A DNA stretch of 61,785 bases, from IMG/VR virus record IMGVR_UViG_3300027816_000110, positions 1-61,785 of that record. One strand, given 5' to 3'. The notes below the pieces were generated by a model. The model saw nothing but the letters and a program-made list of their open reading frames with translations, had not been told where the DNA came from and did no database searches. A program made the translations under genes and the position numbers. This stretch comes from a virus. Every line of letters begins with the position of its first letter. The stretch's first letter is position 1. Shown in pieces: positions 1 to 61,785 of the stretch.

Positions 1-35
1 CTCTCTATTTTTTAAAACAATTTAAATTATATACA

Positions 36-800
36 ATGGAAACAAAAATCAAACTAGCAAAGCTAGAGTCGAAAGACAGAACTTATTTATTAAGAGGGGA
101 TAGCTCCCCATTAACTTATTTCTTACCATCAAAAGACACTCCTCGTAGACGTCTACTTTATTTTGATGAAGAAACAAACTCAAATCACCCATTAAGATAC
201 GCAAGAAACTCAAACACTCCTTTTCAAGAAGATCAAGATCAAAATGTAATTCTTGAGCCAGTAGTATTTGAAGATGGTGTTTTAATAGTTCCAAAAACAA
301 ATCCAGTACTACAATTATTCTTATATTACCATCCAGGTAATGGTACCGAGTTTTATGAATTCGACAACGAAAAAGACGCTCAACAAGATGTTAAAGATAT
401 CAATATGGAGATTGATGCGTTATTACTTGCAAGAGAACTTGATATTACAAGTTTAGAAGCAATTGCTCGATTGGTATTAGGTAAAGACGTGTCTACTATG
501 ACTTCATCTGAGATTAAGAGAGATATGTTGTTATTTGCTAAAAGATATCCAGAAGACTTCTTAGATGCTGCTGGAGATCCAATGTTGAGAATTAATAATA
601 TAGCATCAAGAGCGATTTCTGATGGATATTTAACTTTTAGAAATAATAAGGACATTCATTATAACTTAAAAGATAACAAGAAGAAATTATTGACAGTTCC
701 TTATGGTGAAAATCATATATTTGTTTTGGCTTCTTGGTTGCAGTCAGACGAAGGTATGGAGTTCTACAAATTCTTAGAGGATAAAATATCAGAAAAATAG
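36..800 (+). CDS. Putative virion protein, 254 aa
   Basis: No family is recognised. The 254-residue protein is soluble, with no signal peptide or membrane segment. It is mixed alpha/beta with an acidic middle part and several short charged helices (about residues 115-190). It is the first gene of the connector/tail block. In a circular map it would directly follow the capsid gene that begins at the other end of the window, a position often held by head-completion or integration-host-factor-like virion proteins in crAss-like phages. The ATG follows an A/T-rich leader without a Shine-Dalgarno site. The virion role is inferred from position only. Confidence 0.75.
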   Translation: METKIKLAKLESKDRTYLLRGDSSPLTYFLPSKDTPRRRLLYFDEETNSNHPLRYARNSNTPFQEDQDQNVILEPVVFEDGVLIVPKTNPVLQLFLYYHPGNGTEFYEFDNEKDAQQDVKDINMEIDALLLARELDITSLEAIARLVLGKDVSTMTSSEIKRDMLLFAKRYPEDFLDAAGDPMLRINNIASRAISDGYLTFRNNKDIHYNLKDNKKKLLTVPYGENHIFVLASWLQSDEGMEFYKFLEDKISEK

Positions 801-808
801 TATATTTG
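801..808 (+). promoter_or_regulatory. Bacteroidota-type promoter (-7 TATATTTG)
   Basis: TATATTTG matches the Bacteroidota -7 consensus TAnnTTTG. It lies right after the stop of the 254-aa gene and 31 nt before the ATG at 840. No clear TTTG -33 element is visible. Confidence 0.6.
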
Positions 809-839
809 TGCTATTATTAACCCATTAATTTTTTAACAA

Positions 840-1136
840 ATGGAAAAGTTTATCAGTATTCCTAATAGTTTAGGAGCAAATCAATTAGTTTCTGCTGCAA
901 ACGTAGTAGCTGTTTTTGCAGGTACAGCAGCAACAAATACTGCTACAGCAGCAAATACTGTAATTATGTATCAAGGAGGTAAAGTTGTTACATTGATTCA
1001 TGCAGCTCAAACTGCATTTAACATGCGTAACGCTATTCAAAATGCAATCTCTGCTGCATTGCAAACATCTTGGACTGATACAGTGTATGTAATACCTTCA
1101 TTGCCAATATCGGTAACTGGTATTACAGCTGCTTAA
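840..1136 (+). CDS. Small Ala/Thr-rich virion protein, 98 aa
   Basis: The 98-residue protein is rich in Ala, Thr, Val and Asn. A low-complexity Ala/Thr stretch around residues 27-42 is followed by an amphipathic helix. It has its own TATATTTG promoter just upstream and a strong intrinsic terminator just downstream, so it is a monocistronic unit. That is typical of an abundantly made small structural or decoration protein. No family is recognised, and the virion role is inferred from composition, promoter and position next to the connector genes. Confidence 0.75.
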   Translation: MEKFISIPNSLGANQLVSAANVVAVFAGTAATNTATAANTVIMYQGGKVVTLIHAAQTAFNMRNAIQNAISAALQTSWTDTVYVIPSLPISVTGITAA

Positions 1137-1159
1137 TAGCAATCAAAGTAGAAAGGAAG

Positions 1160-1185
1160 AGGCACTCAAAAGAGTGCCTTTTTTT
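1160..1185 (+). terminator. Intrinsic terminator after the 98-aa gene
   Basis: Perfect 8-bp stem AGGCACTC/GAGTGCCT with an AAAA loop, followed by seven T residues. It lies 24 nt after the stop codon at 1136. Confidence 0.93.
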
Positions 1186-1188
1186 ATT

Positions 1189-1196
1189 TATCTTTG
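1189..1196 (+). promoter_or_regulatory. Bacteroidota-type promoter (-7 TATCTTTG)
   Basis: TATCTTTG fits TAnnTTTG. It sits directly behind the terminator and 15 bases before the ATG at 1211, so it would start the connector/tail operon (1211-7735). Confidence 0.7.
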
Positions 1197-1210
1197 TAAA
1201 AAGACATTCG

Positions 1211-1906
1211 ATGATAAACGAAGTTAGAAATACCGTTCTGTCTATATTAAGTAAGGACAATCGAGGATACATAACGCCATTTGAGTTTAACCTGTATGCA
1301 AAGCAAGCACAGCTTGAAATATTTACAAACTACATGGAGCAGTATTCAGATGCGTTCTTAAAGAGTATTGCTAGAGGATACGGTGAAGGATATTCAGATG
1401 TTCCTAAAAATGTGGCTGAGTCGCTTGATATATTTTACACGTCAGCAAACTTATCTGGAACTCTAAATGTCTTTACCGCTCCATCTGATTATTACTTCTT
1501 AGAGAAGATAGTTTATAACAACACTGAGGTAGAGAAAGTATCTCATAGAAAGATATTAAATCTATTGTCATCTAACTTAACTTCACCAAGTGTGTCTTAT
1601 CCAGTATACACATTCTCTGGTTCTGATATTACTGTGTATCCAACAACTATAGTATCTGGCGTAACAGCTCATTACTTAAGACTGCCGTTAGATCCAAAGT
1701 GGACATATGTAGCTATGGCGGCTGGAGATTCAGACCCATTGTTCAATCCGTCTGCTGGTGACTATCAAGATTTTGAATTACCAATGGAAGAGTTCCCATT
1801 GTTAGTGGTTAAAATATTGGCATATTGTGGAGTCACTATAAGAGAAACAGAGGTTGTGCAGATAGCAAAAGCGCAAGAAATGCAAGACATCCAACAAAAC
1901 CAATAA
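1211..1906 (+). CDS. Head-tail connector/ring-type protein, 231 aa
   Basis: First gene of the connector operon, directly followed by the 302-aa connector gene. The N-terminal 60 residues are helical, and the rest is beta-rich with aromatic loops. The pattern resembles small ring or tail-adaptor proteins of crAss-like podoviruses, which lie just before the tubular and stabilisation proteins. That assignment rests on gene order and overall look rather than a diagnostic motif. The start is supported by the TATCTTTG promoter 15 nt upstream, so any upstream start would fall outside the transcript. Confidence 0.8.
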   Translation: MINEVRNTVLSILSKDNRGYITPFEFNLYAKQAQLEIFTNYMEQYSDAFLKSIARGYGEGYSDVPKNVAESLDIFYTSANLSGTLNVFTAPSDYYFLEKIVYNNTEVEKVSHRKILNLLSSNLTSPSVSYPVYTFSGSDITVYPTTIVSGVTAHYLRLPLDPKWTYVAMAAGDSDPLFNPSAGDYQDFELPMEEFPLLVVKILAYCGVTIRETEVVQIAKAQEMQDIQQNQ

Positions 1907-1909
1907 TAA

Positions 1910-2818
1910 ATGGCATACATTACTAACTATCAATACTACACAAATAACGGAGTTATACCAACAGATGTTAACTGGGGTTCATATCAATATGTAAGCCTGG
2001 CTGACGTTGTTAACAATTTTATGTTAATGTATGTAGGTAATGACAAATTGGTCAATAATGTTGATCGATATGCCGTTTTGTTTCATGCTAAGAGAGCTGT
2101 ACAAGAGCTTAATTATGACGCATTAAAAAACATTAAGGTTATAGAGCTTGAAATAGGGGATGACTTGAAGATGGTTATGCCTCCAGATTATGTTAACTAT
2201 GTTAGGATATCTATGTTGAAAAATGGTATACTATTCCCTCTTGTGGAGAACAGAACACCTATGTCAGCTACAGCTTATTTACAAGACAACAATCTAGATA
2301 TCATATTTGACGTAAACGGTGAGATCGTAACAGGTACATCGAAACTTGACATACTAAGACAAGACAAACAGTTATATACTGGTATGGGTCCATATCAAGG
2401 CCAGTACGGATGGTATTGGGATGGTGATTGGTATTTTGGATACAACTTTGGTAAAAGGTTTGGATTAGAAACCGATCAAGCTAATGTAAATCCAAAATTC
2501 TACATAAACAAGGCAGCTGGTGTGATTGATTTTTCTAGCGGTGTAGAGAATCAGATTATTGTTTTTGAATACATATCTGACGGTATGGAAAACGGTGACG
2601 ACTCTCTTATCACAATCAACAAATTAGCTGAAGAGTATTTGTATGCTTATATTAAATGGGCGTTATTAAACAATAAATACGGAATACAAGAGTACGTTAT
2701 AAATAGACTTAGAAAAGAAAAGATGGCTGTTCTTAGAAACACTAAGATCAGATTGAGTAACTTACATCCATCTAGATTATTAATGCCTTTAAGAGGTAGA
2801 GATAAACAAATAAAATGA
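1910..2818 (+). CDS. Ring / tail tubular protein, crAss-like type, 302 aa
   Basis: A virion connector protein. The region around residues 84-105 (MVMPPDYVNYVRISML) closely matches the conserved 'PPDYVNYVRI' segment I know from crAss-like ring or tail-tubular proteins, followed by a beta-rich middle with many Tyr, Trp and Gly. The C-terminal quarter is helical and basic (about 240-302). It begins 3 nt after the upstream stop and overlaps the next gene by 4 nt (ATGA), indicating tight co-translation. The family call is from memory of the motif. Confidence 0.85.
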   Translation: MAYITNYQYYTNNGVIPTDVNWGSYQYVSLADVVNNFMLMYVGNDKLVNNVDRYAVLFHAKRAVQELNYDALKNIKVIELEIGDDLKMVMPPDYVNYVRISMLKNGILFPLVENRTPMSATAYLQDNNLDIIFDVNGEIVTGTSKLDILRQDKQLYTGMGPYQGQYGWYWDGDWYFGYNFGKRFGLETDQANVNPKFYINKAAGVIDFSSGVENQIIVFEYISDGMENGDDSLITINKLAEEYLYAYIKWALLNNKYGIQEYVINRLRKEKMAVLRNTKIRLSNLHPSRLLMPLRGRDKQIK

Positions 2819-5800
2819 TAAAACTAGACAAGACTTTTATTGCTGGAAAGATGAACAAGGATATAGACGAACGTCTTATCCCAGATGGAGAGTACTTAGA
2901 TGCGTTAAACGTAACTATAGATACGTCACAAGGATCTACTATTGGTGCTGTTCAGAACTCTAGAGGTAATGATAAAATGTCTGACATAGCCACAGTAACT
3001 GGTTTAGCTGTTGTTAACGCAAGAGCTATAGGTGCCGTTGCATATGAGGCTCAAAACCTTATATATTGGCTTGTTACTAGTGATAACTTTGATGCTGTAT
3101 TCGAGTATAACCAATTGACTGACGTAACGACAAAAGTATTGTTGAGTACTACAGGTCAGTTGAACTTTAACAAGAATTACTGCGTTACTGGTATAAATTA
3201 CATACCTGCATTTGGTGATCTTGGACCATTTTTATTTTGGTCTGATGGCCTTAATCCACCAAGGAGAATAAATATTGCTAGAGCTAAATCTTGGTCTGAT
3301 GACGATCCTAGAATTGATCTTGATACTCAGGTTATTCTTCGTCCACCATTGAATGCTCCAAAGATATATTTAAAGACTGACGGTGATCCAGAAACAACAA
3401 ACAACATAGAGAGGAAGTTTTTATATTTTGCTTATCGATATAAATATGTAGATAATCAATATAGCTCTATGTCACCATTTTCTGGTGTAGCATTCCAAGG
3501 AGATACATTCTTTTTTGATTTTGATACTGGTGATAATACTGGTATGAAAAACGTATTCAATAAAATTGATGTAACATTTGATACTGGTAATCAATTTGTT
3601 AAGGAGATACAAGTTGTATTTTATGATACGTCTGGATTAAATACGTATGTAATAGACAATTATAACAAAGGAGAAATAGGTTTATCTGATAATGTTGTTT
3701 ACACCATAGAGTTTTCAAACAATAAAATATACGGACCATTAGATGTATCTCAAATAACTAGACTTTTTGACAATGTGCCTTTGTTAGCTAAGTGTCAAAA
3801 CGTGATAGGAAATAGGTTAGTCTATGGCAACTATACTCAATTTAGAGATCTAAAAGATGCATTTAATCAAGACATATTGATTGACTATAGTGTTGAGGTT
3901 GTTTCAGATCCAATAACTAGCACTTCAGCTACAAGAACATTTAGGTCTGATAGAGATTATGAGATTGGACTTGTTTATACTGATGAATACGGAAGAATGA
4001 CTACAGTTCTTACAACAGAAAATAATTCTGTTTACGTTCCATCAACAAAGTCAGATTATCAGAATTCTATCCGTGTAACATTAAACAATCAAGCACCTAA
4101 CTGGGCTACTAATTTTAGATTTGTATTAAAACAGCCTACTGGTGAATATTATAATATTTTTCCTCAAACATTTTTTATAGACGGACAATTTAGGTATTTC
4201 TTAATTAATGAATCAGATAGAGATAAAATAATAGTAGGTGAATATATAATATTTAAGACTGCTAGTTTTACAGCAACTCATGTAAATACAAAGTTTAAAA
4301 TACTTGAGTTAGAATATAAACAAGCATCATTTATTACTTCAGCTCCAGAAGGTCTATATTTTAAAATTAAGACAGATGGATCTGCATTTCTAAATGATGG
4401 ATCTACGTATACTGCATACAATGCATCTACTGGTAGAGGGCCAAAATCAATTACTAATCCAGATCCACATACTGTACAGCCAGTAAAAAGAACGACGTTA
4501 CCAAGCGTGAATATAACTCCAATTTTTTACAGCGTTTCTGGAATATATACCACTACAACTACATCACCTTCATTAAATGCAGATATAACATCACTTATAG
4601 CAAATACTGATAGTAGAGTAGCTATAAGAATATTAACTTCAACATCATATGAATACACTAGAGATATAGATTTAGGATCTGCTATTTGGTCTGGTCCTTT
4701 TACCATACCTTCTACATTATCAGACACTTTAACACTTGGTACATCACCAACTTCTGATTATGTAGAGTTAAATATAAGATGGGATTCTGATACAGGGTAT
4801 ACTCCTGGAGATGTATTTATATTTAATGTTAGAGGATATAATGTGATTGGATCTCCTAATAGTTATACTGGTACACCATTAAGCCCAGGTACTAATAATG
4901 GTTTATATGGTAATCAAAATGTTATAAACATGCCTAAAGCAGATTATGGAGGAGCGGCATTAATAAACTTTAATTCACCTATATACCCTTTTGCTGAAAT
5001 AACTATAAAAATAGTAAGAGATGGGGTACCAGCAAGTTCTGATAGACAATATACAAATACTTGGATAAACGGTACAAAATATTATCAAAATTTAGAAGAA
5101 TGGTTTTGGAGAGAAGGATATTCTACCTTTGATCAATATGATCAATCTGTTACATTAGTCGGTGGAGCTAATTACGTTACATTTAGATCTGGAACTGGGT
5201 ATAATAAATTTGGATATCCAGGAGATAGTAATTATATGTATGAAACATCAGCTGGAAATATATATATGATAATAAGAGGTTTTGGAACAGGTAATTTAAC
5301 AAAAAGAAACGAAATAACAGTAGAACTAACTGTAAAACAGTCTCCAGGAAAACCTAAATTATCAGCCGAAACAGTTCCAACAAAAACAGATAATGATATT
5401 TATTATGAGTTAAGCAAAACTTACAGAATAGAAAATGGACTTCATAAAGTGTCTTGGGTTTATTCTGATTTTACTGATGGATCAACTGTTTTCCCTTCTA
5501 TTCCAGAAGTAGCAGGTCTTACTGTATTAGGTCCTTTGGATCCTAATAATCCTCTATCTACTGATGCTATACATTCATTTAATGTAGGAGAAATTATATA
5601 TGTAAAAAGCGACAACCCATCAATAGGTCCTCCTGATGGATATTATAATATAACGTATGTAACTGATTATGCTATAGCTATAGATCTTCCATTCCCTGGT
5701 ACTGGACCAGTAACTGGAGGTAAGGTATACTACAATATAAACGAACAAGACCAAACAACATCCATTCCGTTAGTAATAGACATCAACCATCCGACATCAC

Positions 5801-6729
5801 AAAACTCAGATTTCAATGCATTTGCGTTCGGAAATGGCGTTGAGTCAAATAGAATACTAGATGCGTTCTTACAGCCTCAAATGCGGTACAGCCAAAGGGC
5901 TTTAACCACCATTGAGGATTACAAGCAACAGAAGAAAGAAACGTCTCTAACTTATAGCGGTGTATATGTTGGTGCTACACAGCTAAACAATCTGAATGAG
6001 TTTAACTTATCAACAGGAAACTTTAAGAACTTAGACGTTACATACGGACCAATACAAAAGTTATACGCTAGAGATACGGATCTATTAGTATTACATCAAG
6101 ACAAAATAACAAGTGTTCTGTACGGTAAAAACTTATTGGTTGATGCGGTTGGTGGTGGCCAAGTAGCATCTGTTCCAGAGGTTCTTGGAAATCAAGTTGC
6201 TCACCCATCTGAATATGGTATAAGCAACAACCCAGAGAGTTTTGCAAGACACTCAAACGTATTGTTCTTTGCTGATGCTCGTCGCGGTGCTGTGTTGCAA
6301 ATGATAAATGATGAGGTTATAGAGATATCTGATAGTGGTATGAAAAACTACTTTAGAGATACAATGAAAGACAATCCAAACACTCAGAAGTTAGGAAGCT
6401 TTGATCCATTTAACAACCAATATGTTATATCATTTAACGATCAATCTGTCAACCCTTGCGAACTATCTATAGCTCCAACAATATCTGTTACTAGTGCTGC
6501 TGCAAAGACGTTGTTTTTATTTACAATAACATCAAACACATCATGGACGCTTTCATCAAATCAGACTTGGTTGACATTACCTATATCATCTGGGTTTGGA
6601 AATGAGGATATATACGGATCGGTTGAATTAAACGATGTAGAGATGTTTAGATCAGCAAAAGTCACTATAACATACTGCGATGGACTAGAACAAGAATTTA
6701 CATTATTACAATTAGCAACACCAACATAA
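2815..6729 (+). CDS. Tail stabilisation-type protein with C-terminal BACON-like domain, 1304 aa
   Basis: The N-terminus carries the hallmark of the crAss-like 'tail stabilisation' family: around residues 10-35 it reads AGKMNKDIDERLIPDGEY then DALNV and an SxGAVQN-type segment. The remainder is a long beta-rich virion protein. The last 90 residues (about 1215-1304) look like a BACON domain: an SNTSWTLS.NQTWLTL core, then a conserved SAKVTITY strand and a final FTLLQL strand. BACON domains are carbohydrate- or mucin-binding modules typical of Bacteroidota and their phages. The central part (about 4140-5480) is visibly more A/T-rich than both ends, suggesting it was exchanged as a module. It probably forms the tail hub or nozzle. 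Confidence 0.88.
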   Translation: MIKLDKTFIAGKMNKDIDERLIPDGEYLDALNVTIDTSQGSTIGAVQNSRGNDKMSDIATVTGLAVVNARAIGAVAYEAQNLIYWLVTSDNFDAVFEYNQLTDVTTKVLLSTTGQLNFNKNYCVTGINYIPAFGDLGPFLFWSDGLNPPRRINIARAKSWSDDDPRIDLDTQVILRPPLNAPKIYLKTDGDPETTNNIERKFLYFAYRYKYVDNQYSSMSPFSGVAFQGDTFFFDFDTGDNTGMKNVFNKIDVTFDTGNQFVKEIQVVFYDTSGLNTYVIDNYNKGEIGLSDNVVYTIEFSNNKIYGPLDVSQITRLFDNVPLLAKCQNVIGNRLVYGNYTQFRDLKDAFNQDILIDYSVEVVSDPITSTSATRTFRSDRDYEIGLVYTDEYGRMTTVLTTENNSVYVPSTKSDYQNSIRVTLNNQAPNWATNFRFVLKQPTGEYYNIFPQTFFIDGQFRYFLINESDRDKIIVGEYIIFKTASFTATHVNTKFKILELEYKQASFITSAPEGLYFKIKTDGSAFLNDGSTYTAYNASTGRGPKSITNPDPHTVQPVKRTTLPSVNITPIFYSVSGIYTTTTTSPSLNADITSLIANTDSRVAIRILTSTSYEYTRDIDLGSAIWSGPFTIPSTLSDTLTLGTSPTSDYVELNIRWDSDTGYTPGDVFIFNVRGYNVIGSPNSYTGTPLSPGTNNGLYGNQNVINMPKADYGGAALINFNSPIYPFAEITIKIVRDGVPASSDRQYTNTWINGTKYYQNLEEWFWREGYSTFDQYDQSVTLVGGANYVTFRSGTGYNKFGYPGDSNYMYETSAGNIYMIIRGFGTGNLTKRNEITVELTVKQSPGKPKLSAETVPTKTDNDIYYELSKTYRIENGLHKVSWVYSDFTDGSTVFPSIPEVAGLTVLGPLDPNNPLSTDAIHSFNVGEIIYVKSDNPSIGPPDGYYNITYVTDYAIAIDLPFPGTGPVTGGKVYYNINEQDQTTSIPLVIDINHPTSQNSDFNAFAFGNGVESNRILDAFLQPQMRYSQRALTTIEDYKQQKKETSLTYSGVYVGATQLNNLNEFNLSTGNFKNLDVTYGPIQKLYARDTDLLVLHQDKITSVLYGKNLLVDAVGGGQVASVPEVLGNQVAHPSEYGISNNPESFARHSNVLFFADARRGAVLQMINDEVIEISDSGMKNYFRDTMKDNPNTQKLGSFDPFNNQYVISFNDQSVNPCELSIAPTISVTSAAAKTLFLFTITSNTSWTLSSNQTWLTLPISSGFGNEDIYGSVELNDVEMFRSAKVTITYCDGLEQEFTLLQLATPT

Positions 6730-6730
6730 T

Positions 6731-7735
6731 ATGTGCGACTGTATAAAAATAACATACGTAGACCTAAAAGGAAATGTAGTAACATTTGAGACTGGTATTA
6801 TTGAATCAAAAACTGGTGATTACTATGAGTTTGATAATTTCTTTATATATCCACTTAAAGAAGGTTGGTCTCTTCAATATGGAAAAGGTGATATAATAGG
6901 AGAAATAAATACACTTGATTGTCCGCTTGGTCAGTTTGATTTAATTGATAATGAATTCTTTCTAAGTTTTATTGTAGAGAAGTGCGATAGCGACTACAAG
7001 ACGATAACATATTCTACTGTAAGTCAAGGTTGGAATTCATTTTGGTCATTTAATCCAGATTGGATGACTGAGCTTAATAACGTATTTTATACCATGAAGG
7101 ACGGTGATTTATGGAGGCATAACACTAATCTTACTAGGAATAATTTTTACGGTGTTCAGTATAACTCAACAATAAAGACAATATTTAACGCTAGTCCGTT
7201 AGACAACAAGGTATTTAAAAATCTATCTATAAATAGTAATGAACCTTGGACGGCATACATAGATACAAATCTACAGACAGCTGAGACTCCATATACTTAT
7301 TTTGTTGAAAAGGAAGGATTTTGGTTTGCTTACATAAGACGTCAAGATAATACGATATCAATAAAATCACTTTCTACACAAGGTGTTGGAGAGGTAAACA
7401 CGGCTACTAGCCCTTCTCCTACTACTGGTATAGTTACTTTTCCAAACAACATAGACAAGAACTCTATAAGCATTGGTGACAAACTATATAAAAATTCACT
7501 AGGTACATTATTTTTCTTGGGTGATATAGTATCATACACAGATAATAGCATAGATATAGATATAACTTTTGGTGCATTACCTTCACCTGGAGATTTTATA
7601 ATAGCTGTTAAAAACTCTCAAGTTGAGTCTTATGGTGTTCGTGGTGTATACATGAATGTTCAGCTTGAGAATGATAGTACTGATGAAGTAGAATTATTTT
7701 CACTAAGTAGTACATCATTCAAAAGTTTTCAGTAA
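6731..7735 (+). CDS. Putative tail/receptor-facing virion protein, 334 aa
   Basis: It starts one base after the stop of the stabilisation-type gene and begins MCDCIKITYVD, a Cys-containing N-terminus seen in several Bacteroidota phage tail proteins. It is beta-rich throughout with many aromatic residues and has no membrane segment. The sequence around residues 210-280 (short Gly/Ser/Thr/Pro linker, then beta strands) resembles a small terminal domain. A tail nozzle or tail-tip role is inferred from gene order. The stop codon overlaps the next promoter (TAAATTTG). Confidence 0.75.
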   Translation: MCDCIKITYVDLKGNVVTFETGIIESKTGDYYEFDNFFIYPLKEGWSLQYGKGDIIGEINTLDCPLGQFDLIDNEFFLSFIVEKCDSDYKTITYSTVSQGWNSFWSFNPDWMTELNNVFYTMKDGDLWRHNTNLTRNNFYGVQYNSTIKTIFNASPLDNKVFKNLSINSNEPWTAYIDTNLQTAETPYTYFVEKEGFWFAYIRRQDNTISIKSLSTQGVGEVNTATSPSPTTGIVTFPNNIDKNSISIGDKLYKNSLGTLFFLGDIVSYTDNSIDIDITFGALPSPGDFIIAVKNSQVESYGVRGVYMNVQLENDSTDEVELFSLSSTSFKSFQ

Positions 7736-7740
7736 ATTTG
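7733..7740 (+). promoter_or_regulatory. Bacteroidota-type promoter (-7 TAAATTTG)
   Basis: TAAATTTG matches TAnnTTTG and overlaps the upstream stop codon. The next ATG (7758) is 18 nt downstream, so it would drive the ejection-protein genes 7758-21055. Confidence 0.65.
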
Positions 7741-7757
7741 TATAAAACGTATTAGTT

Positions 7758-8423
7758 ATGATTCCTCAGTTAGCATTATACGCTCTGGGTGCTGGAGCTA
7801 ACGCTGTACAAGCGTTCCAAGCTCAAAAGAATATGAGAAAGGCACAAGAAGCGGCACAAAAAGCCTATCAAGAAATGAAGGCTATAAAAGAAATAAATCC
7901 GTTCAAACAAGTTCAAGTTCCTACATTAGGTAGTCAACTAGCTCAACAATCATTAGATAGGGCCACTATGGGTGCATTAAGTACATTACAGAGCACTGGA
8001 GCTGAAGGTGCTATAGGTGGTGTTGGAAATGTGTTGCAAGCTAATATTGGTCAAGGTCTTGAAAACGCAGCTATGTTAAACGAAGCTCAATTCAAGAGAG
8101 ATGCCATGCAAGCTGAAGCTGAGGCTGGTATTCAAGCTAGACAAGCTGAAAGAGATTGGATGCTTGGAGCTCAACAAGCTCAAAGTGCTGAACTAAGAAG
8201 AGCTGACGCTGAGACAAATAGAAATGCTTCTGTAATGGGTATAGCTGGATCTTTAAATTCAGCAGCTGGGCTAATGGGGGATTACTTTGAGTCAAATCCT
8301 TATGGTTCTTTTGCTGATATGTTTAAAATGAACAAATCTAAAAAATCCAATACCCCTTCATCATCTTATGATTGGAATAATAGCATGAATCCGAACGGTT
8401 TATCTACTTTTATACGCAAATAA
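7758..8423 (+). CDS. Putative internal virion (ejection) protein, 221 aa
   Basis: Strongly Ala/Gln-rich helical protein. A hydrophobic N-terminal segment (residues 1-20, LALYALGAGANAVQAF) precedes a long helical region with regular Ala/Gln/Glu/Arg spacing (20-150), a Gly/Ala-rich stretch near 165-178, and a Ser/Asn-rich tail. Size, composition and position before two much larger proteins match the small member of the T7 gp14/gp15/gp16-type ejection set, but no sequence motif was matched. It has its own promoter and ends 2 nt before the next gene. Confidence 0.78.
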   Translation: MIPQLALYALGAGANAVQAFQAQKNMRKAQEAAQKAYQEMKAIKEINPFKQVQVPTLGSQLAQQSLDRATMGALSTLQSTGAEGAIGGVGNVLQANIGQGLENAAMLNEAQFKRDAMQAEAEAGIQARQAERDWMLGAQQAQSAELRRADAETNRNASVMGIAGSLNSAAGLMGDYFESNPYGSFADMFKMNKSKKSNTPSSSYDWNNSMNPNGLSTFIRK

Positions 8424-8425
8424 TA

Positions 8426-10054
8426 ATGGCAACTAGAAACGACTACTTTGGATATATACCGTCAGAGACGAGGATCGACTGGGGTAAAATGACGGGAGAT
8501 CTTGCCAAAACAATAACTGACGCTTACGGAAACAGGGAGAAAGTAAGAGAGGAGTTAGATCAAATAAAGACGACTAATGACGCTCTTGTAACAAACACAG
8601 AGAGAGGTAAAACTCAAGCTCTAAATGAACTTGTTCTTTCTGGTGCTGATGACGCTAAGATGAAAATGCTTGAGTGGCATAAAGCTCTAAAGAGAGGTGA
8701 GATAACAGCAAAAGAATACAAAAACAGGATGAACAATCTAACTGAAAATTGGAAGGCTTTTGCTAACAATATGAAAACATTTGACACAAGAATGCAAGAC
8801 ATTATGTCAAGACAACAACCAGGAGAAGATGGTAAGATCGCTGGTTCTGGTTTTGAAGCTTCTGTCAATCAAAAAATTGCTTCGTTAGGTGATTTGAGAA
8901 ACAAAAAAATAACTATAGACAATGAGAGCGGAAAGGTATATATGGGGTCATTAGATCCTAATACTGGGCAATACGATCCAAATACATTAATTGATGCCAT
9001 GTCTATTGGTAATGTATCAAATATGTTAGACAATAGAGTAGACGTTGTTGACTTGACTAGTGATTTAGCAAAAACATTTAAAGATTGGTCTGTATCAAAT
9101 CCAGGTAAGACTGTTCAAGATGCTAGACAAAATCCATTCTTATCAAAAGCTAAAAATAACTTTAAGGCTGGAGTATTATCTAACAATAGAATGGTTACAA
9201 GTATACTCGTTGATAACGGAGACGGTGATTATGATATTTATTTTGATGATGATGACAGAAAAAATAAATTACAGCAAATGCTGTCTGCTGAAATGGAGTC
9301 AAGGAAAACTACACCAAAATACAGTAGTTCTGACATAACTAAAAAAATAGAGCAATATAAAAAGAATAATAAGAAAGCTACAACTGCACAGTTAGAACAA
9401 TACAGAGATAAACTTGAGTCTGAGACTGTTGGTGATATGACGTTAGAAGAGCAAAAAAAATTCATAGAGGATGCTCAATTAAAACTTATTCCAGCTGTTC
9501 TTGATGAAAATGGTGTTTATCAACCACAACCAACTCAATATCAGTTACAACAAGCTGACGCTATATTAGATGCTAGTATAGAATCTCAAATACCTAAAAG
9601 TGTTCAAATAACCCCAGTAACCAGATCATCTGGTAGTGTCGGTGTCAGCGGTGGCTCAAAAGGTAGCGGAGGAGCTCCAAATACCGCATTATATCGACAG
9701 ATAGTAAGTGGATTTAATGATAGAAGTCCTGCTGGAGCTGCTAGATTAGCAGCGGCTAGTGGAGGTAAATATAGGTTTGAATTTAAGCCTAAGCAGCCAG
9801 GTGTTTTTGTATATGAAACTAGATACGTGTCAAATGGATTTGGAGGTCAAGAGGCTCAAGATTTTGAGATTGGATATTTCCAAAATGCAAGAGATTTGGC
9901 TCCAATAGTAGGATTTGCTAGCGGAACAGGTGCTACATCTTCAACAGCATTTGACGAATGGGATGCTTCAGAAAGAGCTGTAATGGGAGGAAAATCAACA
10001 AATAATAAGAGCGGAAAAGCAGAAGGTGATGATTTATTTAAAAACCCTAAATAA
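8426..10054 (+). CDS. Putative internal virion (ejection) protein, 542 aa
   Basis: Helical, highly charged protein with repeated Lys/Glu segments. A low-complexity Ser/Gly hinge lies near residues 403-420 (SSGSVGVSGGSKGSGG), then a beta-rich C-terminal part. It is flanked by the 221-aa and 3666-aa genes with gaps of 2 and 0 nt, so the three are translated together. By analogy with podovirus ejection complexes it may be the middle member, part of the trans-envelope tube. That role is inferred from context. Confidence 0.75.
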   Translation: MATRNDYFGYIPSETRIDWGKMTGDLAKTITDAYGNREKVREELDQIKTTNDALVTNTERGKTQALNELVLSGADDAKMKMLEWHKALKRGEITAKEYKNRMNNLTENWKAFANNMKTFDTRMQDIMSRQQPGEDGKIAGSGFEASVNQKIASLGDLRNKKITIDNESGKVYMGSLDPNTGQYDPNTLIDAMSIGNVSNMLDNRVDVVDLTSDLAKTFKDWSVSNPGKTVQDARQNPFLSKAKNNFKAGVLSNNRMVTSILVDNGDGDYDIYFDDDDRKNKLQQMLSAEMESRKTTPKYSSSDITKKIEQYKKNNKKATTAQLEQYRDKLESETVGDMTLEEQKKFIEDAQLKLIPAVLDENGVYQPQPTQYQLQQADAILDASIESQIPKSVQITPVTRSSGSVGVSGGSKGSGGAPNTALYRQIVSGFNDRSPAGAARLAAASGGKYRFEFKPKQPGVFVYETRYVSNGFGGQEAQDFEIGYFQNARDLAPIVGFASGTGATSSTAFDEWDASERAVMGGKSTNNKSGKAEGDDLFKNPK

Positions 10055-13000
10055 ATGAACGATAAATTACAACAACTTTATAATCTATACAAGAGTAAAG
10101 GTTTAATTAATACTACAGATTTTAATACATTCGCTTCTGCAAACAGTCAGCAAATCCAACAACTATATAATCTTGGAAAGAAAAATGGCCTGTTTAATAC
10201 TACAGATCTTAATACATTTAGTTCTGCATTTAGTCCTCAACAAAAATGGAGACAAGTAACTGAGAAGGAAAGTGCAGGTAGATTGAATTACAGAAAAGAT
10301 GATTTCAGAACTTGGGATATAGTAGAAGAGACTCAGAAGGGAATGACCAAGGAGGAGAGAAAGAAAACTGGGTTTGATTATACGCCAGAACAAATAGCTG
10401 CTGGTAAAAAAGCTGTTGCTATGGAAGAGGCTCCAGTTATTGAATACTCTGACCTTAAACTGAGAAGAGGTAAGGATGGCGTTTTCTACAAGGTAGAAGG
10501 TAATAATTGGTACGAGGTGGCATTTCCTAGAGATATGTCAAAAAATATTATAAACGAAAGTGTAGTAAGTCTTGAGGGCTCTGATCTTTATAAAATAAAT
10601 GATCCTAAAAAAGTAGAGAGCTTAAACATTGAGTTTGGTGAAAAAGTAAAATTACCTAACGCTGGTTTTGATACCGATCAGAAGTTAATTAAAACTGGAA
10701 TAGATACAAAAATACCATCTGTTTTAGATAAAGCAGTCAAACCAGAGGATGATCTGTATGATGTTTTTGGAGGATGGGACGAGAATACTAGAGGGCTTAG
10801 ATTTAAAAAGAATGATAGAACAAATACTTGGATGCAAATCAAACCAGGTGTAGACTCTGTATGGTCTGTAGTTACAGAAGCCATGGCTAAAGAATTAAAC
10901 AAGCGTTATGGTGGTAGGTATGGTTCTGTTCCTAAACAAGCTGATAACTTAACTGATTACCAGATATTAAACAAGACATACGGACAAGAAGGAGGTTCTG
11001 GAGTCTTAAAAAGAGAACTACTTCCAGATGGAGAGCCTACTTTTGGACTTCCGAAATCAGTAGAGAATACAGGTTGGTTTCAAACACTTTACCCTCAGAC
11101 AATGATGGGTCAAGCTGTAAACGCTGAAGAAGCAAGAAGAAGAGGTGTAAAATCTTTTGAGGAAAATGTTCAAAGGTATGTGACAAATAACAATATAGCT
11201 AACCTTGAAGAAGAAGAGGCTGTAAAAATGCTTACAAATCAGTTCGGTAGATATGGTTTTGAGTTTATAGAATCTGGAGCTGGCGACGAGATGATCGTAA
11301 GAACAAAAGATGGCTTACGTGAAGTAGTAATAAATCTTGATACTGATAATACAGGAGAAAATATAAGACTTCAAGATTTCTTAATAACTAATATGGACCC
11401 ATCTGCTTACGAGCCAGGTAATCAAAAATACGCAGAACTTATAAATAGAGATAGACGTCTTATTTACTCCAACAATGGCAGTAATAGCCAGTCACTTTAT
11501 AAAGACCTACAAGAGTTATTTAATGACGAAGACTATAAAATATGGGCCCAAAATTTACCTTACGGTGAACTAGAACAAGAGGTAAACCAAAGGATAGGAG
11601 AATATAGAAGCTTGATGAACAAACCTGGGGTTAATAGCTCACAGGTATTTAAAGATATGAAGGCGTTTGAAAAATCTCCTATGTATCAACAATACCAAAA
11701 AAATAAGAAAGAGGCATTTGAGCTTGAAAGAATGAAAATTCAGTCACTGTATGATGAAGTTAGATTAGATCCAGGACAAAATTCAAGAGCTAGGCAAAAG
11801 GTTAGAATGTTCTTGTCTGATAAATATTTAGACAAAACAAGAACTGAGTACAACGCAATGTTAAATGACATTAATAAATCTGATAAGTTTTTAAAGACCA
11901 GATATGACGAATACAATGCTGAACTTCAGAAATTAAATACGTCAAATTTAACGCCAGAACAAATAAGAGTTAAGAAAGAACAACTTGACAAAATGGCGTT
12001 ACAGCTGGATCTAGATCAATCTAACTTAGTTAGAAGAAAAAGGGCTATTTCAACTGAAGTCAAACAGCTTGAGTATTTGACAGGTAAATATGTCGTTGAC
12101 GTGGCTAAGGAGGGTTCGTTTATTGGTGGCGTTATGAATAGTTTTTCAGACGGTATATCAAAAATGATAAAGACGGGAGATGTTGTTGGAAGGTTACAAG
12201 CAGAAACAAAGGGTTCTCAGATTGCAGACAACATGACAGAGGAGGAAAAGAGATACTATAAAACAAAAGGATATTCATTAGAGGAAATAAAAATAGCAGA
12301 GGCTAATAAAGCTTGGAAAGAATCAAAAGAAGATCTTTCGAACAGAATGAAGTCCGCTATTGGTGATCTAGCCACAACTAAACAGTACCAACAGTCTGAA
12401 GATAGAGGTATTGTTAGTAAAGCATTGTTTGGTCTTGCAGAATCTCTTCCAGCAATGGCTACATCAGTTATTAATCCATACGTTGGTTTTGGATCATTGT
12501 CAGCTCAAGCATATTCATCTTTAGAGGATGAGATGTTAAATGATCCAGATTTTGAAACAACGTCACTTACAGAGATGAACTTAATAGCATTACCATATGC
12601 TATGGGTATGGGAATATTGGAAAAGATTGGTCTTAGTGCAGCTATGTCTAAAAACCCTCTTGCTAAGTCTCTTATAATGAAGTCTATACAAGGAGCTGTT
12701 AAAAAGACAGCAGGTAAAGGATCGGCAGAACTTTTACAAAATGTACTAGACAAAGAGATCAAGTCGAATATGGCTAAGTTTGGTTTAAGAATAGTCGGTG
12801 GTGCACTAACCGAGGCTGAAACTGGAGCTACTCAGTCGTTGGTTCTTGATATTGGATATAAGAGTTTGATCAACGAAATAAAAAAAGACGATAGACTAGC
12901 AAGCGAACTAACTGGAGGTGAGTTTTTTGATACCCCAGATAGCTTTATGGATGGTCTAAAGATGGTTATAGAGGATGGTATAGCTGAAGGTATTGGCGGT

Positions 13001-16000
13001 ATGGTTATGAGTGGTGGTGGAGCTTTATCTCAAAAGGTTATAAATGGGAACATCTCACTTTATGATAATGAGGACGTTGACTTTTTGAAAACTGTTTCAA
13101 CTGACAACGAGCTAAGAAAGATGATTGTGATAAAACTTAAGAGCGATATGTTATCTGGAAAGCTAACAAAGGCAGAGGCACAAAATCAATTGAACGCTCT
13201 TGATAAGGTTGGTGCTATATTTAATGCTATGCCTGACAACCTAAGTGTTGAGGACCAAGTTAAGTCTGTAAACCTTATGGCTGAAAAGCAAAGACTAGAA
13301 AAAGAAATTGACGGCAAGGACCAATCTCTTGTTGCCGCTCAAAAGGAAAGAATAACAGAGATTGATAACGAACTACAAAAAATTAGTAAAGATGCCTTTC
13401 AAAAGCAAACAACAGGTGAAGTTCCTGTACAGCCAGAAGCCAGAGTTGGCGAAGAAGTGGAGGGAAGAGTACCCGAAACAAAACTTGAAGAAGTTACCAA
13501 AGAAGGTAAAGAAGTAACAATAGATAAACCTATCATTGCTACAAACACAACTGCCGAACTTGATAGAGTTAAGTCTGTTGATATGGAGACTGAGGATGGT
13601 GCTACATTTAACATAGATGGAACTAAGTACGAGGGAGGCGGTTTGGTTGTTCCTATTGTTAGCGAAAATACTACTGTTGAAGAGATTACCCCAGAGATGA
13701 TATCCGACTTTGTTGAAAAACATTCAAGCAAAATTGGAGATCAAAATACAGTTAAGGTTGGTATATATAAATTCCCTAACAGTAACAAGGTATCGATAGA
13801 CCTAAATATCGTTGCTCCAGAGTCATCAAGACAGCAAGCCATTGAGTTTGCAAAAGCTGCTGATCAAGAGTCTCTGTTTGATTTATCTACATTTGAGAAT
13901 GTAAAGACTGGCGGTACTGGAGTTAATCCTACACAATTTACTGACGAACAATTTAAAGAGATAGCTAAAGCTCTTAACGAAGGAAGAACTCCTAGTTTTT
14001 CAACACCTACACAACAAAACATAGTAACACTTGAGAATGTAGAAGAGGTTGCAGACAAAAGAACGGCTACAGCTACTAAGTTGGTATTGAACGCTCTTCC
14101 TGACGTTAAGATATATATTCACAATACAAACGAAGAGTACTCTGCTGCAATAGGTGAAGAGGCTGAAACTGGAGACAGAGGAGCGTACGATACACAAGAA
14201 GGAGCTATACATATTAATTTAGCAGCTGGAGGTAACGCTCAAACTGTATTCCATGAGGCTATCCATCATGCCTTACTAAAGAAAGGTATGGATAGCGGAG
14301 CTATACTTGATTTAGCTAATGGTCTTAATAGAATAATTACTGACAAGAAGTTAAAGAAAAGGTTAAGTGATTTCATATCTCAATATGAAACATCTGACCA
14401 AGCTGAAGAGTATTTGTCAGAACTAGGGGCCATAATGGCTGAAGCTGAGATCGAACTAACTACAACAAAGTTCAATCAGTTTAAAGCGCTTATCGCTAGA
14501 ATATTCCAAAAGTTAGGACTACCTAAATCTATGGTTCCTTTCTTGAATGCTATGAATTCAGAGAACGCTGTTGACTTTATTAATAGTTTGACTAAATCTT
14601 TGAGGACTGGTGAGGAAGTTGAGGTATCTCAACGAGAAAAAAAATCTGAAGGTATTAAAAAACAAGCTGTAACCATAATGGAAGGCAAGGAGTCCATGGA
14701 AGAGTTTGGATTACCTAAAGGTAAGAATATAACTAGAAAAATTGGAGAAGCTCTTGAAGCTAGACAAAGATCTAAATATGGAACTATAGATCAAAAAGAT
14801 AATTCAACAAATGCTAGAAAGAAAATATCAAACTGGATGGTTGATGAAGTTAAATACTTTATTAAACTTATGGGTGATAAAAGTGGAAAAGGATGGTATG
14901 GTGAATTATATCAAAAGTCTTTAGACGCAATGTCTAAGGTTTTTCCAGAAATGAAAAATGATCAAAACGCAAGAGATTTGTTTACAATGCTTGTAGCTAT
15001 TACATCTGATGGTCAGAAAGTTATGAGTAATTTTAAATTAGCTGCTGCCGCATATGATTATTATAAAAAGAATGGTAAGATGCCATCTACTCTTCCTGGG
15101 CAACGTGTTGCTTCTTTTGAATCTAATTTAAATAGAATAAATAAATTACTTACAGATTATAATGGAGATATAGCTGCTATTAAAAAAGATTTAATGGAGG
15201 TTAAATCTATTGAAGAGATAAATAAAGAAAGAAGAAAACAAGGTCTTGAGCCATTATCTACAAATTGGCCAGTAAGTTTTAAAGCTCCATTTGCCGCATC
15301 AGTATTTGGCCCTAAATTAGGAATGTTTTATTCTAATTTATCTGGAAATGAAGCATATCCTACACTTGATAGATGGTGGTCTAGAACATTTAATAGATAT
15401 AGAGGAACATTAATTCCAGGATTAAAAAGCGGATTCAGTAAAAAGGGAGAAGCTATAGGTCTTGATAGATTTAAACAATTATTAGGTAATGCAGGTATGA
15501 GTAATGAGGAAGCATTACTTGCATCTAAATCTTATAGAGATTCGTATGCGGCTAAAGGATATAAAAACGGAAGCGATATTGAAAAAGCAGCTAATACTAT
15601 ATATAAGATAGCATTTGAAAATTTAAATGATGCTCCATTTACAAAAAATGATAGACAATTTATGTATGATACAGTTTCTGATGCTGTAGAAATATTAAAC
15701 AAACAAGGTTATAATTTGAGCATAGCTGATGTTCAAGCTATACTTTGGTACTTCGAAAAAAACCTTTACAAAACACTTGGGGTTCAAGCAAAAATAGAAG
15801 GAATAAGTTATGAAGATGCAGCAAATTATACATATAACAAATGGAAAGAATCGGGTAAAAAGTTTGATTATAAAATTAATGAATCAGAAGAAGGTCAATC
15901 AGTAGAAGATGCTGATGAAGATATAGAAGCAGAAGGAAAACAAATAAAGAAACAAAAGTCAACTATAAAAATATACGGAGAAGACTTTACTGAAACTTTT

Positions 16001-19000
16001 GAAAAATCTGGAATTCCTTTTGCATATCTTTCTGATATTAAAAATAAAACCATTCCAGACTGGATGGGTGGAGAAAATAAAAAGATAACTGAATTAAGAA
16101 AAAGCATTTTAGATTCAATAGATAGATCTTTAGAATATTGGAAAAATGATTTATCAAAACAATCAAAAAAAATATATGATTCGGATAGCAATTTAGAATT
16201 AAGGAAGTCATTGATAAACAAAAAATCTGATAGAATACTATCACTTGAAAAACTTAAATCTAATGTTGAGAATAATTTACTTTCTCTATCAGACATTGAA
16301 ATAAATTATGTTGATGAGGGAACTAAATTCAAAAAACACAAAGGTGAAAAAATAACTGCACCAGTAGCTGGAAACAAGCTGTTCAATGAGCCTTTAAAGG
16401 ATGCTGAAAATATAGCTAGATCTTACATGCAATCTATCGGTATGGAATATATACCAGTAGAAAAGATAACAAAACTAGATGAAGGTCTTTCAAAAAGAAT
16501 ATCTGACGCTTACGATCAGATGGAAAATAATCCAAACGATCCGAAGGTAAAGGCTGCTTATGAGGCTATGGCTAAGGAAACATTAGATCAGTATGACGCT
16601 ATAGTTAAAGAAGGCTACAATGTTGAGATAAATAATAACGAGCCTTACTCAAACTCTGAAGCTATGATAAAAGACCTTAAGGATAATAAGAGGATGAAAA
16701 TATTCTCTACAGAATCTGGTTTTGGAGATGAGCCTATAACTGAAGAGCAGAGATCTGAAAATTTATTATTAAAAGACTCTGGAAGAAAGGATGTAAATGG
16801 TGAGACTTTGTTGATCAATGACGTGTTTAGATTTGTGCATGACTTCTTTGGTCACGCCAAACTAGGCAACAGTTTTGGTCCAGTAGGAGAAGAGAATGCT
16901 TGGAGAGTTCACTCTGAGATGTATTCTCCAGAAGCTAGAAAGGCTATGACATCTGAGACAAGAGGTCAAAATAGCTGGGTTAATTTTAGTGGTGTAAATG
17001 ACGCTGCATTCAAGAAGAGAGATAAGGCTAGAGAACTTCGTAAAGAAGGTAAGATAGAAGAGGCTGATAGATTGGTAGGCGAGGTATATGAGGAGATGAA
17101 ATTTGCCGATCAAAAGGTTGGCATATTGCCAGATTTTGCTATTGAAGAGGGGACTAGGTTTAAGAAACAAAAACCAACATCCAAACAAGATGCCATCCAA
17201 AAAGCCAAGGATAAGTACGAACTGTCTGTAGAAAAGAGAGGTAACTCTCACGAACAAGGAGTTACTGCCGCTCTTGGTGACTTACAAAAGTCTGATTGGT
17301 ATGTAAACGCTGACGATACAGCAAGAGAAGATGCAGTTAGAGAGATCAAGGCTTTCTTCGGTGAGAAGATTAAGAAGGCTCCGTCTGTTGCTAAGATTTT
17401 AGGTAAACCAAAACCAGAGACGCAAACAAAAACCGTTGATGCCTTACGAAAAGAATTCTTTACTGCTTGGAACAAAGCGTCAAGAGAAGCAAAGGCCGAT
17501 CTAAATTCCAAAAGAAAAGCCATTGGAGCAATAATCAAGTCAATGGTTCGGTCTGGCAAAATAACAACCAAACAGTCTGCTGTTATTACAGATAGAGCTA
17601 GCAGTATAAATCTTGACAACCCAGTAATTGTACAAAGATTTTTAGACTACGTTGCTAAGGTTTTTGCTGATGCTAACTATCAAGAAAAATTAAGCAATGC
17701 ATTCTCTGCAAGAAGAGCGATAAGAAGACTTACTAAGTCAAACAACCAGGCCGAGGTTATCGGTATGGCTAAGGCGTTCTTGAATATCGATCCATCGATG
17801 GTTGAAGACATCGATACATATAACGAGATAGCTGACTCAATTAAAAATGCTATGGCTCCATCTGTTGTAAGGGGAGAGCAAGTAAAATTCAAGCAGCCAG
17901 CAAATATAGCTGACGTGAATGAATACACTATGGATGAGATATCTAGACAAGAAGAAATCAAAAAGGACCAACTATTAGCCGAGTATGACTATCTTAAGGA
18001 TGCTGGATTGATATCTAAAGACATGACTCTAAATGAGATAAGAAAGATCATAGAGGATATGAAGTCTACAGATACTGATATCAACGATGACGTTAAAGAC
18101 TTTGTTGAGAGAAGACTAGACATGATGCTTGGTATTGTAGAGTCTATTATTAGAACTGGAGTCAATCCAATCACTGGAGAGTCTATAGAAATATCTGATA
18201 AAAACAAAGATATCCTAAAAGCTATAATGAAGATGGATCTAAAAGAACTTGATACAAGAAGCTTGATCTATCTATCTGAATCTGTAGATAACTTCCTAAA
18301 TAACGGAATAACAAGCGGTCTTGAGGCTAATGTACAGTCATATGTTGGAGCTATGAAAGTTAAGGCTCTTGTAAATGCTGGCGTTAAATCTGTTGGTATA
18401 AAAACAAAAGCTTCTAAGATAGCATCTACTGAAATACTTAGCATACCTTTATTATTTGAAAAATTATTTAGAGGTACTACCATTGGTACTAGAATAATGA
18501 GTGATATGGGATTGTTGGATATGGTTAACGGCAAAAATAAAGCTGAACTTATATACAACAAAATACTTGAATCGTACACAAAGCAAGATTTCTACGGAAA
18601 GGACTTTATGACTCAACAGAACATCATAGAAAGAGGTATGCTTGCATATCTTATGAGAAATGTTAATGGTGATAACGCTCAAGTTAAAGCAGAACTAAAT
18701 AGGAGAATTGACGCTATATCTGAGAGTATTGAACAACTAAAAGAAGGAAATAGCGATGAGCAGAAACTAGCTGAAATGTATGAGAATGCATTCTCTAAGT
18801 TAAAAGTAAATTCTAGAGACATTGATATCATAAGAGCTAACTCATCTAAGTCAAACAGAGAAGCTGTTGACTGGTGGGTAGATCAATGGAAACAACACTA
18901 TACAGATTTATATGATGTCAGTTTGTCTGTTTACAACACTATGTTAAGTAGTGATATAAACTATACTCCAGATAAAATGAAGCTTATGGCTTCTAAGGCA

Positions 19001-21055
19001 CAAGATGACGACATAACTAGCTCAGATAGCGGATTTGTATCATCTCTTGGGTACACAGATACAAAAAAAGCTGGTGTGTTGATGGAAAATGTTAGAAAGA
19101 AACCAAAGAATAGATACGTTGATCTAAACTTTGATATGAATAACGCTAACTCATTAAGAAATGCACTTGTTGACATAAATACAGCTGCCGCTATTAGACA
19201 AGTAAAAGGCTTCATGGACTCTAATAACTTTGATAAATTAGCTGGAGATGAGTCTTCATTGATAAAGTCAAGAGTGAACTCTTACGTGAAAAGAATGAAG
19301 GGTAAGAGGATGATACCTAGAAGTAGCGCTGATGACATTATGAAGTATTTTAATGCAATAGCTAAGGCTGGTACTATTAGAGCTTTAGGTGGAATTGGTT
19401 CTGCAATTAAGCAGTTCTCTCCTGTAATAAATACATTGCTAAATGCAGGTAGATTTACAAGTTTAACTCCTAACAGTAATGCTTGGATCGACAGACTTGG
19501 CATGCCTATATCTAACCGTGGTATAAAATCAGAAGCTAATATTGATACTATAGACAAGAGAGTTAATGTTTTGGCTGATTCAGCTGTTGGTAAAGTTTAT
19601 GATGGTGTAGGTAAGATAGGTGACATGTGGTTGAAGGCATTAATACAATCGCCAGATGCTTATGTAGCTAAATCTTCATTTATTACTTACTACTTAAAGA
19701 GTTTAAGAGATCAAGGTCTTAGCACTAATATAGATTGGAACAACCACGAGGTAAATAAAAAGGCAGCTGAATATGCTCAAATGCAAGTTGATAGACAACA
19801 GAACGTATCTGATCCTTTACTAACTGGAGAACTATTTGCAACTGAAGATGCTACTAAAAAAATGATCACAAAACTTTTCATGCCATTTACATCATTTGTT
19901 TGGAACCAGAGAGCTAGGATGATAAATGATATGCAAATATTAGGATCTAAAGTATCATCAAAGGAAGATAAGATAATAGCTATGAGATCACTAGCTGCCC
20001 TTCCAGCAGAGATTGTAGTATTTAACTTATTAGGTGCAGCAATAAGAAAAACAATAGACGCTATAACAAATTACTTCTACGGAGAAGATGATGATGAAGA
20101 GGAAGAAGTATTGTTCTATGTGTTTGGAATGAAAGTCACTGAAGATGATGTTAAGGAATTTAAGATGCCTATCAAAAACTTATTGGTGGATTTATTCTCA
20201 CCTCTTCCTGGCCTAACAGATGAATTCTTAATTACTGGATTTAATAATCTATTTGAAATGTACCCACTAGTTGGTGATGATGAGATAGCAGAGTTGGTTA
20301 AGGCTGAAAATGATATAAGAATAGCAAACGGTGATAAACCTATGACTGAAAAACAAGAGGCAGATTTTATTGAAGAGGAGAAGAAAAAAAGAACATTCCA
20401 ACTGTATGAAAATATGGAAGCTACTGGATGGGAAAGATATATACCTGGTGCCCCAGGAGTTGCATTGAAAACATATAGCGAATTAAAAGATGCTATAGAC
20501 TTAGCAATGACTGGAAAGTATGAAGATGAGTATCAAGGAAGAAAAACAATTAAGTATATATCTGATGAAGATAGAGAGAAAGTTGCTTATGGATTATTCT
20601 TCCAGATACCACAAGCTTTAGGTTTGTTACCGAGAGAGGCTGGTCAGATTCCAAATAAAGGTATACGTAATATTAAAAAGAGATCATATACAGAAAATCA
20701 AAAAACAAAAATAGACGAGGTTGAAAAATTAACAAATCGTCCTGTTGGTAAAATTGAAAAAGTATTGATCGGCAAGAACTCAGATCCAAGGAAGATAGCT
20801 ATGGAAATGAAAATGATAGATAAGCTTGGAGGATTTGATGAAAAACAGGAGGCTGAATACGCAAAACTTAGAAGAACAATTAGTAAACCTAGTATGAAAT
20901 TCGCTCAAATGATTAAGGGAGGAATGACGGCAGAGGATATAATAAGAAGAATTGCCGAGAATAAAGGAATAGTAAAAGGTAGAACTGGAACTACAAGACA
21001 AGGAACAGTTAGAAAGGGAACTGTTAGAGAAGGGAAAATAAGAGAGGGGCAATAG
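10055..21055 (+). CDS. Giant polyvalent-type virion protein, 3666 aa
   Basis: One uninterrupted 11-kb frame. The N-terminus holds two copies of a short motif (LQQLYNLYKSKGLINTTDFN and QIQQLYNLGKKNGLFNTTDLN), probably a docking repeat. A zinc-metallopeptidase motif HEAIHH is at about residues 1400-1405. A region near 1600-1960 (GKGWYGELYQ, then TMLVAITSDGQ) is shared with other giant phage proteins. A domain near 2260-2310 carries FVHDFFGHAK and MTSETRGQNSWVNF. The C-terminal part (about 3270-3345) has a PFTSFVWNQRAR motif and a hydrophobic helix. The tail is a basic Gly/Thr/Arg repeat. Such multi-domain giants resemble 'polyvalent' proteins co-injected with DNA. I saw no RNA polymerase DxDxD-type motif, so calling it a virion RNA polymerase is not supported. 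Confidence 0.9.
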   Translation: MNDKLQQLYNLYKSKGLINTTDFNTFASANSQQIQQLYNLGKKNGLFNTTDLNTFSSAFSPQQKWRQVTEKESAGRLNYRKDDFRTWDIVEETQKGMTKEERKKTGFDYTPEQIAAGKKAVAMEEAPVIEYSDLKLRRGKDGVFYKVEGNNWYEVAFPRDMSKNIINESVVSLEGSDLYKINDPKKVESLNIEFGEKVKLPNAGFDTDQKLIKTGIDTKIPSVLDKAVKPEDDLYDVFGGWDENTRGLRFKKNDRTNTWMQIKPGVDSVWSVVTEAMAKELNKRYGGRYGSVPKQADNLTDYQILNKTYGQEGGSGVLKRELLPDGEPTFGLPKSVENTGWFQTLYPQTMMGQAVNAEEARRRGVKSFEENVQRYVTNNNIANLEEEEAVKMLTNQFGRYGFEFIESGAGDEMIVRTKDGLREVVINLDTDNTGENIRLQDFLITNMDPSAYEPGNQKYAELINRDRRLIYSNNGSNSQSLYKDLQELFNDEDYKIWAQNLPYGELEQEVNQRIGEYRSLMNKPGVNSSQVFKDMKAFEKSPMYQQYQKNKKEAFELERMKIQSLYDEVRLDPGQNSRARQKVRMFLSDKYLDKTRTEYNAMLNDINKSDKFLKTRYDEYNAELQKLNTSNLTPEQIRVKKEQLDKMALQLDLDQSNLVRRKRAISTEVKQLEYLTGKYVVDVAKEGSFIGGVMNSFSDGISKMIKTGDVVGRLQAETKGSQIADNMTEEEKRYYKTKGYSLEEIKIAEANKAWKESKEDLSNRMKSAIGDLATTKQYQQSEDRGIVSKALFGLAESLPAMATSVINPYVGFGSLSAQAYSSLEDEMLNDPDFETTSLTEMNLIALPYAMGMGILEKIGLSAAMSKNPLAKSLIMKSIQGAVKKTAGKGSAELLQNVLDKEIKSNMAKFGLRIVGGALTEAETGATQSLVLDIGYKSLINEIKKDDRLASELTGGEFFDTPDSFMDGLKMVIEDGIAEGIGGMVMSGGGALSQKVINGNISLYDNEDVDFLKTVSTDNELRKMIVIKLKSDMLSGKLTKAEAQNQLNALDKVGAIFNAMPDNLSVEDQVKSVNLMAEKQRLEKEIDGKDQSLVAAQKERITEIDNELQKISKDAFQKQTTGEVPVQPEARVGEEVEGRVPETKLEEVTKEGKEVTIDKPIIATNTTAELDRVKSVDMETEDGATFNIDGTKYEGGGLVVPIVSENTTVEEITPEMISDFVEKHSSKIGDQNTVKVGIYKFPNSNKVSIDLNIVAPESSRQQAIEFAKAADQESLFDLSTFENVKTGGTGVNPTQFTDEQFKEIAKALNEGRTPSFSTPTQQNIVTLENVEEVADKRTATATKLVLNALPDVKIYIHNTNEEYSAAIGEEAETGDRGAYDTQEGAIHINLAAGGNAQTVFHEAIHHALLKKGMDSGAILDLANGLNRIITDKKLKKRLSDFISQYETSDQAEEYLSELGAIMAEAEIELTTTKFNQFKALIARIFQKLGLPKSMVPFLNAMNSENAVDFINSLTKSLRTGEEVEVSQREKKSEGIKKQAVTIMEGKESMEEFGLPKGKNITRKIGEALEARQRSKYGTIDQKDNSTNARKKISNWMVDEVKYFIKLMGDKSGKGWYGELYQKSLDAMSKVFPEMKNDQNARDLFTMLVAITSDGQKVMSNFKLAAAAYDYYKKNGKMPSTLPGQRVASFESNLNRINKLLTDYNGDIAAIKKDLMEVKSIEEINKERRKQGLEPLSTNWPVSFKAPFAASVFGPKLGMFYSNLSGNEAYPTLDRWWSRTFNRYRGTLIPGLKSGFSKKGEAIGLDRFKQLLGNAGMSNEEALLASKSYRDSYAAKGYKNGSDIEKAANTIYKIAFENLNDAPFTKNDRQFMYDTVSDAVEILNKQGYNLSIADVQAILWYFEKNLYKTLGVQAKIEGISYEDAANYTYNKWKESGKKFDYKINESEEGQSVEDADEDIEAEGKQIKKQKSTIKIYGEDFTETFEKSGIPFAYLSDIKNKTIPDWMGGENKKITELRKSILDSIDRSLEYWKNDLSKQSKKIYDSDSNLELRKSLINKKSDRILSLEKLKSNVENNLLSLSDIEINYVDEGTKFKKHKGEKITAPVAGNKLFNEPLKDAENIARSYMQSIGMEYIPVEKITKLDEGLSKRISDAYDQMENNPNDPKVKAAYEAMAKETLDQYDAIVKEGYNVEINNNEPYSNSEAMIKDLKDNKRMKIFSTESGFGDEPITEEQRSENLLLKDSGRKDVNGETLLINDVFRFVHDFFGHAKLGNSFGPVGEENAWRVHSEMYSPEARKAMTSETRGQNSWVNFSGVNDAAFKKRDKARELRKEGKIEEADRLVGEVYEEMKFADQKVGILPDFAIEEGTRFKKQKPTSKQDAIQKAKDKYELSVEKRGNSHEQGVTAALGDLQKSDWYVNADDTAREDAVREIKAFFGEKIKKAPSVAKILGKPKPETQTKTVDALRKEFFTAWNKASREAKADLNSKRKAIGAIIKSMVRSGKITTKQSAVITDRASSINLDNPVIVQRFLDYVAKVFADANYQEKLSNAFSARRAIRRLTKSNNQAEVIGMAKAFLNIDPSMVEDIDTYNEIADSIKNAMAPSVVRGEQVKFKQPANIADVNEYTMDEISRQEEIKKDQLLAEYDYLKDAGLISKDMTLNEIRKIIEDMKSTDTDINDDVKDFVERRLDMMLGIVESIIRTGVNPITGESIEISDKNKDILKAIMKMDLKELDTRSLIYLSESVDNFLNNGITSGLEANVQSYVGAMKVKALVNAGVKSVGIKTKASKIASTEILSIPLLFEKLFRGTTIGTRIMSDMGLLDMVNGKNKAELIYNKILESYTKQDFYGKDFMTQQNIIERGMLAYLMRNVNGDNAQVKAELNRRIDAISESIEQLKEGNSDEQKLAEMYENAFSKLKVNSRDIDIIRANSSKSNREAVDWWVDQWKQHYTDLYDVSLSVYNTMLSSDINYTPDKMKLMASKAQDDDITSSDSGFVSSLGYTDTKKAGVLMENVRKKPKNRYVDLNFDMNNANSLRNALVDINTAAAIRQVKGFMDSNNFDKLAGDESSLIKSRVNSYVKRMKGKRMIPRSSADDIMKYFNAIAKAGTIRALGGIGSAIKQFSPVINTLLNAGRFTSLTPNSNAWIDRLGMPISNRGIKSEANIDTIDKRVNVLADSAVGKVYDGVGKIGDMWLKALIQSPDAYVAKSSFITYYLKSLRDQGLSTNIDWNNHEVNKKAAEYAQMQVDRQQNVSDPLLTGELFATEDATKKMITKLFMPFTSFVWNQRARMINDMQILGSKVSSKEDKIIAMRSLAALPAEIVVFNLLGAAIRKTIDAITNYFYGEDDDEEEEVLFYVFGMKVTEDDVKEFKMPIKNLLVDLFSPLPGLTDEFLITGFNNLFEMYPLVGDDEIAELVKAENDIRIANGDKPMTEKQEADFIEEEKKKRTFQLYENMEATGWERYIPGAPGVALKTYSELKDAIDLAMTGKYEDEYQGRKTIKYISDEDREKVAYGLFFQIPQALGLLPREAGQIPNKGIRNIKKRSYTENQKTKIDEVEKLTNRPVGKIEKVLIGKNSDPRKIAMEMKMIDKLGGFDEKQEAEYAKLRRTISKPSMKFAQMIKGGMTAEDIIRRIAENKGIVKGRTGTTRQGTVRKGTVREGKIREGQ

Positions 21056-21060
21056 CCCCT
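21045..21060. terminator. Hairpin between converging operons
   Basis: AGGGGC, AATA, GCCCCT forms a perfect 6-bp stem spanning the stop codon of the giant gene and touching the stop of the opposite 54-aa gene. The plus-strand side is followed by TACTTCTTAAA, only weakly T-rich, so termination may be inefficient or bidirectional. Confidence 0.6.
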
Positions 21061-21224
21061 TACTTCTTAAAATAATCAAGAGCGACTCCGTAACAATAGT
21101 TTAGCTTATCTAAATCTGACTGAATAATAAAAGGGTGGTATCGTAATTCGATATGCACCCTTACTCTTTTTTTCTCGTAGATATAATTTTCTACAACAGC
21201 TATCATTTCTTCTACTGTGATCAT
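21060..21224 (-). CDS. Small hypothetical protein, 54 aa
   Basis: Starts MITVEEMIAVVENYIYEKKR and ends DYFKK. Its ATG overlaps the stop of the metallophosphoesterase gene (TAATGA arrangement), so it is the last gene of the minus-strand operon. It has an N-terminal helix, a basic beta strand and a C-terminal helix. Function unknown. Confidence 0.65.
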   Translation of the reverse strand: MITVEEMIAVVENYIYEKKRVRVHIELRYHPFIIQSDLDKLNYCYGVALDYFKK

Positions 21225-22339
21225 TAGAAGATATGTGTTAGTCTAGCTACTTGTCCAAATTCTTTATGATGAATAAATCCCTCTACTGCTTTTGGGGCGT
21301 GTTGATAACCTTGCCTGTGATGCCAAGAGTCAGTGCCAGAAGGACTCCTTAAGGTTTCCACACATACAGACATAAAGTCCTTACTAGTTTTATGGTGGAT
21401 GTGATGTCCGTAGATGTATCTGTGTTTACATTCATGCCACCAAGCACCAGACTCATGAGCCATAAGGAGAGGCAGGTCTTGAGTTTTAGCACCATCCATA
21501 TGTGTGGAACCTATTAAATTATTCCCATAAACTGTATATTTACGATGGGACATATCGTTATTAAATTTTACATTTTCACACTTAGAAAACCAAGCCTCAA
21601 TACATTGTAACAACATAAATCCAGACATGTAGTCATGATTGCTTGGATTGTAAACAACCTCAACGTCGGCAACAGACATAAGTCTTTCTATTATATCGAT
21701 CAATAGTTTTTTAGCCATAACGAAATTATCATACCACATGCCATCAGTATCTTGTGGTGTTCCGCTAGTTGTAGTTCGTTTTGGGTTGTCTACATGTAGA
21801 ATGTCATTGCCAGCTATGAATATTATTTTATCAATATTAAATGGCTTCGACTTAGATAGTATACCCTCAAGCCCAGTCAACACTCTTTGAACTGCTATCT
21901 GACTGTTGTAATCTTCTCCAGTTTCAAACTTTGAGCATATCTTACCTATGTGTATGTCAGCTGGATCGAAAACAAGGCAGTGAGGCTCAGATATTGAGTT
22001 GTTACGAGCGATCTTAGCGTACTTTGGACTCCATGTCTTTATCTCGTTAACAAGATCAGATATAAACTCCTTAGGATCAAAATCTGACCCTCCGTTTACG
22101 TTTATACTGTAGTGCTTACCCTTGTACCAATAGTGTTTAACTTTAGACTCGTCTATACCTACTCTTTCACACTCATCAATAAGTCCTCTGTTTTTAATGT
22201 GGTAAGATACACCCTTTCTTAACGTATCTATGTTGTCAGAGATGGTAGGGTCTTCTTCTATTAAAATCCTAGCTATTTCTGCTTTACTTTGAGTTACGTT
22301 GTCGTAAATATCAAAAATTCTATTCCGATTGTATTTCAT
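21224..22339 (-). CDS. Calcineurin-like metallophosphoesterase, 371 aa
   Basis: Carries the metal-binding motifs of the calcineurin-like phosphoesterase family in order: D128-x-H130 (DIHIG), G177-N-D179 (AGNDILH), N234-H-D236 (SNHDY), H280 (GSTHMDG) and the G311-H-H-x-H cluster (GHHIHH). Residues 1-55 look like a helix-turn-helix segment (QSKAEIARIL and a later YHIKNRGL). Phage members are usually annotated as DNA-processing phosphoesterases, although the substrate is unknown. Near the distal end of the replication operon, it overlaps the upstream 56-aa gene by 20 nt. Confidence 0.92.
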   Translation of the reverse strand: MKYNRNRIFDIYDNVTQSKAEIARILIEEDPTISDNIDTLRKGVSYHIKNRGLIDECERVGIDESKVKHYWYKGKHYSINVNGGSDFDPKEFISDLVNEIKTWSPKYAKIARNNSISEPHCLVFDPADIHIGKICSKFETGEDYNSQIAVQRVLTGLEGILSKSKPFNIDKIIFIAGNDILHVDNPKRTTTSGTPQDTDGMWYDNFVMAKKLLIDIIERLMSVADVEVVYNPSNHDYMSGFMLLQCIEAWFSKCENVKFNNDMSHRKYTVYGNNLIGSTHMDGAKTQDLPLLMAHESGAWWHECKHRYIYGHHIHHKTSKDFMSVCVETLRSPSGTDSWHHRQGYQHAPKAVEGFIHHKEFGQVARLTHIF

Positions 22340-22490
22340 GTGTTTTAAGAAGGTCTTTAAGTACTTTGATTAGATTTTCTACATTTGACTTCATTGACTT
22401 ATAGTCAGCATCTGTAAGATCTTCATATATACAGTCAGTAAGATCGTTTATCTCTCTCATGACTCCGTTTATATAGTTAATGTGTTCCAT
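22320..22490 (-). CDS. Small hypothetical protein, 56 aa
   Basis: Starts MEHINYINGVMREINDL and ends LKTHEIQSE. It is acidic and helical, possibly a coiled coil. A minus-strand TATATTTG promoter lies 8 nt upstream of the ATG, and the C-terminal end overlaps the phosphoesterase start by 20 nt. Function unknown. Confidence 0.68.
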   Translation of the reverse strand: MEHINYINGVMREINDLTDCIYEDLTDADYKSMKSNVENLIKVLKDLLKTHEIQSE

Positions 22491-22498
22491 TGACGCAT

Positions 22499-22506
22499 CA
22501 AATATA
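22499..22506 (-). promoter_or_regulatory. Minus-strand Bacteroidota-type promoter (TATATTTG)
   Basis: Plus-strand CAAATATA reads TATATTTG on the minus strand. It ends 8 nt before the ATG of the 56-aa gene, giving a very short leader. It would transcribe the 56-aa gene, the phosphoesterase and the 54-aa gene separately from the upstream operon. Confidence 0.6.
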
Positions 22507-22535
22507 ATTCATTATAATCAAAGAAATGTAAATTG

Positions 22536-22775
22536 TTAATAATTAATGTTTGACATGTATTTAATAATATCCATGTTGTAAGTAATTCTATACTTACTTG
22601 TGTCTTTAACCTTTAGGTATTTTTTAGTAAAGTCTTCATCTAATGGCTTTAGATTTTCATCAAGTGCCAATGGTATTCTTGTTTCTTCTTTTAGTATAAT
22701 ACCTAACTTACTTGTGTTAGACAAAGGCACCGCCTTTATAATAACATTCACACAATAAACTCCTCTCATCTCCAT
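22536..22775 (-). CDS. Hypothetical protein, 79 aa
   Basis: Small beta-rich protein, MEMRGVYCVNVIIKAVPL at its start, with no recognised motif. Either Met1 or Met3 could be used. The start overlaps the stop of the 140-aa gene by 10 nt. The stop lies just upstream of the 22499-22506 promoter region. Confidence 0.65.
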   Translation of the reverse strand: MEMRGVYCVNVIIKAVPLSNTSKLGIILKEETRIPLALDENLKPLDEDFTKKYLKVKDTSKYRITYNMDIIKYMSNINY

Positions 22776-23188
22776 ACCTTAACTATTGATTCTGGATTCT
22801 CTTCACAAGCGTCTAAATAATTTTGTGTAAAATTTAAAAGACCTTCATATGATCCCCATCCGTTTTCTGGATTAAACTTTTTAAACTTGTTTGGATTATC
22901 ACGGAGTTTAGATAACCCTTCTTTTATATATGGTATAATATCCTTAGCTCGTATTTCTTGCTTATCTTCAAACTCATGTTCCGCATTATGGTCTTTCTCT
23001 GGAATATTGTAACCATCAATAAGCCTATGAGGTCTCCATAAAGCCTCATACAATCCAGCCTTATCAGCCATCTCGCCTAAGTTGTGAGTTATGTTTGCAG
23101 AATATAATGTATCATATTCTATTTCATGAGTCTTGAACTCATCATAACTTACCCATTTTTTTCTTGTTAAATCTACATCTAAGCTCAT
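22766..23188 (-). CDS. Conserved phage protein of unknown function, 140 aa
   Basis: Belongs to a widespread phage family I recognise by pattern but not by function: an SLDVDL start, ITHNLGEMADKAGLYEALWRP in the middle, then GLSKLRDNP, NGWGSYEGL and a C-terminal YLDACEENPESIV. It is probably a cytoplasmic accessory protein. Start and stop overlap its neighbours by 4 and 10 nt. Confidence 0.82.
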   Translation of the reverse strand: MSLDVDLTRKKWVSYDEFKTHEIEYDTLYSANITHNLGEMADKAGLYEALWRPHRLIDGYNIPEKDHNAEHEFEDKQEIRAKDIIPYIKEGLSKLRDNPNKFKKFNPENGWGSYEGLLNFTQNYLDACEENPESIVKVWR

Positions 23189-23442
23189 CTATTAAATTTT
23201 AATCCCCACATTAAACCTATCATTGACATTTGACGTTCTGCCAGTTTAGAATTCATTCTAAATTTTTTTCGTAAATACTTTTCGCCCCAAGATTTCCACT
23301 CATCATATTGAGCTTCAGTCATGGTCCAATTTGTATACCAATCGTCCTTTCTGTCTTTTATATCATAGTATGTTACGTCATGACCTGCTATTTTAAACAT
23401 CTCATTGATCATGTCGATAACCATTTGATCTTTTTTATCCAT
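23185..23442 (-). CDS. Hypothetical protein, 85 aa
   Basis: Charged, Trp/Lys-rich protein (DWYTNWTMTEAQYDEW, then GEKYLRKKFR) in the accessory-gene run. No known family is recognised. The first codons overlap the 191-aa gene by 34 nt in another frame, and the stop overlaps the start of the 140-aa gene by 4 nt. Confidence 0.7.
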   Translation of the reverse strand: MDKKDQMVIDMINEMFKIAGHDVTYYDIKDRKDDWYTNWTMTEAQYDEWKSWGEKYLRKKFRMNSKLAERQMSMIGLMWGLKFNR

Positions 23443-23984
23443 TTATCTCTAAGTATTAATTCGTAATAGTTTATTTTTCCGTATTGATTTGTCCATATCT
23501 GTGGAAAGCCTTTTATACATTCTTCAATTCTTTCTCTCTTTGACTTTGTTTTGTCTGTATAGTATTCATAATATATCCAAGACTCCCAGTAATGATCTTG
23601 CTCACAAGCACTTACAGACACAACGATCTGCCACTTAAAGAAAACAAAAGACAGTCCTGGCGCATATTCAAAACGTATATCAGTACTTGTCCATTTGGTT
23701 TTCCATCCAAGATTCCAAAAGTTAAATCCGAACTTCTTTGGTACTGCTATTCTTGATTTTAAGTTCCTCTGATATAAAGCTTCGTAGGTAGGCTTGTACT
23801 TGCTTGGTACTTTCCATTCATCAAGTTCTCTAACAGCCTCTTCATGGGCCATTTTCTTTGACACCTTTACCCACTTACGAGGGTAGAAATATGGAGTACC
23901 CATAGCAATTTTACCACAATACCAATTCAACTTGAACGGCTTAAATGGAGACCATAAGGCCTTTATAAATCTCAAGTCTATCAT
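23409..23984 (-). CDS. Conserved phage protein of unknown function, 191 aa
   Basis: Aromatic-rich beta protein with many Trp, Tyr and Phe residues (GTPYFYPRKWVKV, FGFNFWNLGWKTKW, FVFFKWQIVV). Similar Trp-rich proteins with a PYFxPR segment occur in other Bacteroidota phage early regions, as I recall, without assigned function. There is no signal peptide. It overlaps both neighbours slightly. Confidence 0.75.
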   Translation of the reverse strand: MIDLRFIKALWSPFKPFKLNWYCGKIAMGTPYFYPRKWVKVSKKMAHEEAVRELDEWKVPSKYKPTYEALYQRNLKSRIAVPKKFGFNFWNLGWKTKWTSTDIRFEYAPGLSFVFFKWQIVVSVSACEQDHYWESWIYYEYYTDKTKSKRERIEECIKGFPQIWTNQYGKINYYELILRDKWIKKIKWLST

Positions 23985-24262
23985 AAGTTCCTAAGCCAAT
24001 CATTAAACGCAACACCTAAATCATTGATCTGTTGATAGAACGCCATCAACTCTTTATCGTCCTCACCAGCAATCTGCTTGTAAAGATTATCTCCATTTCG
24101 CTCAACCTCCTTTATAAAGTCGTTGCCTAACATTTTTACTCTCTTACTATATACCTTCGGGTATATCTCCTTGATATCCTCCATATAGTCCATCATTACT
24201 GGCAAAATACCTACCAAGGCTGCCATCTTTTTCTCGTTCGTGATAGATTTCTTTTTCTCCAT
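23981..24262 (-). CDS. Hypothetical protein, 93 aa
   Basis: Helical, charged protein starting MEKKKSITNEKKMAALVG. No family is recognised. Its 5' third (116 nt) overlaps the 3' end of the 129-aa frame, unusually long even for this tightly packed operon. Met13 or a later Met is a possible alternative start that would shorten the overlap. Confidence 0.6.
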   Translation of the reverse strand: MEKKKSITNEKKMAALVGILPVMMDYMEDIKEIYPKVYSKRVKMLGNDFIKEVERNGDNLYKQIAGEDDKELMAFYQQINDLGVAFNDWLRNL

Positions 24263-24536
24263 AACTTAAATTTTCGTAATTATATTCTATTGTATTTAAC
24301 ATCTCTTCCTCTGACAGGAAGTCATCTGCTTTCTTGTAGCCAAACTCACCTTTGGTATCGTGAGATGGTCCTATAGCGTGAACCAAGTTGTGTATTAAAA
24401 AATGCCATGATATGTTGTACTTGTTTGGCAGGTTTTCAATCAGTTCGCCATTTATTATGTCTCTCTTTATTTGGTGTCTCAGATCAATCAACCTCGATAA
24501 ATCCTTCACCGCTGTAATACGTCGCCTTAATGCCAT
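24147..24536 (-). CDS. Hypothetical protein, 129 aa
   Basis: Starts MALRRRITAV. It contains WHFLIHNLVHAIGPSHD and a KKADDFLSEEEMLN helix, which look like genuine folded protein. The His-rich segment HNLVHAIGPSH might bind metal, but no family is recognised. The last 38 residues overlap the 93-aa gene, so either the two overlap truly or a frameshift joins them. The start overlaps the VRR-NUC gene by 53 nt. Confidence 0.6.
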   Translation of the reverse strand: MALRRRITAVKDLSRLIDLRHQIKRDIINGELIENLPNKYNISWHFLIHNLVHAIGPSHDTKGEFGYKKADDFLSEEEMLNTIEYNYENLSYGEKEIYHEREKDGSLGRYFASNDGLYGGYQGDIPEGI

Positions 24537-24747
24537 GTGATTTTAGTTCTTTTATTCTATAAACTTGAAGAGGCCTAGGTTTATGTCCAGGCCTCTTTAC
24601 CTCAACAAAAAAAGCACTACAGTCCTTTGGTAAAGCCAATAGGTCTGGTATACCGTTCTTATTTGTCATAATTAACTTTATGACATAATATCCCTCACTC
24701 TCAAGTTGCTTGATTAGTTTTGTTTGTATCTGCTGTTCTGTTGCCAA
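24484..24747 (-). CDS. VRR-NUC domain nuclease, 87 aa
   Basis: Compact standalone VRR-NUC (PD-(D/E)XK superfamily) nuclease. Its catalytic residues are visible: D35 in GIPDLLAL, E49-V-K51 in FVEVKRPG and Q61 in PLQVYRI. The length matches phage single-domain members, which are structure-selective endonucleases thought to act on branched DNA during replication or packaging. It neighbours the helicase and primase genes. Confidence 0.9.
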   Translation of the reverse strand: MATEQQIQTKLIKQLESEGYYVIKLIMTNKNGIPDLLALPKDCSAFFVEVKRPGHKPRPLQVYRIKELKSHGIKATYYSGEGFIEVD

Positions 24748-24961
24748 ACGTAGTATAATATTTATTAATATGTGGCGTTACCTTCTGAAGGTCAGCAAAC
24801 TTAATGAATTTTAAATTACCATCCAATACTTCAATTGAATTTATTATTATTTTTCCATCAACGTACTCATAGTCACATACATTTAATACTAATTGTTCTG
24901 GCGCTTCTAGATCGAAAGTTTCTATCAACTTTGCAATCATTGGATCATTTAATATCTTCAT
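24701..24961 (-). CDS. Hypothetical protein, 86 aa
   Basis: Starts MKILNDPMIAKLIETF. It has a short N-terminal helix, then beta strands (YEYVDGKIIINSIEVL), and a polar Asn/Thr-rich C-terminus. No family is known. It overlaps the VRR-NUC gene by 47 nt and the upstream 53-aa gene by 17 nt. Confidence 0.65.
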   Translation of the reverse strand: MKILNDPMIAKLIETFDLEAPEQLVLNVCDYEYVDGKIIINSIEVLDGNLKFIKFADLQKVTPHINKYYTTFGNRTADTNKTNQAT

Positions 24962-25106
24962 CGAAATTTATTTTTAGTTGATCGGCAGCCTCTAATATGA
25001 GACGCTCAAGTTCTTGCTCTGCTTCAAGTTTAAATCTTTTTAACTTGATCATATCAAATTCGATATCCTTAATCAATTGATACTGTGCTTTAATTTTTGA
25101 TTCCAT
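24945..25106 (-). CDS. Small coiled-coil protein, 53 aa
   Basis: Reads MESKIKAQYQLIKDIEF, then a Leu/Lys/Glu-rich helix (RFKLEAEQELERLILEA) that looks like a coiled coil, ending INFDEDIK. Its ATG lies inside the last codons of the helicase gene (17-nt overlap) and its stop inside the next gene. Probably translated by coupling; function unknown. Confidence 0.6.
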   Translation of the reverse strand: MESKIKAQYQLIKDIEFDMIKLKRFKLEAEQELERLILEAADQLKINFDEDIK

Positions 25107-26340
25107 AGTCTTTCTTAAAAATGTTTACTGTAAACTTCTTTTTTGATTTTACTGTCTCATAGATCTTATCTTCTATTCCTTCTTCAGAAAAGATCCAATA
25201 AACTTTATTAAATTTTCTTGCCATCGTGGTCATGCGATCTCTGGCCTGCCAATAACTTGTAGCACTGAAGTCTATGTTATAAAAGACAACATAGTCAGCA
25301 TTTTTTAAGGATATACCCTCACGACCAGATACTATTTGTAAGGCTATTACCTTATAACCTTCATCATCAAACTTATGTAACTCTGTGGTTAAGTCATCAC
25401 CAAATACTTGCTTAAGTACGTTCAGCTCTTCTTTAAACTTATAGAATACTCCTATCTTTGAGTCTTTAAACTTTGACTTTATAAACTCAGCCTTTGTAGT
25501 ATCTATTATCATGCTGTTACCGCTCTCAAATTTTACGGTACCGCTCCACAACTGATGTAGTTTTTGCATAAGTTTGACTGGCGTGTCGGCCAATATGACT
25601 TCGTCCTTACCCTCAACAACTAGATCACGCTCTAATTTTTTGATTATGTTTTTTGTGGTATCGCTCATCGCGATATGCAATATTTCTTCCTCTATCTCAG
25701 TAGAGAATCCAGCCTGCTTTTGTTGGAAGGTTATCATGTACTCAGAAACAGCAGACATTATCTTCTGCTCTATACCCTTGTCGTACTCATTTATAAGTAT
25801 GCCGTTTATATTCCGTTGATACTTATTGACATAGTCATCGGCCCATCTGTAAAAATTAACGTAGTGTTTAAAAGGACTATATGCACTCACCCAGAACTGA
25901 TGATATATCTGACTGTATGACTCTGGGCTTGGTGTTCCAGATAGAAATATCATTGGCTTAATTGCAAACATCTGCTTGTATAATTTAGTCTGCATTCCTG
26001 GCTTTGGGAAAGCTCCAAACCTATGGTGCTCATCATGTATGATAAGATCATAGTTTGTGTCCTCTAGCTTATGCATAGACTCATCATTCATCACAGTGAT
26101 ATCAAAGTGTTCTGAAAATCCAAAGTCTCTATAGTCATTCTCTATTGATCTTATGGCCTTTTTCTTAGTTAGAAATAAAACTCTTTTAGCTCCATAAATC
26201 CTAGCTGTTTCAAGAGATGTTGCCGTCTTGCCAGTCCTAACCTCCATAGCAAGATAGACTATGTTTTTATTTAAAAGTATATTAACAGCTCTATGTGCTA
26301 TCTCTGATTGATAGTCTCTTAAGTTCATCGTAGATTTCAT
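25090..26340 (-). CDS. SNF2/DEAD-like superfamily 2 helicase, 416 aa
   Basis: Carries the SF2 motifs in order: Walker A EVRTGKT (33-39), DEHH Walker B (103-106), SGTP motif III (134-137), motif V SGREGIS and motif VI QARDRMTT near residue 375. It is short for the SNF2 family and lacks accessory domains, typical of phage 'DEAD/SNF2' helicases in replication modules. It would use ATP to unwind or translocate on DNA. It overlaps the 88-aa gene at its start by 50 nt and lies two genes after the primase-helicase. Confidence 0.93.
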   Translation of the reverse strand: MKSTMNLRDYQSEIAHRAVNILLNKNIVYLAMEVRTGKTATSLETARIYGAKRVLFLTKKKAIRSIENDYRDFGFSEHFDITVMNDESMHKLEDTNYDLIIHDEHHRFGAFPKPGMQTKLYKQMFAIKPMIFLSGTPSPESYSQIYHQFWVSAYSPFKHYVNFYRWADDYVNKYQRNINGILINEYDKGIEQKIMSAVSEYMITFQQKQAGFSTEIEEEILHIAMSDTTKNIIKKLERDLVVEGKDEVILADTPVKLMQKLHQLWSGTVKFESGNSMIIDTTKAEFIKSKFKDSKIGVFYKFKEELNVLKQVFGDDLTTELHKFDDEGYKVIALQIVSGREGISLKNADYVVFYNIDFSATSYWQARDRMTTMARKFNKVYWIFSEEGIEDKIYETVKSKKKFTVNIFKKDYGIKN

Positions 26341-26557
26341 TTAATTCGTTTTGATTTTTAGAACGTGATAGCTCCCTTATAGAATAGTAAGGTCTGTAGT
26401 CCAAGTTATCTCTACCTCCAGACAAGAAGTCATGCGTCATTGTATAATCTTCATACATTTCTTTCAACTCAGCATGTCTCCTTGTACTGTTAGCAGTAAC
26501 GCTCAATAGCTTGTCTATAACACCTATTTTTTCTTTAAGCCTAGCTATTGCGCTCAT
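26291..26557 (-). CDS. Hypothetical helical protein, 88 aa
   Basis: Predominantly helical and charged (ARLKEKIGVIDKLLSV at the N-terminus). It sits between the primase-helicase and helicase genes with a 50-nt overlap with the latter. Similar small spacer proteins occur between primase and helicase genes in other phages, but the function is unknown. Confidence 0.65.
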   Translation of the reverse strand: MSAIARLKEKIGVIDKLLSVTANSTRRHAELKEMYEDYTMTHDFLSGGRDNLDYRPYYSIRELSRSKNQNELNEIYDELKRLSIRDST

Positions 26558-26560
26558 AAT

Positions 26561-28903
26561 TTAAAAGTTTAACCTACTTTGCTCATTTTGCTTAATCTTA
26601 AACTCTACATTCTTACCATTTGCTCCACGAGTAATCTCTGGCTTCATTCCGTACTTATATTCACCGAATGAATCTAACCATCGGTAGAACTTTATCTGTG
26701 ATATCTTGTACCTACCATAGTTACCATAGTCTGGATACTCGGAAACAAATGAGTTATATAGAGTATTCCCAAGTGTAGGCATGTTAGCTTTTGTACCCAT
26801 GTTATCCTTTGATGTACACCACTCCCAAAAGTCAGCACTTGTTTCAGCAATAAATTTACGAGTTTTTAAATTCTTGAACTCACTCTGCATCAAACCCTTG
26901 TTTAGGTAAAGCTGTAGATTAGATATCATGTAGTTGTCAAAGCGTATCCACTCATCGTCAGACCAATCAGTAAATAACATGTGTCCGAACTCGCTCTCTG
27001 GCGTGTAGTTCTTCGAGTAGTGCTGTTTGAACTCTAGGTCCCACTTACGTCTCTCAAATGAATTACCAGCACCTCTGATGGCATAGTTTGTAGTTATGAC
27101 AATCTTTGGAGAATCCTCAAACTCTAGCTTAATCTCATCCTTGTTTTTCTTCTCAAGTGTTATACCCTCAGTAATTACTGAGAACAATCTCTCAAAGTCA
27201 AAGTGACGAGCGACATCATCAAACACCAACACCTGCGTGTCAACCTGTACACGTTGATATGGGAATGACTTCTGAAAGCTGAATCCCTTTCCGTCTATTA
27301 TCACCATCTTCTTCATGTGGCTGATAGACTTTACGAATATACCCTTACCAGTACCTCCCTCTGGGTTGTCACTGATCACCTCGTCATTAAGTATTATCGC
27401 AGGAGCATAGCTTGCAGGCTTATGCGAATGCATCAAATAACCAATGGTAGACTCAACAGAACGCTGTCTGTCTGGCGTGTCACCAGCTATGTTGTTGATG
27501 AATCTCTTGTACTCACAATCATCAAAAGATGATAGGTTAAAGTTACGCTGTATCTTCTGCTTCTCCCACACATAACCAGATAGGTCTTTGTAGTCTATCA
27601 TGTCAATGCTTGACTTCGACACCCTAACAGCGCAGTTTAGGTAATATAGGTATGCTATATCTTGGGTGTCTTTAATGAAGTCAGCATCGATCTTAGAGAC
27701 ATAGTTTAGGAATGTCTCTTGAAAGAACTTAGTGTTGATAGCAAAGAAGTTATACACTGACATATCATCACGATCGTATAAGTACTTGAGAACGAAGTCT
27801 TTAATTACATCTTCGTTTACATCACTGATCGTATTGTCAACCACTCTGACAAATACAAAGTTCATAGAAGTTGGTGGATAGTATTTATAGAAACCGCTCC
27901 TCTCTAAAAAACGTCTAAAGAGGTGTGGCACTAGGTCTATCTTACCCTTACTACTCTTGGTCCAGAAATCATCGTCTACTGATGGAATCTCCTCTATGTT
28001 GTACTTTGTAGTAACTTGTTCGACAGGAATACCCATCTTTATGTCATTCTTTATAGAGGTCTCCTTGTCCTTATCTTCAAAGTACTTCGTGTTGAACTGC
28101 TGTACGTTCTTATAAGCGCTGTATATGATGGTTGGTATCTCTCTAGACATTGATCCATCTACGTCGTGCTCATGAAGTACTGCCATAGCGTCCTCTTTGT
28201 TTATGCCATACTCATTTAGAGCTGATGCTAGTATGAATAAGTTATTGTTACGCTGTCCTGGCACCATGCCGTGATTTTTGTTCCACCATAAGTTAAGTCT
28301 ACGAACTATCTCTTGGTGATCCTCAACAACAAACATAACAGGCTTACGTTCTACTGGAACCTCAACATCACCCTCTATCTGAGTCCATATTGAAGACAGC
28401 TCATTTACATATATGTCTGGATCGTATGACTCATAGCAAACCCTTGATATGTTGCGTGACGTGGTGTCAAACTGTTGGATGTTATAGTACGTCTTGAGTG
28501 CATTAAAGTAGTGCTTATGATGCATGGGATTTTTTGGTATCCTTACAAGAACCTTTAACCCATCGCCAGAAGGTGACAAGAAACATGAATATGTGTATTC
28601 ATCGCTCTCAACCTTCTTCCGAAAGTTAGAAAGATGTACATCATCATCAAAACCATCGAAGTCTATACATATTAGACCACTATGATTTATGCAAGCAGTG
28701 TCTGCACGTTTTGAAAACTGGCCAGAGAAACATATCGCTGGAAGTAACTTCTTCTTCTCATTTCGATTGTTTTTGTCTGTCTCAGATCTAACGTCCATTA
28801 CCAACTGCATAGACTTACCATCGCGTATCCTTGAGATAGCTACAGATACATCTACGTGATAGGGTGATGATGTTTCGTTAATTGATTTAAAGTATGTTAT
28901 CAT
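26561..28903 (-). CDS. Primase-helicase (BT4734/VirE-like N-domain plus SF3-like ATPase), 780 aa
   Basis: Residues about 1-150 resemble the BT4734-like/VirE N-terminal domain (GKSMQLVMDVR, then ICFSGQF, SGLICIDFDGFD, a catalytic-looking acidic IDFDGFD). It probably belongs to the primase-polymerase/AEP-associated family. The C-terminal half has a Walker A near 515-522 (EGGTGKGIF), a Walker B-like VLVFDDVARH near 565, an IVITTNY motif and a GNSFERRKWDLEF sensor-like stretch: an SF3/DUF5906-type helicase. It would prime and unwind DNA at the origin. No DNA polymerase is seen in the window, so host polymerase probably extends the primers. Confidence 0.9.
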   Translation of the reverse strand: MITYFKSINETSSPYHVDVSVAISRIRDGKSMQLVMDVRSETDKNNRNEKKKLLPAICFSGQFSKRADTACINHSGLICIDFDGFDDDVHLSNFRKKVESDEYTYSCFLSPSGDGLKVLVRIPKNPMHHKHYFNALKTYYNIQQFDTTSRNISRVCYESYDPDIYVNELSSIWTQIEGDVEVPVERKPVMFVVEDHQEIVRRLNLWWNKNHGMVPGQRNNNLFILASALNEYGINKEDAMAVLHEHDVDGSMSREIPTIIYSAYKNVQQFNTKYFEDKDKETSIKNDIKMGIPVEQVTTKYNIEEIPSVDDDFWTKSSKGKIDLVPHLFRRFLERSGFYKYYPPTSMNFVFVRVVDNTISDVNEDVIKDFVLKYLYDRDDMSVYNFFAINTKFFQETFLNYVSKIDADFIKDTQDIAYLYYLNCAVRVSKSSIDMIDYKDLSGYVWEKQKIQRNFNLSSFDDCEYKRFINNIAGDTPDRQRSVESTIGYLMHSHKPASYAPAIILNDEVISDNPEGGTGKGIFVKSISHMKKMVIIDGKGFSFQKSFPYQRVQVDTQVLVFDDVARHFDFERLFSVITEGITLEKKNKDEIKLEFEDSPKIVITTNYAIRGAGNSFERRKWDLEFKQHYSKNYTPESEFGHMLFTDWSDDEWIRFDNYMISNLQLYLNKGLMQSEFKNLKTRKFIAETSADFWEWCTSKDNMGTKANMPTLGNTLYNSFVSEYPDYGNYGRYKISQIKFYRWLDSFGEYKYGMKPEITRGANGKNVEFKIKQNEQSRLNF

Positions 28904-29141
28904 ATTCCTTTATGTCGTTTAAAAGTAATTGGTCATTAACTGATAATAGGTACTCGTATTTGTTTATCCAATAGTGGACCGCACTATGGTCCCGATTGAA
29001 CAACTGACCTATCTCTTTTAATGTAAGACCTGCCTTTCTCAACTGAACATAAAGATGTGCTCTCTTGTGAACGAGATGCTGTTTTCTTGATGGAGAGTTT
29101 AAACTGTCTCTATCAATTATCGATTGGATTATTGTTTTCAT
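28887..29141 (-). CDS. DnaA domain IV-like DNA-binding protein, 84 aa
   Basis: Small protein with a helix-turn-helix closely like DnaA domain IV: RKAGLTLKEIGQLFNRDHSAVHYWINKY (about residues 33-60). It includes the RDHSxVxxW-type signature that reads DnaA boxes. The ATPase domain is absent. It overlaps both neighbours: primase-helicase by 17 nt and the ABC-GNAT gene by 4 nt. Placed with replication genes, it is a candidate binder of the repeats at 35804-36063, though that link is inferred. Confidence 0.85.
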   Translation of the reverse strand: MKTIIQSIIDRDSLNSPSRKQHLVHKRAHLYVQLRKAGLTLKEIGQLFNRDHSAVHYWINKYEYLLSVNDQLLLNDIKEYDNIL

Positions 29142-30262
29142 TTTCTCATTTCTTTTATTGGTAATAATAATTCTTCATAACCGCTTATGCTTTCTCCTAT
29201 GTATTCGTGGCAGTAAGAAGCTCTTTCTAATCTGTTAGATGCTTTTTTATCAGTATCTTCTTTTATAGTTCTTTTTTTACCATTATTTACTGTTGGTCTC
29301 CATTTATTACTTTTGTTAAAGTACACACCTAACGCTGGGTTTACTGTTTTTATAAAACAAAGACCTCCTTCATTTCTTATAATACCTCCTGCAAATTCAG
29401 ATAACTTAACGCCCAATCCCATTCCTTGAAAATCTGGCATGACAACTATTCTACTTATAGCAAAACCATTAGGGCAACCTTTCCTTGGTTGATTTATTAT
29501 AGCAATAATTGCAATAGGTTTGTTTTGCCATTCAAATAATAAAAACTTACAACTTTTATTTACTTCTTCTGTTAGATAATGATGTTTTTTGAAGAGGTTC
29601 CAAGTTTCAGATTCGACTCTACTAATTTGTAGTTCGATTTTTGGTCTGCCGTGCCTTCGATAGTCGCACCTTTCGAGTACGCCTCCTTTTTGCGGTGAAC
29701 AAGTCCAATCTGGTATTAACCATTCTAAAATATCATAATGACAAGATGCTAAAATAATCCTCTTGTTTTCTCTACGAATGTATTTTTGTAATGCAAAACT
29801 CATAGCTTTAGCAACATCTCTATCAACAACAGATGTATATTCATCTATTAGTATTACTTCACCATCCTTAGCAGATGCAACCAAGTAAGCTAATGTTGCC
29901 CTGTATTGTTCGCCATTGCTTAATGCATTAAATGGTCTTAACCAAGTTGGTACTGATGATAAACCCATTGAAGTTAAAACTAATGTAGCTTCTTTTGGCT
30001 CTAGCCAATTAAAGTTGCTTATTAATGGTTTATTGTAATCAAATTTAGATTGTTTTAACTCACCACATTTTTTCAAAATTGTAGTCTTTCCGCTACCACT
30101 ACTACCGAGTATAACACCTATATTCCAATCAAAAGTTTTTGCTTCTCCTAAACTCATAGGAATAGATACAGATGTTTCTTCTCTGTTCTGAATATCAAAT
30201 GATTCATATACATAGTCTGTATATTTATCATTAATTATTTTTGATTTAAGTTCTATTTTCAT
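29138..30262 (-). CDS. ABC-type ATPase fused to GNAT acyltransferase (COG2401-like), 374 aa
   Basis: The N-terminal half is an ABC ATPase: Walker A GSSGSGKT (53-60), ABC signature ALSNGEQYRA (113-122), Walker B VILIDEY (136-142), D-loop DRDVA, H-loop His near 175. The C-terminal half (about 205-374) is GNAT-like, with RIVVMPDFQGMGLGVKLSE matching the acetyl-CoA-binding loop. COG2401 has this architecture. Phage Mom, a GNAT-fold DNA-modifying enzyme, is a possible functional relative but the link is inference. The gene is more A/T-rich than its neighbours, suggesting recent acquisition. It overlaps the 125-aa gene by 17 nt. Confidence 0.88.
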   Translation of the reverse strand: MKIELKSKIINDKYTDYVYESFDIQNREETSVSIPMSLGEAKTFDWNIGVILGSSGSGKTTILKKCGELKQSKFDYNKPLISNFNWLEPKEATLVLTSMGLSSVPTWLRPFNALSNGEQYRATLAYLVASAKDGEVILIDEYTSVVDRDVAKAMSFALQKYIRRENKRIILASCHYDILEWLIPDWTCSPQKGGVLERCDYRRHGRPKIELQISRVESETWNLFKKHHYLTEEVNKSCKFLLFEWQNKPIAIIAIINQPRKGCPNGFAISRIVVMPDFQGMGLGVKLSEFAGGIIRNEGGLCFIKTVNPALGVYFNKSNKWRPTVNNGKKRTIKEDTDKKASNRLERASYCHEYIGESISGYEELLLPIKEMRK

Positions 30263-30623
30263 GTCTGTATTTGATTTCTTTTTTTAATAATTCAAGGTGC
30301 CATTCTGCACCACCATATTCAAGTATTGCTTGGATGTGATCATCTGTTAGATGTGCTATTGGTATCCATATCAGAGGTTGCTTGCCATCTATTCCTCGAC
30401 TACCTCGTGTTGCAAACTGACGTACAAGCTCAAAGTCATCATCGTCATTTATAGCATACGCATGTATCTTTTTCATGTCTTTTGCACCGTACCTTTGATA
30501 GTATGAACCGCCATCTACAAATGCTTCGTTTGGACATCCACACTTATTAAAGTCATGGACGTGTCTGCTTACTAATGTTTTTAAACACTGTAGGCATGTT
30601 GCTGAGTTATATACAATCGCCAC
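30246..30623 (-). CDS. Zinc-binding-like phage protein, 125 aa
   Basis: The N-terminus has CLQC (Cys10, Cys13), then RHVHDFNKCGC (His21, His23, Cys28, Cys30) and FVDGGSYYQRYG: a conserved phage pattern, probably a metal-binding knuckle. The rest is helical (DFELVRQFATRGSRG, then IQAILEYGGAEWHLELL). I recall this family in many phages without known function. Here it precedes and overlaps the ABC-GNAT gene, which may mean a functional pair. Confidence 0.82.
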   Translation of the reverse strand: MAIVYNSATCLQCLKTLVSRHVHDFNKCGCPNEAFVDGGSYYQRYGAKDMKKIHAYAINDDDDFELVRQFATRGSRGIDGKQPLIWIPIAHLTDDHIQAILEYGGAEWHLELLKKEIKYRHENRT

Positions 30624-30795
30624 TTTCTAATTCTTCTTTTATATCTAAATAATAATCTATATACAATAAGTTACATACACTTGACATAAGATCGACCGCT
30701 TCAATGGCCGACCGTCTGGCATATTCTGGACTCATGTCGTGACTGATATTTAAAAATCTTTCGTATATCTTTTTTGCTTCTTCTTTTGCTGTCAT
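30607..30795 (-). CDS. Hypothetical protein, 62 aa
   Basis: Starts MTAKEEAKKIYERFL, followed by RRSAIEAVDLMSSVC: two amphipathic helices, a common layout for small phage DNA-metabolism accessory proteins. No family is assigned. It ends inside the 125-aa gene start (17-nt overlap). Confidence 0.68.
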   Translation of the reverse strand: MTAKEEAKKIYERFLNISHDMSPEYARRSAIEAVDLMSSVCNLLYIDYYLDIKEELESGDCI

Positions 30796-30796
30796 G

Positions 30797-31102
30797 TTAT
30801 TTATTTTTATTTATTTCTCTTTTAGCATCATTAACTCTGTCCAACACAAAATCAAAATCATCAGTAATAACCATTCTTGTAAATCCAAAATCATCACCAA
30901 ATGGTAATTTTTTAATTGTTGCCTCAAAATGAAACCAAGTTGTCTCATCTAATGGCTCAGCTCCAATATAAAAAACAGCATCATCAAGATCTTTGTATGC
31001 CTCGCTTTTTTTAATTAGTTCATAAATGTTCATTGCAAATGATTTGTAATGGGGTTCTCCCATCATCTCAATTACTTCTTGTTCTGTTAGTTCTTGTTTC
31101 AT
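30797..31102 (-). CDS. Hypothetical acidic protein, 101 aa
   Basis: Acidic alpha/beta protein starting MKQELTEQEVIEMMGEP and containing GAEPLDETTWFHFEATIKK. No family is recognised. It is preceded by the 16-nt leader CCTTTAAATCAGAATA, which also occurs 130 nt upstream before the 39-aa gene. Confidence 0.7.
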   Translation of the reverse strand: MKQELTEQEVIEMMGEPHYKSFAMNIYELIKKSEAYKDLDDAVFYIGAEPLDETTWFHFEATIKKLPFGDDFGFTRMVITDDFDFVLDRVNDAKREINKNK

Positions 31103-31113
31103 CTTATTCTGAT

Positions 31114-31233
31114 TTAAAGGTTTTTATTTCTTTTTTTAAATAATTGGTAATACCAATAGTGAATTGCTATACAAAATCCTGAAACACTAATTGCTCCATA
31201 AACAATACAAAATCCAATATCTTCACTGCTCAT
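31114..31233 (-). CDS. Small membrane protein, 39 aa
   Basis: MSSEDIGFC then a hydrophobic stretch (IVYGAISVSGFCIAIHYW) and a basic Lys/Arg/Asn tail: a single membrane segment with a cytoplasmic basic end. The same 16-nt leader CCTTTAAATCAGAATA precedes its ATG as precedes the following gene. Function unknown. Confidence 0.6.
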   Translation of the reverse strand: MSSEDIGFCIVYGAISVSGFCIAIHYWYYQLFKKRNKNL

Positions 31234-31234
31234 T

Positions 31235-31438
31235 CTATTCTGATTTAAAGGTTAATTCATCTAATTTTATTTGGTACTCTTTACCATCTTTGAAGCCTTT
31301 TAGGTATTCTTCTGCCTTTTGACTTCTCTCTTTGGCTTTGGCTTGTTCAAATTTTACAATAAAACCTGAATGAACCCCTCCGAAATCTTTACACATTTCT
31401 TGAAATTCATTTTCCAACCATTCTACTGCTGTTTTCAT
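31235..31438 (-). CDS. Hypothetical protein, 67 aa
   Basis: Starts MKTAVEWLENEFQEMCKDF and is largely helical and charged; the C-terminal stretch (GKEYQIKLDELTF) is a short beta region. A similar 'AVEWLExE' N-terminus is common in phage small proteins of unknown role. The stop abuts the leader of the next gene. Confidence 0.7.
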   Translation of the reverse strand: MKTAVEWLENEFQEMCKDFGGVHSGFIVKFEQAKAKERSQKAEEYLKGFKDGKEYQIKLDELTFKSE

Positions 31439-31471
31439 AATTATTTTTATTTTATGTTTATTATACTTTAA

Positions 31472-31501
31472 TGTCCAGTTTATTGTGCAAAAAACTGGAC
31501 A
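31472..31501. other. 10-bp hairpin in intergenic space
   Basis: TGTCCAGTTT and AAACTGGACA form a perfect 10-bp stem around a 10-nt loop, between the 118-aa and 67-aa genes. No T-run follows on either strand, so it is not a standard terminator. It could be a regulatory hairpin, processing site or protein-binding palindrome. Confidence 0.65.
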
Positions 31502-31526
31502 AATATCAGTTTATAACCTGATGTTT

Positions 31527-31883
31527 TCATAACATTTGTTTTATTTTTTCAAGATATAGCGCAAGATCCATGGCCTCCTGCTTGGCATGTTCAACCCACT
31601 CCTTTATGGTTAAGTCATTACGATCTAAATTCGTATTGTACTTCGCCATCCCAACAGCCGATCGGTCTCTCAACTGACTGACCAGTGACTCGACAATACT
31701 ATCTGACTTTATAAATTCAGAATTGTTGTACCATCTGGTTGTCTGATTGCCAAGCTGATTGATACCTGTCAACCAACAGCCGTTATCTTTAGCGTCCTCA
31801 ACGCTCACTACCTCGTACTTGTCGAAGTAGCGCTTATCATCAATTAGCTTGATGATGTAAACTTTCTCTCCTTTTTTATACAT
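31527..31883 (-). CDS. Conserved phage protein with C-terminal RSAVGMAKY/WxxHAxxE region, 118 aa
   Basis: The start at 31883 (MYKKGEKVYIIKL) is preferred over 31922 because the longer version begins with a hydrophobic stretch unlike the family. Residues about 65-118 carry RSAVGMAKYNTNLDRNDL then WVEHAKQEAMDLALYLEK, seen in many phage proteins related to MazG-like or dATP/dGTP hydrolase-associated domains. The N-terminal half is a small beta domain. The nucleotide-metabolism role is plausible but not proven by sequence. Confidence 0.8.
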   Translation of the reverse strand: MYKKGEKVYIIKLIDDKRYFDKYEVVSVEDAKDNGCWLTGINQLGNQTTRWYNNSEFIKSDSIVESLVSQLRDRSAVGMAKYNTNLDRNDLTIKEWVEHAKQEAMDLALYLEKIKQML

Positions 31884-31997
31884 ATCTTTTGATTTAGAAA
31901 AAAAAAGACAGACTGGCCACACCCATCTGCCTAGAGTTTTTACCTATGTGGAGGCTAACCACAGAACCCTAACTGTTGTCCACCATGAACAAATTTG

Positions 31998-32135
31998 TTG
32001 TCAGGACAGGACTCGAACCTGTATTTGTAAGTGTTCATCAGTCAATATCCTCACTTACCGAAGTTGTGTACAAAATCCTTTGACCTCCGTGCGTCTACCA
32101 CGCCAGGGAAATCCCTAGCCTTCCGCCACCTGACT
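31998..32135 (-). tRNA. tRNA-like gene, Leu(CAA)-type, with oversized loops
   Basis: Minus strand. Acceptor arms AGTCAGG and CCTGACA pair over six positions (first pair A-A). The Leu-type D arm GCG...GGTAGACGC, anticodon region CGGAG-GTCAAAG and T arm ACAGG-TTCGAGT-CCTGT are all present. The gene is 138 nt, about 50 longer than a normal tRNA-Leu. About 20 extra nt lie in the D loop, including AGGGA-TT-TCCCT. A 14-nt insertion sits just after the anticodon, before CTTCG re-forms the stem. The variable arm is a 7-bp stem (GTAAGTG/CACTTAC) with an 18-nt loop. No CCA end is encoded (ACA follows). It could be an inactive relic, a tRNA with processed insertions, or a tRNA-mimicking RNA. Confidence 0.5.
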
Positions 32136-32198
32136 AACGCTGTCTTTCCAGCTGTCAGAGGGTTGAAGTAAGTCACTCCCACAATAGCATTTTAAATG

Positions 32199-32335
32199 TT
32201 CTCAAGAAGGGATTCGAACCCTTGCCGCATCCGTTTACCTGCATGACATACGTTGAAACTCCTACAGTTTTAATGATGGTCAAGCTCCCCATCTTTTAAG
32301 TCATATTTCGCCTTCGACCACTCAGCCACTTGAGA
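32199..32335 (-). tRNA. tRNA-like gene, class II, possible Leu(UAA), with ~47-nt insertion
   Basis: Minus strand. TCTCAAG/CTTGAGA is a perfect 7-bp acceptor (two further pairs possible outside). The D arm GCT-GAGTGGTCGAA-GGC and T arm AAGGG-TTCGAAT-CCCTT are canonical. The anticodon stem can be read as TATGA/TCATG around CTTAAAA (anticodon UAA), but about 47 nt are inserted 3' of the anticodon. They hold two hairpins: GATGG/CCATC and AAACT/AGTTT. The gene is 137 nt, almost the same as the neighbouring tRNA-like gene. The insertion is far too short for a group I intron. Identity is uncertain. Confidence 0.48.
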
Positions 32336-32349
32336 ACCTTACCATTTAG

Positions 32350-32550
32350 TAAGTTACTAGTTGGTAACCCCTAGCAGTGTCTATTGATCAGATAGTCTTA
32401 CTAGGGGGTTGTATCAGTTATAAGGACACGTCCAATTTCCCGATACAGATAAGGCCATCTAAGTGAGCTGATCTTACGGTAAGCTCGATGGCACTGGGCC
32501 TGTGGATATCTCACCACAGGGGGGCGTGTAGCAGGCTCCGCTCCCTGCTC
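32350..32550 (-). ncRNA. Candidate structured RNA with six consecutive hairpins
   Basis: No open frame on the coding strand. Successive complementary segments (plus-strand coordinates): GTTAC/GTAAC (32353-32368); AACCCCTAG with CTAGGGGGTT (32366-32410), enclosing CTAT/ATAG; TGTATC/GATACA (32410-32447), enclosing GGAC/GTCC; GCCATC/GATGGC (32454-32492), enclosing GAGCT/AGCTC; CCTGTGG/CCACAGG (32499-32520); GCAGG/CCTGC (32531-32548). It lies upstream of two tRNA-like genes in the minus transcript and downstream of the SSB-like gene. Large phage RNAs near tRNA genes, such as GOLLD and ROOL, are known, but I cannot assign this one to a family. Confidence 0.55.
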
Positions 32551-32569
32551 GGCACTTTTACTTAAGCGT

Positions 32570-32899
32570 TTAAAAAGGTAATGCGTCCTCTTGCTTTGGC
32601 TCTTGCTTAGGAGCCTCTCCCTCAATCTTCCAACCTTGTAAGGTGTTGAAGTACTTAACGTCACCTGCTGGCGATGTCCACTCACGACCTTTCAGATTAA
32701 AAGATAGCTCTATCTCTTGGCCTTCCATCACGTTGTCAAGTAAGCTGGTCTTGTCTTGCGTAAACTCAAAACTAACGTACTGCGGATAGTTGGCATCACT
32801 GTTGTCAACCATCACAAGTTCGCGCTTTGAGAACTTCTCGCTCACAATCATCGTTTGTCCTACCTTGTGGACAACTCCCTTCATTTTAAAACTACTCAT
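32570..32899 (-). CDS. SSB-like protein (DUF3127 type), 109 aa
   Basis: OB-fold-like beta protein matching the DUF3127 pattern of Bacteroidota and their phages: MSSFKMKGVVHKVGQTMIV at the start, then FEFTQDKTSLLDNVMEGQE, ELSFNLKGREWTSPAG and YFNTLQGWKI, with an acidic tail ending DALPF. The terminal acidic-PF tail is typical of single-stranded DNA-binding proteins that recruit partners. It is part of the recombination set with the downstream-transcribed exonuclease. Confidence 0.88.
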   Translation of the reverse strand: MSSFKMKGVVHKVGQTMIVSEKFSKRELVMVDNSDANYPQYVSFEFTQDKTSLLDNVMEGQEIELSFNLKGREWTSPAGDVKYFNTLQGWKIEGEAPKQEPKQEDALPF

Positions 32900-32902
32900 A
32901 CT

Positions 32903-33145
32903 TTATTTGATTTTAATTAATAATTTTAACAGAGCCACTATCTCTGCCCTCGTCCTCACCGTCGTTAAGACCACACTCTGATCGGGCCCTATTCTCTCCA
33001 TGTCTTGATTTACGAATATCACAGCGTTGTCATCGACCTGTAAGTCGATCGTTATGCTTAGTGTTGGCTCGTATTTAAACTCGTATCTATCGCCTGTTAG
33101 CTCAGTGAAGCCTTGCTCTAGTAACCATTCTCTTGTTATATCCAT
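32903..33145 (-). CDS. Hypothetical protein, 80 aa
   Basis: Starts MDITREWLLEQGFTELTGD, then RYEFKYEP beta strands and an acidic VNQDMERIGPDQSV segment, ending in a Leu/Lys-rich helix. No family is assigned. It sits between the SSB-like and exonuclease genes, overlapping the latter by 10 nt. Confidence 0.72.
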   Translation of the reverse strand: MDITREWLLEQGFTELTGDRYEFKYEPTLSITIDLQVDDNAVIFVNQDMERIGPDQSVVLTTVRTRAEIVALLKLLIKIK

Positions 33146-33876
33146 CTCTGTCTGTATTTGTTAGCGTATTCAATAGCGATGTCTAACCGCTCGTCTATCT
33201 TTTTTATGTCGTCATCTGTTAGCTCAACTGGCACGATGATTTGTCTTAGGTTGTCAGAAAGGTCGTCCATGTAGTGAAGGCTGTCGTCCTCACTCTCTGG
33301 TATCAACTCCTCTGGAGTGTTTACCAACATGTAGGCTATACGACCGTATCTCCAATGCGTACCCGTTTGTTTTGTCAACATAAATAGGTACAACTTTACC
33401 TGCCACTCGTACTGAGAGTTACGTGCTTTCTCAATGGTCTTAGGAAATGTCTTCTTAGACCAAGGGGACTTTATGTCTATAACTACCTTTGTGTCCTCGT
33501 TTGCAATGTCAGGATGACCTGTTAGTATGCCCTTGTAAGATAGACTCATCTCAGACTTAACGTGGCTCGTGAAGTTTAAGCGGTTGTATAGGTCTATAGA
33601 TATAGGCTCTACCATATTACCCTTTGTCGTATCACGACTACTGAACGATGGCTTGTAACCCCATAGCTCCTGCTCAACCGCCTCCTCGATTAAGGTCTTA
33701 GCTCCAGCAGACAGCTCGTATGGAGCGTCACGCTTTGCCATCAACTCATCACGTAGTATAGCCTGCTTCTCAGTTAACTTTATCTTTGCAAGTAGACCGT
33801 CCAATGTCTCCTGTTGCTTGGCTGTAATGCCAGCATCCCCTAAAAACAGGGGATACGCTGTTGAACACCTAAACAT
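33136..33876 (-). CDS. PD-(D/E)XK exonuclease (YqaJ/RecB-like), 246 aa
   Basis: Catalytic core visible: E90 in KGNMVE, D123 in ILTGHPDI, D134-x-K136 in VVIDIKSP and Q159 in YEWQVKLYLFML. The N-terminal 60 residues are helical, possibly substrate-binding. This family includes lambda-type exonucleases that resect double-stranded ends for recombination or annealing. It lies next to the SSB-like gene and a 157-aa partner, forming a compact recombination module. The TAG/ATG junctions overlap. Confidence 0.9.
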   Translation of the reverse strand: MFRCSTAYPLFLGDAGITAKQQETLDGLLAKIKLTEKQAILRDELMAKRDAPYELSAGAKTLIEEAVEQELWGYKPSFSSRDTTKGNMVEPISIDLYNRLNFTSHVKSEMSLSYKGILTGHPDIANEDTKVVIDIKSPWSKKTFPKTIEKARNSQYEWQVKLYLFMLTKQTGTHWRYGRIAYMLVNTPEELIPESEDDSLHYMDDLSDNLRQIIVPVELTDDDIKKIDERLDIAIEYANKYRQRWI

Positions 33877-34342
33877 CTTGCAAAGCTTTTAATTGTTCGG
33901 CAGTTAGGCTGTACTGCTTTTGTATCTTCTCTATAGACGTAGAGCCAGCCTTTACTGCATTGACAGCACTCTCAAGCTTGTCGTCTGGCAGTTGAGGTAG
34001 CTTAGGCAATGGACGTGTGCTGAATCTCAGCGCGTCGACCATGCCTTGAGGACTCTTTACCTTCTCAGTGCCTAACACTATCTGCTTGTTGAGGTAGTCG
34101 TTGTGATCAAATGAATTGAAGAATGTCTCAAGCCTTTTGAAGTTCGATCGGTTGCAGACCATCGGCTTGTCAAACTCTTTTAGCTTAACAAACACCTTGT
34201 CCTCTTTACCCATCTCACCAACAAATGTGTCTTGGTATATCTTGTCAATTGTTACTAATTTCGGCTCGTACTTGCCGTTAACCTCTAAGTCCCATGCTCC
34301 GAGGTACTTGTTGTCTTTCATTAAATTTCTCCAGTGTGCCAT
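33869..34342 (-). CDS. Putative recombination-module protein, 157 aa
   Basis: The start at 34342 (MAHWRNLMKDNKYLGAWDL) is chosen because a minus-strand TAAATTTG promoter lies 9 nt upstream; the longer start would lie at the transcript end. The core KYEPKLVTIDKIYQDTFVGE and FKRLETFF segments match a phage family that precedes the PD-(D/E)XK exonuclease, as I recall. Possibly OB-fold DNA-binding. The C-terminal helical tail (SLTAEQLKALQDV) looks like a tether. Function unknown. Confidence 0.78.
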   Translation of the reverse strand: MAHWRNLMKDNKYLGAWDLEVNGKYEPKLVTIDKIYQDTFVGEMGKEDKVFVKLKEFDKPMVCNRSNFKRLETFFNSFDHNDYLNKQIVLGTEKVKSPQGMVDALRFSTRPLPKLPQLPDDKLESAVNAVKAGSTSIEKIQKQYSLTAEQLKALQDV

Positions 34343-34346
34343 AATT

Positions 34347-34727
34347 TTATACAAATTTATTTAACTTTTGTTTATAATCCAACAGTTTGTCGGAATATTT
34401 TTTTATTCGCTTATCTATTGACTCTTTGTCATCAGTGTACTTTATGCAGTGATGTAGCCAGTCAATACGCTCCTCAATGGCGTCTATGTTTACCTTTAGA
34501 CAGCCTACATACCAACCATACTCAGTGAAGTAGTACTCTTGTATATCGTTAATCAGCCTGTACTTCTCGCTGTTTGTCATGGTGTCGTGTATGACGATGC
34601 GACCATCCGACTCAAAGCGCTCTATCTTTACACCCATGTCAAGATACCATCTTGATGTTGGGTTGTCTTCGTCACCTATCCAAAATAGCGAGACGGTTCT
34701 CTCTAGTTCATCCCAAGCCTTAATCAT
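34347..34727 (-). CDS. Hypothetical protein, 126 aa
   Basis: Mixed alpha/beta protein starting MIKAWDELERTVSLFWIGDE, with IERFESDGRIVIHDTMTN in the middle and a Lys-rich coiled-coil C-terminus (KRIKKYSDKLLDYKQKLN). No family is recognised. Its 3' end contains the promoter for the exonuclease operon. Confidence 0.7.
   Translation of the reverse strand: MIKAWDELERTVSLFWIGDEDNPTSRWYLDMGVKIERFESDGRIVIHDTMTNSEKYRLINDIQEYYFTEYGWYVGCLKVNIDAIEERIDWLHHCIKYTDDKESIDKRIKKYSDKLLDYKQKLNKFV
34352..34359 (-). promoter_or_regulatory. Minus-strand promoter (TAAATTTG) for the recombination module
   Basis: Plus-strand CAAATTTA reads TAAATTTG on the minus strand. A TTG triplet lies about 20 nt upstream, fitting -33/-7 spacing. 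The ATG at 34342 follows 9 nt later. It overlaps the end of the 126-aa gene. Confidence 0.58.
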
Positions 34728-35098
34728 GGTAAGTATCCGTAGTTTAGTCCATTAACTCTAAAGTAGAATGTCTCCTCTCGTTTGTGATGAAACAAGTAGA
34801 TGTCGTAGTTACCTTTCTCGTTCTCAACAACAGCCATAGTATTTACGTCAGTTGATGACTCCCAACTCTGAAAGAAAGGTACAGGACTCTTTGAGTTGAA
34901 TATCATCGTGTCCAAGATGTAGTTATGGTTTGTTAGAACGATTGTAATCATTGAACGTATACGTCTTCTTGAAAAGTCTTTTAGAACAAGAGTGTGCTCG
35001 TTAACCTTCTTGAAGTCTCTTTTAGGTACCGACCATTGCGCATCGGCAACGAACGGCGCGGTCATCATAGCGACCGTCAAAATAATCGATTTAAACAT
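34724..35098 (-). CDS. Predicted secreted or periplasmic small protein, 124 aa
   Basis: MFKSIILTVAMMTAPFVADAQW is a clear signal peptide: Lys, a hydrophobic core, and an A-D-A cleavage site before Gln21. The mature part is beta-rich with basic RRRIRSM and KREETFYFRV segments. An exported protein inside a replication/early operon is unusual. It could act on the host envelope (superinfection exclusion or receptor masking), but no family is recognised. It overlaps both neighbours. Confidence 0.78.
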   Translation of the reverse strand: MFKSIILTVAMMTAPFVADAQWSVPKRDFKKVNEHTLVLKDFSRRRIRSMITIVLTNHNYILDTMIFNSKSPVPFFQSWESSTDVNTMAVVENEKGNYDIYLFHHKREETFYFRVNGLNYGYLP

Positions 35099-35178
35099 AA
35101 GATTAAAGTTATAAGTAAAACAAATGAAGCAGAATATAGTACTGCTAAGAATAAAATTAATTTGATGATATTTCCCAT
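35077..35178 (-). CDS. Small membrane protein, 33 aa
   Basis: MGNIIKLILFLAVLYSASFV then LLITLILCLNRLF: a short N-terminus, one strong membrane helix and a basic end. It overlaps both neighbours by 22 nt. Possibly a partner of the exported 124-aa protein; function unknown. Confidence 0.5.
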   Translation of the reverse strand: MGNIIKLILFLAVLYSASFVLLITLILCLNRLF

Positions 35179-35327
35179 GGTATTATAGGTATTTGGACAA
35201 CCGATTCTTCATAACTTATTATGACTACGCCAAGCATAGCTGACATCATCTCTATCGTCTCGTCTATGTTGCTCGTCGTTACCTTTATAACGTCATTGGT
35301 ATCGGTTGTTACGTTATATGTTTTCAT
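35157..35327 (-). CDS. Hypothetical protein, 56 aa
   Basis: Starts MKTYNVTTDTNDVIKVTT. Beta-rich with a hydrophobic MLGVVIISYE segment, ending IIPWEISSN. It overlaps the small membrane protein gene by 22 nt and the upstream 26-aa frame by 14 nt. Unknown family. Confidence 0.6.
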   Translation of the reverse strand: MKTYNVTTDTNDVIKVTTSNIDETIEMMSAMLGVVIISYEESVVQIPIIPWEISSN

Positions 35328-35394
35328 TTTTTGCTTTTATTACTTGCATGTATAACTCCCAATTGAAGTTAGTCCACCACTGATAGTTCTTCAT
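35314..35394 (-). CDS. Possible very small protein, 26 aa
   Basis: MKNYQWWTNFNWELYMQVIK and a Lys/Asn tail. Unusually Trp-rich. It bridges the 40-nt gap between two genes and overlaps both (14 and 26 nt). It may be real or a chance frame. Confidence 0.35.
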   Translation of the reverse strand: MKNYQWWTNFNWELYMQVIKAKNENI

Positions 35395-35599
35395 CCTTTA
35401 TCTTTTTTATGGTTGCACATATCTCATAGTACTCAAGGTCTAACGCACACTCAGATAGCTCGTTTAACATCTGAATAAAGCTCTCTCTCTGCCTTGAGTC
35501 ATAAGCTGACAACAGAACGTCATGCCTGTCGATTGGAGTCATCTCCCTTAACCTCTCCATGGTGTCCATGAAGATGTCTTTAAAAATTTGTTCTAGCAT
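35369..35599 (-). CDS. Hypothetical helical protein, 76 aa
   Basis: Acidic, all-helical protein starting MLEQIFKDIFMDTMERLREM and containing SYDSRQRESFIQML-like helices. No family is recognised. It overlaps the 69-aa gene by 7 nt. Confidence 0.7.
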   Translation of the reverse strand: MLEQIFKDIFMDTMERLREMTPIDRHDVLLSAYDSRQRESFIQMLNELSECALDLEYYEICATIKKIKDEELSVVD

Positions 35600-35802
35600 A
35601 GTATGATTTTTACATTAGTAAATTTAATTATTATTTCGCCAGTTAGGTTGTCTATCTCAGACCGATGGGCATATCGTTTGACCAATTGGCTGTCGTACTT
35701 GGTGCGTAGTATTAAACGACCTCCAAGTATTTTGGGATTAGGTTTGAACTCTATGTGACTCAGACCTAAATTCTCGATTGTAAATTTTATTAGTTCGTTC
35801 AT
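35593..35802 (-). CDS. Hypothetical protein, 69 aa
   Basis: Starts MNELIKFTIENLGLSHIEF, then basic beta strands (LGGRLILRTKYD, KRYAHRSEID) and a hydrophobic end. Its ATG lies immediately downstream of the repeat-rich non-coding tract at 35804-36063, so that tract contains its promoter or leader. Function unknown. Confidence 0.68.
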   Translation of the reverse strand: MNELIKFTIENLGLSHIEFKPNPKILGGRLILRTKYDSQLVKRYAHRSEIDNLTGEIIIKFTNVKIILC

Positions 35803-35803
35803 A

Positions 35804-36063
35804 GTGTTGACTTTTGGGGTTTTGTGTTGACTTTATTACGACTTTGTGTTAAGTTTTTCTAGTGTTTATAAGGAAAGTGTTAACTTTACAACTTTTTTCT
35901 ATTTTTCAAAAAAAAAATATATATATATAGATATAGTAGTAGAAAAAAAAATTCTACCACTAGGGACTAAAAGTCGTAAAGTTAACACTAAAATGGATAA
36001 TTGACTGATAATGTGTAAGTTAGGTCGAAAAAAGTCGACACAAACTTAACATAAAGTCAACAC
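35804..36063. repeat. Iteron-type repeat array, candidate replication origin
   Basis: Eight copies of an 11-bp motif near GTGTTGACTTT. Four read forward: 35804, 35824, 35846 (GTGTTAAGTTT) and 35877 (GTGTTAACTTT). Four read in reverse: 35978, 36031 (AAAGTCGACAC), 36042 (AAACTTAACAT) and 36053. They flank an A/T-only core of poly-A and alternating TA (about 35919-35960). Facing repeat clusters around a meltable A/T tract are the layout of a theta-type origin. The array also sits between two minus-strand genes, so it could be an operator set for the early promoter; a TAAGTTTG on the minus strand at 36041-36048 supports a promoter. Confidence 0.68.
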
Positions 36064-36446
36064 AGGTTGTCAATGACATAATTTATGTAGCTGATTCTCT
36101 GCGTGTTAGTGCCTGTTACTTGAGGTGTTGGTAGAGAAGTCACAATCATCGTGTTAGTGTCAACGATTGGTTGGCTGTTAAACATGCCGAAGAATAAGGC
36201 TGACCGTTTGTCTTTGTGACAAGTCAGAACGGAAAGCTTTAATACCTCCCCATCGAACTCACCGAACAACATGTCGGTCGTCATGCCGTGCTGTCGAATG
36301 AATGCCCGAACACTTGCTTCGATGTCCTCGACAGATAGGCAGATGTATTTCTTGGTGTTGGTTAACGTCGTGTATCTTGACGTGTAGTTTACTTGGCTTA
36401 CCGAACGTCCCGTTGGGTAGAGCGACTGGCTGAATTGTTTTAGCAT
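36057..36446 (-). CDS. Hypothetical protein, 129 aa
   Basis: Starts MLKQFSQSLYPTGRSVSQV. The middle ASVRAFIRQHGMTTDMLFGEFDG is helical, with beta segments after it. Its last codons run into the last repeat of the origin array. No family is recognised. Confidence 0.68.
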   Translation of the reverse strand: MLKQFSQSLYPTGRSVSQVNYTSRYTTLTNTKKYICLSVEDIEASVRAFIRQHGMTTDMLFGEFDGEVLKLSVLTCHKDKRSALFFGMFNSQPIVDTNTMIVTSLPTPQVTGTNTQRISYINYVIDNLC

Positions 36447-36458
36447 TTGTTTCTAGAT

Positions 36459-36929
36459 TTAAAATGTCCAATCGTAGTGATAGTCACATACACCGAACAC
36501 TATGTTTATTTTACTATAGGTTGTTTTTAATTTAGTTACTCCATCAATTAGCTTGAGACGTCCTCGTTCGTCCCAAAGGTCAAGACCAATTGTGTAGTCT
36601 TTGAATCTTTCGCCAGACCTCTCGTACTGCTTGTACCACTTGTCGTCAAATTCGATTGACTTGCTTTCCTTTCTCCAAGACTTGTTTCTATATACTATCG
36701 TCTCGAAATGGTCTATTGGTTCGTGCTTCCAATCTTGATGTCCCATTGGTAGTTCAGTCCCATCTCCTGTTGTGTTGCAGTGTTGGATGATTACACTCTT
36801 GCCGTCTTTAGATACGTCATGTACCTTAGCTACTTGTCGGTCGGTGTATAGACATATTGTTGCCCAATCACCTTTGTTTGGTATTGTTTGGATGGTTGAG
36901 TACATCCAATTTATAAAACTTCCTTTCAT
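36459..36929 (-). CDS. Hypothetical protein, 156 aa
   Basis: Starts MKGSFINWMYSTIQTIPNKG. Contains a beta-rich N-terminal part (VHDVSKDGKSVIIQHCN) and aromatic-rich mid-part, ending CDYHYDWTF. The sequence has several Trp/Tyr-rich turns like a small beta-barrel. No family is recognised. It lies in a run of similarly sized early genes. Confidence 0.7.
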   Translation of the reverse strand: MKGSFINWMYSTIQTIPNKGDWATICLYTDRQVAKVHDVSKDGKSVIIQHCNTTGDGTELPMGHQDWKHEPIDHFETIVYRNKSWRKESKSIEFDDKWYKQYERSGERFKDYTIGLDLWDERGRLKLIDGVTKLKTTYSKINIVFGVCDYHYDWTF

Positions 36930-36934
36930 GATTT

Positions 36935-37150
36935 CTACATATTAATTCCGTATTCTATTGCTCTCATTTCATCTATGTCACCATCCTTGGTTAATATCCC
37001 GACCTCAATTAGTCGGGATGCCATCCGTCCGTAATGACCTTGTAACGACCATGCGCTACCATTTTTTACAAGTTCAGAGAACATGTATACCATCTCTGCA
37101 CCATCAAGCATCCCGCTCTCGTATGCGATTATTCTGTCTATCGTGTCCAT
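36935..37150 (-). CDS. Hypothetical protein, 71 aa
   Basis: Starts MDTIDRIIAYESGMLDGAE. It contains MFSELVKNGSAWSLQGHYGR, a pattern I recall in small phage proteins, then ASRLIEVGILTKDGDI: a helical bundle with a winged-helix-like turn. Function unknown. Confidence 0.75.
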   Translation of the reverse strand: MDTIDRIIAYESGMLDGAEMVYMFSELVKNGSAWSLQGHYGRMASRLIEVGILTKDGDIDEMRAIEYGINM

Positions 37151-37153
37151 AAG

Positions 37154-37435
37154 TTATAGGTTAATAATTATTTTATCTTTATTCTTTTCTCCCCATTTGT
37201 TTATTTGGTCTAGGGTGTAGGAAGTCCATGTTGCTTTACCATTGTCATATTCATATCTTGATATGTCTACCTCTCTATTTGAATCTAATTCTTCCCACAC
37301 ACCATAACTTATGCTCATGATTGGTGCAGTGATAACGAAGTATGTTCCCGTCCATGATTTCTCAACATAAACATTAATAGGAAATTTATCCTTAATGCTC
37401 CATGATTTTTCTTTTTGAAAATTTATTTCAGCCAT
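37154..37435 (-). CDS. Hypothetical protein, 93 aa
   Basis: Starts MAEINFQKEKSWSIKDKFP. Beta-rich with VYVEKSWTGTYFVITAPIMS in the middle, then a basic C-terminal helix. No family is recognised. It is separated from its neighbours by 3-5 nt, typical of the early gene string. Confidence 0.7.
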   Translation of the reverse strand: MAEINFQKEKSWSIKDKFPINVYVEKSWTGTYFVITAPIMSISYGVWEELDSNREVDISRYEYDNGKATWTSYTLDQINKWGEKNKDKIIINL

Positions 37436-37440
37436 AAGTT

Positions 37441-37665
37441 CTAAAATGTTAGTTTATCAAATTCATGAAACATGTCTATCTTGTCATTCGGAAATCTATC
37501 CGTTAACGCTCTGAACAAATCTTCGTTCGTGTACTCCTCATATCCATCTCGTTCTGCGTTTACGATTGGTTGGATGACTTCAGCGATTTGGTCATCGTTC
37601 AAGGTAGTTAATAGATAGAAGTCTTCTTCATTAAATGCTGTTGTGTTGATTCTAATTACTCTCAT
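37441..37665 (-). CDS. Hypothetical protein, 74 aa
   Basis: Starts MRVIRINTTAFNEEDFYLL. Small alpha/beta protein, acidic, with EEYTNEDLFRALTDRFPND near the C-terminus. Its ATG follows hammerhead ribozyme A by 18 nt (leader CCAATAAAAACTTAGAACAA), so after self-cleavage it would head its own message. Confidence 0.72.
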   Translation of the reverse strand: MRVIRINTTAFNEEDFYLLTTLNDDQIAEVIQPIVNAERDGYEEYTNEDLFRALTDRFPNDKIDMFHEFDKLTF

Positions 37666-37683
37666 TTGTTCTAAGTTTTTATT

Positions 37684-37740
37684 GGTTAAGACAGCACCTT
37701 TGGAGTGCTGTTTCGATTATTTAAATCTCGTCAGTTAACC
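37684..37740 (-). ncRNA. Hammerhead ribozyme A (type I)
   Basis: Minus-strand RNA: stem I GGUUAA/UUAACC; core CUGACGA; stem II GAUU-UAAAU-AAUC; GAAA; stem III ACAGCAC/GUGCUGU with a 7-nt loop; then the cleavage triplet GUC, cutting between plus positions 37690 and 37689. All invariant core residues are present. The UAA stop codon of the 75-aa gene lies in stem I. Confidence 0.93.
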
Positions 37741-37962
37741 TTGGTGAAACATGCTCTCCTTGAATCGAATCAATTGACCCTCCTCGTACTTGAGTAGGTC
37801 GTCTAGCTTGTCTCTGTCAACGGATATTATTCCGTGTATCGGGTGCTTGATGTCGTTGATGCCAACGAATTGCTTGTTGCGAATCAATTGCTCTCTGATT
37901 GTCAATTGTCTGATAGTGCCTTCCGCCTTGTGAAAGCCTACGTTGTTCATTCTCTTTTCCAT
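37735..37962 (-). CDS. Hypothetical protein, 75 aa
   Basis: Starts MEKRMNNVGFHKAEGTIRQ and continues with LTIREQLIRNKQFVGIND and a HPIHGIISVDRDKLDDLL helix. Small basic protein without a known family. Its stop codon (TAA, 37735-37737) is part of stem I of hammerhead ribozyme A, so translation and ribozyme folding overlap. Confidence 0.72.
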   Translation of the reverse strand: MEKRMNNVGFHKAEGTIRQLTIREQLIRNKQFVGINDIKHPIHGIISVDRDKLDDLLKYEEGQLIRFKESMFHQG

Positions 37963-37967
37963 AATTT

Positions 37968-38108
37968 CTATTTGTTATATACCTCGTCTAATTGGTAGCC
38001 GTAACGCTTTTGCATGTAAGCTACGTAGTTATTAAAATGTTGTTCGTTCTCAAATTCCTTCGTGATGATTATCTGCTCTCTACGATGGTTAAAAAATACT
38101 AGTATCAT
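37968..38108 (-). CDS. Small hypothetical protein, 46 aa
   Basis: MILVFFNHRREQIIITKEFE then NEQHFNNYVAYMQKRYGYQL, ending DEVYNK. Starts in an ATGA overlap with the previous small gene. An alpha/beta mini-protein of unknown role. Confidence 0.62.
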   Translation of the reverse strand: MILVFFNHRREQIIITKEFENEQHFNNYVAYMQKRYGYQLDEVYNK

Positions 38109-38215
38109 CGCGCTCTGAATGGAATTAATAATCTCTTAGTCTTAACTAATGTTCCGTTTAGAAAGAATCCCCATACCTCGAAGTTCCCTTCAATCTTTAA
38201 GATTTTTGTGCTCAT
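38105..38215 (-). CDS. Small hypothetical protein, 36 aa
   Basis: MSTKILKIEGNFEVWGFF then LNGTLVKTKRLLIPFRAR. First gene after hammerhead ribozyme B; its ATG is 18 nt from the ribozyme end. It overlaps the next gene by 4 nt. A short beta hairpin-like basic protein; function unknown. Confidence 0.58.
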   Translation of the reverse strand: MSTKILKIEGNFEVWGFFLNGTLVKTKRLLIPFRAR

Positions 38216-38232
38216 GGCTATTAAATTAAATT

Positions 38233-38287
38233 GGTTAAGACGTGACACGTAGTCACGTTTCGGTCATTGAGACCTCATCAGTCAACC
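38233..38287 (-). ncRNA. Hammerhead ribozyme B (type I)
   Basis: Minus-strand RNA: stem I GGUUGA/UUAACC (one G-U pair); core CUGAUGA; stem II GGUC-UCAAU-GACC; GAAA; stem III ACGUGAC-UACGU-GUCACGU; cleavage triplet GUC, cutting between plus 38239 and 38238. The stop codon UGA of the 54-aa gene is the UGA inside the CUGAUGA core. Confidence 0.95.
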
Positions 38288-38442
38288 TCGTTGATAAATT
38301 TCTTTGCCTCATCTAATGTCATGTGTATACCACATGCATCAAATCCATCCGCATCGACAATTATATATCTGTCTTCTGTTTGAATCTCGCCAGTATAGTC
38401 ATATTGACCTTTTTCTAAATAAATTTCTATTGTGTAATACAT
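38278..38442 (-). CDS. Small hypothetical protein, 54 aa
   Basis: MYYTIEIYLEKGQYDYTG then EIQTEDRYIIVDADGFDACG and a helix MTLDEAKKFINEVD. A well-formed acidic alpha/beta mini-protein. It begins 17 nt after hammerhead ribozyme C and its stop is inside hammerhead ribozyme B. Function unknown. Confidence 0.7.
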   Translation of the reverse strand: MYYTIEIYLEKGQYDYTGEIQTEDRYIIVDADGFDACGIHMTLDEAKKFINEVD

Positions 38443-38459
38443 GATTTCTATGTTTTATT

Positions 38460-38516
38460 GGTTAATACGGCATCTTGTGAATGCCGTTTCGAATACTAAA
38501 TTCTCATCAGTTAACC
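38460..38516 (-). ncRNA. Hammerhead ribozyme C (type I)
   Basis: Minus-strand RNA: stem I GGUUAA/UUAACC; core CUGAUGA; stem II GAAU-UUAGU-AUUC; GAAA; stem III ACGGCAU/AUGCCGU with 7-nt loop; cleavage triplet GUA, cutting between plus 38466 and 38465. GUA fits the NUH rule. The ribozyme begins on the last base of the stop codon of the 37-aa gene. Confidence 0.93.
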
Positions 38517-38629
38517 TAAATGTAAATCGGTGGAACGTGACCTGTTATGATTTGGTAGACGGCATATCCAATACCGAACAAAATACCAAATGCTAAACTG
38601 CTTGTCCAAACTGCAAATACTACTTTCAT
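38516..38629 (-). CDS. Small membrane protein, 37 aa
   Basis: MKVVFAVWTSSLAFGILFG then IGYAVYQIITGHVPPIYI: a single membrane helix. First recognised coding gene of the minus operon. Its leader (AACCATTTAAATTTATAGCC) is nearly the same as that of the 36-aa gene after ribozyme B, yet the expected ribozyme position is taken by a different structured element (38653-38699). Function unknown. Confidence 0.6.
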   Translation of the reverse strand: MKVVFAVWTSSLAFGILFGIGYAVYQIITGHVPPIYI

Positions 38630-38652
38630 GGCTATAAATTTAAATGGTTAGT

Positions 38653-38699
38653 GCCGTGCTGAGTTTCGCTCTCAGTTAATGACTCATAGTCAACACGGC
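38653..38699 (-). ncRNA. Three-way-junction element in the ribozyme position
   Basis: GCCGTG/CACGGC closes a three-way junction with two hairpins, GACT-ATG-AGTC and CTGAG-AGCGAAA-CTCAG. It contains a CGAAAC stretch but no intact CUGANGA core, so it is not a functional hammerhead. It precedes the 37-aa gene in the same way that ribozymes precede their genes, so it may be a derived or replaced ribozyme. Confidence 0.5.
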
Positions 38700-38719
38700 T
38701 ATAATGTACCTTGCACCAC

Positions 38720-39060
38720 ACTTATATAGGTGGAATCGAACCACCACAAGGATATTATCTTTATCTGTAACCTACCATGCGTGAAATAGGAGTAGTCTTA
38801 ATTGCTTTTCAGCTTCCGCTTTTTTGATGTTATCGTAGGCGACGCATGTTCCAAGATGTCAAAGACCGATATTTATTAATCTAATTACTATTCATTGCCT
38901 ATAACACTTTAACCATTTCCCTTTCGGTGTTTATTATCGGTTTCATTTAGACTTTATGCACTAGGCTAGTCGCACCCTTATTTCCGTGTTGTTTTCTAGT
39001 AAGAAGTATTGTTGTTAGCTCGTTTGCTTACATCAAAGTAACGGCAACTGATTGGATTAA
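38720..39060 (-). ncRNA. Gene-free leader of the minus operon, candidate structured RNA with T-arm-like hairpin
   Basis: About 340 nt without a credible frame. Read on the minus strand, it contains a perfect T-arm-like hairpin GGTGG-TTCGATT-CCACC (near 38725-38745) nested in CCTTG/CAAGG. Other complementarities are CATGCGT/ACGCATG (about 38777-38848), CCGATA/TATCGG (about 38865-38940) and AACAC/GTGTT. No acceptor stem or D arm completes a tRNA, and no tmRNA tag frame ends in the usual ALAA-type sequence. It is probably a multi-branched RNA at the 5' end of the early transcript. Confidence 0.45.
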
Positions 39061-39600
39061 TAACGATTTTTTTTTAGACGTTTTGAAAAATACGTGTTAA
39101 TACGTAGAAGAATCTAAGTGTTTATACGTAGTGACGACACCATTGGAGAAGGCTGTAATGACTGGCAAAGTCTTATTGGTATTGGGTTTGGGATCGATTT
39201 AGATTATTTTGCAGTAAATTCATTTGTGAAGTAAGATTACAAGACGGGGTAACCCCTCCCCTCCAATCAATCGAGCTGAAACGTAGAACGGACGGACGAT
39301 TGAACGATTGGTCGGTTGGTCTATTTAACATAATGCAAATTATAATACAAGTTTGTCGAGCGATTTTAAGGTAGGGGTAATTGGTCTCAGATAACAACAC
39401 ACCACCCCACCCCTGCGCACAAGCACACCCACCCCTACACACGTGCGCGTAGCGTACAGGTAGGCAGGTAGGTAGGTCGCTAGGCAAAAAGCCAAAAAGT
39501 CCGACCGAACTTTCCGAAATACATACCCCCCTATCGATTTGCCAGTCGTTTCGGTCGATCGGGCTGGCGCGCCAGATGGGGGTATTACCCAAAAATTCCG
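39061..39600. other. Non-coding strand-switch region with GC-rich repeat tract
   Basis: No credible gene on either strand. The divergent minus and plus operons start on its two sides. Between about 39380 and 39580 base composition jumps to GC-rich. That part holds GGTAG-type direct repeats (39458-39476), an 8-bp inverted repeat CGACCGAA/TTCGGTCG (39502-39509, 39550-39557) and a 12-bp palindrome CTGGCGCGCCAG (39564-39575). Possible roles are a second origin, packaging signal or control region. Confidence 0.5.
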
Positions 39601-39608
39601 TATATTTG
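39601..39608 (+). promoter_or_regulatory. Bacteroidota-type promoter (-7 TATATTTG)
   Basis: TATATTTG at the right edge of the GC-rich non-coding region; the first ATG follows 5 nt later. It would start the plus-strand middle/late block at 39613. Confidence 0.65.
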
Positions 39609-39612
39609 CCAT

Positions 39613-39726
39613 ATGGTTAAAAAACACATCAAACGGAATAACACGATCAAGAAGAACTTAGATCGTATAAAAAATAATTCATTATCTTTACAAAAAATAA
39701 AGTCATGCCAAACGATAAAAAAATAA
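39613..39726 (+). CDS. Possible small basic protein, 37 aa
   Basis: MVKKHIKRNNTIKKNLDRIK then NNSLSLQKIKSCQTIKK. Its ATG lies 5 nt after the promoter, but its end overlaps the 80-aa gene by 22 nt. Highly Lys/Asn-rich. It may be a real leader-less gene or a chance frame. Confidence 0.4.
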   Translation: MVKKHIKRNNTIKKNLDRIKNNSLSLQKIKSCQTIKK

Positions 39727-39947
39727 AGACTGTTGAACGTACTACAGCAAATAAGTTTGTAGCTGTTCCTAATCCATTCAGACCTATCAAAAAAACTCCA
39801 TCAGGTCTACCTACAAAGTATTATAATGAAGTTCCAGTAAAAACTACAACAGTTACTAAGAACGGTGTTACAAAAACAAAAACAAACAGAAAAATTGATC
39901 CAGATATGCCTGGAGTTATAAATAATAAGAGGTGGAGGAAAGGATGA
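39705..39947 (+). CDS. Small basic protein, 80 aa
   Basis: Lys/Thr/Pro-rich, starting MPNDKKIKTVERTTANKFV and ending in NNKRWRKG. Probably a nucleic-acid-associated or unstructured virion accessory protein. The next gene starts in a 4-nt ATGA overlap. No family is recognised. Confidence 0.65.
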   Translation: MPNDKKIKTVERTTANKFVAVPNPFRPIKKTPSGLPTKYYNEVPVKTTTVTKNGVTKTKTNRKIDPDMPGVINNKRWRKG

Positions 39948-40078
39948 CAGTAATCCTACAGTTTAGTATGCCTTACGGCCTTAATGTTGGTTTTGAGTAT
40001 TACAAGGCTGAGGAAGGTTTAGACAATGAGTTTCATCTCAATTTGTTAATTTTTAAAATTATATTGTTATGGCATTAA
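39944..40078 (+). CDS. Small conserved-looking phage protein, 44 aa
   Basis: MTVILQFSMPYGLNVGFEYY then KAEEGLDNEFHLNLLIFKII, ending LLWH. I recognise this GxNxGFxxY / acidic / hydrophobic layout from other Bacteroidota phages, always as a short protein of unknown role. ATGA overlap with the upstream gene; overlaps the 406-aa gene start by 10 nt. Confidence 0.6.
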   Translation: MTVILQFSMPYGLNVGFEYYKAEEGLDNEFHLNLLIFKIILLWH

Positions 40079-41289
40079 TGAGAACGGGTCGTAAAATGAT
40101 GATTGGTGACCCACCAAGTCTTCCTACTAGACGACAGGATGTTACTAAAGCAATGAGCGATCTACAGCAAGTAAAAATAAGTGGTCCTAAAGACGATCCA
40201 TTTGTTGGAACATTTGCCAGAAAGGGTGATATAGCTGAAACTTCAAAGAGAAACAAAATGGCTCAAGAGTCTTACAGTAAGGCATCTTCTGAGTACAAAC
40301 AAAAGTCTGAGGCTAAATCGTCTTACGACAAACAAAAAGCTGCATATGACGAATTCTTAAAAAGTAAACCGACAAGAAAAGCAAAAGGAACTCTTGAAGA
40401 TATGACTGAAGAGCAAGAGATGTCTGTTTATGGTAAGAAGGAGTTATCTGGATCAGAGTTAGAGAGCTTCTACAATGCTCCATCTAATAAGTCTTTTAAA
40501 CAAAGTCGCTTACCAAATGAGCGTATACTTGTGCATGATTACGAGGAGCAAAAAAAGACTGGATTTAAAGGTCCAATGAATGTAACAAGAATGTACAAGG
40601 ATCCAGGTGCTGATCCAGGTAGTCCAGGTAAAGCTCCAGAACAGCCTAAATTAGTTCAACCTAAAACAACTACAGTTGGAAGAATTAAAAAAGATGAAGT
40701 TGAATCATGGGCTTCACCTACAAGAACTAGGGGCGGAGGTAGTAAATTGATGACTCAAAAGATACCTGTTAAAAAATCAACATCTGAACGTCAAAAAGGC
40801 TACACATACGGCAAAGAGCGAAAAATGGCTGCTGCTTACTATGGTGCTATTGGTGATGTTCTAGGTGAGGAAGGAAGATATGCAACTAGTGGTGCTTTAG
40901 GAGACTTCCAAAAAACACGTAAGGAAGATATAAAAAGTTTGAAATCTGAAAAGAGAGCTTCTTCCGACGCGTCTGAAAAAAGGTCTATCAAAAAAGATAT
41001 TAAATCAAGCAGGAAAGATATCAGAGAAGCCAAACTAGCTCAGAAATACGTAGAGTCTTTACCTAACAAATATCAATCTTCTGCTGGTGTAGCAAAAGAT
41101 GATATACGTAGAAATGTAGAAAACGAAAAACTACCAGAAGGTAAAAACAAGCCAAAAAGAGTAGTTAGAACTTTTACTCCAGAATCTATGAAGGGATCTA
41201 CAGAACAATCAAGGCAATCAATGCTAACTGAAACTAAAAAAGTAAGAAATTTAGGCCCAACTAAACGAACAATGCCAAAAAATAGATAA
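40069..41289 (+). CDS. Lys/Ser/Arg-rich protein, 406 aa
   Basis: Very basic, low-complexity protein rich in Lys, Ser, Arg, Thr and Pro with a long charged helix (about 280-330: SDASEKRSIKKDIKSSRKDI). No enzymatic motif. Proteins like this usually bind nucleic acid or sit in the virion interior. It is followed by a strong terminator, so it ends the first plus-strand unit. The unknown role is not resolved by sequence. Confidence 0.8.
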   Translation: MALMRTGRKMMIGDPPSLPTRRQDVTKAMSDLQQVKISGPKDDPFVGTFARKGDIAETSKRNKMAQESYSKASSEYKQKSEAKSSYDKQKAAYDEFLKSKPTRKAKGTLEDMTEEQEMSVYGKKELSGSELESFYNAPSNKSFKQSRLPNERILVHDYEEQKKTGFKGPMNVTRMYKDPGADPGSPGKAPEQPKLVQPKTTTVGRIKKDEVESWASPTRTRGGGSKLMTQKIPVKKSTSERQKGYTYGKERKMAAAYYGAIGDVLGEEGRYATSGALGDFQKTRKEDIKSLKSEKRASSDASEKRSIKKDIKSSRKDIREAKLAQKYVESLPNKYQSSAGVAKDDIRRNVENEKLPEGKNKPKRVVRTFTPESMKGSTEQSRQSMLTETKKVRNLGPTKRTMPKNR

Positions 41290-41294
41290 AATAG

Positions 41295-41317
41295 CCCTCC
41301 AATCGGAGGGTTTTTTT
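41295..41317 (+). terminator. Intrinsic terminator
   Basis: Perfect 6-bp stem CCCTCC-AATC-GGAGGG followed by seven T. It separates the 406-aa gene from the chaperonin operon. Confidence 0.93.
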
Positions 41318-41346
41318 GTTTTTGTCACGAAAATCTGCTATATTTG
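41315..41346 (+). promoter_or_regulatory. Bacteroidota-type promoter for groEL/groES
   Basis: TTTG at 41315-41318, 20 nt gap, then TATATTTG at 41339-41346. Both -33 and -7 elements match the Bacteroidota consensus, overlapping the T-run of the upstream terminator. The GroEL ATG is at 41364, 17 nt after the -7 element. Confidence 0.78.
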
Positions 41347-41363
41347 TGACAAAATATAATAAA

Positions 41364-42932
41364 ATGGTAGTAAAACATGTTCATTTAGGCCAAGATGGCC
41401 AACAAAAGCTCAAGAAAGGCATCAAGACGATCGCTGGAGCAGTCAAAAGTACATTAGGTGCGCGAGGGCGCACAGTATTAATCGAGTCAGAGCACCATGT
41501 GGGTGGTATAACAGTGACAAAGGACGGTGTGACAGTCGCTAAGTCGATAAACCTGTTTGATCCAACTGAGAACTTGGCAGTAATAATGATGCGCCAGGCT
41601 GCCGAGAAGACGGCAACAGTTGCTGGTGATGGTACAACCACATCTATTGTGTTGGCTGAGGCTCTTATTAATTCTGCCGACATACATCTGTCAGATACAG
41701 ACAACGTGACTGAGGTGATAAGAGAGATAAACGACTTAACAAAGGACGTTGTTGCATGGCTTGACAAGAAGAGTAAAAAGGTTAAGGGTAAAAAGCTAGT
41801 TGACGTAGCCACAATAAGTGCAAATAACGACAGAGAGATCGGTAAGATGATCGCTAGTGCGTTTAATGAGGTTGACGTTGTTACTGTTGAGAACAGTATG
41901 ACAAGCAACACATATGTTGAGATAATAAAAGGTATGAAGATCGATCGTGGAATGACTTCTCCTTATTTCATTACGGACCAAAAGAAGCAAGAGTGTGTTC
42001 TTGACAATCCATATGTATTAATATGTGATCATGAGATTAATAACTTGATATCTATAGAGAACATACTAAAGCATTGTGTTGTAAACCAAAAACCACTACT
42101 AATTATTGGTACTTTGGGTCAAAACGCTATGAACACATTAAACCTAAACGTGGCTAAGGGCCAGATCAAGGCATGTAACATACAGCCACCATCGTTTGGG
42201 TACCGCACAAAAGACCTTATGGAGGATATAGCCATCGCAACAGGCGGTACGTTCTTCTCTGAGTCTACTGGTGATGACCTGTCGTTGATAACTGTAGCTG
42301 ACTTAGGTCGTGCCAACCGTATTGTCGTTAGTAAGGGCATGACAGTATTTATGCCAAACGCTGACAGAGCTGAGGATATTGATGGGCAGGTTAATCAACT
42401 AAAAGACTCTCGTTCTGAGATGTCATCTGATAAGGAGCTGCTTGATTTCACAAACGAGCGTATTGCAAACCTATCTGGCGGTGTTGGTGTTATATATGTT
42501 GGTGCACTTAGTGACATTGAGCAAAAGGAGAAGAGAGATCGTATTGACGACGCTGTGTGTGCTGTAACGGCCGCACTTGAGGAGGGTATACTTCCAGGTG
42601 GTGGTATAGCATTAGTTGACGCTGCTTCATCAACGCTACGTGGAGACAGTAAGGCTTGTAAGATAATGCGTGACACTGTCATCGCTCCATTTTATCAGAT
42701 ACTAGTTAACGCAGGTAAGGACCCAGAGGAGATAAAGGAAAACATGTTGCCAATAGAGAACGAGGGGTATGACGTTAAGAACGAGCAGTACGGAGACATG
42801 ATGAAGCTTGGTATTATAGATCCAGCTAAGGTTACTAAGAACGCACTGTTAAACGCAGTGTCTGTAGCGACTACAATAATGAGTACAAATGCAATAATAA
42901 CAAATGTAAGAGCAGATGAGAGTATTAAATAA
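41364..42932 (+). CDS. groEL: GroEL-like chaperonin, 522 aa
   Basis: Full-length 60-kDa-type chaperonin. The equatorial ATP-binding motif VAGDGTTTS and the GARGRTVLIE region are intact. Apical and intermediate-domain blocks (DRGMTSPYF, SGGVGVIYVGA) and the EEGILPGGGIAL segment near the C-terminus are all visible. It lacks the usual Gly-Met tail. The longer frame from 41316 begins with a TTG inside the promoter and is not credible; the ATG at 41364 gives MVVKHVHLGQDG. It would fold phage proteins, most likely capsid, together with the GroES-like partner that overlaps its end by 17 nt. Confidence 0.95.
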   Translation: MVVKHVHLGQDGQQKLKKGIKTIAGAVKSTLGARGRTVLIESEHHVGGITVTKDGVTVAKSINLFDPTENLAVIMMRQAAEKTATVAGDGTTTSIVLAEALINSADIHLSDTDNVTEVIREINDLTKDVVAWLDKKSKKVKGKKLVDVATISANNDREIGKMIASAFNEVDVVTVENSMTSNTYVEIIKGMKIDRGMTSPYFITDQKKQECVLDNPYVLICDHEINNLISIENILKHCVVNQKPLLIIGTLGQNAMNTLNLNVAKGQIKACNIQPPSFGYRTKDLMEDIAIATGGTFFSESTGDDLSLITVADLGRANRIVVSKGMTVFMPNADRAEDIDGQVNQLKDSRSEMSSDKELLDFTNERIANLSGGVGVIYVGALSDIEQKEKRDRIDDAVCAVTAALEEGILPGGGIALVDAASSTLRGDSKACKIMRDTVIAPFYQILVNAGKDPEEIKENMLPIENEGYDVKNEQYGDMMKLGIIDPAKVTKNALLNAVSVATTIMSTNAIITNVRADESIK

Positions 42933-43176
42933 ATTTTTATTAGTAAAGAGACAGCAAGAGAACAAAATGTCAACCACTGGGTTCATGTATGGTGCTGACG
43001 ATATGAAAGAAATACGGTATCAAAAGGGTACCGTTATTTCATTCGGTCAAAATGTAGCTGGTATAGAAGAGAACAGTGAGATACTATTCGACAAGGTTGC
43101 AGGTCATGATGTCTTAATAGATAACGAGCGATTGACCGTTATTCAAGAGAAGGACGTTGTTTGTGTTCTTCATTAA
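42916..43176 (+). CDS. groES: GroES-like co-chaperonin, 86 aa
   Basis: A 10-kDa-type lid protein: MRVLNKFLLVKRQ at the start, then KGTVISFGQNV, ILFDKVAGHDVLIDNERLTV and EKDVVCVL, matching the GroES beta barrel. A mobile-loop-like segment lies around residues 17-30. It overlaps the GroEL gene end by 17 nt, implying coupled translation, like bacterial groES-groEL but in reversed order. A terminator hairpin follows. Confidence 0.88.
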   Translation: MRVLNKFLLVKRQQENKMSTTGFMYGADDMKEIRYQKGTVISFGQNVAGIEENSEILFDKVAGHDVLIDNERLTVIQEKDVVCVLH

Positions 43177-43636
43177 ATTTTAAAATAGCTTTAGCTAAAG
43201 TTCTTTGATGGAAAGGGGCGTTCTTACGGAACGCCTTATTTCTTCTTTCTGAAGTCGGTATCGGCTCTATTCCATTTAGTTTTCTATAGATACTATTAAT
43301 CATTTTCTTGCCCTTATGCGTAAGGTCAAATATCTCTGGGTTTCCCCATCCTCCCTTTCTCCATGTGTAGATAAATCCTCCGTCTATAAGTCTGTTTAGA
43401 AGTCTAGCATCCCATGCCATAAAGTTCGTTTGTTCTCTGATGATTGCCCTAGTAAATAATTTTTCTGAGTATAAAAAGAACATAAGTTCTAGTTCTGAGA
43501 AAGACTTTAATTCGTAATGCATCATTGCCCATCTTCTTACTACTGAGAAATGCCTTAGATAATTATCTTCGGTTACCCATCCTTGATATCTCTTAGGTCT
43601 ATACCTGAGATCTTTTCTTACAATCTTTCGTTTCAT
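43139..43636 (-). CDS. Winged-helix-like protein on the opposite strand, 165 aa
   Basis: Lone minus-strand gene among plus-strand genes. Residues about 48-115 look like a MarR-type winged helix: SELELMFFLYSEKLFTRAI, then ARLLNRLIDGGFIYTWR and EIFDLTHKGKKMINS. The N- and C-terminal ends are basic. Its 3' end overlaps the GroES gene end by 38 nt (convergent). A similar wHTH protein next to structural genes occurs in other Bacteroidota phages, as I recall. It may be a transcription regulator of the late block. Confidence 0.8.
   Translation of the reverse strand: MKRKIVRKDLRYRPKRYQGWVTEDNYLRHFSVVRRWAMMHYELKSFSELELMFFLYSEKLFTRAIIREQTNFMAWDARLLNRLIDGGFIYTWRKGGWGNPEIFDLTHKGKKMINSIYRKLNGIEPIPTSERRNKAFRKNAPFHQRTLAKAILKFNEEHKQRPSLE
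43217..43241 (+). terminator. Terminator of the chaperonin operon
   Basis: GGCGTTC-TTACG-GAACGCC is a 7-bp stem, followed by the T-rich TTATTTCTTC. It lies inside the coding part of the opposite-strand wHTH gene. Confidence 0.65.
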
Positions 43637-43641
43637 TTTAT

Positions 43642-43663
43642 TATATTTGTAAAAACAAAATTA
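43642..43663. promoter_or_regulatory. Overlapping divergent promoters
   Basis: Plus strand: TATATTTG at 43642-43649, before the ATG at 43671. Minus strand: TAATTTTG (plus CAAAATTA, 43656-43663), before the wHTH ATG at 43636. The two face each other across a 35-nt gap between genes, suggesting mutual or self-regulated control. Confidence 0.6.
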
Positions 43664-43670
43664 TGAAATT

Positions 43671-44081
43671 ATGAGAAACGTAAAATTGCAACCTAAAAAA
43701 CCTAAAAAAACAAATGGTTATACCGAAAAAACGAAGAAAGTATTAGAAAATGCTGGCATAAAATATAATTCACCTATTGAAGATGCAATTAATGCCGCTT
43801 CAAAAAAAGCAAAATCATACGACCAAAGTAAGCCGCATCCTAAATTCGACTTTGGAAGCAAGGGGACCTATATTGCTACTAAAGGCGGTAGGGTAGGAAG
43901 ACTTACTCCTTCTGGATATACATCTGTTGATACTTCTGGTTATAGCAAAGGTAAGTCTGAATTTGATTTAAAAGAATCTATAGGCAACTATAAACCAACT
44001 GAGCAAAAAATAAAAAGAGAAGAAGTTAAGCCAATGATAAACTCTTTTAAAAAAGGAGCTACTCGTAATTATAGAAAATAA
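43671..44081 (+). CDS. Basic low-complexity protein, 136 aa
   Basis: Lys/Ser/Gly/Thr-rich with repeated Lys-Pro and Lys-Ser runs (QPKKPKKTNGYTEKTKK at the N-terminus). No enzymatic motif. First of about ten short, strongly basic genes, probably virion-internal or DNA-associated proteins. It has its own TATATTTG promoter 21 nt upstream. Confidence 0.7.
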   Translation: MRNVKLQPKKPKKTNGYTEKTKKVLENAGIKYNSPIEDAINAASKKAKSYDQSKPHPKFDFGSKGTYIATKGGRVGRLTPSGYTSVDTSGYSKGKSEFDLKESIGNYKPTEQKIKREEVKPMINSFKKGATRNYRK

Positions 44082-44094
44082 AAATAAAGAAAGT

Positions 44095-44361
44095 ATGAAA
44101 ACAGATAAGTACTGGGCATCAAACCCAAAGAAAAATGGTAGCTATGTTGATAAAGGTAGAGTAGAAGCTGCTAAATTTTCTGGTATGTCTAAAGTTTCAC
44201 AAAAAAAACAAGGAGTTGAAACTAAAAAAAACAGTATAAAAAATCCAAACAACAAAGAGTTCGTAAATGAGGTAGCATTTAACCTTGGGGTAGATCCTAG
44301 TAAGGTTACTCAAAAACAGTTTAACAGTAGATATAATCCTAGAAAAGTAAAAAAACAATGA
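44095..44361 (+). CDS. Basic protein, 88 aa
   Basis: MKTDKYWASNPKKNGSYVD then Lys/Gln/Asn-rich text ending NPRKVKKQ. A KYWASNPKKNG start resembles the KYYASNPKAAEK start of the 86-aa gene at 45888, so the two may share an N-terminal module. The stop overlaps the next ATG (ATGA). Confidence 0.65.
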   Translation: MKTDKYWASNPKKNGSYVDKGRVEAAKFSGMSKVSQKKQGVETKKNSIKNPNNKEFVNEVAFNLGVDPSKVTQKQFNSRYNPRKVKKQ

Positions 44362-44498
44362 AAAAGATCGTAGAAAAAAAGACTGGCGAAAAATACGCTA
44401 GCAAAGCAGCAAAGATGAAGCACGAAAAGTCTGAATCTAAGAAAGAGATGATTAAGGAGTACGGCATGAAGGCCGCTATGAAGAAGATGAAGAAATAA
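44358..44498 (+). CDS. Small Lys/Met-rich protein, 46 aa
   Basis: MKKIVEKKTGEKYASKAAKM then Lys/Glu/Met-rich helix ending MKKMKK. Strongly basic helix, possibly DNA-binding or a virion packing peptide. ATGA overlap with the upstream gene. Confidence 0.6.
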   Translation: MKKIVEKKTGEKYASKAAKMKHEKSESKKEMIKEYGMKAAMKKMKK

Positions 44499-44499
44499 C

Positions 44500-44742
44500 A
44501 TGGCTATAGTTATTGCTGACGGTGAAAAGCACAGGATTTATAAAAAAACCAATAAAATAGGTAAAGGTAATCCAGGTGATATAATGGTAAACCATCCAAC
44601 AAAAGATAAAGGTAAATGGGATACTATTAATTTAACTAATGTAGCAAAAGTTAAAACTATTAAGCAAGGAATTGAAGCTACTAAAAAATGGCATAAAGAG
44701 CATCCATATGAAAGACCCAAGATTAGAAAGAGCAGGCGTTGA
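44500..44742 (+). CDS. Small basic protein, 80 aa
   Basis: Starts MAIVIADGEKHRIYKKTNK and ends RPKIRKSRR. Beta-rich core with a basic tail. Overlaps the start of the next gene by 35 nt. No family is recognised. Confidence 0.65.
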   Translation: MAIVIADGEKHRIYKKTNKIGKGNPGDIMVNHPTKDKGKWDTINLTNVAKVKTIKQGIEATKKWHKEHPYERPKIRKSRR

Positions 44743-45010
44743 GGGATTTAATAAGCCCAAGCGAACTCCTAGCCATCCAACCAAAAGTCATATTGTTGTT
44801 GCTAAAGAAGGTGATCAGATCAAGACGATACGTTTTGGTCAGCAGGGAGTAAAGACCAACCAAACTGTAGGTCAACGTGAGGCTTTTAAAAGCCGTCACG
44901 CCAAGAATATCGCTAAGGGTAAGATGTCAGCAGCGTATTGGTCCGACAAGGAAAAATGGGCCCCATCAAAAACCGCATCACCTAGTAAGAAATGGATTAA
45001 AGGAAGTTAG
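44708..45010 (+). CDS. DUF6321-like protein, 100 aa
   Basis: Read from the ATG at 44708 (MKDPRLERAGVEGFNKPKRT). It contains PSHPTKSHIVVAKEG, TIRFGQQGVKT and RHAKNIAKGKMSAAYWSDK, a pattern I know as a phage protein of the DUF6321 type. Unknown function; typically found next to DUF5872-type genes, as here. The longer start at 44672 would add a non-conserved hydrophobic stretch and deepen the overlap. Confidence 0.8.
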   Translation: MKDPRLERAGVEGFNKPKRTPSHPTKSHIVVAKEGDQIKTIRFGQQGVKTNQTVGQREAFKSRHAKNIAKGKMSAAYWSDKEKWAPSKTASPSKKWIKGS

Positions 45011-45012
45011 TT

Positions 45013-45522
45013 ATGGATAATTATGACAAAATACCATTCAAGAATAATGATATAGATTTCTTTGGTAAGAAAAGATATAAAAATTTTAAAGAGTCATTAC
45101 CTTCTAATCTTTCTCAGACTAATGAGAAGGAATATGCGATGAAGAGATATTGGAAAGACTCTGGGAAACCAAAAGATTTTAACGAAGCTCAAAATAGAGA
45201 TAATCCTATGTTTTATGAGGTATATCATCCAGAAGAAAACAAATATTTATTTCATGGCGTGAGTACAAGTGAAAAAACTGGAAAATTTTATAAACCAAAA
45301 AGACATGAATCAACATATAAAGAACTTGAAGAATATAAAAGTAATCCAGAATTACAAGATTTTAGAGATAAAACAAAGTTAGTATCTAGAGGAAAAAATT
45401 GGAAGTACAAAGAAAAAACAAATAGAGAATTAACTAATCCAAAAGTATCTGAAAGAGTAAATAAAAGAACTGAAAAAAATATAGAAAAAGGTATAAAGTT
45501 ATCTAAAAATGCAAACAGCTAA
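45013..45522 (+). CDS. Basic protein of unknown function, 169 aa
   Basis: Starts MDNYDKIPFKNNDIDFFGK. Contains a conserved-looking segment YWKDSGKPKDFNEAQNRDNP followed by YEVYHPEENKY, seen in other phages in my recall without assigned role. The C-terminal half is Lys/Glu-rich and probably disordered. Overlaps the next gene by 14 nt. Confidence 0.75.
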   Translation: MDNYDKIPFKNNDIDFFGKKRYKNFKESLPSNLSQTNEKEYAMKRYWKDSGKPKDFNEAQNRDNPMFYEVYHPEENKYLFHGVSTSEKTGKFYKPKRHESTYKELEEYKSNPELQDFRDKTKLVSRGKNWKYKEKTNRELTNPKVSERVNKRTEKNIEKGIKLSKNANS

Positions 45523-45901
45523 AAAATCCAATCCAGCGTTATGGAGTCGAATTGTATCTAGCGTTAAGGCTGGTACAAAAGGCGGTGATGCAGGGTCTTG
45601 GTCAGCTCGCAAGGCACAATTGGCTGTTGCTAAGTATAAAGAATCTGGAGGCAAATACTCTGGTAAAAAGTCCGCTGACAACAACCTATCGAAATGGACA
45701 AAGCAAGAGTGGACCACAAAGAGTGGTAAGCCAAGCAAGGAGACAGGTGAGCGGTACTTGCCTAAGAAGGCCATTGCTGCGTTGACTAACGCAGAGTACG
45801 CTGCAACCACAAGAGCAAAACGTGAGGGCGGGGGTGTTGGATCCGTTGTGCCTCAACCTAAAAAAATAGCAAAGAAAACATCTAAATATGGGAAACAGTA
45901 A
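45509..45901 (+). CDS. DUF5872-like protein, 130 aa
   Basis: Matches the pattern of DUF5872: KSNPALWSRIVSSVKAGTKGG, GSWSARKAQLAVAKYKESGG, LSKWTKQEWTTKSGKPS, TGERYLPKKAIAALTNAEY and a basic tail. Function unknown; widespread in phages and giant viruses. It overlaps the upstream and downstream genes by 14 nt. Confidence 0.85.
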   Translation: MQTAKKSNPALWSRIVSSVKAGTKGGDAGSWSARKAQLAVAKYKESGGKYSGKKSADNNLSKWTKQEWTTKSGKPSKETGERYLPKKAIAALTNAEYAATTRAKREGGGVGSVVPQPKKIAKKTSKYGKQ

Positions 45902-46148
45902 GACATCAAAGTACTACGCATCCAATCCAAAGGCTGCTGAGAAACGCAGGGAGTATCAGAGAGAGCTTAACGCTACTACTGAGCAGAAGAAGTACAGAGC
46001 TGAACACACAAAGGAAAGAAGAAGCAGAGGTATTGACGGTAAGGGTGGTATGGATGTTAGTAAGAAAAAAAATGGTAAATTTGTACTTGAGAGTCCATCG
46101 ATCAATAGGGGTCGTAATGGAGCTAATGGTAAAAGCACAAAAAAATAA
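45888..46148 (+). CDS. Small basic phage protein, 86 aa
   Basis: KYYASNPKAAEKRREYQREL, then HTKERRSRGIDGKGGMDVS and ending in a Ser/Asn/Arg-rich FVLESPSINRGRNGANGKS. A phage family I recognise by shape but not by function; members often lie with DUF5872/DUF6321-type genes. Lacks an HNH catalytic motif. Confidence 0.75.
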   Translation: MGNSKTSKYYASNPKAAEKRREYQRELNATTEQKKYRAEHTKERRSRGIDGKGGMDVSKKKNGKFVLESPSINRGRNGANGKSTKK

Positions 46149-46151
46149 AAA

Positions 46152-46427
46152 ATGGCAAACTTAAAACTACAAACAAGCAGAGCTGCTGCTGTTACACCAA
46201 GTAATACTGTAAACATCCCATATCCTGGAGACGCTACAGCTTCACCTAACGAGGCAAGATGGCCTTGTGTATTATATGTAGGTACAGGTGGTATATTGCG
46301 TATTATGACAGCGGACGGTGATGACGTTACATTGCAAAATGTGCCAGACGGTTCATTCATTCCGATCCAGGTGATCAGAGTGTTTTCATCTACAACAACA
46401 GCTACTGACATTATTGCTCTTTGGTAA
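46152..46427 (+). CDS. Small virion/decoration-type protein, 91 aa
   Basis: Beta-rich protein with NIPYPGDATASPNEARWPCV then LYVGTGGILRIMTADGDDV and VPDGSFIPIQVIRVFS. The GTGGxLRVxTxDGxDV layout is familiar from small phage structural or spike-associated proteins. First gene of the receptor-binding module; directly followed by the 525-aa fibre. Confidence 0.8.
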   Translation: MANLKLQTSRAAAVTPSNTVNIPYPGDATASPNEARWPCVLYVGTGGILRIMTADGDDVTLQNVPDGSFIPIQVIRVFSSTTTATDIIALW

Positions 46428-46430
46428 TTT

Positions 46431-48008
46431 ATGGCTTTACAGATATCCATATCAAATGCCATAGGAGCTAGAGCTGTCGCTGGTGGAGGAGGAGTTGACC
46501 CCGATGCACAAGCATTCATTACAGCGGCTGCAATAACAGACCCTACTCAACAAAGTGCTATTAATACTTTGGTAGTTGACTTGAAAGGGTATAATGTTTG
46601 GACTAAAATGAAGGCTTTGTATCCGTTTGTAGGTGGTTCTGCTTTAGCTCACAAGTTTAACTTAAAAGACCCAAGAGATTTAGACGCTGCGTTTAGAATA
46701 ATTTGGAATGGTGGCGTAACTCATGATGCTAATGGTGTTCAATTTGGAGGTGTTAATGGATGGGGTGATACTAAATTTAATATTAATTCATATATTAATA
46801 ATAATCATATATCTTTATATATTAGACAAAATAAAGATGAAGCTGCTGTTGATTGTGGTGTTTATAATTTTGGCTTTCCAACTACATTTATTGATATAGA
46901 GTCAAGAATTTCAAATGTTGCTTATTTTGGAAATTTTACAGCAGGTGGTGATATTATTTCTGTTGCAAATACTGATTCAAGAGGTTTGTATATAAACACA
47001 AGGACATCTTCAACAATATTCAAAATATTTAAAAATAATTCACAATTTGGATTAACAAAAACTGCATCAAGTACAGGTACATTAAATGGTAATTTATCAT
47101 TGGGAGCGCGTTATAATGTATCAACATCAACTCCTGAATCTTATTCATCAAAACAAGTTGCCTTCGCTTCAATAGGTGACGGCTTAACAGACACCGAAGC
47201 AGCTAACTTTTACACAGCGGTACAAGCATTTCAAACAACTTTAGGACGGTCAATAGGCACACAAACAGTATCAGATGCAGATGCACAAGCATTTGTTACT
47301 AACGCAGGTATAGTTGACCAAGTAGAAGCTAACGCAATAAACAATTTAGTAATAGGATTAAAAGCTGATAGCTTGTGGACTAAGATGAAAGCAATCTATC
47401 CTTTTGTTGGTGGAACAAGTACAACGCATAAATATAACCTTGTTAATCCTTTAGATACTGATGCTGCGTTTAGATTAGTGTTTAGCGGTGGTTGGACACA
47501 TAGTTCAACAGGTGCTACTCCAAATGGTACTAATGGTTATGCAGATACTAAATTAATTGCACAAAATGTTTTAGGTTTAAACTCGACAAGTTATGGAGTT
47601 TATTCAAGGACAAATGTAGATAGAAATGCGCCTTCTATTGGCAATGTAACAGGTGGTGCAAGTGCTGAATGTTCTTTATGGTTAAGGTCTGGAAATCTTA
47701 CATATTTAAGAGTAAATAATCCAAGTGCTTCAAGTCAAGCAAATTCAGATTCAAGAGGTTTATTTATAGCAAATAGAGCAAATTCAACACAAATAAATTT
47801 ACAAATAAGAGGAACGCAATATACTTATAGCAATAATAGTAATTCACTTTATGTAAATGCTTTTCATTTAGGCGGTGTCAACCCTAACTTTTTTGATAAT
47901 AAAGAAATTGCATTCTCATTTATAGGAGATGGTTTAACAAGTCAAAATATGACTGACTTAGATACTCGTGTAACTACATTCCAAACAGCATTAAATAGAA
48001 ACGTATAA
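46431..48008 (+). CDS. Receptor-binding fibre with two tandem domains, copy 1, 525 aa
   Basis: Beta-rich protein built of two homologous units. Each starts DAQAFITAAAIxD/DAQAFVTNAGIVD, then a KMKALYPFVGG-type segment, a variable core and an end block (SIGDGLTDTEAANFYTAVQ). Highly similar to the protein at 51421. The conserved starts and ends flank a divergent middle, as expected for a receptor-binding module that exchanges host-range segments. It probably forms a tail fibre or spike tip. Confidence 0.82.
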   Translation: MALQISISNAIGARAVAGGGGVDPDAQAFITAAAITDPTQQSAINTLVVDLKGYNVWTKMKALYPFVGGSALAHKFNLKDPRDLDAAFRIIWNGGVTHDANGVQFGGVNGWGDTKFNINSYINNNHISLYIRQNKDEAAVDCGVYNFGFPTTFIDIESRISNVAYFGNFTAGGDIISVANTDSRGLYINTRTSSTIFKIFKNNSQFGLTKTASSTGTLNGNLSLGARYNVSTSTPESYSSKQVAFASIGDGLTDTEAANFYTAVQAFQTTLGRSIGTQTVSDADAQAFVTNAGIVDQVEANAINNLVIGLKADSLWTKMKAIYPFVGGTSTTHKYNLVNPLDTDAAFRLVFSGGWTHSSTGATPNGTNGYADTKLIAQNVLGLNSTSYGVYSRTNVDRNAPSIGNVTGGASAECSLWLRSGNLTYLRVNNPSASSQANSDSRGLFIANRANSTQINLQIRGTQYTYSNNSNSLYVNAFHLGGVNPNFFDNKEIAFSFIGDGLTSQNMTDLDTRVTTFQTALNRNV

Positions 48009-48259
48009 TGAAACTAACAGATTTAACAACAGAACAAAAAGCTACCTATGTCGGACTATTGACTGAGGTACAAAAAGACGAATTAGTAGGTCAATGGTAT
48101 GCACCTGACAGCTTTTTTAATCCTATCCAAGATGTAAACGACAATTGGGTAATATCAATAGAGGAAATGGAGCAATGTGTTAATCCAGACTTTTTATGGG
48201 TTAAAGACCTTGACTTGATTCCTTACGAACCGAAACCAACACCACCACCTTTTGAATAA
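48008..48259 (+). CDS. Fibre-associated small protein, copy 1, 83 aa
   Basis: Starts MKLTDLTTEQKATYVGLLTE, then GQWYAPDSFFNPIQDVND and ends in a Pro-rich EPKPTPPPFE. Nearly identical (77 of 83 residues) to the protein at 52959. The stop/start junctions overlap, one per fibre gene. A fibre chaperone or capping role is inferred from the pairing. Confidence 0.8.
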   Translation: MKLTDLTTEQKATYVGLLTEVQKDELVGQWYAPDSFFNPIQDVNDNWVISIEEMEQCVNPDFLWVKDLDLIPYEPKPTPPPFE

Positions 48260-48693
48260 TGAAGATCATCCTATATATCATACTATCAATCGGTCTATTG
48301 TCATGTAGTCCAAAACAACGTTTCAATAGGTTGGTTAAAAATCATCCTTGGTTATTGACTACTGATACCTTGATAATAAAGGATACCATACGAGACACAA
48401 TTAGAATAACAATCCCAGAGGTAAGGGTAGATACTGTTGTAAAGGTTGATCAGTTGTACGATACCGTCACTATAACAAAAGATCGTTTAAAGGTTAAAGT
48501 TTGGAGAGTTGATGACAAGGTGTATATAAACGGAAAGTGCGACACTGTATTTATAGAAAAACCTTACGAGAAGATCATTGAAAGAAAGATACCAGTAAAG
48601 TACTATGAGAAAGACAACAAGATGTGGCTATATAGAATACTAGGCATCTTGTTTATATTTTTAGTTGTTTACATCATATATTCAAAAAAATGA
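48259..48693 (+). CDS. Putative unimolecular spanin (u-spanin), 144 aa
   Basis: N-terminal lipoprotein signal with lipobox LLSC (Cys16 lipidated), a long beta/coiled periplasmic part (residues 20-115), and a C-terminal membrane helix near 122-140 (ILGILFIFLVVYIIYS). That topology (outer-membrane lipid anchor plus inner-membrane helix) is the signature of u-spanins, which fuse inner and outer membranes at lysis. It is followed immediately by holin and amidase genes. Confidence 0.8.
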   Translation: MKIILYIILSIGLLSCSPKQRFNRLVKNHPWLLTTDTLIIKDTIRDTIRITIPEVRVDTVVKVDQLYDTVTITKDRLKVKVWRVDDKVYINGKCDTVFIEKPYEKIIERKIPVKYYEKDNKMWLYRILGILFIFLVVYIIYSKK

Positions 48694-49112
48694 AAATTAA
48701 GATCTTAATAGCATCCTTACTAGCTATAATAAGTCCAGTAAAGCCAATGATATACATAGCGATATGTGCTATATTATTAGACACTATGTTCGGCATCTGG
48801 CGAAGTGTTAAAAAGAACGGATGGGGCTCTATAAAGAGCAGGAAGTTATCACATACCATAAGTAAGTCAGTTCTTTACTCTGGAGCTATTGTTTTCGTGT
48901 TCTTGATAGAGAAGTATATCGCTGCTGATTTAGTGGCTGAGTTCATCTCTGTTGAGCTAATAATGACAAAGGTTGTCGCACTTGGGTGTGTGTTTGTTGA
49001 GATATTGTCAATCAACGAAAATTATGAGGCTGTAACAGGCAAGAATATCATAAAGTCTCTTAGATCATTTGTATTAAGAGCAAAAGAGGAAGCTGAAAAA
49101 ATTAAACAATAA
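48690..49112 (+). CDS. Phage holin, 140 aa
   Basis: Three or so membrane helices in the first 90 residues (IKILIASLLAIISPVKPM, IYIAICAILLDTMFGIW, then SVLYSGAIVFVFLIEKY) and a basic/acidic C-terminal tail. The DTMFGIW...SIKSRKLSH layout matches the phage holin_4-type family. It would permeabilise the inner membrane to release the amidase. Overlaps the spanin gene by 4 nt. Confidence 0.88.
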   Translation: MKIKILIASLLAIISPVKPMIYIAICAILLDTMFGIWRSVKKNGWGSIKSRKLSHTISKSVLYSGAIVFVFLIEKYIAADLVAEFISVELIMTKVVALGCVFVEILSINENYEAVTGKNIIKSLRSFVLRAKEEAEKIKQ

Positions 49113-49753
49113 TGGATACTACTAAAATCGTACAGCAAAGACTTCCAGAGTCTCAGTACATTGCAGAGAACACTGCTAAAAATCAAATCTATTTACACCA
49201 CACAGCTGGTAATAAGAACGCGGTAAACACAATTAAAGGTTGGGAATCTAACAAAGAGCGTGTAGCTACTGCATTTGTGATAGGATACGAAGGTACGATA
49301 GCACAAGCGTTTAGTTCAAGAGATTGGGCGTGGCACTTAGGTGTAAAAGACAGCGTGTTTAAAGGTCAAGGATTGCCATATAAGAACTTAGATAAGTATT
49401 CGGTAGGTATAGAGATAACTAACTGGGCGTACTTGGTAGAGAAAGGTGGAAAGTATTATAACTATGTTGGTGGTGTTGTTGATCCTTCAGAGGTTACTGT
49501 TTTAGATAAGCCATTCAAAAGACATAAACTTTGGCACAAATACTCAGACAAGCAGATAGAGGCTACAAGAGAGCTTCTTGTTTATCTTGGTGAGACATAT
49601 GGCATAAGTCTAAAATATAACGATGACATATGGGATTTATCTAAACGTGCATTAAAAGGTGAGAACGGTCTATACACACATAACTCTGTTAGGGTTGATA
49701 AGTCAGACGTTTACCCTTGTCCACGATTAATTAAAATGTTAAAAGGATTATGA
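49112..49753 (+). CDS. N-acetylmuramoyl-L-alanine amidase (endolysin), 213 aa
   Basis: Amidase_2 (PGRP-like) fold: the zinc-binding YLHHTAGN motif near residues 28-34, a WAWHLGVK motif near 73-79 and a C-terminal cell-wall region with WHKYSDKQIEATRELL and CPRLIKML. The length suits a single-domain phage endolysin. It cleaves the amide bond between MurNAc and L-Ala, and it lies directly after the holin gene. Confidence 0.93.
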   Translation: MDTTKIVQQRLPESQYIAENTAKNQIYLHHTAGNKNAVNTIKGWESNKERVATAFVIGYEGTIAQAFSSRDWAWHLGVKDSVFKGQGLPYKNLDKYSVGIEITNWAYLVEKGGKYYNYVGGVVDPSEVTVLDKPFKRHKLWHKYSDKQIEATRELLVYLGETYGISLKYNDDIWDLSKRALKGENGLYTHNSVRVDKSDVYPCPRLIKMLKGL

Positions 49754-49887
49754 AAAAGAAGGCAGACGAGGTAAAGAGATTTGAAAAAAAGTATGTAAGC
49801 CGACCAGGTGTTCATGCTAAAACAAAACAGTCAAAAATAAAGACCAGTAAACTATACAAGAAGGGATATAGAGGTCAAGGAAAATAA
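49750..49887 (+). CDS. Small basic protein, 45 aa
   Basis: MKKKADEVKRFEKKYVSRPG then VHAKTKQSKIKTSKLYKKGY and ends RGQGK. Highly basic, resembling other small Lys/Arg-rich proteins in this region. It begins in a TTATGA-type overlap with the amidase stop and is followed by a promoter. Function unknown. Confidence 0.65.
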   Translation: MKKKADEVKRFEKKYVSRPGVHAKTKQSKIKTSKLYKKGYRGQGK

Positions 49888-49888
49888 C

Positions 49889-49896
49889 TATATTTG
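49889..49896 (+). promoter_or_regulatory. Bacteroidota-type promoter (TATATTTG), probably leaderless transcript
   Basis: TATATTTG with the next ATG (49901) only 4 nt downstream. If transcription starts about 5-7 nt past the -7 element, the mRNA would begin at or after the start codon, so translation would be leaderless or use a longer upstream transcript. Confidence 0.55.
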
Positions 49897-49900
49897 TATT

Positions 49901-50344
49901 ATGAAAGTAAATAATTATCCACTAAAGACACCTAGCGCAGGAGATAAACTATTTGGTAGCGATTCTAATGGCGATCAGAAACAGTTTGACATGTCTAACT
50001 TTAGTAGTACTACATATAAAGTTTATACGGCATTATTAACTCAATCAGGTATTAGCGATCCAACGGCTGTTGTTCTAGATAACACATTATCTGGTTCTAT
50101 TGTATGGACTAGGTTAGGCATGGGTAATTATAAAGCCACACTTGTTGGAGAGTTTCCAGATGCCGATAAGGTGTTAATACTTGTAAACCAAGCTGGTACT
50201 TTTCCATTAGGTGGAGGTGATTCTGTATATACTTATGCATATGTAAACGATGCTGACAGTATTATACTAGATACTTTATTAAGTAGTAACTATCAAGATG
50301 CTATGTTGTACAAGACTAGTTTTGAGATAAGAGTATATAACTAA
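49901..50344 (+). CDS. Putative minor virion protein, 147 aa
   Basis: Starts MKVNNYPLKTPSAGDKLFG, a short N-terminus similar to virion anchor segments of Bacteroidota phage tail proteins, then a beta-rich C-terminal domain (SGSIVWTRLGMGNYKATLV). Part of the second receptor-binding cluster. No family is recognised. Confidence 0.75.
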   Translation: MKVNNYPLKTPSAGDKLFGSDSNGDQKQFDMSNFSSTTYKVYTALLTQSGISDPTAVVLDNTLSGSIVWTRLGMGNYKATLVGEFPDADKVLILVNQAGTFPLGGGDSVYTYAYVNDADSIILDTLLSSNYQDAMLYKTSFEIRVYN

Positions 50345-50349
50345 GCATT

Positions 50350-50979
50350 ATGAGTATACCATCTGGCACACGATTTATAGGAATTCTACCAGGAGTTGAC
50401 ATGGTTGAAAGAAAATCAACACAAGCAAATAGTCCTACTGAAGTTTATACAATAGAGCAGATACAAGGTAATATAGGTTTGTTTGCTCAGACGGCAAACA
50501 GTACTCCTATTACTAATACTATAGTAGAGACATCTCTGATCAATGGAGGTGTGGGATCACTATCTGTGCCAGCCAATGGATTTCAAATAGGAGATAGCTT
50601 TAGAGCTGTAATGGCTGGTATATTAAATGCTACTAACAATCAAACTATAAGAATAAGAGTTAAATCTGGTTCTGTGATCTTGCTTGATAGCGGTGCTCAA
50701 CCTATTTCTAACATCACAAATGATGTATTCTCTTTAAATATAGATTTTACCATTAGACAGTTAGGTGCTGCTGGTGTAGCTTCTATAGTTTCATTAGGAA
50801 CATTTCACTATGTGAAAACATCAAATGGTGTTTTGGAAGGATTTGCTTTTAATCAAGTTAATAATACAACATTTAATACTACTATATCTAATACACTTGA
50901 TATAACAGTACAATGGGGTGCTGCCAACGCGGCTAATAGTATTTACAGTGATATATTTATACTAAACAAAACATATTAA
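50350..50979 (+). CDS. Putative tail spike/fibre adaptor, 209 aa
   Basis: The N-terminus MSIPSGTRFIGILPGVDMVE and the following YTIEQIQ match the protein at 50981 and other Bacteroidota phage spike anchors. The C-terminal domain is beta-rich (LDITVQWGAANAANSIYS), possibly an adhesin-like or jelly-roll fold. Role: host-attachment accessory. Confidence 0.75.
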   Translation: MSIPSGTRFIGILPGVDMVERKSTQANSPTEVYTIEQIQGNIGLFAQTANSTPITNTIVETSLINGGVGSLSVPANGFQIGDSFRAVMAGILNATNNQTIRIRVKSGSVILLDSGAQPISNITNDVFSLNIDFTIRQLGAAGVASIVSLGTFHYVKTSNGVLEGFAFNQVNNTTFNTTISNTLDITVQWGAANAANSIYSDIFILNKTY

Positions 50980-50980
50980 A

Positions 50981-51424
50981 ATGAGTATACCAGCAGGCAC
51001 AAAGTTTATAGGAATAGCTCCAGACGTTGATACATATGAAAGAAAATCAGCTCAGGCCAACAGCCCATCAAATGTATATACTATTGAGGATATACAAACA
51101 TTAGTAAAAACACCTTCAGTTCAGTCTGTTGTTAGTTCAGCTACTGTTACGCCAGTATATGGCAATGACATTGTAGTGATAACTGCTCAAGCGGCTGCCT
51201 TAGCTTTAGCTAATCCTACAGGTACATGGCCACAAGGCAAGGATATGATGATAAGAATTAAAGATGATGGTACTGCAAGAGCTATTACATTTGATACCAA
51301 ATATAGAGCGATAGGTGTTACGTTGCCAGCTACAACTGTTATAAGTAAGACAACATATGTTGGCGTTATATATAACGCTACTGACGATAAGTTTGATGTA
51401 ATTGGCGTAACTACTGAGGCATGA
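50981..51424 (+). CDS. Putative tail spike/fibre adaptor, 147 aa
   Basis: Shares its N-terminal anchor with the 209-aa protein (MSIPAGTKFIGIAPDVDTYERKS-like, in one-for-one match), followed by a different C-terminal domain (ITAQAAALALANPTGTWPQG, then ITFDTKYRAIG). A common virion-docking segment with swappable C-terminal tips. Overlaps the fibre gene by 4 nt. Confidence 0.75.
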   Translation: MSIPAGTKFIGIAPDVDTYERKSAQANSPSNVYTIEDIQTLVKTPSVQSVVSSATVTPVYGNDIVVITAQAAALALANPTGTWPQGKDMMIRIKDDGTARAITFDTKYRAIGVTLPATTVISKTTYVGVIYNATDDKFDVIGVTTEA

Positions 51425-52962
51425 GTTATTACAACTTAATATCCTTAATGCCTAAGACTCCTGCAGTTGACCCCGATGCACAAGCATTCATAACAGCTGC
51501 TGCAATTACAGACCCTACACAACAAAGTGCTATTAATCAATTAGTAGTTGACTTAAAAGGGTATAGCATTTGGAGTAAAATGAAGGCTTTGTATCCTTTT
51601 GTAGGTGGAAGCAGTACAAGTAATTCTTACAACCTACGCAATACAGCACAATATCAATTATCATTTAGTGGTGGTGCAACACATAATTCTAATGGTTATA
51701 CGTCTGGTGTTAATGGATATGCAAATACGGGATTAAATCCAAATACAGCATTTAGCACAAATGATTCAATGCATTTATCATTGTATTCAAGAACAAATAA
51801 TGATTTAGGAGGTTTGGATTTTGGAGGTTTAAATGCGTCAGCTGTAACTGGTTTATATGCGAGATTTTCAAATAATGCTTATGCTTATATTAATGGAGGC
51901 TCAGGAGTATTAACTGGAAACACAAATTCAACAGGTTTTTATGTTGGAACAAGGACGGCTTCAAATGTTTTAAAATTATTTAAAAGTGGAACACAATTAG
52001 GAAGCACATATACAGGAGCAAATGGAGCAAGACTTGATTTAAATGCTTTTTTAGGCGCTCTAAATGTTAGTGGAACAGCTCAATACTACACACAAAGAAA
52101 TTACGCTTTTGCCTCAATAGGTGATGGTTTAACAGACGCCGAAGCACTTAACTTTTACACAGCAGTACAAGCATTCCAAACAACTTTAGGACGTTCTATA
52201 GGCACACAAACAGTATCAGATGCAGATGCTCAAGCCTTTGTTACAGCAGCAGATATTCAAGACCAAGTAGAAGCAAACGCAATTAACAACCTTGTTATAG
52301 GAATGAAAGCGGATGGTTTGTGGACTAAGATGAAAGCGGTTTATCCATTTGTTGGCGGTACAAGTACAAGCACATCTTATAATCTTAAGAATACAGCTCA
52401 ATATCAAATTACTTGGAACGGTGGAATCACGCACAGTTCAACAGGAGTTTTGCCTAACGGAACAAATGGTTATGGTTCAACAGGATTTTTCTTTGATTCT
52501 ACAACAGCATTAAGCTCACATATATCAACTTACATAAGGACAAATTCTACTACATTAGCTTGTGAAATTGGTAGCGGAAATTCAAGTGGTTCTGATGAAT
52601 GTTTTATTGTTAGAAATGGAAGTACATATTTAAACAATCAATGTAGTGGACAAGCACAAAGAATAAATCCAAGTGTTGCCGATGCAAGAGGTTTAATTTT
52701 AAATTCTCGTAGAGCTAATAATGATTGGGAAACATATAAAAATGGTTCGTCTTTAGGTACAAATACAGCAAATAACACATATACTGGAGGTTCTTCTTAT
52801 ATTTTAAATTTATTTAGAAGAGGAGGAATAGGAACTAATGATTTATATTCAGCTAAAGAAACGGCATTTGCCTCAATAGGTGACGGCTTAACAGATACCG
52901 AAGCGGCTAACCTTTACACAGCCGTACAAGCATTCCAAACAGCATTAAATAGAAATATATGA
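51421..52962 (+). CDS. Receptor-binding fibre with two tandem domains, copy 2, 513 aa
   Basis: Same architecture and near-identical unit borders as the 525-aa fibre at 46431 (DAQAFITAAAITD, KMKALYPFVGGS, SIGDGLTDAEALNFYTAVQ). The core regions between the borders diverge. Two units in this protein are homologous to each other. A second receptor-binding copy. Confidence 0.82.
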   Translation: MSYYNLISLMPKTPAVDPDAQAFITAAAITDPTQQSAINQLVVDLKGYSIWSKMKALYPFVGGSSTSNSYNLRNTAQYQLSFSGGATHNSNGYTSGVNGYANTGLNPNTAFSTNDSMHLSLYSRTNNDLGGLDFGGLNASAVTGLYARFSNNAYAYINGGSGVLTGNTNSTGFYVGTRTASNVLKLFKSGTQLGSTYTGANGARLDLNAFLGALNVSGTAQYYTQRNYAFASIGDGLTDAEALNFYTAVQAFQTTLGRSIGTQTVSDADAQAFVTAADIQDQVEANAINNLVIGMKADGLWTKMKAVYPFVGGTSTSTSYNLKNTAQYQITWNGGITHSSTGVLPNGTNGYGSTGFFFDSTTALSSHISTYIRTNSTTLACEIGSGNSSGSDECFIVRNGSTYLNNQCSGQAQRINPSVADARGLILNSRRANNDWETYKNGSSLGTNTANNTYTGGSSYILNLFRRGGIGTNDLYSAKETAFASIGDGLTDTEAANLYTAVQAFQTALNRNI

Positions 52963-53210
52963 AACTAACAGATTTAACAACAGAACAAAGACTAACTTAT
53001 GTAGGCTTGCTTACTGAGTTACAAAAAGACGAATTAATCGGTCAATGGTATGCACCTGACAGCTACTTCAATCCTATCCAAGATGTTAACGACAATTGGG
53101 TAATATCAGTTGAAGAAATGGAGCAGTGTGTAAACCCTGACTTTTTATGGGTTAAAGACCTTGACTTGATTCCTTACGAACCGAAACCAACACCACCACC
53201 TTTTGAATAA
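52959..53210 (+). CDS. Fibre-associated small protein, copy 2, 83 aa
   Basis: 93% identical to the 83-aa protein at 48008; only six substitutions. Overlaps the end of the fibre gene by 4 nt, matching the arrangement of the first copy. Confidence 0.82.
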   Translation: MKLTDLTTEQRLTYVGLLTELQKDELIGQWYAPDSYFNPIQDVNDNWVISVEEMEQCVNPDFLWVKDLDLIPYEPKPTPPPFE

Positions 53211-53216
53211 AATCAC

Positions 53217-53224
53217 TATATTTG
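53217..53224 (+). promoter_or_regulatory. Bacteroidota-type promoter (TATATTTG)
   Basis: TATATTTG 20 nt before the ATG at 53244. It would transcribe the pre-terminase genes. Confidence 0.65.
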
Positions 53225-53243
53225 TACTATAAATTAAATTAAA

Positions 53244-53480
53244 ATGAAAAAATTAGAAGAACAAGATCTCAATAAATTGGTTGAGCTGAACAGAAGGTAC
53301 AGAGACCTTAAGTTCGAAGTGGCTGATATCGAACTAACATTCGAACGTCTAAAAAGCCAGAAACTAACAGTAATAACAGAGCTTGAAATCGCAGTGCAAG
53401 AATTCTCTTCTTTTCAGAAGGACGTTCAAGAAAGATATGGCGCAAGCAATATTAATCTATTAACAGGTGAATATAATTAG
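53244..53480 (+). CDS. Coiled-coil phage protein, 78 aa
   Basis: MKKLEEQDLNKLVELNRRY then heptad-rich helix (EVADIELTFERLKSQKLTVI, ITELEIAVQEFSSFQ). A common phage coiled-coil family of unknown role. It overlaps the next gene by 14 nt. Confidence 0.7.
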   Translation: MKKLEEQDLNKLVELNRRYRDLKFEVADIELTFERLKSQKLTVITELEIAVQEFSSFQKDVQERYGASNINLLTGEYN

Positions 53481-53685
53481 AAAAATATCAGTTGGGCCAG
53501 ACTACATGAAGTGCATGCACTACACAGTAGGTCAGAAGGTCTTAAACAGCGAGTATACGATCTATGCTATCAAGCTTGGTACCGAAGGGTACCAGGTTTG
53601 GATAGAGAGAGAAGGAGAGATCATATGCTGGAAGCAGTTTTCTAATACAATGCCAGTATCAGTAGAATACAAAATAGATTTTTAA
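53467..53685 (+). CDS. Hypothetical protein, 72 aa
   Basis: Frame starts with GTG at 53467; the first ATG is at 53506 (MKCMHYTVGQKV). Beta-rich small protein with a VWIEREGEIICWKQF segment. Start uncertain. Precedes the 186-aa gene by 1 nt. Confidence 0.6.
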   Translation: MNIIRKISVGPDYMKCMHYTVGQKVLNSEYTIYAIKLGTEGYQVWIEREGEIICWKQFSNTMPVSVEYKIDF

Positions 53686-53686
53686 T

Positions 53687-54247
53687 ATGAAGTCGCCATA
53701 TTGCTTTATCATCAAAGCTGTTGATGGGAGGCGATATGATAACATCAGAAATTACGAAGGTAAGGAGTTCATCATAAGTTCATCCCAAGAAGATCACAAG
53801 GTATCAAACAGATTTGCTACCGTTATATCAACACCTATATATTACAACGGACCAATAAAACCGAACGATGTTGTTGTAGTCCATCATAACGTGTTTAAAT
53901 TTTATTACGACATGAAGGGCAGACAAAAGAGCAGTTGGCATCACTTGACTGACGATCTGTTTATCGTTGAGATAGATCAAGTATATCTGTATTCCAGAGA
54001 TGGAGGCAGATGGGCTGCTCCGTCTCCATTTTGTTTTATTCGTCCTATACCATCTGAAGACAAGATATTTAGTTCAACATCTGGACTTGAAGAACTGTGG
54101 GGTGAGTTGGTATTTAAGAACGAAGAAATGACAGAAGTCACTGAAGGTGACATCGTATCATTTACTCCAGACAGTGAATATGAGTTCAGAATAAATGAAG
54201 AAGTTTTATATAGAATGTACAATCGGAATATATGTCTAAAAAAATAG
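53687..54247 (+). CDS. Hypothetical protein, 186 aa
   Basis: Mixed protein with a beta-rich half (YCFIIKAVDGRRYDNIRN) and HHNVFKFYYDMKGRQKSSWH in the middle, and a C-terminal VTEGDIVSFTPDSEYEF strand set. It looks like a hexapeptide or SH3-like beta-barrel but no family is assigned. Overlaps the next gene by 16 nt. Confidence 0.72.
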   Translation: MKSPYCFIIKAVDGRRYDNIRNYEGKEFIISSSQEDHKVSNRFATVISTPIYYNGPIKPNDVVVVHHNVFKFYYDMKGRQKSSWHHLTDDLFIVEIDQVYLYSRDGGRWAAPSPFCFIRPIPSEDKIFSSTSGLEELWGELVFKNEEMTEVTEGDIVSFTPDSEYEFRINEEVLYRMYNRNICLKK

Positions 54248-54498
54248 AAATATTAGAAGCTGCGAAGGTAGCCATAGATGAGCTTATAAAGGTATTAAGA
54301 GAGCCAATTATAACTAGATCTGAGGATGACATATCTGCTGATAAGTTAAAGAATGCTGCATCTGCAAAGCGTCTTGCATTTGAGGACGCACTTAGTATGT
54401 TACAAAAGATAGAGCAGGAAGAAAATGCAGAATCACCAAAGGCAGAAGTTACTCTTGGAAATAAGGGATTCGCTGAGGGTAGAGTAAAAAAGAAGTAA
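54232..54498 (+). CDS. Hypothetical helical protein, 88 aa (possible small-terminase candidate)
   Basis: MSKKIEILEAAKVAIDELIK then helical, charged stretches (RSEDDISADKLKNAASAKRL), ending GRVKKK. Directly before the terminase large subunit. Position and coiled-coil helix could suit a small terminase, but I see no helix-turn-helix signature, so that is speculative. Confidence 0.6.
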   Translation: MSKKIEILEAAKVAIDELIKVLREPIITRSEDDISADKLKNAASAKRLAFEDALSMLQKIEQEENAESPKAEVTLGNKGFAEGRVKKK

Positions 54499-54523
54499 AT
54501 ACTTTTTACAAATAAATGTATAA

Positions 54524-57500
54524 ATGGAAAATAGTCTTTACACTATAGTAAATAATCACATACACAAAACTGCATTAACAACAAAAAATGCAAAGAAATC
54601 TTGGACGTATGGTTATCATCCAGATTATGATCTAGTTGTGATATCAAGGGATGGTACTATAGGTGAAATATATGATATAAACGGTGTAAAGATTGCGCTT
54701 CCATCAGAACCAAGCTCATTACATAAAGGTTCAAACAAGTGGGTAGCAGAAGAATATCCATCAGAACTACAGAAGATAAAAACTGTATTTGATTGGAATA
54801 GAAAAGACAATACATTTAAATCAAAGTATGTAGATTATATAGAACAAGAGTTTGACAGAAGAGATTATGGGCATTGGTTTATGAATAACGGTAAGCCAAC
54901 ATATATAACTGGAACTCATTATATGTATTTACAATGGACAAAGATAGATATAGGTCTTCCAGAATTTAGGGAATCTAACAGAATATTTTATATATACTGG
55001 GAAGCATGCAAGGCTGACAACAGATCTTTTGGTATGTGTTACCTAAAGAACAGACGTTCTGGTTTCTCATTTATGTCGTCTGCTGAGGTCTGTAATACTG
55101 CAACTTTAGCAAAAGACGCTAGAGTAGGTATACTGTCAAAGACTGGTAGTGATGCCAAGAAGATGTTTACAGATAAGGTAGTACCCATTGTAAGAAACTA
55201 TCCTTTCTTCTTCAAACCTATACAGGACGGTATGGATAACCCGAAGACTGAGTTAGCGTTTAGGGTTCCAGCAAGTAAGATCACTAGGAGAAACATGGAT
55301 GAAGAAAAGACTGAAGATATTGAAGGTCTTGATACAACTATTGACTGGAAGAATACAGCAGACAACAGTTATGACGGTGAGAAATTACTGATGCTTGTTC
55401 ACGATGAGTGTTACGACCCCGAAACAAATATACTTATGTCTGATTTTAAATTTAAAAAAATAAAAGACATTAATATAGGAGACAAGGTAATTGTTGAAGG
55501 AGGTATTATTAAAACGGTTGTTAAGAAAACATCTGGAATAACAGAAAAATATTTAGTTAGTCAACCTTATGCTAAAGATTATGTAGTAACCAAGAATCAT
55601 AGATTATTATTCAACAGTTATGGTAAAGGAGAAGTTATAATGACTCCAGAGGAATACATAAATAGTTCTAATTGTTTAAAAAGGCATATAACAAGAGTAG
55701 CTTCAAAAGGAATAGAATCAGAGGATTGTTTTGATGGAATACCTCCTTATTTATTAGGTCTTTGGTTAGGTGACGGAAGAAGTAACTCATTTACTATACT
55801 TGTTAATAAAACAGAGGAGCCTGAGATACTTGATTATCTAGGAAAGATGTCTTTAATGATGAATATAGATTTCGAATTAAAAAAATCTACATCCGATAAA
55901 ATAGTTGAATTCTCATTCAAAGGAATAAATAAAGAACTTAAAAAAATAAATGTATATAAAAACAAACATATACCAGAAGATTACATAAAATCATCAATAG
56001 AGTCAAGATTACAACTTTTAGCTGGTATAATAGAAACAGATGGATATTGCGATAAGAAAAAGAAATCTATAGAGATAGGAATGAGTAGAAAAGATTTGGT
56101 GGAGCAAATTAGATTTATAGCGCTTTCTTGCGGATTATCATGTAGTAATATCTCTCACAAAAAAAGTAATTATGATACAGATGTGTATAGAATATTTATA
56201 TCTGGAGATTTATCAATAATACCTTTATTAACAGCTAAAAAATCATTTGAAGGATATCAACCTAAAACAAAAGGAAGAAGAAATAAAGTAAGTGTAAGTC
56301 ATATAGGTTTAGGTGAATATGTTGGAATACAAGTTGATGCAGAAAATGACAATGAAAGAAAATTAATATTAGATGATTTCACATTGAGCATGAATAGCGG
56401 AAAATGGGAGAAACCAGAAAACATCTTAAACAACTGGAGGGTAACAAAGACGTGTCTTCGTTTAGGAGCTAAGATAGTAGGTAAGTGTATGATGGGATCA
56501 ACGTCTAATGCTCTTCCAAAAGGTGGTCAGAATTTTAAGGATTTATACTACGACAGCAGTATATCTAAAAGGTCAGCAAATCATCAAACAAAGAGTGGTT
56601 TGTATTCATTATTCATTCCTATGGAGTGGAACGTAGAAGGATATATCGATGAGTTTGGATGGCCAGTATTTACAGATCCAAGTAAACCAGTGAAGGGTAT
56701 AGATGGTGAGATGATAACTCAAGGCGTTATTACTTGGTGGGAGAACGAGGTAGCCGCATTAAAATCTGATGCTGACGCTCTTAATGAATTCTATAGACAG
56801 TACCCAAGGACTGAGTCTCATGCATTTAGAGATGAGTCTAAGCATTCATTATTTAACTTAACTAAGATATATCAACAGATAGACTACAATGACTCTCTAA
56901 TAAAGGAGAAGTTTTTAACTAGGGGTTATTTCCACTGGAAGAACGGAGAGGTTGATAGCGAGGTTATTTGGACTCCAGATCCTAAAGGTAGGTTTATAGT
57001 TTCATGGATACCTAATCAAGAATTAAGAAATAGAAAAATAGTAAGAAATGGAAAATTTTATCCAGGTAATGAAAGCCTTGGTGCTTTTGGTTGTGACCCT
57101 TATGATATCTCTGGTGTTGTTGGTGGGGGTGGTTCTAACGGTGCTCTTCATGGTGTTACTTCGTTTCATATGGAGCAAAATGTACCGTGCAATGAATTCT
57201 TTTTAGAGTACATAGCTAGACCTCAAACGGCTGAGATATTCTTCGAGGATGTGCTTATGGCATGTGTGTTTTATGGTATGCCGATACTTGCTGAAAACAA
57301 CAAGGCTAGACTGCTGTACCATTTTAAAAACAGAGGATACAGGGCATACTCCATGAACAGGCCAGACAAACATCAGTCAAAGTTGTCTAAAACTGAGATA
57401 GAGATAGGCGGTATACCTAACTCATCAGAAGATATGAGGCAAGCTCATGCATCTGTAATTAACACTTACATAGAGGAGCATGTAGGCTTTGATAACGAGG

Positions 57501-57733
57501 GTACATACAGAGAATCTGGCGTTATAGGATCCATGTATTTTAATAGAACTTTAGAAGATTGGGCTAGGTTTAATATAAACGATAGAACGAAGCACGATGC
57601 CACGATTAGTTCTGGTTTAGCACTAATGGCGATCAAGCGTTACATGTTTTTACCAGAGAGAAAAGAATCAAAAATAAGTATTAAATTTGTAAAATACGAT
57701 AATCGTGGAAGCAGAAGCGAAATAATAAAATAA
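54524..57733 (+). CDS. terL: Terminase large subunit with in-frame intein, 1069 aa
   Basis: The extein (740 aa after removal of residues 296-624) has a Walker A-like RRSGFS near residue 175, a Walker B LMLVHDE ending at residue 295, and a nuclease-like GCDPYDISG near residue 855. The residue after the intein is Ser625 (SGKWEKPENIL), giving HDE-SGKW, which matches crAss-like and Bacteroidota TerL. It packages DNA into the prohead by ATP-driven translocation and cleaves concatemers. It is immediately followed by the portal gene. Confidence 0.95.
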   Translation: MENSLYTIVNNHIHKTALTTKNAKKSWTYGYHPDYDLVVISRDGTIGEIYDINGVKIALPSEPSSLHKGSNKWVAEEYPSELQKIKTVFDWNRKDNTFKSKYVDYIEQEFDRRDYGHWFMNNGKPTYITGTHYMYLQWTKIDIGLPEFRESNRIFYIYWEACKADNRSFGMCYLKNRRSGFSFMSSAEVCNTATLAKDARVGILSKTGSDAKKMFTDKVVPIVRNYPFFFKPIQDGMDNPKTELAFRVPASKITRRNMDEEKTEDIEGLDTTIDWKNTADNSYDGEKLLMLVHDECYDPETNILMSDFKFKKIKDINIGDKVIVEGGIIKTVVKKTSGITEKYLVSQPYAKDYVVTKNHRLLFNSYGKGEVIMTPEEYINSSNCLKRHITRVASKGIESEDCFDGIPPYLLGLWLGDGRSNSFTILVNKTEEPEILDYLGKMSLMMNIDFELKKSTSDKIVEFSFKGINKELKKINVYKNKHIPEDYIKSSIESRLQLLAGIIETDGYCDKKKKSIEIGMSRKDLVEQIRFIALSCGLSCSNISHKKSNYDTDVYRIFISGDLSIIPLLTAKKSFEGYQPKTKGRRNKVSVSHIGLGEYVGIQVDAENDNERKLILDDFTLSMNSGKWEKPENILNNWRVTKTCLRLGAKIVGKCMMGSTSNALPKGGQNFKDLYYDSSISKRSANHQTKSGLYSLFIPMEWNVEGYIDEFGWPVFTDPSKPVKGIDGEMITQGVITWWENEVAALKSDADALNEFYRQYPRTESHAFRDESKHSLFNLTKIYQQIDYNDSLIKEKFLTRGYFHWKNGEVDSEVIWTPDPKGRFIVSWIPNQELRNRKIVRNGKFYPGNESLGAFGCDPYDISGVVGGGGSNGALHGVTSFHMEQNVPCNEFFLEYIARPQTAEIFFEDVLMACVFYGMPILAENNKARLLYHFKNRGYRAYSMNRPDKHQSKLSKTEIEIGGIPNSSEDMRQAHASVINTYIEEHVGFDNEGTYRESGVIGSMYFNRTLEDWARFNINDRTKHDATISSGLALMAIKRYMFLPERKESKISIKFVKYDNRGSRSEIIK
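55409..56395 (+). mobile_element. Intein with LAGLIDADG homing endonuclease, 329 aa, in terminase Walker B
   Basis: Starts with Cys296 (CYDPETNILM block A) and ends in Asn624 (LDDFTLSMN), followed by extein Ser625. The TKNHRLLF block B is present. The centre carries two DOD/LAGLIDADG motifs, YLLGLWLGDG and LLAGIIETDGY. The usual penultimate His at the C-terminal splice site is replaced by Met (MN instead of HN), which may slow splicing. Insertion is exactly after the Walker B glutamate. Confidence 0.93.
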
Positions 57734-60165
57734 TGGAGAAAAAACCATCAGTTATAATTTACCCAGGTCAATTTCCCAATGCGTTGGTCCCAGATGAGGA
57801 GAAGCAAACCATTGAATACGGCCTAAGGGTCGGAAAGGCTATAGAGGGTGAATGGTTTAAGAGAAAAAACAACACATGTCGATTTTACGATCAATGGGGA
57901 GAGTATCATCGATTGAGGTTATATGCTCGTGGTGAACAGCCAGTACAAAAGTATAAGGATGAGTTAGCTATAAATGGCGACATGTCTATGCTTAATTTAG
58001 ACTGGACTCCAATTCCTATTATACCTAAGTTTGTTGATATCGTTGTTAATGGAATGAACGATAGGCTTTTTAAAATAAAGGCCGAAGCTCAAGACGTAAT
58101 GTCTGCTGAGAAAAAGAGTTTATTTCAAGATATGATAGAGGCTGATATGGTCGCTAAAGATTTTCTTGAGTTGACAAAAGAAGAATACGGTATAGACGCT
58201 TATAATGTAGATCCAGAAGAACTTCCAGAAAATGATGAAGAGCTTTCTCTGTATATGCAGATGAAGTACAAGCCGTCTATAGAAATAGCAGAAGAGATTG
58301 CTATTGACACTGTTCTTAAGATGAACGACTATCTTGAGTTAAAGAGATTGTTTGACTACGATATGACTACTCTTGGTGTAGGCGTTATGAGACACACGTT
58401 CTTAATTAATGACGGTGTTAAGATTGATTACGTAGATCCAGCTAACTGGATTCATAGCTATACAGAGAAGCCAGACTTTTCTGACTGTTATTATTTTGGA
58501 GAAGTAAAACAAGTACACTATACTGAGTTATTAAAGATAAACCCAAATCTAACTAAAGAAGAACTAGAAGAAATAAAGAACGCTAGTTCTGCTTGGTATG
58601 ACTACTTTCCAATCATCAGACAGTATCAAGACGACGCATTTTTGAATGAGGTCGTTACACTATTGTATTTTAACTACAAGACAGACATGCGTTTTGTCTG
58701 GAAGAAAAAATTGTTAGAAAATGGTGGTGAGAGAGTAATAAGAAAAGACGGAAACTTCAATCCTCCTGTTGAGGAAGGAATGATGTTTGAAAGAGTAGAA
58801 GCTGTAAGGGACGCATGGTATGAAGGTATATTGGTAGGAGGTACCAATATATTAGTCAAATGGGAACTGATGAAGAATATGGTGCGACCTAAATCTGCTA
58901 CACAAAAGGCGTTGCCTAATTATGTTGCCTATGCACCTAGGATGTATAAAGGCAACATAGAATCTCTTGTGAGAAGGATGATACCTTTTGCTGATCAGAT
59001 ACAGCTAACACATTTAAAGTTACAGCAAGTTATGGCTCGCGTTGTTCCAGACGGTGTATTCATAGATGCTGATGGTATAAATGAAGTTGATCTTGGCACT
59101 GGCGCTGCTTATAACCCAGAGGATGCTCTTAAGCTTTATTTCCAAACTGGTAGTGTTATTGGTAGAAGCTATACACAAGATGGCGAGTTTAATAACGGAA
59201 GAGTTCCTATACAAGAGTTAAGTTCAAATAGTGGTCAATCAAAAATGGCCGCATTGATCAACGTATATAATTACAATCTGAATATGATCAGAGACGTGAC
59301 AGGAATAAATGAAGCTAGAGATGCTTCAACTCCTAGTCCAGATGCTCTTGTTGGTGTTCAGAAACTAGCTGCACTAAACAGCAACACAGCCACTAGACAC
59401 ATACTTACCGCTGGTTTAAACGTAACAAAAAGAATGGCTGAATGTATATCAATAAGAATAGCTGACATACTTGAATATGCTGACTTCGCTGAAGATTTTG
59501 CGATGCAGATAGGAAAGTACAATGTAGCTATACTTGAGGATATCAAAGATTTATATTTACACAACTTCGGTATTTTTATTGAGCTAGCTCCAGATGAAGA
59601 AGAAAAACAACGCCTTGAGGCAAATATTCAAATCGCACTTCAGCAACAAACCATTGATCTGGAAGATGCTATTGATATTAGAATGGTTAGCAATATTAAG
59701 TTGGCTAATGAGCTACTTAAAATGAAGAGAAAGAAGAGGATAGAACAGCAACAAAAACAAAAGGAGATGGAGTTTAGAATGCAAATGCAGTCAAACATTC
59801 AGTCTCAACAAGCTGCTGCTGAATCAAAAGCTCAACTTGTTCAGATGGAAGCTCAAGCCAAAATACAGTTACGTCAAGCAGAGATGCAATTTGCTGTACA
59901 ACAGTTACAAGCAGAGGCAGATCTTAAGCGTCAGTTGATGGATCAAGAGTTCCAATACAACATGCAATTAAAAGGCATGGAGGCAGAGCAATTGAAAAAG
60001 AGAGAGGAAGATAAGGAGAAGGCTAAAGACAAACGTATTGACATACAAGCTAGCAGACAGTCTGAGCTGATTAACCAGAGAAAGAACAATCTACCTCCTA
60101 TGGATTTCGAATCAAATGAAGATTCATTAGATGGTTTTGATTTGGATTCATTTGAACCTAGATAA
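57733..60165 (+). CDS. Portal protein, 810 aa
   Basis: Directly downstream of TerL with a 1-nt overlap. Layout fits a podovirus portal: N-terminal mixed region, central helical stem with AMQIGKYNVAILEDI, and a long C-terminal Gln/Ala/Lys coiled coil (about 665-760: QQQKQKEMEFRMQMQSNIQS). The length is at the upper end for portals of this type because of the coiled-coil tail. Forms the DNA entry ring and probably the packaging docking site. Confidence 0.9.
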   Translation: MEKKPSVIIYPGQFPNALVPDEEKQTIEYGLRVGKAIEGEWFKRKNNTCRFYDQWGEYHRLRLYARGEQPVQKYKDELAINGDMSMLNLDWTPIPIIPKFVDIVVNGMNDRLFKIKAEAQDVMSAEKKSLFQDMIEADMVAKDFLELTKEEYGIDAYNVDPEELPENDEELSLYMQMKYKPSIEIAEEIAIDTVLKMNDYLELKRLFDYDMTTLGVGVMRHTFLINDGVKIDYVDPANWIHSYTEKPDFSDCYYFGEVKQVHYTELLKINPNLTKEELEEIKNASSAWYDYFPIIRQYQDDAFLNEVVTLLYFNYKTDMRFVWKKKLLENGGERVIRKDGNFNPPVEEGMMFERVEAVRDAWYEGILVGGTNILVKWELMKNMVRPKSATQKALPNYVAYAPRMYKGNIESLVRRMIPFADQIQLTHLKLQQVMARVVPDGVFIDADGINEVDLGTGAAYNPEDALKLYFQTGSVIGRSYTQDGEFNNGRVPIQELSSNSGQSKMAALINVYNYNLNMIRDVTGINEARDASTPSPDALVGVQKLAALNSNTATRHILTAGLNVTKRMAECISIRIADILEYADFAEDFAMQIGKYNVAILEDIKDLYLHNFGIFIELAPDEEEKQRLEANIQIALQQQTIDLEDAIDIRMVSNIKLANELLKMKRKKRIEQQQKQKEMEFRMQMQSNIQSQQAAAESKAQLVQMEAQAKIQLRQAEMQFAVQQLQAEADLKRQLMDQEFQYNMQLKGMEAEQLKKREEDKEKAKDKRIDIQASRQSELINQRKNNLPPMDFESNEDSLDGFDLDSFEPR

Positions 60166-60166
60166 T

Positions 60167-60382
60167 ATGAGAAATAGTAAAATAAAAGTAAAACCTTTTG
60201 CTTCTGGTGTATCTTCACCAGGATCTGGTTATGATATTAGTGCTGGAGCTTCAGCATCAAGAGGACCGTTATCTGTATCTACGTCTATGTCTAAAGGATC
60301 TGAGTATCCTGCTGAATTTAATATTGAGGCAAGTGTATACGTACCTATAACTAAAAAGGTTAAGCATAAAACTAAATTATAG
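60167..60382 (+). CDS. Small Ser/Gly-rich protein, 71 aa
   Basis: Chosen start 60167 (MRNSKIKVKPFASGVSSPGS), because the longer frame from 60131 begins inside the portal gene. Ser/Ala/Gly-rich beta-type sequence ending in a basic TKKVKHKTKL. No family is recognised. Confidence 0.65.
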   Translation: MRNSKIKVKPFASGVSSPGSGYDISAGASASRGPLSVSTSMSKGSEYPAEFNIEASVYVPITKKVKHKTKL

Positions 60383-60403
60383 CTTTTCCAAAAAATGAAT
60401 AGC

Positions 60404-60436
60404 CGCCAAAATTGTAAAAATTCATGCATTTTGGCG
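60404..60436. other. Perfect 9-bp hairpin, possible terminator
   Basis: CGCCAAAAT and ATTTTGGCG pair around a 15-nt loop; no T-run follows. It lies after the portal block and before the scaffold promoter. Confidence 0.6.
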
Positions 60437-60457
60437 AATTATAATGTAAAAAATATT

Positions 60458-60490
60458 ATGCATTTAATCGGATTTTAACCGATTATGCAT
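60458..60490. other. Long bulged hairpin upstream of the capsid operon
   Basis: ATGCA-TT-TAATCGG pairs with CCGATTA-TGCAT (12 bp with a 2-nt bulge) around ATTTTAA. It lies 27 nt before the scaffold promoter; possible operator, RNA processing or terminator element. Confidence 0.6.
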
Positions 60491-60517
60491 ATTAAATTAT
60501 GTGTAAAATATAATTAT

Positions 60518-60525
60518 TAACTTTG
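60518..60525 (+). promoter_or_regulatory. Bacteroidota-type promoter (TAACTTTG) for scaffold and capsid
   Basis: TAACTTTG fits TAnnTTTG. The next ATG (60545) follows 20 nt later. The -33 region is degenerate. Confidence 0.68.
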
Positions 60526-60544
60526 TAAAAATAAATTAAATAAA

Positions 60545-61630
60545 ATGGAAGGAGAATTTAAAGTAAGAGCCGTTGAATTCGAAGAGAAGTCAAAGGTTGA
60601 AATTGAAGAGCAACTATTAAAGGAGCACGAGGATAAGTTAAACGAAGAGCAAACTGAAACGCCAGAACAAACTTCTACAGAACCAACTCCTACTCCAGAG
60701 ATTGATGATAACATCGTTCTTTCACATATTAAGACAAGGTACAACAGAGAGATCAGCTCTTTGGATGAGTTATTCGAACAGAGAAATCAGAACGAAGAAC
60801 TTCCAGAAGATGTAGCTGCATTTCTTAAGTACAAAAAAGAGACTGGAAGAAACATCGATGACTTTATTAAATTAAATAAAGATTATTCGAATGCTGATCC
60901 AGACACGCTACTTTTTGAGTTCTATAAAGAACAAAACCCAGACCTAGATCCAGATGATGTTAAATTTGAGATAGGTCTTAAGTTTGGTTACGATGAGGAC
61001 CTTGATGACGAAAAAGAAATCAAGCAAAAAAAATTAGCGTTTAAAAAAGAACTTACTAAAGCTAAGAAACATTTCGATGAGCAGAAGGAGCAATATAAAA
61101 TGCCGCTTGAGTCAAGGGCTACATTTGTTCCAGATGAAGAAAAGGAATCATACGAAAGCTTTAAGAGTTATAGAGAAACCGCTTCTAAACATGAGGAGGA
61201 GCAAGCGAAACGGTCGAAGTTTTTTGCTGACAAAACTTCTGAATTGTTTTCTGATAAATTCGAAGGTTTCGGATTCAATATCGATGAAAGCAATAAGATG
61301 GTATATAAACCAGCAGATGCTAATACCCTTATTAAGGAACAGTCAAACATTATGGACTTTATATCAAAGTTTTTAAATGAAGATGGTTACCTTAAAGACG
61401 CTGAGGCCTTTCATAAAGCTATAGCAGTGGCAAACAACCCAGACAAATTTGCTAAGTACTTTTATGAAAAAGGAAAAGCAGAGGCTGTAGGTGATATTGC
61501 TAAAGAGTCTAAAAATATTGATATGACTCGAACGGCACCGACACCAACGCCAAAACAGGGTACACAGGTCAGAGTTATAGATGAAGAACGCGGTAATAGA
61601 TTAATTATTAGAAAACCGTTTAAAAACTAA
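60545..61630 (+). CDS. Putative scaffold protein, 361 aa
   Basis: Highly charged (Glu, Lys, Asp) helical protein with little hydrophobic core; long coiled-coil segment about residues 145-230 (KKLAFKKELTKAKKHFDEQK). It starts the capsid operon right before the putative major capsid gene. This composition and position fit a scaffolding protein of a podovirus prohead, but there is no specific motif. Confidence 0.78.
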   Translation: MEGEFKVRAVEFEEKSKVEIEEQLLKEHEDKLNEEQTETPEQTSTEPTPTPEIDDNIVLSHIKTRYNREISSLDELFEQRNQNEELPEDVAAFLKYKKETGRNIDDFIKLNKDYSNADPDTLLFEFYKEQNPDLDPDDVKFEIGLKFGYDEDLDDEKEIKQKKLAFKKELTKAKKHFDEQKEQYKMPLESRATFVPDEEKESYESFKSYRETASKHEEEQAKRSKFFADKTSELFSDKFEGFGFNIDESNKMVYKPADANTLIKEQSNIMDFISKFLNEDGYLKDAEAFHKAIAVANNPDKFAKYFYEKGKAEAVGDIAKESKNIDMTRTAPTPTPKQGTQVRVIDEERGNRLIIRKPFKN

Positions 61631-61635
61631 AAAAA

Positions 61636-61785
61636 ATGGCTGGTACATTACAAGCGAGTCCTGGTGTAGCAATTACACCTAGCTCAGTGAAGGCTACGTT
61701 GCCTTCAAACTACATTACAAACTTTGATTTCTTGAATCAGTATCTTCCTGATACTTATGAGCAAGAATTCGAGCGTTATGGAAAC
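61636..61785 (+). CDS. Putative major capsid protein, N-terminal fragment
   Basis: The first 50 residues only (MAGTLQASPGVAITPSSVKA then NFDFLNQYLPDTYEQEFERY); the window ends in the gene. Position directly after the scaffold-type gene and before the connector block in a circular map suggests the major capsid protein. It begins 5 nt after the upstream stop. Confidence 0.72.
   Translation, partial: MAGTLQASPGVAITPSSVKATLPSNYITNFDFLNQYLPDTYEQEFERYGN

Follow-up and report, generated by a model that had tools for sequence, protein, structure and literature searches.

The 61,785-nt viral DNA analysed here (the window, taken as the whole stretch) carries three sequences that are very probably self-cleaving type I hammerhead ribozymes, and that would act as intercistronic processing elements of a leftward, probably early, transcript. 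Judged by sequence, the presence of three hammerheads in the window is confirmed, and the ribozyme fold, its covariation, an intact core, a fixed placement and the avoidance of open reading frames (ORFs) can each be read directly from the letters. The three belong to a large phage family with one layout, in which stop codon, ribozyme, leader and start codon follow each other in register.

Structure of the three hammerhead sites

All three sites lie on the minus strand: site 1 at 37684–37740 (59.9 bits, E 2.6e-15), site 2 at 38233–38287 (55.8 bits, E 4.2e-14) and site 3 at 38460–38516 (56.7 bits, E 2.3e-14). The covariance model that found them (R1) was derived from 54 sequences, all from other contigs and none from the window, and the next R1 match in the window has an E-value of only 0.48. 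A hammerhead descriptor matched three times in the window, compared with one match in total across 100 dinucleotide shuffles.

The sites display the type I topology, which is also that of the 54-sequence alignment, with stem I open and stems II and III closed by loops. Site 1 pairs GGUUAA with UUAACC in stem I, GAUU with AAUC in stem II (loop UAAAU) and CAGCAC with GUGCUG in stem III, and the predicted cut is at 37690/37689, after GUC. The corresponding pairs in site 2 are GGUUGA/UUAACC, GGUC/GACC (loop UCAAU) and CGUGAC/GUCACG, with the predicted cut at 38239/38238, also after GUC. Site 3 is formed by GGUUAA/UUAACC, GAAU/AUUC (loop UUAGU) and CGGCAU/AUGCCG, with the predicted cut at 38466/38465, after GUA; an alternative fold of this site is favoured over the hammerhead fold by 0.8 kcal/mol (−14.7 compared with −13.9 kcal/mol). 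The core and cleavage triplets in the window read CUGACGA/GUC, CUGAUGA/GUC and CUGAUGA/GUA, and GAAA is present in all three sites. On rechecking, the coordinates, strand, core residues, stem sequences and three predicted cleavage positions of the initial annotation were all correct, and its assignment of the sites to the type I hammerheads is borne out by the independently built model.

A widespread family with covarying stems

Among loci collected by pattern, the descriptor identified 316 distinct copies at 206 loci, counts in which close relatives remain, since merging was limited to identical contexts. At none of the 206 loci do copies lie on both strands. The pattern GGTTRACTGANGAG...CGAAAC is present in at least 120 IMG/VR stretches; a strict two-gap pattern matched at least 120 IMG/VR stretches as against 10 stretches in 84,980 bacterial and archaeal species genomes, and a pattern with stems I and III and the greater part of stem II unconstrained likewise matched at least 120 IMG/VR stretches. 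A reversed-sequence control gave no matches. Single contigs can hold long arrays, with eight copies in L006, seven in each of L049 and L197, and eight inside 4 kb in L127.

The covariation that the initial annotation drew from three copies is upheld family-wide. Of the 16 pairs in the 54-sequence alignment, 13 vary on both sides, and 99.9% of cells are paired, falling to 27–37% when the register is slid by 1–3 columns. The covariation score of this alignment is 0.77, compared with 0.15 when shuffled and at most 0.09 when slid, and all three helices covary. The three stem II pairs, whose letters were unconstrained by the search pattern, all form in 223 of 230 core matches, and 216 of the 230 are complete hammerheads with 58 versions of stem I. 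As core-based patterns found the copies, raw core conservation is partly built in; the exception is a set of 23 full structures unselected by any pattern, of which 21 have an intact core and two share an identical change, U to C, at the second core position.

Outside the core, a conserved A flanks stem I on its 5' side (93–98%) and on its 3' side (90–91%), whatever the stem I sequence. Loop II reads UNANU in 117 of 154 copies of the GGTTAA/GATTAA class, mostly from patterns that leave loop II unspecified. Fast hammerheads use a contact between loop II and stem I, and the UNANU loop together with the flanking As suggests such a tertiary contact here.

A recurrent hammerhead variant, seen in L135, L161, G007:8767-8792, G015:6231-6256 and G002:77611-77636, has a single additional base after CUGANGA and ahead of stem II, as in CTGATGATGGATTCAATATCCGAAAC.

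Detection by Rfam

The initial annotation proposed a check against Rfam, and there all three sites score below the gathering threshold. At gathering scores no hammerhead is found in the window, and at a permissive threshold site 1 alone is matched, by RAGATH-1 (RF03152) at 23.8 bits, where the cut-off is 56.3. RAGATH-1 is likewise type I-like and has the same core, but its model has an additional hairpin on the 5' side and differs in stem I. Fifteen multi-copy loci, with dozens of clear copies, are also without an Rfam hammerhead match at the gathering cut-off. The scores are thus below threshold because Rfam is without a suitable model, not because the ribozyme is absent. As a judge of presence Rfam fails across the whole of this family, which exposes a gap in Rfam, and our own model was used instead.

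Placement between stop codon, cut and start codon

The family layout is a fixed register of stop, ribozyme, leader and start. An ORF ATG lies at most 120 nt past the cut in 303 of 316 copies, at a median distance of 24 nt (22 nt in the GGTTAA/GATTAA class); 60% of random positions have an ORF ATG somewhere within 120 nt. For the first 181 copies, 81% of starts fall 15–30 nt past the cut, compared with 9% when positions are drawn at random from the same loci. For the 293 upstream ORFs, the stop lies inside the ribozyme before the cut in 191, at most 20 nt before the ribozyme in 75 and at a greater distance in 26, while one alone stops after the cut. Stops inside the ribozyme peak at two points, UAA in GGUUAA and UGA in CUGA. 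Since just one upstream ORF runs past the cut, cleavage would spare coding sequence. In 21 of the 316 copies the cleavage site falls within an ORF that encodes 80 aa or more, compared with 45% of random positions, and 46 of 107 adjacent copy pairs less than 3 kb apart enclose exactly one ORF.

Some copies in L006, L088 and L127 have a small GGCGAAAGCC-type hairpin between the cleavage site and the ATG, which would sit at the 5' end of the cut mRNA.

The window operon and its leaders

These three sites head a leftward operon that contains exonuclease, helicase and primase genes, and it is from this position that the transcript is taken as probably an early one. A Bacteroidota promoter of the form TTTG-N17..23-TANNTTTG was sought upstream of the operon, and none was found in the region. 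The first gene, on the minus strand as are those that follow (38516–38629, 37 aa, no family match), has a UAG stop that ends on the first base of site 3. Beyond the predicted cut in site 3, a 23-nt leader (38443–38465, UUAACCAAUAAAACAUAGAAAUC-AUG) precedes the 54-aa gene (38278–38442), whose UGA stop lies within the CUGA of the site 2 core. The 23-nt leader released at site 2 (38216–38238) would belong to the 36-aa gene (38105–38215), which is followed by the 46-aa gene (37968–38108), with no ribozyme preceding it, and by the 75-aa gene (37735–37962), whose UAA stop is within stem I (GGU UAA) of site 1. Downstream of site 1 come a 24-nt leader (37666–37689) and the 74-aa gene (37441–37665). 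All three upstream stops in the window therefore overlap their ribozyme. No family was found for the small genes, except DUF7417 for a 71-aa gene at 36935–37150.

The initial annotation described the ribozymes as punctuating the operon gene by gene. This stands for the interval from site 3 to site 2, which holds one gene (54 aa), and fails for that from site 2 to site 1, which holds three (36, 46 and 75 aa). Two of the six small window genes lie in a segment without a ribozyme of their own, and there is none for the genes further down the operon.

Relatives show how far each ribozyme is tied to its gene. Orthologues of the 36-aa gene with upstream sequence are present in 17 contigs; 12 of them have a hammerhead or close variant, with the spacing retained, and four have a three-way junction, described below. 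For the start of the 74-aa gene, a ribozyme is present in the near-twin L102 only, of nine relatives, and the orthologues in L070, L161 and L012 have a similar leader without a ribozyme. As orthologous starts have a ribozyme in some phages and lack it in others, no gene strictly needs one.

In the window phage group, the 3' strand of stem I, UUAACC, is also the first six bases of a generic A-rich start leader. A TAACC leader precedes 54 of 839 ORFs without a ribozyme, a count that takes in spurious ORFs, compared with 11 of 839 control positions, and its form at these ribozyme-free genes is TTAACCAATAAAACCTAGAA...ATG. Because a similar leader occurs alone at ribozyme-free starts, stem I of the window group is best explained as this leader plus its complement. 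In L049 (5500–11703), six examined copies are each followed by a common leader of ~27 nt, AAAAGTSAGNYGCASACTATAACAGGC, with the ATG at 44–45 nt, and this leader is likewise in register with the cut.

Proposed mechanism and alternative readings

Hammerhead cleavage yields a 2',3'-cyclic phosphate and a 5'-OH. In the mechanism that we propose, the ribozyme would sit between the upstream stop, at or inside its 5' arm, and the short A-rich start leader. After the cut, the upstream message would keep its stop codon and end in stems II and III, as two 3'-terminal hairpins, and the cyclic phosphate, while the downstream message would start 5'-OH-UUAACCAAU..., about 23 nt ahead of the AUG. The downstream piece would in this way gain a short unstructured 5' leader, and in the window group cleavage would place the generic leader at the mRNA 5' end. 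Separate stability and translation for each segment would be the likely effect, and we infer both the cleavage in the cell and its influence on stability or translation.

The stop positions also suit a different and rather unlikely reading, in which the ribozymes sense upstream translation. Here, a ribosome terminating at a stop in stem I or the core would block folding, the cut being made only if the upstream gene is poorly translated, with the next gene then released. Both the 191 upstream ORFs that end in the ribozyme before the cut, with their two peaks, and the overlaps at the three window sites fit such a sensor. Tight gene packing alone would give such stops, however, as GGUUAACUGAUGA has stops in two frames, and 101 of the 293 upstream ORFs stop ahead of the ribozyme.

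Circular re-ligated RNAs are known from viroids and retrozymes, and neighbouring ribozymes might similarly excise single-gene RNAs that are re-ligated into circles, although we regard this as very unlikely. Closure would be possible through pairing of the 5' UUAACC of a piece with the GGUUAA close to the 3' end of that piece; the stem I strands are interchangeable among the three window sites, and stem I is identical in 95 of 199 within-locus copy pairs, compared with 20% between loci. Against this, stem I differs between the copies of many genomes (L197, with six sequences in six copies; L192; L188), and being unconstrained in this way it disfavours circular or spliced products. The stem I of the window group is already accounted for by the leader sequence, and spliced or circular products were sought by Perreault et al. 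in 2011 and none were found (PMC3088659).

Little probability attaches to the copies being fossil or neutral elements, that is, once-active ribozymes that were spread with intergenic DNA in the form of repeats and have since ceased to be of consequence. The differing presence at orthologous gene starts, the recurrent extra-base variant and a few broken copies fit such a history, but neutral copies would decay and lose their register with stop and start codons, whereas the core is intact in nearly all of the unselected copies, pairing is almost complete and placement is tightly fixed. That these are hammerhead-like hairpins without ribozyme activity, serving as mRNA stabilisers, terminators or translation elements, is hardly tenable: two hairpins would terminate the upstream product and a translation leader makes up the 3' part, yet the unpaired CUGANGA, GAAA and UH are conserved though needless for a hairpin, and the window sites have no U-tract after stem III. 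The best reading, strongly supported by the sequence evidence, is the processing of polycistronic phage RNA by type I hammerheads.

A second structured RNA at the operon head

A hammerhead before the first gene was considered and rejected, as the stretch is a different, covarying three-way junction (38645–38699, minus strand). Its stems are GCCGUG/CACGGC, UGAC/GUCA and UGAG/CUCA, the last with the loop AGCGAAA (consensus AGCGAWA), and its 3' end is CACUAACCA; the junction directly precedes the first gene, with CACTAACCA and the ATG following. A model, R2, which was built with this sequence, matches it at E 1e-13. Twelve of 15 pairs vary on both sides, and 98.8% are paired compared with at most 56% when slid. 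The junction has no match in Rfam.

About 30 related contigs carry the junction, as a single copy at the operon head where examined. Among 29 independently found junction contigs, 15 also have hammerheads, and six of the 29 matches look false, lying inside coding sequence. A role as a general stand-in for hammerheads was rejected: since each of the genomes checked has one copy, placed at the head of the operon, the junction is not simply another copy type. We regard it as a candidate processing element, either a new cis element or a ribozyme. It is conceivable, though unlikely, that the whole operon is delimited by cutting RNAs, with hammerheads inside and the junction at 38699–38645 as an undescribed self-cleaving class that would leave an equivalent UAACCAAU leader.

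Upstream of the junction, positions 38709–38751 (minus strand) hold a conserved element in which CCUUG...CAAGG encloses a T-loop-like hairpin, GGUGG-UUCGAUU-CCACC. The outer pair is C-G in the window and A-U in relatives (ACTTG/CAAGT). This element is also present in L062, L091, L089, L152, L161 and L135, and its enclosing stem covaries. We rejected a tRNA or tmRNA identity, as ARAGORN calls none there. No gene is obvious from this element to about 39640.

Relatives and hosts

The window virus is a phage of Flavobacterium-type bacteria. Its portal protein shares 61.6% identity with that of an uncultured podophage and 48–50% with those of the Flavobacterium elemo and Maribacter Panino phages. 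A BLASTN search with the region found no match among cultured phages, and relatives were reached via the pattern and the portal protein. The covariance model finds copies in elemo (27504–27447, E 4.8e-12), phi18:3 (21958–21904, E 3.9e-10) and phi19:3 (21817–21769, E 5.5e-10), all sitting in runs of tiny genes, and finds no hammerhead in others, such as phi38:1, Calle_1, Gundel_1, Panino and crAss001. Leaders resembling a Shine-Dalgarno sequence accompany 85 of 146 copies with other stem I sequences, compared with 32 of 170. As these leaders are commoner with the other stem I sequences, the hammerhead family probably reaches beyond the Bacteroidota.

Elsewhere in the window, 41316–42932 (plus strand) encodes a GroEL-like chaperonin, also phage-encoded in the elemo phages and MW202828. 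The terminase large subunit (54524–57733, plus strand) is 1069 aa long, and its middle, at about residues 297–621, resembles an intein or homing endonuclease insertion. An Rfam tRNA match of 35.6 bits at 32199–32335 (minus strand) has a large insertion in the anticodon region and no ARAGORN call, and is possibly an interrupted tRNA gene.

Comparison with known systems and significance

The initial annotation regarded a set of three that punctuates one operon gene by gene as unusual, but both the clusters and the processing idea are already in Perreault et al. 2011 (PMC3088659). That study described and tested clustered hammerheads between prophage genes, among them a triple set around ardA of Agrobacterium tumefaciens that cleaves in vitro and in E. 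coli, and native polycistronic RNA processing was shown for three other clusters (PMC3088659); the processing idea thus has precedent. As in our phages, several hammerheads on the same strand flank single phage genes or short blocks, and ardA is also found downstream of the phi18:3 copy. In contrast to those clusters, the arrays here reach eight per contig and hold to a fixed register of stop, ribozyme and ATG; stem I also serves as a generic leader, and the carriers are flavobacterial and other phages in which Rfam does not detect the element.

HHphage of haloviruses HF1 and HF2 is a hammerhead that lies 13 nt ahead of the start codon of an early gene (PMC3088659). It shares the position just ahead of a phage gene start, but belongs to an archaeal virus, is a structural variant and precedes a single helicase gene. 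Theta ribozymes are self-cleaving RNAs of gut phages with an HDV-like fold and a link to tRNAs (PMC10879173); they are likewise self-cleaving RNAs in phages, but not hammerheads. Among open-access papers we found no literature on hammerheads in flavobacterial phages. The family and its fixed layout look new, and differ from the 2011 clusters as the text of that paper describes them.

What is added here is a widespread, Rfam-invisible family, its fixed stop-ribozyme-leader-start layout and cultured phages that carry it. The purpose of phage self-cleaving ribozymes has been a standing question since 2010–2011, and the family brings to it a clean, repeated architecture across hundreds of phage loci. 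Because cultured phages with laboratory hosts (Cellulophaga phi18:3 and phi19:3; Flavobacterium elemo) carry copies, the function is testable.
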